A stretch of DNA of 33,489 nucleotides from Cytophagales bacterium (lineage in GTDB: Bacteria; Bacteroidota; Bacteroidia; Cytophagales; Cyclobacteriaceae): contig JAFLBR010000024.1 in assembly GCA_017303795.1 (NCBI GenBank), positions 1 to 33,489 of the forward strand, read 5' to 3'. Below, in pieces: positions 1 through 33,489 of this stretch. Position 1 is the stretch's first letter. Every line of letters begins with the position of its first letter. The position numbers were made by a program, and so were the translations under genes. Under the pieces are notes generated by a model. That model did not search any database and had not been told where the DNA came from. It saw only the letters and a list, made by a program, of their open reading frames with translations.

Positions 1-121
1 CGTATAAGCATCAACCGTATTGCTGACAAGTTGCTCTCCAGCAGAGCTTGCTTCCTCTTTGGGCTGATGGCCTAAGTCTAATGATTTATGGAGACAATGT
101 CACCAACTATTTTTCAGTACA

Positions 122-301
122 TTACCTGTTTTGATGTTCTGTTTCTACAAGTGTATCGCCTTGAATGGTAAAGGCTGCATTCGGTTCTGAACCATCTGTC
201 CAAACACCATCAAAAGCAGAAGCGGGTTGCAGATCAACATGATTTGTTGATTTACTGCAACCCGCCAATAAAACCAAAATGCTGATTAGTAAATAACGCA
301 T
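122..301 (-). CDS. Very small predicted lipoprotein, possibly truncated (59 aa)
   Basis: The frame opens with ATG at 301 and stops with TAA at 122-124. The N-terminus is a clear lipoprotein signal: MRYLLISILVLLAGC, with the lipobox LAGC at residues 12-15, so the mature protein would be anchored by Cys15. Only about 44 residues follow, containing FDGVWTDGSEPNAAF and IQGDTLV, which reads like the first strands of a lipocalin-like 'how much was expected' type lipoprotein. It lies 14 bp downstream of slyD on the same strand and may be cotranscribed with it. The abrupt end suggests either a natural micro-lipoprotein or a frameshifted remnant of a longer one; bases 1-121 show no convincing continuation. 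The family is not recognised. Confidence 0.5.
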   Translation of the reverse strand: MRYLLISILVLLAGCSKSTNHVDLQPASAFDGVWTDGSEPNAAFTIQGDTLVETEHQNR

Positions 302-315
302 TCGGTTAAAACCTT

Positions 316-786
316 TTAATGATGATGTCCACCTGGCCCATGCACATGGCCATGTGAAAGTTCGTCAGCAGTAGCTTCTCTTATTTCCATTATTTCAACC
401 GCAAAGTTTAACTCTACACCAGCTAAGGGGTGGTTAGCATCAACGGTAATGGCTTCCAAACCCACATGCGTTACAGTTACCACTTGCCCTTGATTGGTTT
501 GAAACTGCATACCTACTTTTATCTCTTGCGTACCAAATGCAGTGCGCGGTACTTTTTGCATCAGCTTATCATCTTTTACGCCATATCCTTTTTCTGGGGC
601 TACTTTAATATTGAATTTATCGCCTTTCACTTTTCCTTCCAGTCCTTCTTCCATGCCGGGAATTAAATTTCCCATTCCATGAATGTAATACAACGGTTCG
701 CGACCAGAACTTGAATCCAGAATGGCACCTGCATTATCGGTTAAGGTGTAATGAATAGCGGCTACTTTGTTTTTTGTGATTTGCAT
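316..786 (-). CDS. slyD: SlyD-type FKBP peptidyl-prolyl cis-trans isomerase
   Basis: This 156-residue cytosolic protein should catalyse prolyl isomerisation and act as a chaperone and metal binder. Seen: the split FKBP domain (about residues 1-70 and 125-145) with YYIHGMGNLIPGMEEGLEG, and between them the insert-in-flap chaperone domain (about 70-125). The stretch VDANHPLAG at about 116-124 is a SlyD hallmark. The C-terminus is a short histidine-rich tail (HGHVHGPGGHHH), as in nickel-binding SlyD proteins, though much shorter than in E. coli. Start is ATG at 786, with a -7-like element 22 nt upstream. No signal peptide. No hyp or ure genes are nearby, so a role in nickel enzyme maturation is not indicated by context. 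Confidence 0.93.
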   Translation of the reverse strand: MQITKNKVAAIHYTLTDNAGAILDSSSGREPLYYIHGMGNLIPGMEEGLEGKVKGDKFNIKVAPEKGYGVKDDKLMQKVPRTAFGTQEIKVGMQFQTNQGQVVTVTHVGLEAITVDANHPLAGVELNFAVEIMEIREATADELSHGHVHGPGGHHH

Positions 787-807
787 GGTTTACTTATTAA
801 TGAGGCG

Positions 808-815
808 CAAAGATG
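808..815 (-). promoter_or_regulatory. Probable -7 element for slyD
   Basis: Read on the minus strand this is CATCTTTG, one mismatch from the Bacteroidota -7 consensus TAnnTTTG. It lies 22 nt before the slyD start. The identical octamer serves the tRNA-Leu promoter at 11801-11808. No good -33 TTTG was found at 19 bp, so the call is tentative. Confidence 0.35.
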
Positions 816-830
816 GGCTTTTTTTACAAG

Positions 831-2984
831 TTAAGGAAGTGAAAAAGCTACATAGGCATCGCCCGGTTTGGTGCCCAATTTTCCGCCACCGCAGGCAATT
901 ACCACATATTGTTTTCCATATAATTCATAAACGGCTGGTGTAGCAAAGCCCGATGCGGGTAAGGTGTATTCCCACAAAAGTTTACCGGTTGCTTTATGAA
1001 ATGCCCGAAACTTATTATCGCGTGTAGCAGCAATAAATACAAGTCCACCGGCTGTTACTACCGGGCCACCATAGTTTTCAGTTCCGGTTTGTGGAATACC
1101 ACCTGCTTTAAGTTCAGCATATTCGCCCAACGGGATTTTCCATTCAAACTCACCGGTGTTCAGGTTAATGGCATTTAATGTTCCCCACGGGGGTTTGATT
1201 GCCGGATAGCCATCGGGTGTGATGAATTTGTTATAACCAATTAACCGATACGGAACAAAGTTCACGCTATCGAATGGAGCGGCATCTGTTTTGAAGGCAT
1301 TGGTTTGTTCTTGTTGCTGCTCTAACATAAATGAAGCAAGCGCCTGCACTTCTTCAGTTTTTAATTGTTGAAAGGCGGGCATCATTCTGCGGCCGGTGGT
1401 TAACAATTCTGCGAAAGCGGTTGAAGTATATTTTGATTTAATATTTATAAGTGTGGGATTATTGCCGGTGCCTTTACGATCAGCACCGTGGCAAGAGGTG
1501 CAATGCTGCGTATACAAACGTTGCCCGGCTGTTAACCACGTTTCTGATTTTGCATCGGTAGGTTTATTTTCAATCATCTTCATGATCCACGCCATTTCAT
1601 TGGCGTTTACATATAAGATTCCCGTGGCCGGATCGAATGCAGGGCCGCCCCATTCGCCACCGCCATCATAACCTGGAAAAATTAGCGAAGGCGTTTTGCC
1701 GGGTGGAATAAACATGTTGCCAAACCGGTAACCCAACATATCGCGATATAATCTTGAACGGGTACTATCATGCACATAAGGATTAATATCATCTAAGGTT
1801 AATGTTTGGCGGGAGAAAGGTGCGGGCTTTACGGGTATAGGTTGCGTAGTCCATACTTTCTCACCATCCAGTTCACTCACCGTATCTACCGCAATTTCTT
1901 CAATGTCGAAAACAGGTTTGCCGGTCTCGCGCTCAAACACATACACCATTCCGTTTTTTGTTGTTTGCGCAACGGCATCAATTTTTCTTCCTTTATGATT
2001 AAGTGTAACCAACACGGGTGGTGCAGGTAAATCTTTATCCCACAAATCATGATGCATAAATTGAAAGTGCCAGATACGTTTGCCGGTGTTGGCATCTAAC
2101 GCCAGCAAACAATTGGCAAACAGGTTTGAACCTTTGCGCTTGCCACCATAAAAATCGTACGCGGCCGATCCGGTCGGGGCAAATAAAATTCCACGGTCTT
2201 CATCTAACGAAAATCCACTCCACACATTCGCACCGCCAATATGTTGCCACGCGTTTTTGTCTTCCCACGTTTCATAACCATACTCACCCGGTTGTGGAAT
2301 GGTATGAAAAATCCATTGCATTTTTCCGGTAAGCACATCATACGCCCGAATGTGGCCCGGTGCGCTGGGTGGCGCTTCGTTTACGCGCGTGCCTATGATG
2401 AGTAAATTTTTATAAACCAATCCGGGCGAAGTACTCACTACAAATAAATCTTTCGCTTCGCGCCCGAGATCGTGATGTAAATCGATGGCTCCATTATCTC
2501 CAAAGGTTGGAATAGCTTTACCGGTGTTTGCATCAATGGCATAGGTAAGTGAACCAGCGGTAAAGAATATTCGCTTGTCTTGTTGTCCATCCGTCCAGTA
2601 GGCCACCCCGCGACTGTTAATCATAATGTGAAAGGCCATTCGGTTTGCATCGAAGTCGGTTTGTGCGTTGGCATCAAAAAACCATTTCTCTTTTCCGGTG
2701 GTTGCGTCTATGGCAAACAGTTTCATTTGTGGCCCCACACCATATAAAGTACCATCAACTATAATCGGGTTGCATTGTATTTGCGATCCGTTTAGGGTAT
2801 CGGCATCACCGGTGTGGTATGTCCACGCTACTTGTAGCTGCGCTACGTTTGATGTATCAATCTGAGTGAGCGTGGAGTATTTTATGGCTTCGGCCGAACC
2901 ATTGTAGGCTTTCCAGGTTTTATATTCTTTAGGCGGTGTGGAACAACCAATTAAAACGAGGAGTAGAAAACCGAGGAGGCGCAT
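831..2984 (-). CDS. PQQ-dependent dehydrogenase with inserted cytochrome c domain, lipoprotein
   Basis: A 717-residue quinoprotein of the glucose/alcohol dehydrogenase superfamily. It should oxidise a sugar or alcohol outside the cytoplasmic membrane and pass electrons through its own haem. Seen: lipoprotein signal MRLLGFLLLVLIGC (Cys14); beta-propeller sequence from about 20 onward with repeated 'ALDANTGK..W' type blades (AIDATTGKEKWFF, ALDANTGKRIWHF, HKATGKLLWEY); a c-type haem motif CTSCH at 495-499 with candidate distal Met534/535. The cytochrome domain (about 480-560) lies between the main propeller and its last blades, so it is inserted rather than appended. No PQQ biosynthesis genes are in the window, so the cofactor may be imported. 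The substrate cannot be told from sequence. Start ATG at 2984. Confidence 0.9.
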   Translation of the reverse strand: MRLLGFLLLVLIGCSTPPKEYKTWKAYNGSAEAIKYSTLTQIDTSNVAQLQVAWTYHTGDADTLNGSQIQCNPIIVDGTLYGVGPQMKLFAIDATTGKEKWFFDANAQTDFDANRMAFHIMINSRGVAYWTDGQQDKRIFFTAGSLTYAIDANTGKAIPTFGDNGAIDLHHDLGREAKDLFVVSTSPGLVYKNLLIIGTRVNEAPPSAPGHIRAYDVLTGKMQWIFHTIPQPGEYGYETWEDKNAWQHIGGANVWSGFSLDEDRGILFAPTGSAAYDFYGGKRKGSNLFANCLLALDANTGKRIWHFQFMHHDLWDKDLPAPPVLVTLNHKGRKIDAVAQTTKNGMVYVFERETGKPVFDIEEIAVDTVSELDGEKVWTTQPIPVKPAPFSRQTLTLDDINPYVHDSTRSRLYRDMLGYRFGNMFIPPGKTPSLIFPGYDGGGEWGGPAFDPATGILYVNANEMAWIMKMIENKPTDAKSETWLTAGQRLYTQHCTSCHGADRKGTGNNPTLINIKSKYTSTAFAELLTTGRRMMPAFQQLKTEEVQALASFMLEQQQEQTNAFKTDAAPFDSVNFVPYRLIGYNKFITPDGYPAIKPPWGTLNAINLNTGEFEWKIPLGEYAELKAGGIPQTGTENYGGPVVTAGGLVFIAATRDNKFRAFHKATGKLLWEYTLPASGFATPAVYELYGKQYVVIACGGGKLGTKPGDAYVAFSLP

Positions 2985-3088
2985 GGTTAAAGGTTTAAGG
3001 TAGGTTAATTGTGGACTGTGAGGACAAGACCCACGGAGTAAGGGTTAAACATTTAGGTCAGGTAAAAATAAGAAAACCTTTTTACCGT

Positions 3089-3096
3089 TACATTTG
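3089..3096 (+). promoter_or_regulatory. Candidate -7 element before the DUF4349 gene
   Basis: TACATTTG matches the Bacteroidota -7 consensus TAnnTTTG exactly and lies about 42 nt before the ATG at 3138. A clear -33 TTTG is not seen. Confidence 0.35.
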
Positions 3097-3137
3097 CTGA
3101 CAATCCAATCTTATTGAATCTAAACTTATCTGTAAAT

Positions 3138-3941
3138 ATGAAAATGAATTTTTTGTTGGCGCTGGTAGTGATTTTATCTGCATGCGAAGGTGGCGATAGT
3201 CATCGCTTAGGTATTGGTAATGCGGAAACTGCATATGAAGTAGACGCAAAGCTTGCATCTTTTGATGCTTCAGCCACTGAACAACCACAAACTGATCTAA
3301 CGGAACGCAAACTCATCCGCAACGGCAATATCGAATTCCTGACTGCTGATGTCCGGAAAACCAAAGTTGAGATTGAGCGCATTGCAAAAGAACAGCAAGG
3401 TTACATTTCGGCTGAGAACGAAGATAATTATAGTAACCGGTTTCGGATTAATCAAACGCTGCGCATTCCTGCGGATAAGTTTGACGAGGTGATGAAGCAA
3501 TTAGAAGGCCTCGCTGAAAAAGTTGATAATAAGAATATCAACACCCAAGATGTAACCGAAGAGTTTATTGATGTAGAAGCCCGCCTCAAAACCAAGAAGG
3601 AGCTGGAAGCCCGCTACCTCGACTTATTGAAACAAGCCAAAACCGTAGCCGATATTGTTTCTATTGAAAGTCAGATTGCCAACGTGCGGGCCGAAGTTGA
3701 ATCAATGGAAGGTCGGCTAAAGTATTTAAGTAATCAGGTTTCGTTTAGTACACTAACCGTTTCGTATTATCAGGAGTCGGCTGCCGGTTATGGTTTTGGT
3801 TCTAAATTTATTGGTTCATTAAAATCGGGTTGGTTTACGTTGGTTGATTTTCTGTTTTGGCTTTTGAGTGTATGGCCGTTTGTGATTGGAATAACTGCGC
3901 TGGTAATTTGGTGGGTGCGGAGAAGAAGAGCAAAAGTTTAG
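3138..3941 (+). CDS. DUF4349 domain lipoprotein
   Basis: A 267-residue protein of the DUF4349 family. Function is unknown; the family is exported and membrane anchored. The ATG at 3138 is chosen over a TTG at 3114 because MKMNFLLALVVILSAC then begins directly with a lipoprotein signal (Cys16). Seen: a beta-rich start with KLIRNGNIEFLTADV at 58-72, a long helical middle (about 140-195, ending ANVRAEVESMEGRLKYLSNQ) that probably forms a coiled coil, the family ending VSFSTLTVSYYQ, and a C-terminal transmembrane helix at about 235-262 followed by RRRR. A lipid anchor at one end and a membrane helix at the other is the usual family architecture. It is monocistronic: repeats follow its stop and recQ converges on it. 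Confidence 0.88.
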   Translation: MKMNFLLALVVILSACEGGDSHRLGIGNAETAYEVDAKLASFDASATEQPQTDLTERKLIRNGNIEFLTADVRKTKVEIERIAKEQQGYISAENEDNYSNRFRINQTLRIPADKFDEVMKQLEGLAEKVDNKNINTQDVTEEFIDVEARLKTKKELEARYLDLLKQAKTVADIVSIESQIANVRAEVESMEGRLKYLSNQVSFSTLTVSYYQESAAGYGFGSKFIGSLKSGWFTLVDFLFWLLSVWPFVIGITALVIWWVRRRRAKV

Positions 3942-3947
3942 TTAGTG

Positions 3948-4044
3948 GTGGGCCGTGTGGACACGACCCAAGGCATACGGGTGCGGAGAAAGCGGGCAAG
4001 AGTTAATTGATGGGGCGTATCGAAACGACCCGCGGCTTAGGGCA
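3948..4044. repeat. Two copies of a short hairpin repeat (third copy near 3016-3046)
   Basis: Copy one, from about 3951, contains GGGCCGTGT then GG then ACACGACCC, a 9-bp hairpin with one G-T mismatch. Copy two, from about 4012, is a weaker version (GGGGCGTAT..AAACGACCC). Both continue into a 'GGC.TA.GGG' tail. A related piece with AGGACAAGACCCACGGAGTA lies at about 3021-3040, on the other side of the DUF4349 gene. The segment between the copies also repeats the end of that gene (GGTGCGGAGAA at 3914 and again at 3980), so a short tandem duplication overlapping the gene's 3' end is likely. This looks like a REP-type intergenic repeat. Confidence 0.55.
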
Positions 4045-4088
4045 ATCCTGAGCGATCAGGAGGTGAATCAGGAAGTTAAAAATAGCAG

Positions 4089-4390
4089 AGCGAAGGATCT
4101 CCTAAATAAGAAAGTGAGTTCTTAATCAGCGGATTCTTCCCTTTTTCATCTGAAGCGCTGCACTCAATAAGATATTGGGCGTATTACAATGAAAATATTT
4201 ATCTGTTATCCGCTAAGAATTGTACTTAAGGTATAGCGAAGGATGTCCTGATAAGAAAGTGAGTTCTTAATCAGGGGATTCTTCGCTTGGTTCATCTTAA
4301 ACACTTCACTTAATATGATATTGAGCCTATCACGAAGAAAAAGATTTATCTGTTGTTCGCTCAGAATTACACTTAAGGTTGTCGAGCGAA
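4089..4390. repeat. Tandem repeat of about 148 bp, two copies plus a partial third
   Basis: The unit starts with AGCGAAGGAT at 4089, 4235 and 4385, giving periods of 146 and 150 bp. Shared blocks are AAGAAAGTGAGTTCTTAATC, GGATTCTTC, TTTATCTGTT and CACTTAAGG-like ends. Each unit contains a hairpin: in the second, GCGAAGGAT..CCTGAT..AAGAA pairs with TTCTTAATCAGG..ATTCTTCGC around the loop AGTGAG. The second hairpin is nearly perfect and the first has decayed. The partial third copy abuts the recQ stop at 4401. With the hairpin repeats at 3948-4044 this accounts for most of the 459-bp gap; no gene is seen in it. Confidence 0.7.
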
Positions 4391-4400
4391 GGATTGCTTT

Positions 4401-6305
4401 CTACCGCTTATGCAGCACCCATACCTCATCATAATACACTTCTTCCGAATCAACCAGCTCACGGATTACTTCAATAAAAACATCTTTCTCTGCCGGATCA
4501 ACTGCAAGTTCTAATTCATCTACCGTCATGGGTTTCTGCGCAAGCAGGTAGTTAATTTGCTGCTCGTAATCTTTAATCAACGCGGTGTTCTCTTTTTTAT
4601 GTTTGTCGATGCACACATCGCACCGCCCGCAGGTAGCATCTGTATTTTCATTGAAGTATTCCTGAATCAACTGCATGCGACACCTATGATTTTGCGAGGT
4701 GTAGTTAATCATAGCCTGCATTTTTTCTAAATGCAAATTGCGCCTGCGCTCAAACTCTGTACTATCAATGGGTAGTCTGGCTGCATCTTGCCGGGCAGTA
4801 ACAAAAGTTATCTTCGGACTATCGTTTACCGGTTCGTAAACCAACACTTGTAAATTATGTAGTTGATCTAATTCAAGTTTTATAGCGCCCACCGTAGTGC
4901 GCTGCATTTGTGCGATCTGCGTTTCTGAAATTGTGGTGAAGTCAGTGTACAACTCGCCACCATAAAGGCGTAGCAAGGCTTTTATAATCGAATCGAACCG
5001 GGCATGCGCTACCTGAAACTCGTACAGTTTTTTATTGTCGAACGAGAAATGCAAAACGGAAGGCCGGTAAAAACTTTCGTTGAACTCAATCAACCCAAAC
5101 TCTTCTAACTTTTTTAATGCCGGATATACTTCTGTGGATTTAAGATTTAGTTTTTTACAAAATTGTTCCAGATCAAAATCATAACTCTCACCCTGACTAC
5201 TGCCCAGCGCCACCTGAAAATAATTGGCTAATGCCTGATACGTATTTTTTAAAACGGGTAATGCCGGTTGACCTTGTTCTACTTTTAACTTTAACGAATC
5301 AAGATCTGAATCGTGACACAGAATGGCTGCATAACTTCTTTTACCATCGCGCCCTGCACGGCCCGCCTCCTGATAATAAGCTTCCAGGTTTTCGGGTAAA
5401 TCCATGTGAACAACTACGCGCACATCGGCTTTGTCAATTCCCATTCCAAAAGCATTGGTGGCTACCATCACACGGCAGCGATTGGTAATCCATTCTTCTT
5501 GTCTGCTAGTGCGTTCGGCATGTGTTAAACCGGCATGATAGAACGTAGCACCGATGGAATTCTTTTTTAGAAATGTAGCCAATACAACCGTTGCTTTGCG
5601 CGAACGCACATACACAATAGCCGGGCCCGGCACTTTGCGTAAAACTTCCAGCAGTTTCTTTTCTTTCAGTTCAGACTTTCGGATAACGAGTGAAAGGTTA
5701 TCGCGCGCAAAACTTTTTTGAAATACAGCCGGTTGCTGCATTTGCAACTTATCGATTATATCTGCTTTTACTTGGGCTGTGGCCGAAGCCGTAAGCGCAA
5801 TAAACGGAACATCGGGATGAATGCTGCGCAACTCTGCAATCTGTAGATAGGGCGGACGAAAATCATAACCCCATTGTGAAATGCAATGTGCTTCGTCTAT
5901 CGCTACCAGATTCACTTTCATTTTTTTTACCCGTGCTTTAAATAATTCGGTTTGTAAACGCTCGGGCGAGAGGTATAAAAATTTTAATTGACCGTACACA
6001 CAATTGTCTAAGGTAATATCAATTTCGCGATGGTGCATACCGGCATGAACAGCAACGGCTGGTATTCCGCGTTGCTTTAATTGTTTAACCTGATCTTGCA
6101 TTAATGCAATCAGTGGCGTAACCACCAGACAAATTCCGTCTAGCATCATGGCTGGCACCTGAAAGCAAATGGACTTACCGCCACCGGTAGGGAGTATGGC
6201 TACTGTATCTTGTTTGTTCAGCACCGCTTCGATAATTTTATCTTGCGGTGGTCTGAACTGTGAATAACCCCAGTATTGTTTTAATATGTCGGTTGATGTA
6301 GCCAT
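4401..6305 (-). CDS. recQ: RecQ-family ATP-dependent DNA helicase
   Basis: A 3'-5' DNA helicase of 634 residues involved in recombination and repair. ATG at 6305 is preferred over a GTG at 6314. Seen: motif 0/I (FRPPQDKIIE, LPTGGGKS at 38-45), DEAH box with the RecQ aromatic-rich loop (DEAHCISQWGYDFRPPYL, 137-154), motif IV-VI block (VATNAFGMGIDKADVR, EAYYQEAGRAGRDG at 307-321). A cysteine cluster C542, C559, C562, C565 should bind zinc. It sits near the C-terminus, about 170 residues after the helicase core and after a winged-helix-like stretch, whereas in E. coli RecQ the zinc site directly follows the core. No HRDC domain is visible. It follows the enoyl-CoA hydratase gene by 9 bp in one operon. 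Confidence 0.93.
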   Translation of the reverse strand: MATSTDILKQYWGYSQFRPPQDKIIEAVLNKQDTVAILPTGGGKSICFQVPAMMLDGICLVVTPLIALMQDQVKQLKQRGIPAVAVHAGMHHREIDITLDNCVYGQLKFLYLSPERLQTELFKARVKKMKVNLVAIDEAHCISQWGYDFRPPYLQIAELRSIHPDVPFIALTASATAQVKADIIDKLQMQQPAVFQKSFARDNLSLVIRKSELKEKKLLEVLRKVPGPAIVYVRSRKATVVLATFLKKNSIGATFYHAGLTHAERTSRQEEWITNRCRVMVATNAFGMGIDKADVRVVVHMDLPENLEAYYQEAGRAGRDGKRSYAAILCHDSDLDSLKLKVEQGQPALPVLKNTYQALANYFQVALGSSQGESYDFDLEQFCKKLNLKSTEVYPALKKLEEFGLIEFNESFYRPSVLHFSFDNKKLYEFQVAHARFDSIIKALLRLYGGELYTDFTTISETQIAQMQRTTVGAIKLELDQLHNLQVLVYEPVNDSPKITFVTARQDAARLPIDSTEFERRRNLHLEKMQAMINYTSQNHRCRMQLIQEYFNENTDATCGRCDVCIDKHKKENTALIKDYEQQINYLLAQKPMTVDELELAVDPAEKDVFIEVIRELVDSEEVYYDEVWVLHKR

Positions 6306-6314
6306 GTCAGGCAC

Positions 6315-7088
6315 TTACCACTTTATATCTTGCTTGTTCAAAAATGCAGCAATCCCTTTTTTACAATCTTCAGTAGCGCGGGCTTTGGCATTTTGATTTG
6401 CGGCAAAGCTAAGTGCCTCTTCAAGCGTACGATTCTGCACTTCGTTAATCAGGTGTTTGGTTAGGTGCATGCTTTGCGCGGAGTTTTGTTTAATCAGGTT
6501 TTGAGTAAATCCCTTTACATGATTCTCAAGTTCGGTTGCAGGTATAACTTCCGTGATTAGTCCGAGAGCTAATGCCGCTTCGGCTTTAATAATTTCTCCC
6601 GTAAGGAGGAGGTGCCGCGCTTTCTGTTCGCCAAGCTTGCGAATTAAAAACACCGACACCAATGCTGGAATAAACCCAATCCGCACTTCGGTATAACCAA
6701 ACTTAGCTTCGGGAACCGAGAATGTAAAATCGCACACAGCAGCCAGTCCGCAGCCGCCAGCCAACGCGTGGCCTTGTACCTGTGCAATCACTACTTTATT
6801 TAACGTATAGATTTTGAGAAATAATTCTTTTAAATGATTGGAGTCGGCCAGGTTTTCTTCGAATGAAAAATTTTGAAGTTGCTGCAAATAACCCAGATCG
6901 GCACCGGCACAAAACGATTCGCCATTGGCTTTTAATACTACAATTTTTACAGCAACATCTTGTTCGGCTTTGTTGAATGCGGCTTTCAATTCAGTAACCA
7001 ACTCCGGGCTCAGTGCATTTCGCTTTTCGGGCCGGTTAAGTGTAATGGAAGCCGTTTGGTCGGCAACCGAATAGAGTACTAAACTCAT
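6315..7088 (-). CDS. Enoyl-CoA hydratase/isomerase (methylglutaconyl-CoA hydratase-like)
   Basis: A 257-residue crotonase-fold enzyme. Seen: the oxyanion-hole segment SFCAGADL (58-65), the second oxyanion loop GHALAGGCGLAAVCDF (106-121), and YTEVRIGFIPA with a Glu at about 134 in the place of one of the two catalytic glutamates. The other catalytic Glu position reads Gly (GGCGLA instead of GGGxELA), as in methylglutaconyl-CoA hydratases of leucine breakdown; that is the basis of the tentative substrate. No other leucine degradation genes are near. Its start overlaps the comEC stop in an ATGA arrangement (7085-7088), implying translational coupling, although the two functions are unrelated. 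Confidence 0.9.
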   Translation of the reverse strand: MSLVLYSVADQTASITLNRPEKRNALSPELVTELKAAFNKAEQDVAVKIVVLKANGESFCAGADLGYLQQLQNFSFEENLADSNHLKELFLKIYTLNKVVIAQVQGHALAGGCGLAAVCDFTFSVPEAKFGYTEVRIGFIPALVSVFLIRKLGEQKARHLLLTGEIIKAEAALALGLITEVIPATELENHVKGFTQNLIKQNSAQSMHLTKHLINEVQNRTLEEALSFAANQNAKARATEDCKKGIAAFLNKQDIKW

Positions 7089-9163
7089 GGTATATCTTTT
7101 TTAACTATAAATGCTCCGTCATCTGCAACAGCATGTACCTGCCACGCTTTATTTTGTTGTGCTGATTTCCAACGGGCAATATAACGGCTACCATTGGTAC
7201 CATCTAATATTATTTTGGTTTGTGGCTTTACGTATGCAGTATCTTTTAAAGAAAGAGATTGATGACTAACCACCAGGTAGTCGATTAGCAATGGAGGTAA
7301 AGATTGCGATCGGTCCAATACGGCAATGCTGGTATTGTTCCACGAATAAAGCGAGATGCCTTTTGTGTTTTGCTGGAATGGAATTTCGGTGTGGGTTTCT
7401 TTTACTCCATGTTGAAGCCGGTTAGGCAATACGTGAAAACGGGTTCGTTCGTAATCGGTTAATAATGCATTATCAGCATAGTAATAACTTTTGCCATTAG
7501 TAATCCACTCCATAGCCGAATGATTGGAAATACTATACACTACAAATTGTTGTTCGTTAAGCTTGTGCTGGAGGTGTTGTGCTTGTGTGATAATAAGTAC
7601 ACCACATAAAGTGGCCGTAACCCAGGCTAATTTCTTATTGCGATATTCCAACATAAAAATCAGCGAAAGCAACGCGGCCATAATGAGCCAACACTGAAAG
7701 GTGGTGAGATGAATGCCACTGATGATACTAAATGGTAATTTTTCGGTCGCCATAACCGTCCAGTTTAAAATTTCAATTAACCATTGCAACAGCCAGCCTA
7801 CCACATCGGCTACAGCCGATAACCAACTTACAGCTAATAATAAAATGCCACCTACCAGTATTGCAGTGGAAAGTGGAATAACAAATAAGTTGGAAACAAG
7901 AAAGTAAACCGGAAACTGGTGGAAGTATAACATGCCTAACGCGAACGTTGCTACCTGTGCCGCAATAGAAATGCAGGTAATTTCCCAAACCCAGTTGCCC
8001 ACCCGATTATCAATTAACCAAAGATTGTAAAGCGGCTTTTGTAGATAAACAATTCCAAGTACTGCGAGGTATGAAAGCTGAAACCCAACCGACATAATTA
8101 AGTATGGGTCATACAGCAACAGCACAAATGCCGATGTTGCCAACGTGTTATAAATATTAGTGCGCCAACCTAAAGGTTTTGCCAGCGCAACAAACGAGAA
8201 CATGGTAACGGCACGCAACACAGAAGGAGAAAGCCCGGTAACAAATGCAAAAGACCAAAGCAAGAAAATACTTAGGCAAGCAATAAGCCACGGACTCCAC
8301 TTGTACTTTTTCAGTGGCTTAAATAGAAATAGAATGATTACGTAAATAATTCCCACATGCATTCCGGAAACGGCCAACACGTGCATGGCTCCACTGGCTG
8401 CGTATGCACTCAATAGTTCGCTGTCAATACCTTCGGTTACGCCAAGAATTAAAGCCATAGCCACGCCTTGATTCTGATCGCCTTTTATAGAGGATTCGAT
8501 AATGTCTCTTGCCCAATCGCGTACGCGGTGCGAGTAATAAATAAATCCTTTACGGACAGGATGCGAAACAAATTGTATCTGATTAGCTTTTACGAATTGC
8601 TGATGATAAACATTTTTAAAACTGAGAAAGCGTTTATAGTCGAACTCGTTGGGATTAGCCGGTGGTTTTAAATTCTGTGGAGTTCCTTTGATGATTAAAT
8701 GATCGCCATATAGCCACGGTACTTTATCAATAGTTTTTTTCGAAACATACATAACTACCTTGCCGGTGGCGGGTTGCCACGTTTCTGTTTTTACCCGAAC
8801 GATCTCCACATAAAATTTCCACGAATTTGTTTTTGATTCAGTGGCACTGCGCACTACGCATTCGTAAGCGGTTACTCTATTTATATGAAGCAGGTTATCA
8901 GGCTGGTTGCTAAGTGTGTTTTGTTGCAGGTGAACAAATCCAAAAACGATCAGTGTTAAAAGCGAAACAAATCCGAATATGGTTTTAAGTTTTTTATTTC
9001 TGCGACTAACCCACCAAAACACAGAAGCTAATGTGGCAAAACAAAGTAGCAGTATGGAAGCTGTTTTTTTACTCAGTAGGTCAGTTTGATAAATAGCGAG
9101 CAGAATGCCAGCTATCAGGCACAGGGTAATGCGCACCATCGCATACGGAACCCACTTTTGCAT
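7085..9163 (-). CDS. comEC: ComEC/Rec2-family DNA uptake channel
   Basis: A 692-residue polytopic inner membrane protein that in naturally competent bacteria carries single-stranded DNA across the cytoplasmic membrane. Seen: two N-terminal membrane helices, a DUF4131-type soluble region (about 90-200, with 'YGDHLIIKGTPQNLKPPANPNEFDYKRF'-type sequence typical of the family), and the competence core with GVTEGIDSELLSAYAASGAMHVLAVSG and GLSPSVLRA followed by about eight helices. The C-terminal metallo-beta-lactamase part is short and degenerate: only LLIDYLVVSHQS resembles it, and no HxHxDH motif is present, which is common in Bacteroidota ComEC. First gene of the comEC > hydratase > recQ operon. 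Confidence 0.92.
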   Translation of the reverse strand: MQKWVPYAMVRITLCLIAGILLAIYQTDLLSKKTASILLLCFATLASVFWWVSRRNKKLKTIFGFVSLLTLIVFGFVHLQQNTLSNQPDNLLHINRVTAYECVVRSATESKTNSWKFYVEIVRVKTETWQPATGKVVMYVSKKTIDKVPWLYGDHLIIKGTPQNLKPPANPNEFDYKRFLSFKNVYHQQFVKANQIQFVSHPVRKGFIYYSHRVRDWARDIIESSIKGDQNQGVAMALILGVTEGIDSELLSAYAASGAMHVLAVSGMHVGIIYVIILFLFKPLKKYKWSPWLIACLSIFLLWSFAFVTGLSPSVLRAVTMFSFVALAKPLGWRTNIYNTLATSAFVLLLYDPYLIMSVGFQLSYLAVLGIVYLQKPLYNLWLIDNRVGNWVWEITCISIAAQVATFALGMLYFHQFPVYFLVSNLFVIPLSTAILVGGILLLAVSWLSAVADVVGWLLQWLIEILNWTVMATEKLPFSIISGIHLTTFQCWLIMAALLSLIFMLEYRNKKLAWVTATLCGVLIITQAQHLQHKLNEQQFVVYSISNHSAMEWITNGKSYYYADNALLTDYERTRFHVLPNRLQHGVKETHTEIPFQQNTKGISLYSWNNTSIAVLDRSQSLPPLLIDYLVVSHQSLSLKDTAYVKPQTKIILDGTNGSRYIARWKSAQQNKAWQVHAVADDGAFIVKKDIP

Positions 9164-9206
9164 AAAGTGAATTTAGCAAAATGGCTGTATTAAAACGAAT
9201 CAGAAT

Positions 9207-9242
9207 AACCTTTCAGGTCTTTTTGAGCGGTACTGAAAGGTT
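9207..9242. terminator. Hairpin downstream of the DUF1330 gene
   Basis: AACCTTTCAG (9207-9216) and CTGAAAGGTT (9233-9242) form a perfect 10-bp stem with a 16-nt loop. It lies between the DUF1330 stop and the comEC start. There is no strong U-tract on the minus strand, so it may be a structured spacer instead of a canonical intrinsic terminator. Confidence 0.45.
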
Positions 9243-9256
9243 GAAGAGATAATAAA

Positions 9257-9565
9257 TCAAGGGTGATATCCTTCTACCAAAAGCATTTTAGTGTGGGCCG
9301 TGCGTTGGCGCAAGGCTTTGGCAGGTGCATATTCTTCCGATGCCCACCATGCTTTGGCTAATTCTATTGTTGGAAATTCAAGCACTACAATCCTTTCGGG
9401 ATTCCTCCCGATAGCTATCGGGACGTCTTCTAAGCATTCTGTTTTTCCACCGCGTACAATAAACTTACCCTGAAAATTTTTTAGCGATCCGGGAGTAAGT
9501 TTTTTATAGTCTTCATATTCCGCAGGATTATGAATGGAAACCTCTGCAATGATATAAGCCGGCAT
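9257..9565 (-). CDS. DUF1330 family protein with palindrome-encoded insert
   Basis: A 102-residue member of the DUF1330 family (dimeric alpha-beta barrel fold; activity unknown). The ATG at 9565 gives MPAYIIAEVSI, the usual family start. Seen: YEDYKKLTPGSLKNFQGKF, IVRGGKTECLE, NPERIVVLEFPT, AKAWWASEEYAPAKALRQ, all family hallmarks. Family members normally read 'LEG-DW-xPERIVVLEFP'; here the loop is LED-VPIAIGR-NPERIVVLEF, about five residues longer, and the extra residues are encoded exactly by the palindrome at 9406-9423. Seven bases separate it from the upstream phoH gene, so the two are probably cotranscribed. Confidence 0.88.
   Translation of the reverse strand: MPAYIIAEVSIHNPAEYEDYKKLTPGSLKNFQGKFIVRGGKTECLEDVPIAIGRNPERIVVLEFPTIELAKAWWASEEYAPAKALRQRTAHTKMLLVEGYHP
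9406..9423. repeat. 18-bp palindrome (CCCGATAGCTATCGGG core) inside a coding sequence
   Basis: TCCCGATAGCTATCGGGA is a perfect palindrome. The same 18-mer occurs at 11856-11873, and the core recurs at 12471-12488, with a one-base-deleted form at 12045-12061. Here it is read in frame as roughly Val-Pro-Ile-Ala-Ile-Gly-Arg within the DUF1330 protein. Confidence 0.8.
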
Positions 9566-9572
9566 TTGTAAG

Positions 9573-10526
9573 TTAGTTAGTGGATGGTGTTTCTTTTCCG
9601 TAGGCTTCAATAATATCGCGTACTAATTTATGTCGCACTACATCGCGCTCATTTAACTCTACAATACCAATTCCTTTCACCTGGTTTAGAATACGCACGG
9701 CTTCTTTTAAACCCGAACGTTGGTTGCGCGGCAAATCTATTTGTGAAGTATCGCCTGTTACAATCATTTTAGATTCGGGGCCCATGCGGGTAAGAAACAT
9801 TTTCATTTGCATGGGTGTGGTGTTCTGCGCTTCATCCAACAGGATAAAGGCATTGTTGAGTGTGCGGCCACGCATATAGGCGAGGGGAGCAATCTCAATG
9901 ATTTCACGCTCCATGTAGAACTTTAACTTTTCGAACGGCACCATATCGTTAAGTGCATCGTAAATAGGCCGCAGGTACGGATCAATTTTTTCCTTCAGAT
10001 CTCCCGGAAGGAAGCCGAGGTTTTCACCTGCTTCTACCGCAGGGCGTGTAATAATTATTTTTTTTACTTGTTTATTCTTGAGTGCTTTTACCGCCATCGC
10101 CACCGACACAAAAGTTTTACCCGTTCCGGCCGGGCCAAGGGCAAACACCAGATCGTAATCTTTTATTGCCTTAACCAACTTTTGCTGGTTTACGGTTTTG
10201 GCTTTAATGGGCGAACCTTTGGTGCCATATAATATAACACCATCGGGCGAATCTTCAGCTACAAACTCCTGCCGCTCTTGCGCAATGTAACCGCGCACGT
10301 TCTCTTCGGTTATGCGACCAAACTGGTGAAAGTGATCGATAAGCGAATGAAGAATATCCGTAACCTGAATCAGATCGGGTGTTTCACCCCGTAACAGAAT
10401 TTCATTTCCGCGCGAAATGATTTTTGTTTTTGGAAAAGCCGCGGCCAATTCGCTCATGTTCTTGTTTTCTACTCCCAGAAAATCGGTAAGCGAAATGTCT
10501 TCTAGTGTAATGGTTTTTTCTATCAA
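9573..10526 (-). CDS. PhoH-like ATPase (PhoL type)
   Basis: A 317-residue cytosolic P-loop ATPase of the PhoH family, thought to act in RNA metabolism. Seen: an N-terminal KH-like part (about 1-75), Walker A GPAGTGKT at 131-138, the family segment RPAVEAGENLGFLPGDLKEK (161-180), and Walker B FILLDEAQNTTPMQ at 227-240. Length matches PhoH/YbeZ proteins. The start codon seems to be TTG at 10526 (reading Met-Ile-Glu-Lys-Thr-Ile-Thr); no in-frame ATG lies upstream before a stop-free run of non-homologous sequence, and starting later would lose the conserved beginning. No ybeY gene follows, unlike many genomes. Confidence 0.92.
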   Translation of the reverse strand: MIEKTITLEDISLTDFLGVENKNMSELAAAFPKTKIISRGNEILLRGETPDLIQVTDILHSLIDHFHQFGRITEENVRGYIAQERQEFVAEDSPDGVILYGTKGSPIKAKTVNQQKLVKAIKDYDLVFALGPAGTGKTFVSVAMAVKALKNKQVKKIIITRPAVEAGENLGFLPGDLKEKIDPYLRPIYDALNDMVPFEKLKFYMEREIIEIAPLAYMRGRTLNNAFILLDEAQNTTPMQMKMFLTRMGPESKMIVTGDTSQIDLPRNQRSGLKEAVRILNQVKGIGIVELNERDVVRHKLVRDIIEAYGKETPSTN

Positions 10527-10610
10527 TGAAGTAAAGTGGTTGAAATCAATTAATTTTGAAGTTGTAAAAGTAAAAAAATCCAGTCCAAGCCAAAACGCTA
10601 ACTACCTGCA

Positions 10611-11381
10611 ATGGCGATTATTACTCTTCTTACCGACAGCGGGGATAGCGATCATTATGCAGGCGCAATCAAGGCCAGGATTATTGGTGTCAACCCAACG
10701 GTTACCATACTCGACATCAGCCACTGCATTATGCCGTGCGATATAGCGCATGGTGCGTATGTGTTAAAGTCGGTGTTTCGCGATTTCCCGAAGGGCACGG
10801 TTCACCTGGTAGGTGTTGATTCAACGGGCAATCGCGATGATCAATATCTGGCGTTACAAGTAGAAGATCATTTTTTTGTGGGTGTGGATAACGGTTTGTT
10901 TGGATTGATCAGCGATCAACCACATCAGCAAGTAGTACAATTACCCAAAACGGGTGAGACAACTTTCCCTGAAAAGGATGTATTGGCACCCGCTGCTGCG
11001 CGATTGGCTGCGGGCGAGGCAATGAATAAAATTGGTGCTCCGGTGGAAACCTTTCGCAAAATGTTGAACAGGCAGGTAAAGGCAACCCGCAAAATTATTG
11101 CCGGCCACGTAATGCGGGTAGATAATTATGGCAACCTGATTACCAATATTAATAAGGTTGATTTCGATATTCTTACCAAAGGCCGGAATTATACCGTGCA
11201 ATTTGGTGGTGAGAAATTCAGGCGGATACACACCAACTATTTTCAAACCGAGCAAGGCGATTGTTTTTTGATTTTTAATAGCCTGGGACTTTTAGAGATC
11301 GGGATTTACAAAGGCAACGCCAGCGAGTTGCTGGGCCTGCAATATGATAGTCCGGTAAATATTACTTTTGACGAGGGGTAG
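10611..11381 (+). CDS. SAM hydroxide adenosyltransferase (DUF62 family)
   Basis: A 256-residue protein of the DUF62/fluorinase-like superfamily, which hydrolyses S-adenosylmethionine to adenosine and methionine. Seen: the N-terminal signature ITLLTDSGDSDHYAGAIKARI (4-24), ILDISHCIMPCDIAHGAYVL (33-52), TVHLVGVDSTG with the following 'HFFVGVDNGLFGLI' block, and a C-terminal beta-barrel beginning around 165 with VMRVDNYGNLITNI. The architecture and length fit the hydrolases, not the halogenases, which carry a longer insertion loop. Start ATG at 10611. Divergent from phoH with an 84-bp gap that contains TAATTTTG at 10551-10558, a possible -7 element. Confidence 0.9.
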   Translation: MAIITLLTDSGDSDHYAGAIKARIIGVNPTVTILDISHCIMPCDIAHGAYVLKSVFRDFPKGTVHLVGVDSTGNRDDQYLALQVEDHFFVGVDNGLFGLISDQPHQQVVQLPKTGETTFPEKDVLAPAAARLAAGEAMNKIGAPVETFRKMLNRQVKATRKIIAGHVMRVDNYGNLITNINKVDFDILTKGRNYTVQFGGEKFRRIHTNYFQTEQGDCFLIFNSLGLLEIGIYKGNASELLGLQYDSPVNITFDEG

Positions 11382-11406
11382 TACTTAGTCTTGAGTACTT
11401 AGTACA

Positions 11407-11476
11407 TAGTCTTTAGTACTAACTACTTTGACTAAGGACTAATTACTCAGGACTAACGACTAATTACTAAAGACTA
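11407..11476. repeat. Low-complexity inverted repeat region (TAGT/ACTA)
   Basis: The gap 11382-11482 is built from variants of AGTACTTAGT on the left and GACTAATTACT on the right. TAGTCTTTAGTA (11407-11418) and TACTAAAGACTA (11465-11476) are perfect 12-bp inverted copies. Degenerate repeats of this kind could form a large hairpin just before the ATG at 11483. Confidence 0.6.
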
Positions 11477-11482
11477 AAGTCT

Positions 11483-11776
11483 ATGATAATCCGAATAGTA
11501 CGCATGCATTTTACTGAGGCTGGTGTAGATGAGTTTCTGGAAATTTTTGAAGCCAACAAAGTGGCTATCCGAAACTTTGCGGGGTGTACGCACTTGCAAT
11601 TGTTAAAAGATGCCGATGATGCAAACTGTTATGCCACATTAAGCCATTGGACTGATGCCCAAAGTCTTGAAAACTACCGTAAATCGGAGTTGTTTGGTAA
11701 GGTTTGGGGTAGGGTGAAGACGCTTTTTTCGGAGCGGACACAAGCTTTTTCGTTAGAGAAATTTATTGATTTGTGA
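11483..11776 (+). CDS. Antibiotic biosynthesis monooxygenase (ABM) domain protein
   Basis: A 97-residue single-domain protein with the ABM/dimeric alpha-beta barrel pattern. Seen: MIIRIVRMHFTEAGVDEFLEIFEANKVAIRNFAGCTHLQLLKD, then ATLSHWTDAQSLENYRKSELFGKVW, the classic '.W.....l..Y..S..f...' block. Members degrade or modify small molecules, or act as quinol or haem monooxygenases; the substrate here is unknown. It lies 101 bp after the SAM hydrolase gene, separated by a repeat region, so cotranscription is uncertain. Confidence 0.85.
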   Translation: MIIRIVRMHFTEAGVDEFLEIFEANKVAIRNFAGCTHLQLLKDADDANCYATLSHWTDAQSLENYRKSELFGKVWGRVKTLFSERTQAFSLEKFIDL

Positions 11777-11777
11777 T

Positions 11778-11808
11778 TTTGGCAAAAACCAAGATTTGCA
11801 CATCTTTG
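11778..11808 (+). promoter_or_regulatory. Promoter of tRNA-Leu (Bacteroidota type)
   Basis: TTTG at 11778-11781, a 19-bp spacer and CATCTTTG at 11801-11808 fit the -33 TTTG / -7 TAnnTTTG pattern with one mismatch. It begins right after the ABM stop codon and would start transcription roughly 115 nt before tRNA-Leu. Confidence 0.6.
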
Positions 11809-11813
11809 CAGCC

Positions 11814-11873
11814 CTGTTTAGAAGTTTTGCCAGTGCTAAACAGAATTGATGCCTGTCCCGATAGCTATCGGGA
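11814..11873. repeat. tRNA leader: 8-bp hairpin and dispersed palindrome
   Basis: CTGTTTAG (11814-11821) and CTAAACAG (11836-11843) are a perfect inverted repeat at the predicted start of the tRNA transcript. The perfect palindrome TCCCGATAGCTATCGGGA follows at 11856-11873, flanked by GCCTG on one side and GGC on the other. Both would fold in the precursor RNA ahead of the mature tRNA. Confidence 0.65.
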
Positions 11874-11931
11874 GGCGGATCTCGATAATCGGGATGCAGA
11901 CGCGCACAAGTCTTTAAATGGGTGCATGTAT

Positions 11932-12013
11932 GCCTGAGTGGCGGAACTGGTAGACGCGCACGACTCAAAATCGTGTGTCCTCGGACGTGCCGGTTCGATT
12001 CCGGCCTTAGGTA
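11932..12013 (+). tRNA. tRNA-Leu (anticodon CAA)
   Basis: A class II tRNA folds cleanly. Acceptor GCCTGAG pairs with CTTAGGT (G1-U72 and G-U allowed). The D-arm is GCGGAACTGGTAGACGCG. The anticodon stem CACGA/TCGTG encloses the loop CTCAAAA, so the anticodon is CAA. The long variable arm is GTCC-TC-GGAC, and the T-arm GCCGG-TTCGATT-CCGGC. The discriminator is A at 12013, followed by CAT, so CCA is not encoded. No terminator lies immediately downstream; the first one follows a partial tRNA copy at 12076-12108. Confidence 0.95.
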
Positions 12014-12022
12014 CATGAATAA

Positions 12023-12076
12023 TGCCTTCTGGCGTGCAGGTTCGCCCCGATAGCATCGGGGCCGGCCTTAGGTACA
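12023..12076 (+). repeat. Partial tRNA-Leu 3' copy interrupted by a palindrome (copy A)
   Basis: The 22 bases at 12023-12044 match the tRNA's variable arm and T-stem (11976-11997) at 17 of 22 positions and end in the same GTTCG. Where the tRNA has ATT, this copy has the 17-bp near-palindrome CCCCGATAGCATCGGGG (12045-12061). The exact tRNA end CCGGCCTTAGGTACA then follows (12062-12076). It has no 5' half, so it cannot be a tRNA. Confidence 0.85.
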
Positions 12077-12108
12077 AAAAAAGGATGGTGTAAGCCATCC
12101 TTTTTTTT
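12076..12108. terminator. Strong bidirectional intrinsic terminator
   Basis: An A-tract, the stem AAGGATGG / CCATCCTT with loop TGTAAG, and eight T residues. With the A and T tracts the pairing reaches 13 bp. It directly follows tRNA copy A and precedes the GIY-YIG gene, so it probably ends the tRNA-Leu transcript. Confidence 0.9.
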
Positions 12109-12119
12109 CTTCTCACCAA

Positions 12120-12419
12120 ATGCTTTCACTATTGGCAGCCGTTTATATTCTACATTCCAAAAAGCTCGACAGATTCTATATAGGAAGTTGCCTGGACTTT
12201 CAATTTCGATTTGAAGCCCATCTTAATAAGGTATATCCTAGAGGTTTTACAACAAATTCAGACGACTGGCAACTCTTTTACCTTTGTGAAAATCTTTCTT
12301 ATTCGCAGGCAAGATCGATTGAAGTGCATATCAAAAAGATGAAGAGTAAAGTGTATATTCAAAATATTGTTAAGTATCCTGATATAATAATTAAGTTGAA
12401 GGATAGATATTCATCATAA
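12120..12419 (+). CDS. Small GIY-YIG family nuclease
   Basis: A 99-residue single-domain protein of the GIY-YIG superfamily (UvrC-type nuclease domain). Seen: VYI at 8-10 and YIG at 20-22 forming the name motif, Arg30 in FRFEAHL, and Glu68 in SQARSIEVHIKK as the likely metal-binding glutamate, so the active site looks complete. The C-terminus (VYIQNIVKYPDIIIKLKDRYSS) resembles the ending common in stand-alone Bacteroidota members. The same frame stays open back to 12072 through the terminator, so a longer product is formally possible, but ATG at 12120 begins just ahead of the conserved domain. It is flanked on both sides by palindrome-bearing tRNA-Leu 3' copies, suggesting a mobile or homing-like cassette. 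Confidence 0.88.
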   Translation: MLSLLAAVYILHSKKLDRFYIGSCLDFQFRFEAHLNKVYPRGFTTNSDDWQLFYLCENLSYSQARSIEVHIKKMKSKVYIQNIVKYPDIIIKLKDRYSS

Positions 12420-12448
12420 CTCTTTAGCTATGGTAATTTGTGATAGTT

Positions 12449-12503
12449 CGATTACGAACGTGCCTGTTCGCCCCGATAGCTATCGGGGCCGGCCTTAGGT
12501 ACA
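12449..12503 (+). repeat. Partial tRNA-Leu 3' copy interrupted by a palindrome (copy B)
   Basis: The 22 bases at 12449-12470 match the tRNA at 15 of 22 positions, including CGTGCC and GTTCG. The perfect palindrome CCCCGATAGCTATCGGGG fills 12471-12488 and CCGGCCTTAGGTACA (12489-12503) matches the tRNA end exactly. The interruption is at the same base as in copy A. A small hairpin GTTCG-ATTA-CGAAC overlaps its left end. Confidence 0.85.
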
Positions 12504-12532
12504 AAAGCCTTACGAAAGTGGAAGGCTTTTTT
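12503..12532. terminator. Intrinsic terminator after tRNA copy B
   Basis: AAAAGCCTT (12503-12511) pairs with AAGGCTTTT (12522-12530) around a 10-nt loop, followed by TT. It follows CCGGCCTTAGGTACA directly, the same arrangement as the terminator after copy A, though the stem sequence differs. It can serve the GIY-YIG gene and the converging gene at 12550. Confidence 0.85.
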
Positions 12533-12549
12533 GTTAGCCCACTACCATT

Positions 12550-13299
12550 TTAGGTTTCAGTTTTACTTAGCAGGCCAAAGATCCCAATCCAACCTGTATC
12601 TATTTTAAGTTTCTGATTTAGTTTGAGGAATTGTTTTTCTTCCAGATCATCAAGCATATAAATTGAGAATAGCTTTTTGGAACTGGTAATGCCTACCAGA
12701 TTGTTGGCTGTTTTCAAATCCTGAAATATGTAGTAGGTAATTTTTTCTGATTTGTAAATACCAAAGCTGTTTCTGGGGCCTACTTCATTGCTGAAATGTT
12801 GAACTAATAAATGAAAATCATAGAAGGTGATAGTTCGGGGTATTGAAATTAAAGAACCGGTTCCTTTCCTTGAAAAGGAGAATTCGTTTTTGGCGTGATG
12901 CCCTTGGAGCAGTTCAAGCGATTCATCAATCAATCCTTCACTAGTTTGATTTGAACTAATAACCTGAATATACTTTTCACCCTCAACGAAATTTACCTTC
13001 AGATTTTTGGATGAGCTGTAGGGTTTATCGTCTTCATTAGAATCTGTATCCCAAGCCCAATTAATAAGTTTTTCCAGCGGCCCAGCTATTGCCCATTTGT
13101 TTCTTTCTGCAAGGAATTTGAGTGGTAATGCAAGTATTAAAAACAAAGCTGAAAAAGGTCTCAGAAGTACTTTGACAAAAAGCTTGAATATCTCCCAGGG
13201 AAGTTTTACAAGGATTTGTTTAGGATACCTAAGAACAGCAGCCACTAATGCAATTCCAAGTAGAATGAATAGAATCTCAATTAGATAAAATCTTTTCAA
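12550..13299 (-). CDS. Unknown protein with two N-terminal membrane segments
   Basis: A 249-residue protein that I do not recognise. Seen: a hydrophobic stretch at about 5-24 (YLIEILFILLGIALVAAVLR) and a second at about 48-63 (PFSALFLILALPLKFL), then a soluble domain of about 160 residues, probably cytosolic or exposed, rich in alternating hydrophobic patterns (LKVNFVEGEKYIQVIS, FSIYMLDDLEEKQFLKL). There are no cysteines suggesting a lipoprotein and no catalytic motif. The start appears to be TTG at 13299; the nearest upstream ATG is out of frame. It converges on the GIY-YIG gene and diverges from the ABC permease, so it is probably transcribed alone. Confidence 0.65.
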   Translation of the reverse strand: MKRFYLIEILFILLGIALVAAVLRYPKQILVKLPWEIFKLFVKVLLRPFSALFLILALPLKFLAERNKWAIAGPLEKLINWAWDTDSNEDDKPYSSSKNLKVNFVEGEKYIQVISSNQTSEGLIDESLELLQGHHAKNEFSFSRKGTGSLISIPRTITFYDFHLLVQHFSNEVGPRNSFGIYKSEKITYYIFQDLKTANNLVGITSSKKLFSIYMLDDLEEKQFLKLNQKLKIDTGWIGIFGLLSKTET

Positions 13300-13503
13300 T
13301 GGCGCGGATTTTAATCATTTTAGTAAATGTGGCTGAAATGCCAAATCCATGCAAATGGTTTGGTGCTGTTCAATCTCATAAAAGTGCTTATACTGGCAGT
13401 GGTCTTTAACTAATTTTTACAACTCTTTACAGAAATCTTCGTGGCTAAATACACCCTCTGTAACCAACACCCGTTACAGCAGTATTATTTAGAACCCCGC
13501 ACT

Positions 13504-15897
13504 ATGCTCAAAAATTACTTACTCATTGCCCTGCGCAATATCCGCCAAACCCCACTTTATGCATTCATTAACATTTTTAGTCTGGCCATTGGGTTGGCGG
13601 CTTGTATTGTCATTTATCTTTTTATTCGCGATGAGCGAAGTTTTGATGCCTTCCACGCGCAGGCTCCGGCCATTTACAGGTTAGATGAAGTGCAGAACTT
13701 TACGGGCACAAACGTGCAAAAGGTTGCATTGAGTATGCCCGGTATGGGCCCCAGTCTTGTAAAAGAATATCCGGAGGTAGCCAACTATGCCCGCTTTATG
13801 TGCCGCCCTAAACAATTGGTGGCCGATGGTGAAAAGAAATTTTTGCTGCCCTTTCTGGCAACGGTTGATAGTACATTTCTGGAGATTTTTGATTTTGAAG
13901 TTTTGATTGGCGATAGAACCACGGCTCTGGATGAACCCTTTGCTATCATGGTTACCGAAGCCACCGCGCTTAAATTTTTTACAAGCATTGAAGAGGCGAT
14001 GGGCAAGTCGTTAACCTTTCGGGATAAGGAGTACAAGATCACTGGCGTTTTAAAAGATCTTCCTGAAAACTCGCACATGAAGTTTGATGCGCTGGTTTCG
14101 ATGGTAACGGTAACCAGTGAGAACAAACGATTTAATGACCAATGGGGTGGTAACTTTCTGAATACCTACCTCGTGCTGCATCCCAACACCGATGTAAAAG
14201 CACTAGAAGAAAAATTCCCGGCCTTTTTAAGGCGCCACATGGACGACCCGCAGATTAACACTTTCTATGTATTGTTTCTGCAAAAACTGGAAGATGTGCA
14301 TCTGGCTTCAACGGATATTGAGCATGACTATAACAACTATCGCAAATTCAATGGCAAGTATCTGGATGTATTTTCTGTTGTAGGTGTTTTCATTTTGTTG
14401 ATTGCCGGAGTAAACTTTATGAACCTGAGTACTGCGCGTTCATCCCACCGGTGGAAGGAAATAGGTGTACGCAAAACAGTGGGGGCTAAAAAAATTCAGT
14501 TGTTCGGTCAATTTATTTTTGAATCGCTGGTGCTTGCGTTTTTAGCATTGGTATTGGCGGTAGTAATTGATCTGGTTGCATTACCTCTTGTTAATAAAGT
14601 TATTCATCGGCAGCTTACACTCTTGCCTTTGCTCGAGCCACAAAACATTCTTTATATTATCTCGGCCACTTTTGGTTTGGGAATCTGTACTGGTATCTAT
14701 CCATCGCTTTACATGACTTCGTTCAGTTTATCGCGGGTATTGAAAGGTGGCGAAGTAGCGGGAAGCAAATCGGTATTTCGTTCAGGGCTGGTGGTGTTGC
14801 AGTTTGGATTAGCGTTGGGTTTAATTGTGAGTACGTTTGTAGTGGTGCAGCAGCTTTCGTTTATGCAAAACAAAGATCTGGGTTTTAGTAAAGACCAAAT
14901 GATGTTGGTGGATATGAATGGTGAAGCAAACCAGAAGTTTGAGCAACTGCGCACCGAGCTAAAACGCAGTCCGCATATTCTGGGTGTTACTGCCAGTGGT
15001 CAGCGATTGGGTGAAAATTTTCATCAATCTACCTTTAAGATTAAGAGCGATACCGGCATTTATGAATTTGTACCTTCTAATGTAAATGTGGACTACGAGT
15101 ATCTGGATGTGTATGATATTCAGTTGAAAGATGGCCGTAAATTTTCAAAAGAGGTAAGTTCAGATAAAGACTTTGCTTTTATTGTGAATGAATCGTTCGC
15201 TAAAGAGTTAGGAATAACCGAAATAATCGGCACTCCTGCCGGCATGGGTTGGTATGCCAATGATACACTCGGTACCATTATTGGTGTGGCGAAGGATTTT
15301 AATTTTAATTCATTGCATTATAAAATTAATACGTTGCAGATGTCCGTTCATCCGGAGTGGGGTTATGATGAGATGTCGGTAAAAATAGACGAAGCACATA
15401 TGGAAGAAGCTATTGCTTATATAAAAAATATTTGGGAGCAGCATGTTTCCTATCCGTTCGATTATTCATTTCTGGATGGCCACTTCGAAAATCTTTATCG
15501 CTCCGATAAACAGATGAGTGCTGTGGTAACCATTATGGCTGGCCTGGCTATTCTGGTTTCGTGTATGGGTTTGTTCGGTCTGGCAGCAATTACTACTGCA
15601 CGTAAAACCAAAGAGATTGGGATTCGTAAAGTGTTAGGGGCTTCTGAAACCCAGATTACGGTATTGCTCTCACGCAACTTTGCGTTGTTAATCCTGATTT
15701 CTTTTGTGATTGCAAGTCCGTTAACCTACACGTTGCTGGTAAAGTGGCTGGATAGTTTTGCATACCGCATAACCATTAATCCATTGTTGTTTTTGTTGGG
15801 TGGGGTAGTGGCGTTGAGTATTGCATTGCTTACCATTGGGTACCATACCATTCGGTCAGCACGTAGAAATCCTGTGAAGGCGTTGCGGTATGAGTAG
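13504..15897 (+). CDS. ABC transporter permease, MacB/FtsX family
   Basis: A 797-residue two-module permease of the type abundant in Bacteroidota. ATG at 13504 is chosen because MLKNYLLIALRNIRQTPLYAFINIFSLAIGLAAC is the standard opening; a GTG at 13441 would add 21 unrelated residues. Seen: first membrane helix (about 20-42), a MacB-type periplasmic domain (YRLDEVQNF onward), three helices around 290-430 with RSSHRWKEIGVRKTVGAKK, then a second periplasmic domain and a final FtsX unit (about 670-797) with TKEIGIRKVLGASETQI, the same coupling motif repeated. It ends in NPVKALRYE, also typical. No ATPase gene is adjacent, so the partner must be elsewhere. Substrate unknown (peptide, lipid or antibiotic export are family possibilities). 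Confidence 0.92.
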   Translation: MLKNYLLIALRNIRQTPLYAFINIFSLAIGLAACIVIYLFIRDERSFDAFHAQAPAIYRLDEVQNFTGTNVQKVALSMPGMGPSLVKEYPEVANYARFMCRPKQLVADGEKKFLLPFLATVDSTFLEIFDFEVLIGDRTTALDEPFAIMVTEATALKFFTSIEEAMGKSLTFRDKEYKITGVLKDLPENSHMKFDALVSMVTVTSENKRFNDQWGGNFLNTYLVLHPNTDVKALEEKFPAFLRRHMDDPQINTFYVLFLQKLEDVHLASTDIEHDYNNYRKFNGKYLDVFSVVGVFILLIAGVNFMNLSTARSSHRWKEIGVRKTVGAKKIQLFGQFIFESLVLAFLALVLAVVIDLVALPLVNKVIHRQLTLLPLLEPQNILYIISATFGLGICTGIYPSLYMTSFSLSRVLKGGEVAGSKSVFRSGLVVLQFGLALGLIVSTFVVVQQLSFMQNKDLGFSKDQMMLVDMNGEANQKFEQLRTELKRSPHILGVTASGQRLGENFHQSTFKIKSDTGIYEFVPSNVNVDYEYLDVYDIQLKDGRKFSKEVSSDKDFAFIVNESFAKELGITEIIGTPAGMGWYANDTLGTIIGVAKDFNFNSLHYKINTLQMSVHPEWGYDEMSVKIDEAHMEEAIAYIKNIWEQHVSYPFDYSFLDGHFENLYRSDKQMSAVVTIMAGLAILVSCMGLFGLAAITTARKTKEIGIRKVLGASETQITVLLSRNFALLILISFVIASPLTYTLLVKWLDSFAYRITINPLLFLLGGVVALSIALLTIGYHTIRSARRNPVKALRYE

Positions 15898-15903
15898 TAA
15901 TTT

Positions 15904-15945
15904 AGGCATAAGACGACTGTTTGCACTGATAGCCGTCTTATGCCT
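15904..15945. terminator. Hairpin between convergent genes
   Basis: AGGCATAAGACG (15904-15915) and CGTCTTATGCCT (15934-15945) form a perfect 12-bp stem with an 18-nt loop. It lies between the permease and the converging small gene and probably terminates both; the U-tracts are weak. Confidence 0.65.
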
Positions 15946-15965
15946 TAAGAAAATTTACTTATTGC

Positions 15966-16295
15966 TTAATTGAACCACCACTTCTTTGCCGGATCTGGAT
16001 TTAACCGTATTATTTGTTCGCGTGTAGGCGAAATGGTTTTATGAATCACTTTACGAAGTTCGAGGTCGTGTTTAACTTCAAGTAAGTACCACGACACATT
16101 ACCACGAAAGTCGGCATTAAATTTTTGCTGTGCTTCCTGCACCAGGTCGTGCAGTGTTACGCCTTCTGGCCCTACCTTCTCCAGCGTACTAACTATAAAG
16201 ACAGAAAGCTTTTCATAGTCTTCTTCGCGCATCTTCTCCGCAATCCGCCCAGCCCTTCTCCACAACGCTTTATCTATCCTCATATCCCATCCCAA
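15966..16295 (-). CDS. Small unknown protein, possibly DUF6958-like
   Basis: A 109-residue basic soluble protein. Seen: RAGRIAEKMREEDYEKLSVFIVSTLEKVGPEGVTLHDLVQEAQ, then ISWYLLEVKHDLELRKVIHKT-like sequence (VSWYLLEVKHDLELRKVIHK), which suggests a winged-helix-like fold. The 'W....V..DLE..' pattern is reminiscent of DUF6958 proteins, but this is from memory of the family and needs a profile search. Start could be ATG at 16295 or the second Met (16283). No signal peptide, no catalytic motif. It diverges from the sensor kinase gene, with a 210-bp gap in which I see no gene. Confidence 0.6.
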   Translation of the reverse strand: MGWDMRIDKALWRRAGRIAEKMREEDYEKLSVFIVSTLEKVGPEGVTLHDLVQEAQQKFNADFRGNVSWYLLEVKHDLELRKVIHKTISPTREQIIRLNPDPAKKWWFN

Positions 16296-16505
16296 CGAAC
16301 GACCAACCGATATTGTTTCGAACTTAACAATTCCTTTACATGGAAGAAGAACAGAACTTATTCTCGAACGTTTGCGGAGGGGATTAGTGGAGCGGGAAAG
16401 GACTCGTAACTATTTACACCAGTGTCCTGGAGATTCCTGGCAAATTGCTGTTTGCATTTTAAGGCGCGCGAGGTTAGCTTCGTTTAAAAACCTACTATTA
16501 TAGGA

Positions 16506-18089
16506 ATGCGATACATTTTGATGACAGTTTATGCTTGCATGTTTCTTCACAGCCATGCTCAACTTGTAGAGCCACCCCGCACAAATCTGACACAGGAGGA
16601 ATATTTTGTGTTACTAATCGATAGCCTTAAGATGGCTGAAAGTAAGCATGATTCAGTAGCCGTAATGAATTATGCGACAATCCTAGTCACAGAGTTTCAA
16701 ACTTTGCGAACCCCTAAACGAGGAGCAGATTATTTAAGTCTCGCCCTTCAGTATTCTAAGGGACATACGAATAGCAAATTGTTTGCTGATGTTTGTAATC
16801 GTGCGGGATTGTTAATGGTTCCTCTATTTCGTGGTCCCAATAGCGAAGAAACGAAAGAAATGCACGACTCGGCAAGGTACTGGTACAAACAGGCTATAGA
16901 AATTGGAACTAGAACGGATTACCCATCCGTGGTGGCATGGGCCAATCAAGGCCTTCTAAACAATGCAATCAGTGAGTTTATTAGAACGGGCAATAAAAAC
17001 CTTCAAGACAGTATAGAAATGTATTACAATAATGCCACATTAATAAATACCCAGCTTGGTGTAATTAATGAGAATATTTATTCCGATTTAAAGTTTGCCA
17101 GATATCTTATTAAAACAGGTAACTTGAAACGAGCTCAGATCCTTTTACAAGGACAATGGAATCAGAATGATAAAATGGATATTAAGCAGAAACATGATCT
17201 ATATATTGGCATTCATGACATGTTGGCCAAACAAAATAACTTAGATACACTTGCAAGTTTAAGGTTTCGCATCCAGCAATATCAATATAAAATTACAGCA
17301 GTGGATCATACTGAAACATTGCATGAAAAAGATCAACAATACGAGGTAAGTAGGACAAAAGGTGTTTTAACTGAAACCTCGGCCCGATTGAATACAACCA
17401 ATAAGGTTTTAGTTATCTCAGTTATTTTATTGTTTGTATTCGCACTTTTAATATTTTATCTCTTCTTCCTCTTCCGCAAAAACAAAAGACTTTCCCAGCG
17501 TAACGAGTTACTGCTGCGCGAACAAAACCACCGCGTAAAAAATAACCTGCAAATGATCAGCAGTTTGTTAAGCCTGCAATCGCAGAAACTCCCATCTTCC
17601 AATGCGAGAGAAGTTTTGGAAGATAGCCAGAGAAGAATAAGCTCGGTGGCCTTATTGCACCGTATGTTGTACGAAGGCGAACAAGTAGGCCAGATTGAAG
17701 TTTCGGCTTATCTTAAATCGTTAACGGAAGAGATAAAATATGCTGCCGATAGGCTAATTGAAATAACGCTACACCTTCCAGAAAAATTGGAGCTAAAGGT
17801 AGAACGTGTAACCAGCCTTGGGCTAATTGTAAATGAGTTATTCACTAATAGTATAAAGCATGTCGATAGAAATGTTTCACTCCACATCCGCTTAAAGGTT
17901 GAGCCTTCCGCCACTAAACTAATCTTAAACTATGCTGACAATGGAACTGGGGTAACGCGCGAGGCATGGATGTCTTCCACCTCATTTGGAAATCAACTCA
18001 TTCAATTACAGAGTCGGCAGTTGCGTGGAGAGTTTGCTGTGAGCAACGAGAATGGGTTTGTGTTCAGTCTGCGATTCCACACTAAGTAA
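16506..18089 (+). CDS. Membrane sensor histidine kinase, HisKA_2 type
   Basis: A 527-residue sensor kinase. Seen: a signal peptide (MRYILMTVYACMFLHSHAQ), a helical periplasmic sensor region (about 25-280) with weak TPR-like helix pairs, a transmembrane helix at 301-323, then LLLREQNHRVKNNLQMISSLL, the HisKA_2 dimerisation box, with His342 as phosphoacceptor. The ATPase domain (about 430-525) carries an N-box (LIVNELFTNSIKH, 440-452) and a G1 box (DNGTG, 478-482). The family pairs with LytTR regulators in Bacteroidota and the next gene is one, 98 bp downstream, so they form a two-component system. What the TPR-like domain senses is unknown. Confidence 0.92.
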   Translation: MRYILMTVYACMFLHSHAQLVEPPRTNLTQEEYFVLLIDSLKMAESKHDSVAVMNYATILVTEFQTLRTPKRGADYLSLALQYSKGHTNSKLFADVCNRAGLLMVPLFRGPNSEETKEMHDSARYWYKQAIEIGTRTDYPSVVAWANQGLLNNAISEFIRTGNKNLQDSIEMYYNNATLINTQLGVINENIYSDLKFARYLIKTGNLKRAQILLQGQWNQNDKMDIKQKHDLYIGIHDMLAKQNNLDTLASLRFRIQQYQYKITAVDHTETLHEKDQQYEVSRTKGVLTETSARLNTTNKVLVISVILLFVFALLIFYLFFLFRKNKRLSQRNELLLREQNHRVKNNLQMISSLLSLQSQKLPSSNAREVLEDSQRRISSVALLHRMLYEGEQVGQIEVSAYLKSLTEEIKYAADRLIEITLHLPEKLELKVERVTSLGLIVNELFTNSIKHVDRNVSLHIRLKVEPSATKLILNYADNGTGVTREAWMSSTSFGNQLIQLQSRQLRGEFAVSNENGFVFSLRFHTK

Positions 18090-18187
18090 AAATTTTAATA
18101 CTCATTTTCCATAAAATCCAAACATGCAGGTTTTTGGGTTGCACGGGTAAGTACTATTAGCTATGATTAAGAAATAGTTGATTACTT

Positions 18188-18925
18188 ATGATTCGCATTC
18201 TTACCATTGAGGACGACCTGCTCATTGCTGAAGACCTGAAACAAAAGCTTACCCAGTTAGGCTATCTGGTGTTAGGCAACTCTACCAGTTGTAATGAGGC
18301 ATTGGATTTTATTGCGCAACAAACGCCCGATCTGATTATTGCCGATGTTATGATTGATGGCGATAAAGATGGAATAGAAACCGTAAGTGAAATTTATAAA
18401 CGCTTATTATGCCCGGTAATTTTCCTTACGGCTAATTCTGAATCGGCAACTGTAAAACGGGCATTGGCTACGCACCCCGCGGCATTCTTAATAAAGCCAT
18501 TTAAGCTAAGCGAATTTGCCATTAATATTGATCTGGCTATTAAAAATTTCAAGGCCAAGTTTCCGGAGGATAAAGTTAGCCATCTTGTAACGGATGCCAT
18601 CTTTGTGCCGGATAAGTTTCTCTATCATAAAGTTTATAAAAACGACATCTTGTTTGTGGAGGCTGATGGTTCTTATGTTCGCATTATAACCTCCGAAAAG
18701 AAATACCAGATTACTACTAATCTAAAAGGCTTTGAGGGGCAGTTTACACATCCCTCTTTTTACCGCGTATCGCGCAAACATTTGGTTAATCTCAATAGAG
18801 TAACCCGCATAAACGGTAACATGCTTTACATCAAAGATCACAAGACCGAGCACGGCATAGCCATTTCTAAATTTGAACGGGCCGAGATTTTGTCAAGGTT
18901 TGAGATTATTAAGACGAAGGGGTGA
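18188..18925 (+). CDS. LytTR-family response regulator
   Basis: A 245-residue DNA-binding response regulator and the likely partner of the upstream kinase. Seen: a receiver domain at 1-120 with acidic pair Glu8-Asp9-Asp10, phosphoacceptor Asp53 (LIIADVMIDG), Thr81 (IFLTANS) and Lys103 (LIKPFK); and a LytTR domain at about 140-240 with ILFVEADGSYVRIITSEKKY, FYRVSRKHLVNLNRVTRI and the end FERAEILSRF. LytTR proteins bind pairs of short direct repeats near promoters. The genes it regulates cannot be read from the sequence; the exported proteins that start 210 bp downstream are one possibility. Confidence 0.93.
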   Translation: MIRILTIEDDLLIAEDLKQKLTQLGYLVLGNSTSCNEALDFIAQQTPDLIIADVMIDGDKDGIETVSEIYKRLLCPVIFLTANSESATVKRALATHPAAFLIKPFKLSEFAINIDLAIKNFKAKFPEDKVSHLVTDAIFVPDKFLYHKVYKNDILFVEADGSYVRIITSEKKYQITTNLKGFEGQFTHPSFYRVSRKHLVNLNRVTRINGNMLYIKDHKTEHGIAISKFERAEILSRFEIIKTKG

Positions 18926-18998
18926 TATGTTTAGTTCAACCCTGAATTAATATTTAAAGGGATTTGCAACAAATCTATTATTTCGGTTTGTAAACTCA

Positions 18999-19065
18999 GC
19001 TTAGAAGAAGTATCTGGCTATTCGTGAGAAGAAATATCTCTTCTAAGCACTTTTTTGAAAAAGTG
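18999..19065. repeat. Two inverted repeats in the leader of the exported-protein genes
   Basis: GCTTAGAAGA (18999-19008) and TCTTCTAAGC (19039-19048) are a perfect 10-bp inverted pair 30 bp apart. Immediately after, CACTTTTT-TG-AAAAAGTG (19048-19065) is a perfect 8-bp hairpin. The second could end the response regulator transcript; the first may be an operator or RNA structure before the gene at 19136. Confidence 0.6.
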
Positions 19066-19135
19066 ACAATCATAAAAAATATCTTTCATAGGTCGAATTT
19101 CTTGGTAGTTAGCTTTTAACCTATTCCTAAAACTT

Positions 19136-20164
19136 ATGAAAGCCCTCGCATCTAAAATCATTTTATTTTTCCTCTGTTTTACGTTGTCATCATCCTTTGC
19201 CCAAACCATACGCAGAGTTAACAACACCGGTATTCCATTGGGTACTAACATGTATTCCACCTTGCAAGCCGCACACAATGCTGCTGCCAGTGGTGATATT
19301 ATTTACATAGAAGGCTCAGGCGCATTTTACGCTGGGGCAACTATAACCAAGCGATTAACCATTATTGGCCCAGGGTATCTGCTGGCCGAAAATTATCCAA
19401 GTTTTGCTGATGTAAGGCCTGGTGAATTTGCATTTAATGCCAATGACATATTCTTTAATGCCGGGAGTGAGGGTTCAATCTTAACGGGTTGCAGTGGCTT
19501 TATTAATGGATTAGAAGTGAAGATAAATGTTTCGAACATTACCATTACCCGGAATAGATCATTAACGGTAGATTTTGATAATGTTGATGCTGCGCCATTG
19601 ACGGGGATTGTTATTACAAAAAATTACGACCTTCGAGTTGATAGCTTTTCGTCTTCTGCAAGTATTAGCATAGTTGTCTCACATAACTATATCAATTCTA
19701 TTATTTTACCATTAAATTTTTCGGGTGTATTTTCAAATAATATTCTTGACGCTACAACATCCTTGTATAATTTTAATTTAGCCAGTAACATTTGGATTTC
19801 TGGTAGCGTTTCAGGCTCCTCTTTCACCAACTGTACTTTTTCCAATAACATCGATGCCCGTGCCCTTGTAAACTCCAATGCTTTTGGAACCACCAATGGA
19901 AACCAGGCTAACGTGGATAAAACAACATTGTTTGTCGGTACTACCGGAAACTCTACTGATGGCCAATGGAAACTCAAGGCTGGTTCACCTGCTATTGGTG
20001 CAGGGTTTGGCGGAATAGATTGTGGTATGTTTGGCGGTTTGGATCCTTATGCACTTTCAGGCATTGTGGCCGCTGATTATCCTACCATTACATCTTTTAC
20101 TACTTCTGGTACAGGTAATAGCACTACTCCGCTAACGGTTAAGATCAGCACCAAGTCTAACTAA
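19136..20164 (+). CDS. Exported right-handed beta-helix-like protein
   Basis: A 342-residue exported protein. Seen: signal peptide MKALASKIILFFLCFTLSSSFAQ (about 1-23); the opening YSTLQAAHNAAASGDIIYIEGSG (39-61), typical of pectate-lyase-like beta-helix proteins where a list of positions is 'opened' (LTIIGPGYLLAENY); repeated short strands with N/S-rich turns (NITITRNRSLTV, GIVITKNYDLRV, SIVVSHNYINSI); and the end SPAIGAGFGGIDCGMFGGLDPY. There are no clear catalytic residues, so it may be a structural or polysaccharide-binding protein. It lacks its own T9SS sorting domain, while its neighbour 23 bp downstream has one; the two are probably cotranscribed. Confidence 0.8.
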   Translation: MKALASKIILFFLCFTLSSSFAQTIRRVNNTGIPLGTNMYSTLQAAHNAAASGDIIYIEGSGAFYAGATITKRLTIIGPGYLLAENYPSFADVRPGEFAFNANDIFFNAGSEGSILTGCSGFINGLEVKINVSNITITRNRSLTVDFDNVDAAPLTGIVITKNYDLRVDSFSSSASISIVVSHNYINSIILPLNFSGVFSNNILDATTSLYNFNLASNIWISGSVSGSSFTNCTFSNNIDARALVNSNAFGTTNGNQANVDKTTLFVGTTGNSTDGQWKLKAGSPAIGAGFGGIDCGMFGGLDPYALSGIVAADYPTITSFTTSGTGNSTTPLTVKISTKSN

Positions 20165-20187
20165 GCTGTTTAACCTGATTCCCCCGG

Positions 20188-21888
20188 ATGATGAAAAGTT
20201 TTTACAGCTTCTTAGTACTACTTCTTATTTGTGCTTTTGCCAATGCACAAAACATAACACAGGTGGAGTACTTTATCGATACCGACCCCGGCTATGGCAG
20301 TGGCACTAACGTTCCGGTAACCCCGGCCGCGGCATTGAATGATTTAACGTTTAATGTTCCGCTTGCTTCGGTAAGCAATGGGTTTCATACCCTTTACGTT
20401 CGTGTAAAGAACGCAAACAATAAATGGAGCATCGTTCAAAACAGACCATTTGTAAAGTTAGCCTTAGCGGTTAACGTTAACCGGGTAGAATATTTTTTAG
20501 ATACTGATCCCGGCTATGGAAATGGAACCTCAGTTCCGTTTACTGCAGGCACCTCATTAACCGACTTAACCTTCAATGTTTCTCTAACTTCCGTAACCGA
20601 TGGCTTGCATACTCTTTATGTAAGAGTGCGGGATTCTAACAACAAGTGGAGCCTTGTGCAGAACAGAACTTTTGTAAAAATTCCAACAGCACCTAACATT
20701 GTACAGGTTGAGTATTTTGTAGATACCGATCCGGGTCTCGGAAATGGAACCAGTGTGCCGTTTACTCCGGCTCCGGTTGTTACCGATCTCAATTTTTCAG
20801 TTAATGTTTCTGCACTGTCAAACGGCAACCACAAGTTATACGTGCGTGTAAAGAATGCATTGGGTCGTTGGAGTACAACCCTGAATCAAGATTTTAGTGT
20901 GTGTAATCTGACGGCACCAGAAGCCAAGGCTGCTACTAATGTTACCACAACCGGCTTTGTTTCAAATTGGAACGCAGTAGCTGGTGCTACGAGTTACGAA
21001 GTTCAAGCTTCTGCCGATGATTTTGTTAATTTCTCTACAGCCACTACAACAGATCTTTTTGCAAATGCTATTAATATGCCTGCTAATACCGTTGTTAAGT
21101 ATCGGGTGCGAGCCATTGGAGCAACCTGTACTTCTGTATTCTCAAACATAATATCGGTAACCACCTTACCCAAGCAAAATCAGACTATAACTTTTGATCC
21201 GATAGCAGATAAAACACTTGGTGGCGCTTCCTTTACGTTAGGAGCTACAGCCAGTTCTGGCCTTGTGGTAAGTTATACGGCCGGCAACGGCAAGGTAACA
21301 GTAAGTGGTAATACAGTTACACTTGTAAGTGCGGGCCGTACTTCTATAACCGCTAATCAGGCGGGGGATGCAACCTTTAATGCAGCACCTGCTGTGGCGC
21401 AAAGTTTTTGTATTAAACCAGCTAAGCCAACTGTTTCCATTGGCACGCAACATACTGAAACGATTGTGTTAACCTCTAATGCTGCAACTGGCAACCAATG
21501 GTTTAAAAATGGGGTACTTCTTGCAGGAGCAACTGCAACCACTTTAACGGTAAGCGAACCCGCTATCTATCAGGTACGCGTAACCGTAGACGATTGCGTA
21601 AGTGAACTTTCAAACGAGGTGCCGATTGTGATTACAGGAATAGAACCTAACAGTTTAGCTAACGCCATGCTCTATCCCAACCCTGTAGAAGCGGAATTGT
21701 ATTTAACCGGAGTGGGAATGATACTGGAAAGTAAGGTAACAGATTTGGCCGGTCGTGAGCATGCCATTGAATTTAAACAAAACGGCAACGGTTATCAGGC
21801 AAATGTAACGGGATTAACTACAGGTATGTATGTAGTGCTGGTACGCGATGCACAAGCAATTAAACACATTAGATTCACTAAGAAATGA
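20188..21888 (+). CDS. T9SS-sorted cell-surface protein with three 74-residue repeats
   Basis: A 566-residue surface protein. Seen: signal peptide MMKSFYSFLVLLLICAFANAQ; three tandem repeats starting VEYFIDTDPGYGSGT (26), VEYFLDTDPGYGNGT (100) and VEYFVDTDPGLGNGT (174), spaced exactly 74 residues, each with HTLYVRVK-type strands; a fibronectin-III-like domain (about 243-327); an Ig-like bacterial domain (about 331-407, ITFDPIADKTLGGASFTLGATASSG); an Ig-like or PKD domain (411-483); and a type A T9SS C-terminal domain (492-566, LYPNPVEAELYL...GMYVVLV...IRFTKK). The sorting domain directs secretion across the outer membrane and attachment to the surface. Ligand unknown. It overlaps the next gene by an ATGA. 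Confidence 0.92.
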   Translation: MMKSFYSFLVLLLICAFANAQNITQVEYFIDTDPGYGSGTNVPVTPAAALNDLTFNVPLASVSNGFHTLYVRVKNANNKWSIVQNRPFVKLALAVNVNRVEYFLDTDPGYGNGTSVPFTAGTSLTDLTFNVSLTSVTDGLHTLYVRVRDSNNKWSLVQNRTFVKIPTAPNIVQVEYFVDTDPGLGNGTSVPFTPAPVVTDLNFSVNVSALSNGNHKLYVRVKNALGRWSTTLNQDFSVCNLTAPEAKAATNVTTTGFVSNWNAVAGATSYEVQASADDFVNFSTATTTDLFANAINMPANTVVKYRVRAIGATCTSVFSNIISVTTLPKQNQTITFDPIADKTLGGASFTLGATASSGLVVSYTAGNGKVTVSGNTVTLVSAGRTSITANQAGDATFNAAPAVAQSFCIKPAKPTVSIGTQHTETIVLTSNAATGNQWFKNGVLLAGATATTLTVSEPAIYQVRVTVDDCVSELSNEVPIVITGIEPNSLANAMLYPNPVEAELYLTGVGMILESKVTDLAGREHAIEFKQNGNGYQANVTGLTTGMYVVLVRDAQAIKHIRFTKK

Positions 21889-22358
21889 AACAAACTCTAT
21901 TTAAGTCTGCGCGCTTTTCAGGTTTCAGTAAGCTTATATTTTTTGTTGCTTTAGTAGGTGGGTTATTGTTTGTTTCTGGTTGTAAAGGAAAGAGCGAAGA
22001 TCCCAAACCATCTAAACAGGATGAAGTACAAGCCATCTTAATTTCTGGCAATTGGAGAATACAAACGGTAACGGTTGATGGAGTAGATGAAACGGATCTT
22101 TATGAAGACCTAACCTTGCGATTTACGGCAACCAATTATACCAGCACAAATGGATTACCTGTTTGGCCATCCAGTGGCACGTGGTCTTTTACTAATGATC
22201 AAGCCAACGCATTTCAGAGAAACGATGGTTTATTGGTGGATATACTGGAAGCTACCTCAACTTCATTAAAACTAGGTTTAGCCTGGGAAGAAACCACCAT
22301 TGGATCCGGCAGGGCAAGTTCAGTTGAAGGCGATCATGTATTTAGTTTTGTAAAATGA
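21885..22358 (+). CDS. Predicted lipoprotein, lipocalin-like
   Basis: A 157-residue lipoprotein. Seen: signal with lipobox LLFVSGC (Cys33), a charged linker (KGKSEDPKPSKQDEVQ), then a beta-rich domain with NWRIQTVTVDGVDETDLYEDLTLRFTATNYTSTNG and SGTWSF, a pattern common to Bacteroidota lipocalin-like lipoproteins ('...G.W....v..dg......f.....f........G.w.f'). Its ATG lies inside the stop of the T9SS gene (ATGA, 21885-21888), so translation of the two is coupled and they may act together at the surface. The function is unknown. Confidence 0.8.
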   Translation: MKQTLFKSARFSGFSKLIFFVALVGGLLFVSGCKGKSEDPKPSKQDEVQAILISGNWRIQTVTVDGVDETDLYEDLTLRFTATNYTSTNGLPVWPSSGTWSFTNDQANAFQRNDGLLVDILEATSTSLKLGLAWEETTIGSGRASSVEGDHVFSFVK

Positions 22359-22378
22359 GTTTGAGAAATCTGTAGAAT

Positions 22379-24061
22379 ATGAAAAATCAAGACATGAATC
22401 TTAAGGTACTTACTATTGCATTTGTTATTTCATTACAGTCTTTGGTCTTGTTTGGGCAAGAATTGAAATATTCTGAAGTCAACAATACGAAACATAAAGC
22501 GGAGTTTGCTTCGTACATTTCAAAAGACGGGGTAAAATTTAAGATTGGTGATACGCTTAAAGTACTTAGTGTTCCTAATTTATTGGCTGGATTTGGTGTT
22601 ATGGTAAGTAAAAAGAAAATTGAGGGGCATGAACTTGTTGTGATGAGTATTGGAATATACCCTGCAAATTTTGCTCACATTGATTCAGAGCAGTGCCCAC
22701 ATGAACCTGAACTTATATGCAAGGATCTTGCTACTGATAAAACTTACAAAGTTCAGATTGAACTATCAGTTGCTAATAAGGAGATTGAACTAAAAGGAAG
22801 TGGAAGTTTTGTGGGTAATAGAGGTGATGGGATAACTTCAGAATCTGTAAAATTGTCTTTTGGATCAATTGCAACCAATGCAAAGATTTTAAATTACAAG
22901 GCATCACAATCTTCTAACTTTATTTTAGATGAAATTCACGATGGCTTCGCTGTTGTTAAAGATGGACAGTTAAAGGGTCTAATAAATGAAAAGGGGGAGA
23001 TTGTGGTTCCCTACGGTAAGTATTCGGATTTTGGAATTGCTGCAAACGGCTACATACCTGTTAAAAGCATTCAATCAAATAAATGGGGTATGTTGAACTA
23101 TAAGGGCGAAGTAATAATGGATTTTGTTAGTGAAGATGAAATTCATTTGGTGGATAAGAATGGATTGTTTGGTTCAAAGGTTTATTCACGTAATCAATAC
23201 TATTTTGAGGAATACAGAAATGTAAAGGGGGAAAAAATCATTGTGAAATCAAACGGGGAGGATCAAACCTTACGCTTCAGTAGAGTTATGTCAGGTGATT
23301 TGTATTCTGTTATTAATAATAGCGGTAAAATAGGTTTTATTGATAAGGCAGGCATGCTTGTCATTGAGCCTGTTTATGAAGATGCTTCGCATTTTAGTGA
23401 GGGTTTAGCGGCAGTGGCAAAAAAAAATGAGGTTGGTGATATGAAATGGGGTTTTATCAGTACAAATGGTCAGATCGTAATCGATTTTAACTATAGTAAT
23501 AGACCGGGTTCATTTAAAAATGGATTAGCACATGTGGTTTCGAAGAGCGGAGAACATGCTTGGATCAATAGGACCGGTGAGGTTAAATTTAAAGCTGCTG
23601 ATTTTGTTGAGTGGGAGTTTGGCCCACATTACGATTTTGATTTGCCAATTATTCTTGCGATCAAAAAGGATAAAACGAAAAGAACCTGGATAGATTCAAA
23701 TGGAAAATTTAAAACTTTCTCAGCTGACGATGATAATATTCAAGGAATATCAAGAAGGGGGTTCTATTTTGTAAATTTTGAGAATGGTCAAATTTTAATA
23801 AAGGTAAGTGATTACCTCGATAAAGAAGGTGATATGTTACAACAACTATTCCTTGATAAGAATGGTGGGTATTATGGAATTATTGATAAAAATGGTGCTG
23901 TTGTATTACCTCCAATTTTCAGCAAATTACAATCATTTGATCCTCGATCTGGACTTGCAAGAGCAACAATTATTAATGATAAAAAGGAGATAATCGAGGG
24001 ATATATAAATCGGGATGGGATTTTTGTAATAGTAAAAGGTAAACCCGCGTCAGAGTGGTAG
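22379..24061 (+). CDS. Exported WG-repeat protein
   Basis: A 560-residue protein. Seen: a signal-like N-terminus (MNLKVLTIAFVISLQSLVLFGQ, the second Met at 22394 being a likely start), a beta-rich region of about 150 residues without recognised motif, then WG repeats from about 185: GLINEKGEIVVPYGKY, KWGMLNYKGEVIMDFV, KIGFIDKAGMLVIEPVYEDASHF, KWGFISTNGQIVIDFNYS, and a last GIIDKNGAVVLPPIFSKL. WG repeats form beta-structured arrays of unknown purpose. Its codons appear more A/T-rich than its neighbours and the sequence is low in the local repeats, hinting at a separate origin. It follows the lipoprotein gene by 20 bp. Confidence 0.85.
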   Translation: MKNQDMNLKVLTIAFVISLQSLVLFGQELKYSEVNNTKHKAEFASYISKDGVKFKIGDTLKVLSVPNLLAGFGVMVSKKKIEGHELVVMSIGIYPANFAHIDSEQCPHEPELICKDLATDKTYKVQIELSVANKEIELKGSGSFVGNRGDGITSESVKLSFGSIATNAKILNYKASQSSNFILDEIHDGFAVVKDGQLKGLINEKGEIVVPYGKYSDFGIAANGYIPVKSIQSNKWGMLNYKGEVIMDFVSEDEIHLVDKNGLFGSKVYSRNQYYFEEYRNVKGEKIIVKSNGEDQTLRFSRVMSGDLYSVINNSGKIGFIDKAGMLVIEPVYEDASHFSEGLAAVAKKNEVGDMKWGFISTNGQIVIDFNYSNRPGSFKNGLAHVVSKSGEHAWINRTGEVKFKAADFVEWEFGPHYDFDLPIILAIKKDKTKRTWIDSNGKFKTFSADDDNIQGISRRGFYFVNFENGQILIKVSDYLDKEGDMLQQLFLDKNGGYYGIIDKNGAVVLPPIFSKLQSFDPRSGLARATIINDKKEIIEGYINRDGIFVIVKGKPASEW

Positions 24062-24160
24062 TCAAGTGTATAGTAGTTTCTAATAAGCCATTTAACTACT
24101 CACTCCTTCCGCATAATCATAATTTGGCATTGCTTCAACAGAATAACCCAGTTTTAGAAT

Positions 24161-24955
24161 TCAAAAGAACCCCGTCCTAATACCCTCTTCAGTAACAAAC
24201 TTTCGAAAGAATACTTCATTTTTGCGTTGCTGCTCAAATGAGATCATCTCATTCATTTCTTCTTGCGAAAATCCACTGGTATAACATTGTATGGATTGGA
24301 AGGCGCGTTGTTCGTCTTCATCGGAGTAATTAACAACAACATTAAAGTATTTGTCATCAGCATACCGAACCCACCCATCTCCATTTTCTTCCTGCGATTT
24401 TGTCCAACCAAAGTAGTATAAAGGGTATTGATTTGCCCAACCCTCGCGTAGCAACAGTTCCGTAACCAGACTGCTCACAATAATATGTTCTGGGTGACCG
24501 TATTCTCCGTCCGGGCCAAATGTTATTATGAGATCAGGCTTTAGTTGCTCAATGCTTTGTTTTAATTTTTCCCGAAAGGCACTACCCGTTTCAACAGCAT
24601 TGCGCACACCATCGCGCTCACCATGTTTTCTGTCCATAGTATTGAAGCTGTAAAAGATGGGCGAAGCAATTCCCAATTTTTCGCACGAGCAAACCACATC
24701 GCGCTGTTTGGCTTTCGCCACAGAATCAGGTTCTGCATCAACAAATCGTCTATCAAAGCGGGCATCAACAGCAAAGATTAATTTTACTGTGTACCCCAAC
24801 CGGGCATAGTATGCCAATGCGGAACCGAAACCTGTTTCATCATCGGGGTGCGCAAGTACTACCAGAATGGTTTTAGTTTTGCCGGTTTCTTTTGGTTGAC
24901 AGGAGATTACTGAACCAAGGAGCCCAATCATTAAGATTAGTTTAGAAATTTTCAT
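24161..24955 (-). CDS. PIG-L/LmbE-family deacetylase, lipoprotein
   Basis: A 264-residue zinc hydrolase of the PIG-L family, which removes acetyl groups from N-acetylglucosamine-type substrates or thiol cofactor precursors. Seen: lipoprotein signal MKISKLILMIGLLGSVISC (Cys19), the zinc motif LAHPDDE at 34-40 (His36, Asp39), and GPDGEYGHPEHI at 147-158, with His157 as the third zinc ligand. The core is complete. A membrane-anchored location suggests a sugar or glycan substrate in the periplasm. It lies 25 bp behind the fused protein at 24981 and could share its transcript. Confidence 0.88.
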   Translation of the reverse strand: MKISKLILMIGLLGSVISCQPKETGKTKTILVVLAHPDDETGFGSALAYYARLGYTVKLIFAVDARFDRRFVDAEPDSVAKAKQRDVVCSCEKLGIASPIFYSFNTMDRKHGERDGVRNAVETGSAFREKLKQSIEQLKPDLIITFGPDGEYGHPEHIIVSSLVTELLLREGWANQYPLYYFGWTKSQEENGDGWVRYADDKYFNVVVNYSDEDEQRAFQSIQCYTSGFSQEEMNEMISFEQQRKNEVFFRKFVTEEGIRTGFF

Positions 24956-24980
24956 GAGGCATATTTTATTAATATTTGTT

Positions 24981-26570
24981 TCACTCCTTCACCGCCAGCA
25001 TCAACATATTTGTTACCGGATAAGCTATAGGCTTGCGGGCAGCATCATCACTAAATAAACTTACTTTATTTAATAATCGATTCTTTACAATCCATTCGCT
25101 GGTATAAGCTTGTGAGGGTTCGGCAATCTTAAACCCAACAGCCGTTAAGTGATCTCTCCATTCAGTAAAATCCCAGAAGCAAAAGGTTTCGTGCATTTCG
25201 CTTTCCCAGTTGTCGATGTAGTCTTTGCGGCTCATAAACTCACACGCATCGCGCAAGCTTAGCCGAATGTAGTTTTCATGCTGGATGGTAACCGGTTCAT
25301 ACTTTAAAGTATATTTTTCTTTTTTACGGAAGTCCTGCGCGAACCTTAAAAAACGCGCGGCTGTAGATAAACCTTGCAGGTATTGAGCTAACTCCTCACG
25401 GTTGGTAAATGATTTATCGAAGTCGGTATTGCGGCCATCGGTTTCATTTAACTTCATCAGTACAACCCGATCTTTATTTTCGGGGCCAACCACATCGCGA
25501 TTAATCCATACGCCACCGGGAGCAAGTTCATCGTATCGGTTTTGAATAAATGAAAGTAAATCCGCTCGACTTCCATACGATTCAATTTCATGTGTTAAAG
25601 ACGAAGTGTGGATGGTATTCATAGAGTTTTGATCAAACACCAATCCGGTAACGGCATTGCGTTGCGAGAAAAACACAAAGGGATTTTTAAACTCGCCATT
25701 GTGTTTGCGTTGCTGGCAAACATCAAAAAGCGCACGCGCTACTTCAATTCCATAAAAATCAGATTCGCGCAAACGCTCATCTCTACACGCTAATTTAATC
25801 CATGAGCCCACCGCGCAGCCAATATCACCCACGCGACCGGCTTTTACATACGGTGCAGTTTCCTGAAACTTAAGTATGGCAATCTCATCCATCTGTCGCA
25901 CATAGGTATTGTAATCGCGTGTGGTAGTTATGTCGCCATCATCGCTTATCATGTGATCGCGAAACAATCCCTGGACTTTTGTGCCGAGTTTATATTTTTT
26001 CCAAATCTCATACGAAGCCTGGTGCATGAGCATTTTGGTATTGTTGTTTTCTTCCCAGTCAGGGGTAATCGCAATTCCTTCCACTACTTCCCAGGGCATG
26101 ATGTGTGAAAGCTGATGCGTTGTTCCGCCTTTTAATTCAGCCGGCAGAATCCGGAAGCCTTCATGTTGATACATGTTCATTACCGGTGTTGAACATACCA
26201 CCAACGTGTTGTCAGGCGTGAGATTGAACTGACCTTCGCTTTCGTGTTTGATGCGTTTTACCGTGTAACTGGCAAAGTTTTTTACACTACCAACATCATC
26301 AATTCCATAGATGAAACAAGGAACCGAAAGTTGCTTTCCAAATTCTTCGATTGCTAACGCGCGAATGTAAAAGGGCAGGGGATTTCTGCGCGTGTTGCTG
26401 TGATTGGCTGAAGTAACAGCAAAAATAATAGCATCGATGTTTTCATCAGCACCTGCAGGCATGCCGTTAATGTCTTGTGTTTGATGCAACGGCTGATTAA
26501 TAATTGATTTCAGATAATCGAATTGAAACTGAGTTAGCAAATGGTGCCGACCAGGAATGAGCAGGAACAT
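24981..26570 (-). CDS. Nucleotidylyltransferase-like and methyltransferase fusion protein
   Basis: A 529-residue cytosolic protein with two halves. The N-terminal half (about 1-200) has the pattern of NMN/pantetheine-type nucleotidylyltransferases: LIPGRHHLLTQFQFDYL in the place of the GRFxPxHxGH loop, then IIFAVTSANHSNTRRNPLPFYIRALAIEEF, like 'iigS...S....NPf...eR..mi'. The catalytic HxGH is absent or degenerate (GRHHLLTQFQ). The second half (about 235-365) is a class I SAM methyltransferase: VGDIGCAVGSWIKLA (247-261), YGIEVARALFD, SLTHEIESYGS and LAPGGVWINRDV. A further domain to 529 is unrecognised. It stands behind the NAD-salvage genes, 132 bp after the HAD-like gene, and may belong to the same pathway. 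Function unknown. Confidence 0.7.
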   Translation of the reverse strand: MFLLIPGRHHLLTQFQFDYLKSIINQPLHQTQDINGMPAGADENIDAIIFAVTSANHSNTRRNPLPFYIRALAIEEFGKQLSVPCFIYGIDDVGSVKNFASYTVKRIKHESEGQFNLTPDNTLVVCSTPVMNMYQHEGFRILPAELKGGTTHQLSHIMPWEVVEGIAITPDWEENNNTKMLMHQASYEIWKKYKLGTKVQGLFRDHMISDDGDITTTRDYNTYVRQMDEIAILKFQETAPYVKAGRVGDIGCAVGSWIKLACRDERLRESDFYGIEVARALFDVCQQRKHNGEFKNPFVFFSQRNAVTGLVFDQNSMNTIHTSSLTHEIESYGSRADLLSFIQNRYDELAPGGVWINRDVVGPENKDRVVLMKLNETDGRNTDFDKSFTNREELAQYLQGLSTAARFLRFAQDFRKKEKYTLKYEPVTIQHENYIRLSLRDACEFMSRKDYIDNWESEMHETFCFWDFTEWRDHLTAVGFKIAEPSQAYTSEWIVKNRLLNKVSLFSDDAARKPIAYPVTNMLMLAVKE

Positions 26571-26634
26571 GTTTTTGTTTACAAGTTCGGGTTTCTTTTT
26601 TAGAAAGGAAAACTAGAAGATTTAGTTTGAAATT

Positions 26635-26698
26635 TCCCTCACCCCTTCCCCTCTCCCTGGGGAGAGGGGCGGCCGAGGTACGTGGACGGGGTGAGGGA
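26635..26698. repeat. Nested GC-rich hairpin repeat
   Basis: TCCCTCACCCC (26635-26645) pairs with GGGGTGAGGGA (26688-26698) as the outer stem. Inside, CCCCTCTCC (26648-26656), loop CTGG and GGAGAGGGG (26661-26669) form a second perfect stem. Similar sequences are scattered in many bacterial genomes as mobile hairpin repeats. It begins 4 bp beyond the stop of the HAD-like gene and may also act as its terminator. Confidence 0.75.
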
Positions 26699-26702
26699 TT
26701 TT

Positions 26703-27110
26703 CTACCTCAACAACTCATAAACTCCTTTCCAATCCGTTTCCCCATCAAACCCAGCCTTATCATCCATCAAAACATTGAAATAGATTTTCTCATGGTAAT
26801 AGCCATAGGCCCCATCGGCTACTTCTGGGTTTTTGTTCACGTTATCAAAATGAATATCATGTTGCCGGAAGTATTCCAGATATTGTTCAATCTCGTGGGG
26901 ATACGAGCAGGTGAAAAGAATTTTATACACATCGCTGCGTTTGCTTAACAACTGTAACGTTTCTTTGGCAAATGGATAAAATTCGGTGCTGATTTTATTA
27001 TTGTAGGTAGGCTTTAATATGGTGCCGTGAATGTCAATAGCCCAATAGGTTTTATCCCAACCTTTTGCCTTTGCAAACCCAAAACAATTTTCAATAGCAC
27101 GGGTAATCAT
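26703..27110 (-). CDS. HAD-like protein in the NAD-salvage operon
   Basis: A 135-residue protein with HAD-superfamily features. Seen: motif I as AIDIHGTILKPTYN (24-37), with nucleophile-like Asp25 or Asp26 but His where the second Asp of DxDGT is expected; a helix with TLQLLSKRSDVYKILFTCSYP ending in the motif II Thr or Ser; and motif IV VLMDDKAGFD (112-121). The family usually dephosphorylates small metabolites. The missing general-acid Asp suggests weak, altered or absent phosphatase activity. It overlaps the Prs-like gene by an ATGA (27107-27110), so it is tightly coupled and probably works on an intermediate of the NAD/PRPP route. Confidence 0.8.
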   Translation of the reverse strand: MITRAIENCFGFAKAKGWDKTYWAIDIHGTILKPTYNNKISTEFYPFAKETLQLLSKRSDVYKILFTCSYPHEIEQYLEYFRQHDIHFDNVNKNPEVADGAYGYYHEKIYFNVLMDDKAGFDGETDWKGVYELLR

Positions 27111-28027
27111 AAGTTACTCAGACTTTTATTGGTTACAATATTTTCAATAGCGGTGGCCAAAACTCCGGCACAACTTACCACTTCAATTTTTGGGAGCGAT
27201 ACAATTTCCTGAACCGTATCGGCAATCAATAATTTTTCGATTTTGCTTTGCGTGAGATTTTCAAGTGCGCCTCCGCTCAACACTCCATGCGTGCAATATG
27301 CCCGAACGGATTTTGCACCATGCTCAATCAACAGATCAGCCGCTTTGCATAATGTTCCGGCAGTATCCACCAGGTCATCCACAATAATTACATTCTTACC
27401 TGCCACATCACCAATAATTTCCATTGCAGCTACAGCATTGGGTTTCAACCGTTCTTTGTTGATCACCACCATATCGGCAGTAAGATTCTTTTTGTATTGT
27501 TTGATTCGTTTGATGCCACCAAAGTCAGGACTGCACAAACACAAATGATCGATATTGGATTGCTGAATGTGGTTGATGAATAGCTTAAGTGACGACAATG
27601 GATCAACGGGTATTTTATAAAAGCCTTCAATGGCATTGGTATGCAGATCGAGTGTAATCAGGCGGTCGGCACCCATCAGTTGAATCATATCTGCCACCAT
27701 GCGCGAAGAGATAGAAGTACGTTGCCCGTCTCTACGTTCCTGGCGACTATGTGGTAAATAGGGAATAACCAGAATCACTTCTTTGGCCGAAGATCTGCGC
27801 GCAGCATCAATCGTCATTAGCAATTCAAAAAAGTTTTCGTAAGGCGTGTGGATTTTACCAATCAGCAATACGATCTGTCCACGTACACTTTCGTTGAACT
27901 TCACAAACAATTCGCCATCCGAAAATTTTTCGGCTTGTGTCAGGTTCAGCGGCAACTGAAGTTTTTTGGCAATGGCTTCGCCCAGGTTTTGAGCTGCGCG
28001 GGTAGCATAAAGTTTAACGTTTTCCAT
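27107..28027 (-). CDS. Ribose-phosphate pyrophosphokinase paralogue (Prs-like) of the NAD operon
   Basis: A 306-residue class I PRPP synthetase, which makes PRPP from ribose 5-phosphate and ATP. Seen: EKFSDGELFVKFNESVRG (33-50), IPYLPHSRQERRDGQRTSISSR (88-109), ITLDLHTNAIEGFYKIPVD with the catalytic-site His129, KERLKPNAVAAMEIIG with Lys191 and Arg193 of the flexible loop, and the PRPP-binding loop VDDLVDTAGT (216-225). Housekeeping Prs proteins read RQDRK..R.PI(T/S)AKL where this one has RQERRDGQRTSISSRM, so it is a diverged paralogue. Its ATG overlaps the nadV stop by one base (TGATG). It most likely supplies PRPP to NadV; a role like that of the phage ADP-ribose-pyrophosphate enzyme is an alternative. 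Confidence 0.88.
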   Translation of the reverse strand: MENVKLYATRAAQNLGEAIAKKLQLPLNLTQAEKFSDGELFVKFNESVRGQIVLLIGKIHTPYENFFELLMTIDAARRSSAKEVILVIPYLPHSRQERRDGQRTSISSRMVADMIQLMGADRLITLDLHTNAIEGFYKIPVDPLSSLKLFINHIQQSNIDHLCLCSPDFGGIKRIKQYKKNLTADMVVINKERLKPNAVAAMEIIGDVAGKNVIIVDDLVDTAGTLCKAADLLIEHGAKSVRAYCTHGVLSGGALENLTQSKIEKLLIADTVQEIVSLPKIEVVSCAGVLATAIENIVTNKSLSNL

Positions 28028-29451
28028 CAGGCATGAATCAAAGTTGAAATACTGGCGCGATCACGAATTTCCTCAAAAGTGTGTTCGCGCGTAATGTTAC
28101 CATTTTCAAAAACAGTTTCCAGCAAATCCATACCTGTTTCTGCTTCGGAAACTGTTTGTAACCCGTTTTCGGTTTCTACGAGTTTAAGCCTCCCCGACTT
28201 TGAAGTTTTGAATGATGAAATGATTTCACCGTTTTCATTCATTTCAACTGGCGACTTCTTCACATTAACCCCAACACCATTTACTTCCGCGTACGCGCAT
28301 TTAAGTGCAAACTTTTGCGTATCGCGATTTACTTTTTGCAACAACGCACCGCCCATACCCAAAACTAAATTTTGAGACGCTATACCCTGTGCGGTTAGAT
28401 GTTGATAGATGGTACCGATTGAATCATAGTCCACACCATCGCCCTGGATAACCCGAACCTGATCGGGCAAGACTTTGTAACCTTTTTGGTTAACTGTAAA
28501 ACCAAACTTATCAAAGAGGATTTCAAACACTTTTAGTAATGTTTTAACCGGATCGCCAGAATCGGGCCGGATCACCAACGTGCCTTTACGTTGCAGCACT
28601 TTGTCTTTCAATTCATCGCCCCACAAATTCTCAATTGCATTAAAAATATTGTACGAATCGCTTACGCACGCAAGTATGCCTTGCGGATAAGCATCCAATA
28701 CATGTTCAAATACTTTTCGCTCACCTTCAGCACCAAGTAGGGTCATGATGGAGTGCTCAGTAGCCGGTACTGACATGCCATAGGTTTTTTGTGCATGATA
28801 ATATTGCTTTGCAAACTTTGACGCATGCACTGTGTCGCTACCCATAAAGTTAATCAGGTGGGCAGAACCACCCAGGCCGGCACTCTCTACGGAACTTACA
28901 CCTCTGAACCCAAAATCATTCAGCACGAAATCAATACCGCTAAATGATTTTTCATCGGAGGTAAGTTCGTAATACTGCTGTACAACCTTTTTTACTTCGC
29001 GCGAAAGCGTGGCCACCGTAGCCGGATACCAAACCTGCATGAGTAATGTTTCTAAAAAGTTTGTCAGCCAAAAGCATTTCGGATCAGTGTTTTCAATACT
29101 CAACAAAATATTTTTAACTGACACTACAGAACCTTCCGGCACTGCTTTAATGCGAACGGGTAATTTGCCACCATGCTGTTGTAAAATGTAATCGAAGTTT
29201 TCGCGTTTAAAAACTCCTTTCCGACCGAAGACTTCATTAAGTAACAGTTCGGCTTCATCCACATCGGCTTTGGTAAAGGCTACATCTTGCAGGTATTCTT
29301 TCAAAAAATACTGTAAACCATAGAATACAGTTTCATCAAACATACCCCCACGACTTTCTAAGTAAGAATATATTTTGGTGGTTCCAGGTACATACAATTT
29401 ATAATGCGAATATTTATAGGCATCAGCCAAAAGAAGAAGATTGGGTTCCAT
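28027..29451 (-). CDS. nadV: Nicotinamide phosphoribosyltransferase (NadV/NAMPT)
   Basis: A 474-residue enzyme converting nicotinamide and PRPP to nicotinamide mononucleotide, the first step of the deamidation-free NAD salvage. The sequence resembles human NAMPT along its length: YKYSHYKLYVPGTTKIYSYLESRG (12-35), FYGLQYFLKEYL, FWLTNFLETLLMQVWYPATVATLSRE, LNDFGFRGVSS with Asp179, SVPATEHS with the catalytic His233, VIRPDSGDP (293-301) and LGMGGALLQKVNRD. All of the main active-site residues are present, so the enzyme should be active. It is the second gene after nadM-Nudix (64-bp spacer made of GATTT-rich low-complexity sequence) and overlaps the Prs-like gene. Confidence 0.95.
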   Translation of the reverse strand: MEPNLLLLADAYKYSHYKLYVPGTTKIYSYLESRGGMFDETVFYGLQYFLKEYLQDVAFTKADVDEAELLLNEVFGRKGVFKRENFDYILQQHGGKLPVRIKAVPEGSVVSVKNILLSIENTDPKCFWLTNFLETLLMQVWYPATVATLSREVKKVVQQYYELTSDEKSFSGIDFVLNDFGFRGVSSVESAGLGGSAHLINFMGSDTVHASKFAKQYYHAQKTYGMSVPATEHSIMTLLGAEGERKVFEHVLDAYPQGILACVSDSYNIFNAIENLWGDELKDKVLQRKGTLVIRPDSGDPVKTLLKVFEILFDKFGFTVNQKGYKVLPDQVRVIQGDGVDYDSIGTIYQHLTAQGIASQNLVLGMGGALLQKVNRDTQKFALKCAYAEVNGVGVNVKKSPVEMNENGEIISSFKTSKSGRLKLVETENGLQTVSEAETGMDLLETVFENGNITREHTFEEIRDRASISTLIHA

Positions 29452-29515
29452 ACGAATTTTGGATTCAAGATTTCGGATTTAAGATTTTTAAGTGAAAGTT
29501 GATTTGATATTGTTC

Positions 29516-30415
29516 TTATTCCTTTAAATACTTATGGAGTAGCCATTGCAATTGTGGGGCGTGCTCGCTGGCGGTTTGTTCTTGTTGCATAAGCGTAGCA
29601 ATTGCTGAGAGCGAAAACCATTTTACTTCGGCAATATCATCGCTGCCCTGAACGTCACCGGCTACATAATCGGTAGAGAATAGAGTCGTGATAATTTTAT
29701 CGGACTCGTGTTTATAGCGCCAATCATTTACACGCAGCGATTTTTCATACACCATTTCAGTTGTTACAATCGGGCCGCATTCTTCTTTCAGTTCGCGCAT
29801 TGCAGCTTCTTCAAAACTTGTATCGGTTGGATCAGAAAATCCGCCTAACAAACGCCATTTGTTATCAATGTCTTTGCGACCTAATAACATTTCAGATTTG
29901 TTGATGCGAAACACAGCAATGTCAACTGTGGGATAAACTTTTACATACGTGTTGGAGTATGCATAAATAATCCCGGTGCGGAATTCTTCTGAGTTCAACA
30001 CGCGGTCGCTTATGTGTTCACGAATTAAAGTAGCGCTGTGTGTACCGCTTTCCGGAAGTTCAACCGTTTCTAATTTGCCGGAGTAGTATGGAATAAAGCT
30101 GTTGCGACTTCCGTAAAGTTTAAATCCCGAACCCGGAAACGCATTGCTTAATAAGTGATCCAGATTTTGCGACCACTTGTTATCCAGCGGATGATCGGGT
30201 AGGGGCAACACCACGGCATCTGGATAGTGTTGTTTGATCATCTTTTCACGCGTATGAAAATCTAATGGATTTTTGCGGCTACCCAATACGGGGGATACAC
30301 CCAACACAATTACCGTTTTGTTGTGATGTTGGGTAACAGAATCAATTAAAATGCGGTGCCCTTCGTGCAGGTAGGGCGATTGAAAGCGGGCGATAATGAC
30401 ACCAATGGTCTTCAT
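29516..30415 (-). CDS. nadM: Bifunctional NMN adenylyltransferase and Nudix hydrolase (NadM-Nudix)
   Basis: A 299-residue cytosolic fusion. The N-terminal half (1-~175) is an archaeal-type NMN adenylyltransferase: GVIIARFQSPYLHEGH with HxGH at 17-20, VLGVSPVLGSRKNPLDFHTREKMI (39-60), and SATLIRE (127-133) for the ATP phosphates. The C-terminal half is a Nudix domain with GGFSDPTDTSFEEAAMRELKEECG (191-214). Its box has one residue more than the consensus between the Gly and the REL part, so its hydrolase activity (usually on ADP-ribose) needs testing. The first half joins NMN from NadV to ATP, giving NAD. First gene after nrtR; the operator candidates at 30427-30449 and 30484-30498 lie in its leader. 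Confidence 0.93.
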   Translation of the reverse strand: MKTIGVIIARFQSPYLHEGHRILIDSVTQHHNKTVIVLGVSPVLGSRKNPLDFHTREKMIKQHYPDAVVLPLPDHPLDNKWSQNLDHLLSNAFPGSGFKLYGSRNSFIPYYSGKLETVELPESGTHSATLIREHISDRVLNSEEFRTGIIYAYSNTYVKVYPTVDIAVFRINKSEMLLGRKDIDNKWRLLGGFSDPTDTSFEEAAMRELKEECGPIVTTEMVYEKSLRVNDWRYKHESDKIITTLFSTDYVAGDVQGSDDIAEVKWFSLSAIATLMQQEQTASEHAPQLQWLLHKYLKE

Positions 30416-30426
30416 AACAGATGTTT

Positions 30427-30452
30427 ATTTGTGTATTATATACGCAAATGTA
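30427..30452 (-). promoter_or_regulatory. Candidate NrtR operator overlapping the nadM promoter
   Basis: A 23-bp imperfect palindrome at 30427-30449 with arms ATTTGTGTAT and ATACGCAAAT around TAT. On the minus strand TACATTTG (30445-30452) is an exact TAnnTTTG -7 element whose TTTG is part of the operator, so repressor binding would block the polymerase. It lies 12 bp upstream of the nadM start. Confidence 0.65.
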
Positions 30453-30483
30453 AATACTAAGATTCACATTTAATGTTCTTTTT

Positions 30484-30498
30484 GTGTAATAATTACAC
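30484..30498. promoter_or_regulatory. Second candidate NrtR operator upstream of nadM
   Basis: GTGTAAT-A-ATTACAC is a perfect 15-bp palindrome. It matches the first site as TGTGTAWTAWWTACRC and lies 53 bp from it (about five helical turns), so the two could be bound together by looping or cooperativity. Confidence 0.6.
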
Positions 30499-30520
30499 TA
30501 ATTAGTTAAGAGGCTGATCC

Positions 30521-31201
30521 TCAAATAAAAAGATCGAAATTGTACCCGCTCTCTTTCAACTGGAAATACTTCTTTTTGTTGAATTGGTACAATCGGGCAG
30601 GGCGGCCGGCTCCGCGTTGAATATTCTCGTCTAACTCCTCAATAAAGCCGTAGGCCATAATTTTTTTCTTGAAGTTTCTGCGATCTAATTCATGCCCAAG
30701 CAAAGCCTGGTAAAGTTTCTCCAGATCGGAGAACGGAAATTTTTTGTCGAGTAGTTCAAAGCCGACAGGTTCGTAAGCAATTTTTCCGCGTAAGCGTTTA
30801 ATGGCATGTTCTACAATTTGTTTATGATCGAAGGCCAGGCGCGGAAGTTTTAACATGTTAAACCAGGCCACATGTTCTGCATCGGTCTGTGCCGAAATCT
30901 GAAAATCTTTTGGCCGAACTAATCCGTAATACGCAATGCTGATAACGCGGTTGCGTGGATCGCGATCGGGTTTGCCAAACGAATACAGTTGTTCCAGATA
31001 ATTCACATCAATACCGGCTTCTTCCTTAAGCTCGCGTTTCACAGCCGTTTCAAGCGATTCATCATTTAGTACGAGTCCACCCGGCAAAGCCCACACGCCT
31101 TTAAAGGGTTCGTACTTGCGCGTAATAAGCAATACCGACACACCTTCTTCTGGATCGTAACCAAATACCACGGCATCTACTGAAACTTTAATGTTTTGCA
31201 T
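30521..31201 (-). CDS. nrtR: NrtR-type Nudix-related transcriptional regulator
   Basis: A 226-residue regulator of the NrtR/AraR family, in which a Nudix-like domain senses a small molecule (ADP-ribose in NAD-linked members) and a winged helix binds DNA. Seen: Nudix domain 1-~145 with an unbroken box at 42-64 (G-x5-E-x7-REL-x-EE-x-GI), so hydrolase activity may be retained; and a C-terminal winged helix at about 150-226 with FPFSDLEKLYQALLGHELDRRNFKKKI and GAGRPARLYQFNKKKY. Some Bacteroidota members of this family control sugar genes; the place next to nadM-nadV makes NAD control more likely. It probably regulates itself through the palindrome at its start. Confidence 0.88.
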   Translation of the reverse strand: MQNIKVSVDAVVFGYDPEEGVSVLLITRKYEPFKGVWALPGGLVLNDESLETAVKRELKEEAGIDVNYLEQLYSFGKPDRDPRNRVISIAYYGLVRPKDFQISAQTDAEHVAWFNMLKLPRLAFDHKQIVEHAIKRLRGKIAYEPVGFELLDKKFPFSDLEKLYQALLGHELDRRNFKKKIMAYGFIEELDENIQRGAGRPARLYQFNKKKYFQLKESGYNFDLFI

Positions 31202-31225
31202 TTGTGTTGATCGTACACAAAGATA
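31201..31225 (-). promoter_or_regulatory. Candidate NrtR operator and promoter at nrtR
   Basis: A 21-bp palindrome at 31201-31221 with perfect 7-bp arms TTTGTGT and ACACAAA. On the minus strand TATCTTTG (31218-31225) is an exact -7 element whose TTTG forms the edge of the palindrome, the same register as at nadM. The site reaches the first base of the nrtR start codon. Confidence 0.6.
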
Positions 31226-31267
31226 TGGAAATCAATCATTGTCGCCAGTCATTCAGATTCTTTCCTG

Positions 31268-31275
31268 TACCTTTG
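31268..31275 (+). promoter_or_regulatory. Probable -7 element of the helD-like gene
   Basis: TACCTTTG matches TAnnTTTG and lies 23 nt before the ATG at 31299. No well-spaced -33 TTTG is visible. Confidence 0.4.
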
Positions 31276-31298
31276 CCATTTAATTCGAGGCGAGCAAC

Positions 31299-33380
31299 AT
31301 GCTAAACCCAACCGAACAAGACGAAAGACAATATCTGGAAGAAATTAAAGAGCGATTGGCGCGGGCAATCAGTCGCATGGAAACACGCGTGCGCGAATAT
31401 TCGGAGGAGTTGCGCGAGAAGAAGCAATACATTTTTGAGAATCAGAGCGGCATGGATGAAGCCGATCATGTGGCTTCTGGTCAATCTATTGATCGCATGG
31501 TTTCTACAGGCGAATCAGCCGTAGAACGCAGACGCAAATTGCTGAAGCTGATTCAATCGCCATATTTTGGACGCATTGATTTTAAATCGCAGCAAGATGA
31601 GAAGGCAACTCCTATCTACATCGGCTTAGCCACGTTTACCGATGATGCCGAACGTGTAAATTATATTTTTGATTGGCGTGCACCTATCTCATCGTTGTTT
31701 TATGATTTTGAGTTAGGTGCCGCTGCTTACGAAACTATGGCCCGTAAATTTTCAGGCGAGATTCTGTTAAAGCGGCAATACAAAATCCGTGAGGGTCGTA
31801 TGGAGTTTATGATTGAGAACTCGGTGAGTATTCTCGATGATGTCTTGCAAAAAGAATTGAGCAAGTCGGCTGATGATAAAATGAAGAACATCGTGGCTAC
31901 CATTCAGCGCGATCAGAATCAGATTATCCGTAATGAAACGGCCTCAGTTATGATTATACAGGGTGTGGCGGGTTCGGGCAAAACTTCTATTGCCCTACAT
32001 CGCATTGCATTTTTGTTATACCGCTTTCGTGACACCATTAAAGCAAAAGATATTTTAATCTTATCGCCTAACAAAGTGTTTGCCGATTACATCAGCAATG
32101 TGTTACCCGAATTAGGCGAAGAATACATCCCGGAAACGGGCATGGAAGAATTGGCCAACGAGCTGCTCGAAAATAAATTTCAGTTTCAGACTTTCTTTCA
32201 ACAGGTTGCAAGTTTGCTCGATCATCCGCATCCGGAATTTATTGAACGCATCCGGTTTAAATCATCGTTTGAGTTTCTTAGTCAGTTGAATAAATATTTT
32301 ATTCATTTAGAGAATAACTCTTTCCGGCAAATGGAGTTGAAAGTAGCCGGGGTGGTGGTCCCCTTTCCATTTGTGGTAGAAAAATTCCGGTCGTGGAGCC
32401 GTATGCCGATGGGTAAACGAATTCCAGAAGTGGTGAAAGAGGTTTTGCAATACATTCGCAATGGAGCTAATCGCAAATTAAGTGGTGGCGAAAAAGCCAA
32501 AGTGTGGGAACTGGTACCGCGCATGTTTAACATTCGCAGTGCGTTTGATGTATATAAAGGTTTTTACGATTGGATTGGCAAGCCCGAAATGTTTCGCATG
32601 ATGCACGGTATGAAGTTGGAGTTTGCTGATGTGTTTCCGTTACTCTATTGTAAGATTCGGTTAGAGGGCATTCAAAGTTACGATCACATTAAACACCTGC
32701 TGGTAGATGAGATGCAGGATTACACACCGGTGCAATATTCGGTACTGTCGCGCGTGTTTAAGTGCAAGAAAACTATTCTGGGCGATGTGAATCAACCGGT
32801 TAACCCATACAGTGCCTCTTCAGCCGAAGGTATTGAGGAAGTATTTCCGCAGGGCGAGATTGTAAAGTTGTTTCGCAGTTATCGGTCTACCTGGGAGATT
32901 ACACAGTTCTCGTTGCGCATTAGTCCGAATGAAAACCTGATTGCCATGGAACGCCACGGAGAAGAGCCACAGGTGTTGGGCTTTGCTACCGCGCAGGAAG
33001 AGATAGCTGCTATTTATAAGGAATGCCTGAGGTTTAGCAATTCGGCAAATCAATCGCTGGGTATAATTTGTAAAACGCAGCAACAAGCGGAGCTGCTTTA
33101 TGAAAAGATTAAAGCTACTGATGATCAGGAGAAAAAACTGAAACTTCATTTAATAACACCTACCAGTACTAATTTCTCCAGTGGTATTATTATTACTACG
33201 GTGCATTTATCGAAAGGATTAGAGTTTGATGAAGTGTTGGTGCCATTTGTATCGGCCAGCAATTATAAATCGGATATTGACAGACGCATGCTTTACATTG
33301 CTTGCACACGGGCCATGCATCGGTTAACGTTGACGCATGAAAAGGAGCGGAGTGGGTTTTTGATTGAGGCTGTAAACTGA
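31299..33380 (+). CDS. HelD-like UvrD-superfamily helicase
   Basis: A 693-residue protein of the HelD group, which in Firmicutes and Actinobacteria releases RNA polymerase from DNA. Seen: an N-terminal coiled coil (1-~90, ERLARAISRMETRVREYSEELREKK), the HelD-specific segment YFGRIDF ... IYIGLATF ... IFDWRAPISSLFYDFELGAAAY (89-144), Walker A GVAGSGKT at 222-229, the DE-containing motif LVDEMQDYTPVQYSVL (about 467-482), FRSYRSTWEI, VHLSKGLEFDEVLVP and MLYIACTRAMHRLTL near the end. The motor looks complete. Length is slightly below that of B. subtilis HelD. A possible insertion sequence starts right behind the TGA at 33378-33380. Confidence 0.9.
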   Translation: MLNPTEQDERQYLEEIKERLARAISRMETRVREYSEELREKKQYIFENQSGMDEADHVASGQSIDRMVSTGESAVERRRKLLKLIQSPYFGRIDFKSQQDEKATPIYIGLATFTDDAERVNYIFDWRAPISSLFYDFELGAAAYETMARKFSGEILLKRQYKIREGRMEFMIENSVSILDDVLQKELSKSADDKMKNIVATIQRDQNQIIRNETASVMIIQGVAGSGKTSIALHRIAFLLYRFRDTIKAKDILILSPNKVFADYISNVLPELGEEYIPETGMEELANELLENKFQFQTFFQQVASLLDHPHPEFIERIRFKSSFEFLSQLNKYFIHLENNSFRQMELKVAGVVVPFPFVVEKFRSWSRMPMGKRIPEVVKEVLQYIRNGANRKLSGGEKAKVWELVPRMFNIRSAFDVYKGFYDWIGKPEMFRMMHGMKLEFADVFPLLYCKIRLEGIQSYDHIKHLLVDEMQDYTPVQYSVLSRVFKCKKTILGDVNQPVNPYSASSAEGIEEVFPQGEIVKLFRSYRSTWEITQFSLRISPNENLIAMERHGEEPQVLGFATAQEEIAAIYKECLRFSNSANQSLGIICKTQQQAELLYEKIKATDDQEKKLKLHLITPTSTNFSSGIIITTVHLSKGLEFDEVLVPFVSASNYKSDIDRRMLYIACTRAMHRLTLTHEKERSGFLIEAVN

Positions 33381-33382
33381 AC

Positions 33383-33417
33383 TGTGTCAAAGTAGGACAA
33401 ACACTAACTTTGACACA
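33383..33417. repeat. Perfect inverted repeat at the presumed left end of an insertion sequence
   Basis: TGTGTCAAAGT (33383-33393) and ACTTTGACACA (33407-33417) are perfect 11-bp inverted copies with a 13-nt loop, 3 bp past the helicase stop and 2 bp before the ATG of the next gene. It probably contains the terminal inverted repeat of the element and may insulate the transposase from outside transcription. Confidence 0.6.
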
Positions 33418-33419
33418 TA

Positions 33420-33489
33420 ATGAAACAAGAAGAGCAATTCAATTTAGAGGAAATCAAGAAGAAAGCCCTGGAGCAGTTCCGCTCGGGTA
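33420..33489 (+). CDS. Start of a probable IS256-family transposase (cut by the window end)
   Basis: Only 23 codons are inside the window: MKQEEQFNLEEIKKKALEQF then Arg-Ser-Gly. This resembles the N-terminus of Bacteroidota IS256-type transposases, which have an acidic then basic helix followed by 'SGK.L.GKDG'. The inverted repeat directly upstream supports an insertion sequence. The catalytic DDE core is outside the window, so the family call is provisional. Confidence 0.5.
   Translation, partial: MKQEEQFNLEEIKKKALEQFRSG

What the first reader, a model, noticed from the sequence alone, without database searches (positions are those of the whole stretch)
11932..12532. GIY-YIG gene bracketed by palindrome-interrupted copies of the tRNA-Leu 3' half
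The intact tRNA-Leu(CAA) is followed by copy A, a terminator, a small complete GIY-YIG nuclease gene, copy B and a second terminator. Both copies run from the variable arm to the end (17/22 and 15/22 identity to GTTCG, then the exact CCGGCCTTAGGTACA). In both, the T-loop ATT is replaced by a CCCCGATAGC-type palindrome at the same base. This looks like a small cassette that targets tRNA T-arms, with the nuclease as a candidate mobility or homing enzyme and the copies as its footprints. I do not know of a described element of this form.
Basis: partly seen in the sequence, partly recalled or inferred. Interest (0 to 1): 0.78.

Follow-up and report, generated by a model that had tools for sequence, protein, structure and literature searches.

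The report
tRNA-gene-invading GIY-YIG nuclease cassettes
A tiny nuclease gene sits inside a rearranged tRNA gene here, and relatives of it are parked beside tRNA genes in many bacterial groups, often with a broken copy of that tRNA whose loop holds a DNA hairpin, which looks like an overlooked class of mobile element that lives off tRNA genes.

Summary
In the window, an intact tRNA-Leu(CAA) is followed by copy A, a GIY-YIG gene and copy B; both copies hold a palindrome in the T-loop. In the same genome 5 of 6 small GIY-YIG frames lie just downstream of five different tRNAs. In 40 same-genus genomes 86 of 126 small frames have a tRNA within 800 bp, all 86 on the same strand; 70 of 85 testable ones have a partial copy of that tRNA beyond the gene. 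Inserts in copies touch D, anticodon or T loops in 51 of 62 cases (about 31 expected) and are mostly palindromic. The nuclease tree follows tRNA identity. Empty sites exist, and one with both flanks conserved shows that the copy plus terminator is the displaced original end of the tRNA gene. The layout recurs in many phyla. Best reading: a minimal homing-like mobile element that targets tRNA genes, resembling phage SegB but without a separate DNA-binding domain. Cleavage, the palindromes' role and the transfer mechanism are inferred. Eight searches of an open-licence library found no description.

The parts
11932..12014 (+). intact tRNA-Leu(CAA), the target gene kept whole
   Evidence: ARAGORN; Rfam tRNA
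12033..12076 (+). copy A: partial tRNA-Leu 3' part with palindrome CCCCGATAGCATCGGGG (12045-12061) in the T-loop, then exact CCGGCCTTAGGTACA
12076..12107 (+). terminator-like inverted repeat with T run after copy A
   Evidence: 13-nt perfect inverted repeat; not called by the terminator scan
12120..12419 (+). GIY-YIG nuclease gene, 99 aa, catalytic domain only
   Evidence: PF01541; invariant residues Y9 Y20 G22 R30 H34 E68 K72 in alignment A3; model mean pLDDT 87
12459..12503 (+). copy B: partial tRNA-Leu 3' part with palindrome CCCCGATAGCTATCGGGG (12471-12488) in the T-loop, then exact CCGGCCTTAGGTACA
12503..12533 (+). terminator-like inverted repeat with T run after copy B
   Evidence: by eye; not called by the terminator scan
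11857..11912 (+). possible older relic upstream of the tRNA: palindrome CCCGATAGCTATCGGG (11857-11872) and a 15-base D-arm fragment of the same tRNA (11898-11912, 87% identical)
   Evidence: the repeat finder D2 and D4

Best explanation
The cassette is a minimal mobile element that invades tRNA genes and behaves like a free-standing homing endonuclease gene. SHOWN: a GIY-YIG gene of mostly 75-100 codons sits beside a tRNA gene on the same strand; in most cases a partial copy of that tRNA lies on the gene's other side; in one site with both flanks conserved the copy is the displaced original end of the tRNA gene while a full tRNA is kept; copies often carry a palindrome in a loop; units stack in tandem; the nuclease lineage follows the tRNA species; sites are empty or decayed in relatives; the nuclease is under purifying selection in the pairs that could be measured. 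INFERRED: the nuclease cuts the tRNA gene at a loop of its cognate tRNA; repair from a cassette-bearing copy (transferred DNA or a sister) inserts the unit and duplicates part of the tRNA, sometimes with its terminator or leader, which keeps the essential tRNA working; the palindrome marks the joint and spoils the leftover copy as a target or as a partner for deletion; old units decay and leave palindrome-bearing tRNA fragments without a nuclease gene.
For: Position and strand: 86 of 126 small GIY-YIG frames in 40 same-genus genomes have a same-strand tRNA within 800 bp (75 within 250), 0 only an opposite-strand one. Copy of that tRNA on the far side: 70 of 85 testable, 0 in shuffled DNA (examples). 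Loops: 51 of 62 inserts touch a D/anticodon/T loop, 30.6 expected (sd 3.7) for intervals of the same width placed at random; second set 28 of 42, 20.1 expected (sd 3.0). Palindromic at p<=0.05: 46 of 62 and 27 of 42. Insertion: the empty allele in G009 runs flank-tRNA-terminator; in L004 a similar terminator follows the palindrome-bearing copy, and the intact tRNA is followed by the GIY-YIG gene. Nuclease clades follow tRNA label: 30 changes, shuffle minimum 63 of 1000, 86 rows. Mobility: Gly cassette 94% identical over 486 bp between G018 and G024, nothing alignable outside about 700 bp, while their tRNA-Leu flank is 74%. dN/dS 0.06-0.35 in the 8 usable of 149 pairs. Tandem arrays of up to 5 units. 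Copy 3' ends are nearest to the host's own tRNA in 60 of 65, 5 ties.
Against: No cleavage, transfer or expression data. The intact tRNA in an occupied locus still holds the presumed target, so self-cutting must be avoided in some unknown way. No separate DNA-binding domain, unlike known GIY-YIG homing enzymes. 15 of 85 testable cases show no far-side copy, two of them in the window's own genome (L002, L003); 30 of 83 and 19 of 58 copies have no insert. Fidelity to a tRNA could also come from vertical descent at fixed loci; clear transfer is shown for one cassette family only, and even there tRNA surroundings are more conserved than genes (94.6% over 186 bp around tRNA-Leu in the same two genomes). 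Palindromes occur without a nuclease too. Copies were picked by similarity to the own tRNA, which favours the 60 of 65. Single-strand folding showed no consistently stable extended T-arm. 40 of 126 small frames have no tRNA near; 12 of these lie at contig ends, and most of the rest look by eye like another subfamily. Many of the genomes are metagenome assemblies.
Confidence: 0.7

Rival explanations
1. Toxin with RNA decoy: the GIY-YIG protein cleaves the cognate tRNA (RNA), and the palindrome-bearing tRNA-like copies act as decoy or antitoxin RNA beside the target gene.
For: Nuclease clade matches tRNA species; copies resemble tRNA arms with hairpins; purifying selection in 8 pairs; repeated tRNA fragments without a nuclease between them exist near Met and Val tRNAs.
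Against: A trans-acting toxin need not sit inside its target gene; an RNA decoy does not explain why the copy with its terminator is the displaced original 3' end; many copies hold only 15-20 bases of tRNA.
Confidence: 0.1
2. Two unrelated things: mobile palindromic hairpins that insert into loops of structured DNA or RNA genes, plus tRNA-adjacent GIY-YIG genes; the palindromes merely accumulate in tRNA fragments that are already dead.
For: 30 CCCGATnnnnATCGGG sites in the genome, 22 of them not within 150 bp of a tRNA; one in the loop of a terminator-like hairpin (C24:102005) and one inside the RNase P RNA gene (L148); near-identical palindromes in different phyla; 30 of 83 genus copies have no insert.
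Against: 8 of 30 lie within 150 bp of one of 34 tRNAs (P about 1e-14); the same or nearly the same palindrome at the same base is kept in cassettes of several species (Leu-caa clade, Leu-gag), i.e. it goes with the cassette there.
Confidence: 0.15
3. Scars of integrase-driven elements (phage or ICE) that use tRNA loops as attachment sites, the GIY-YIG gene being a leftover passenger.
For: Intact tRNA plus displaced 3' part is the classical outcome of tRNA-targeted integration (recalled); loops are usual crossover points (recalled).
Against: In the arrays seen, units are about 290-400 bp with the GIY-YIG gene alone, and lie on either side of the tRNA; no integrase ORF in the window between 11932 and 12532; the viral-contig scan with A2 gave 42 distant matches, best E 8e-7.
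Confidence: 0.05

Closest known systems
Phage T4/T6 SegB, free-standing GIY-YIG homing endonuclease in the tRNA gene region
   Same: GIY-YIG nuclease gene next to tRNA genes; SegB is implicated in breaks within tRNA-containing sequence and is needed for tandem amplification of a tRNA-segB unit (PMC13096335, passages seen; PMC2988022, passages seen).
   Different: Ours is chromosomal, mostly 75-100 aa without a DNA-binding domain, lies in a rearranged tRNA gene with a partial tRNA copy and often a loop palindrome, and follows tRNA species by clade. The passages of PMC13096335 that I saw describe a survey of phage and archaeal virus proteins, without preference for particular tRNA isotypes.
UPF0213 / Slx1-type GIY-YIG nucleases (Slx1 acts on branched DNA)
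   Same: Closest solved structures by sequence profile (1zg2 E 6e-17, 1ywl, then SLX1) and by fold (1zg2, 6seh; best E 0.0017).
   Different: I found no published link of UPF0213 proteins to tRNA genes (one search); Slx1 works with Slx4 (structure titles).
Integrative elements that use tRNA genes as attachment sites
   Same: Intact tRNA kept, displaced tRNA end on the far side (recalled).
   Different: No integrase seen; unit carries one nuclease gene; insertion also on the 5' side; hairpin in many copies.
Double-hairpin elements of mitochondrial genomes; bacterial REP palindromes
   Same: Short palindromic repeats thought to be mobile (search listings with the start of abstracts only); insertion in loops of structured genes is recalled.
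   Different: Not known to me to be coupled to a nuclease gene and a partial copy of the host gene.

Membership tests
Free-standing GIY-YIG homing endonuclease (SegB-like) | GIY-YIG catalytic residues | tested here: met
   Invariant Y, YxG, R, H, E in A1 (24 rows) and A3 (40 rows incl. window)
Free-standing GIY-YIG homing endonuclease (SegB-like) | separate DNA-binding domain (as in I-TevI) | tested here: not met
   Window protein is 99 aa with the GIY-YIG domain at 7-77; 80 named relatives read 52-122 codons, 78 of 80 between 65 and 125; model is one compact domain
Free-standing GIY-YIG homing endonuclease (SegB-like) | occupied and empty alleles of the target | tested here: met
Free-standing GIY-YIG homing endonuclease (SegB-like) | site-specific cleavage of the empty allele and biased inheritance | not testable with these tools
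   needs enzyme and crosses
tRNA-targeting integrative element | integrase gene | tested here: not met
   No such ORF between 11932 and 12532 of the window; other loci were not searched for integrases
tRNA-targeting integrative element | intact tRNA retained with displaced tRNA end | tested here: met
   (L004 against G009), one locus
REP palindromes with RAYT transposase | RAYT transposase in the genome | not tested
   no search made
Type III toxin-antitoxin | RNA repeats that inhibit a nuclease toxin | not testable with these tools
   no expression data

The most novel reading that the evidence does not exclude
A domain-wide, previously unrecognised class of minimal mobile elements: one catalytic-domain-only nuclease lineage per tRNA species that recognises the cognate tRNA gene by its extruded or transcribed arm, opens it at the loop, and rebuilds a working tRNA on one side while sealing the leftover copy with a portable hairpin; the elements stack at tRNA genes, decay, and leave hairpin-bearing tRNA ghosts.
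Probability: 0.35. Interest if true: 0.92.

Novelty: new variant of a known kind. Interest (0 to 1): 0.85.

Why it matters
If true, many stand-alone GIY-YIG genes in Bacteroidota, Patescibacteria and other phyla are tRNA-gene parasites. Essential tRNA genes would be hot spots of a compact homing system that keeps its target alive, and each nuclease clade would come with a predicted target. It would extend the SegB-tRNA link from phages to bacterial chromosomes, and it may explain tRNA fragments and palindromes scattered beside tRNA genes in these genomes.

Tried and rejected
Chance repeats: rejected (0 copies in shuffled flanks). Special to tRNA-Leu or to the T-arm: rejected (24 tRNA labels; D and anticodon loops too). 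All small GIY-YIG genes are tRNA-linked: rejected; 40 of 126 in the genus are not. Phage as main carrier: not supported by one viral-contig scan. A folded structure of the palindrome-bearing copy: mixed results (the L113 stretch given there did not contain the copy). An alignment of 24 nucleases (A1) was too diverse for the genome-contig scan, so a small, mainly His-type set (A2, five His-linked and one Phe-linked protein) was used, which biases the 80 named loci. The first loop expectation (about 19 of 62) ignored the width of the gaps; the fairer one is about 31 of 62, and I use that.

Rows dropped: six small-frame hits listed were not fetched (G039:C170, G031:C1:889409, G035:C28, G002:C4, G009:C1:179081, G001:C13); long frames (UvrC/polymerase type) were left out; one search says further matches were not listed; one search likewise lists part of its matches; two rows with masked N dropped from my count. 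One 'stem' row (L006) is copy B misaligned at a chance GTTCGATT; I left it in the stem count; 75 3' copies, 7 dropped for more than 6 mismatches, 3 without another tRNA to compare. One search used 8 of 149 pairs (dS 0.05-1.5). One search found nothing because its pattern was too strict; one search replaced it. Decay order in tandem arrays was looked at in two arrays only.

Full report
What is in the window. tRNA-Leu(CAA) 11932-12014 is followed by copy A (12033-12076), an inverted repeat with T run, a 99-codon GIY-YIG gene (12120-12419), copy B (12459-12503) and a second inverted repeat with T run. In each copy the T-loop holds a palindrome, and the 15 bases after it match the tRNA exactly. 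The terminator scan did not call either inverted repeat.

Same genome. PF01541 has 8 hits: two in long frames, one 207-codon frame without a tRNA in its locus, and five small genes that all lie downstream of a tRNA on the same strand: Leu-gag, Ser-gct, Ser-gga, Met, Leu-caa. The genome has 34 tRNAs above the Rfam cut-off, so 5 of 6 within 150 bp has P about 7e-12. Three of the five (Leu-gag, Met, Leu-caa) have a tRNA copy beyond the gene; the two Ser cassettes do not. The palindrome CCCGATnnnnATCGGG occurs 30 times and 0 times in the reversed control. 8 of 30 lie within 150 bp of a tRNA (P about 1e-14). By eye, six of these sit in partial copies of Arg-ccg, Thr-ggt, Phe, Ser-tga, Leu-cag and Gly-gcc tRNAs with no GIY-YIG gene in the copy. 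I read these as ghosts of lost cassettes (inference).

Same genus. In 40 genomes I examined 126 small-frame hits. 86 have a same-strand tRNA within 800 bp and none has only an opposite-strand one; 40 have none, 12 of those at contig ends. Median distance from the domain edge is 44 bp when the tRNA precedes and 29.5 bp when it follows, for the 75 within 250 bp. There are two forms: if the tRNA precedes the gene, a 3' part of the same tRNA follows the gene; if the tRNA follows, a 5' part precedes the gene. A far-side copy was found in 70 of 85 testable cases, in 15 not, and in 0 shuffled controls. In several of the 30 loci printed the terminator is duplicated too, and in G014 Glu the leader. Units stack. 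In the two arrays I looked at, the unit furthest from the tRNA is broken (G024, Leu-caa) or the most divergent (G029, His).

Where the palindromes are. Around 133 distinct tRNA genes there are 98 copies; 15 overlapping another tRNA were set aside. 53 of the 83 kept copies hold at least one insert and 30 hold none. The 62 inserts: T-loop 29, D-loop 14, anticodon loop 8, stem 9, others 2; 46 of 62 are palindromic at p<=0.05. Any-overlap with a D, anticodon or T loop is 51 of 62, against 30.6 (sd 3.7) for random intervals of the same width. A second set from the phylum gives 28 of 42 against 20.1 (sd 3.0), after two N-bearing rows were dropped; there 39 of 58 copies hold an insert. With one row per tRNA label, insert sequence and position the genus count is 47 of 58 against 28.7. 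Related cassettes share inserts, so rows are not independent.

Insertion shown. For the Met cassette L004 the relatives G009 and G018 have empty sites with both flanks aligned. In G009 the order is flank, tRNA, terminator. In L004 the flank and whole tRNA are followed by the GIY-YIG gene, then the palindrome, then the tRNA from about position 29 to the end and a similar terminator. So the distal copy is the original end of the gene. For the window's own tRNA-Leu, G009 has an identical tRNA with an 81% similar left flank and no nuclease, and G008 has a broken homologous nuclease with a longer copy that holds palindromes in both the anticodon loop and the T-loop, with both flanks similar. Of 30 tRNA-Leu(CAA) loci fetched, 9 show nuclease signal (one in two frames, one a fragment), 3 end within 120 bp downstream, and 18 show none in the DNA held.

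Specificity and mobility. On a tree of 126 nucleases the 24 tRNA labels need 30 changes; 1000 shuffles gave 63 or more (86 rows); with one row per genome and label it is 30 against 55 or more (75 rows). Vertical descent would also give this. The window's nuclease groups with the Met cassette of its own genome and not with the Leu-caa clade, but its branch is long; I read this as a change of target. Transfer is best seen for Gly: 94% over 486 bp between G018 and G024, with nothing alignable outside about 700 bp, while their tRNA-Leu flanks are 74% alike over 1051 columns. A caution: the 186 bp around tRNA-Leu itself are 94.6% alike in these genomes, so tRNA surroundings are conserved anyway; the Gly nuclease domain is 92.6%. 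The 3' end of each copy is nearest to its own genome's tRNA in 60 of 65 cases, with 5 ties (selection of copies favours this). Eight usable pairs of 149 give dN/dS 0.06-0.35.

Breadth. In 198 genomes of the phylum 133 have a match to A1; of the 30 loci returned, 28 have a same-strand tRNA near. In the GTDB collection 80 loci were returned for A2, the best 80 of 208: 65 have a same-strand tRNA within 800 bp and in none is the nearest one on the other strand; 15 have none, 5 at contig ends. A copy was detected in 49 of the 65. 29 of the 36 loci outside Bacteroidota or unplaced are tRNA-linked, from Patescibacteria groups, Chlorobiota, Ignavibacteriota, Nitrospirota, Omnitrophota, Chloroflexota, Thermodesulfobacteriota, Myxococcota and Armatimonadota. 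Loop palindromes appear there too, e.g. CCTGCCTGCCGGCAGGCAGG in a Parcubacteria Ser copy and a Chlorobiota Arg copy. The viral-contig scan gave 42 distant matches.

The protein. Sequence profile and fold put it nearest UPF0213 proteins and Slx1, then I-TevI's catalytic domain (best fold E 0.0017). The model is one domain, mean pLDDT 87. NCBIfam gives a match below its cut-off to group I intron endonucleases for two of four proteins (the window's among them), PHROGs weak matches to homing endonucleases for two of three but not for the window protein.

What is known. T4 SegB lies between tRNA-Arg and tRNA-Ile and is a homing enzyme (PMC2988022, passages). In T6 it is needed for tandem amplification of a tRNA-Tyr-segB unit, and segB is frequently near tRNAs in phages (PMC13096335, passages). 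In the 2006 GIY-YIG survey the word tRNA occurs three times, for a methyltransferase fusion and in two references (PMC1564403, passages). Searches listed no paper that I could recognise as describing chromosomal tRNA-inserted GIY-YIG cassettes; only listings were seen for most, and only an open-licence part of the literature is held.

Verdict. A real, recurrent and apparently undescribed arrangement. I hold the homing-like reading at 0.7. How the nuclease spares the intact tRNA, and what the palindrome does, are open.

Noticed in passing
G032:C31:63027-63103 and G008:C5:6642-6718 against L004: The same tRNA-Met lies inverted relative to its conserved flanks in two relatives; inverted repeats nearby might mediate this.
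   Followed up: no
L148:1501-1516 (G000:C1:81621-81636): The same palindrome class lies inside the RNase P RNA gene, near its 5' end, in what looks like a hairpin.
   Followed up: partly
L164:1006-1021 (G000:C24:102005-102020): A palindrome sits in the loop of what looks like a terminator hairpin between tRNA-Leu(TAA) and tRNA-Gly.
   Followed up: no
L041 upstream of tRNA-Met; L098 upstream of tRNA-Val: Repeated 5' tRNA fragments with gaps at loops and no nuclease between them (L098 D-loop palindromes).
   Followed up: no
L161:1501-1516 (G000:C12:316488): A palindrome interrupts a second copy of a short stretch that includes CCGCTCGGAACCTCC; no Rfam family matched at gathering score. Possibly the same process at another structured RNA.
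   Followed up: partly
L087 and L090 (Arg-ccg copies): L090 carries one palindrome-like stretch more than L087 at the same place, as if hairpins nest in hairpins.
   Followed up: no
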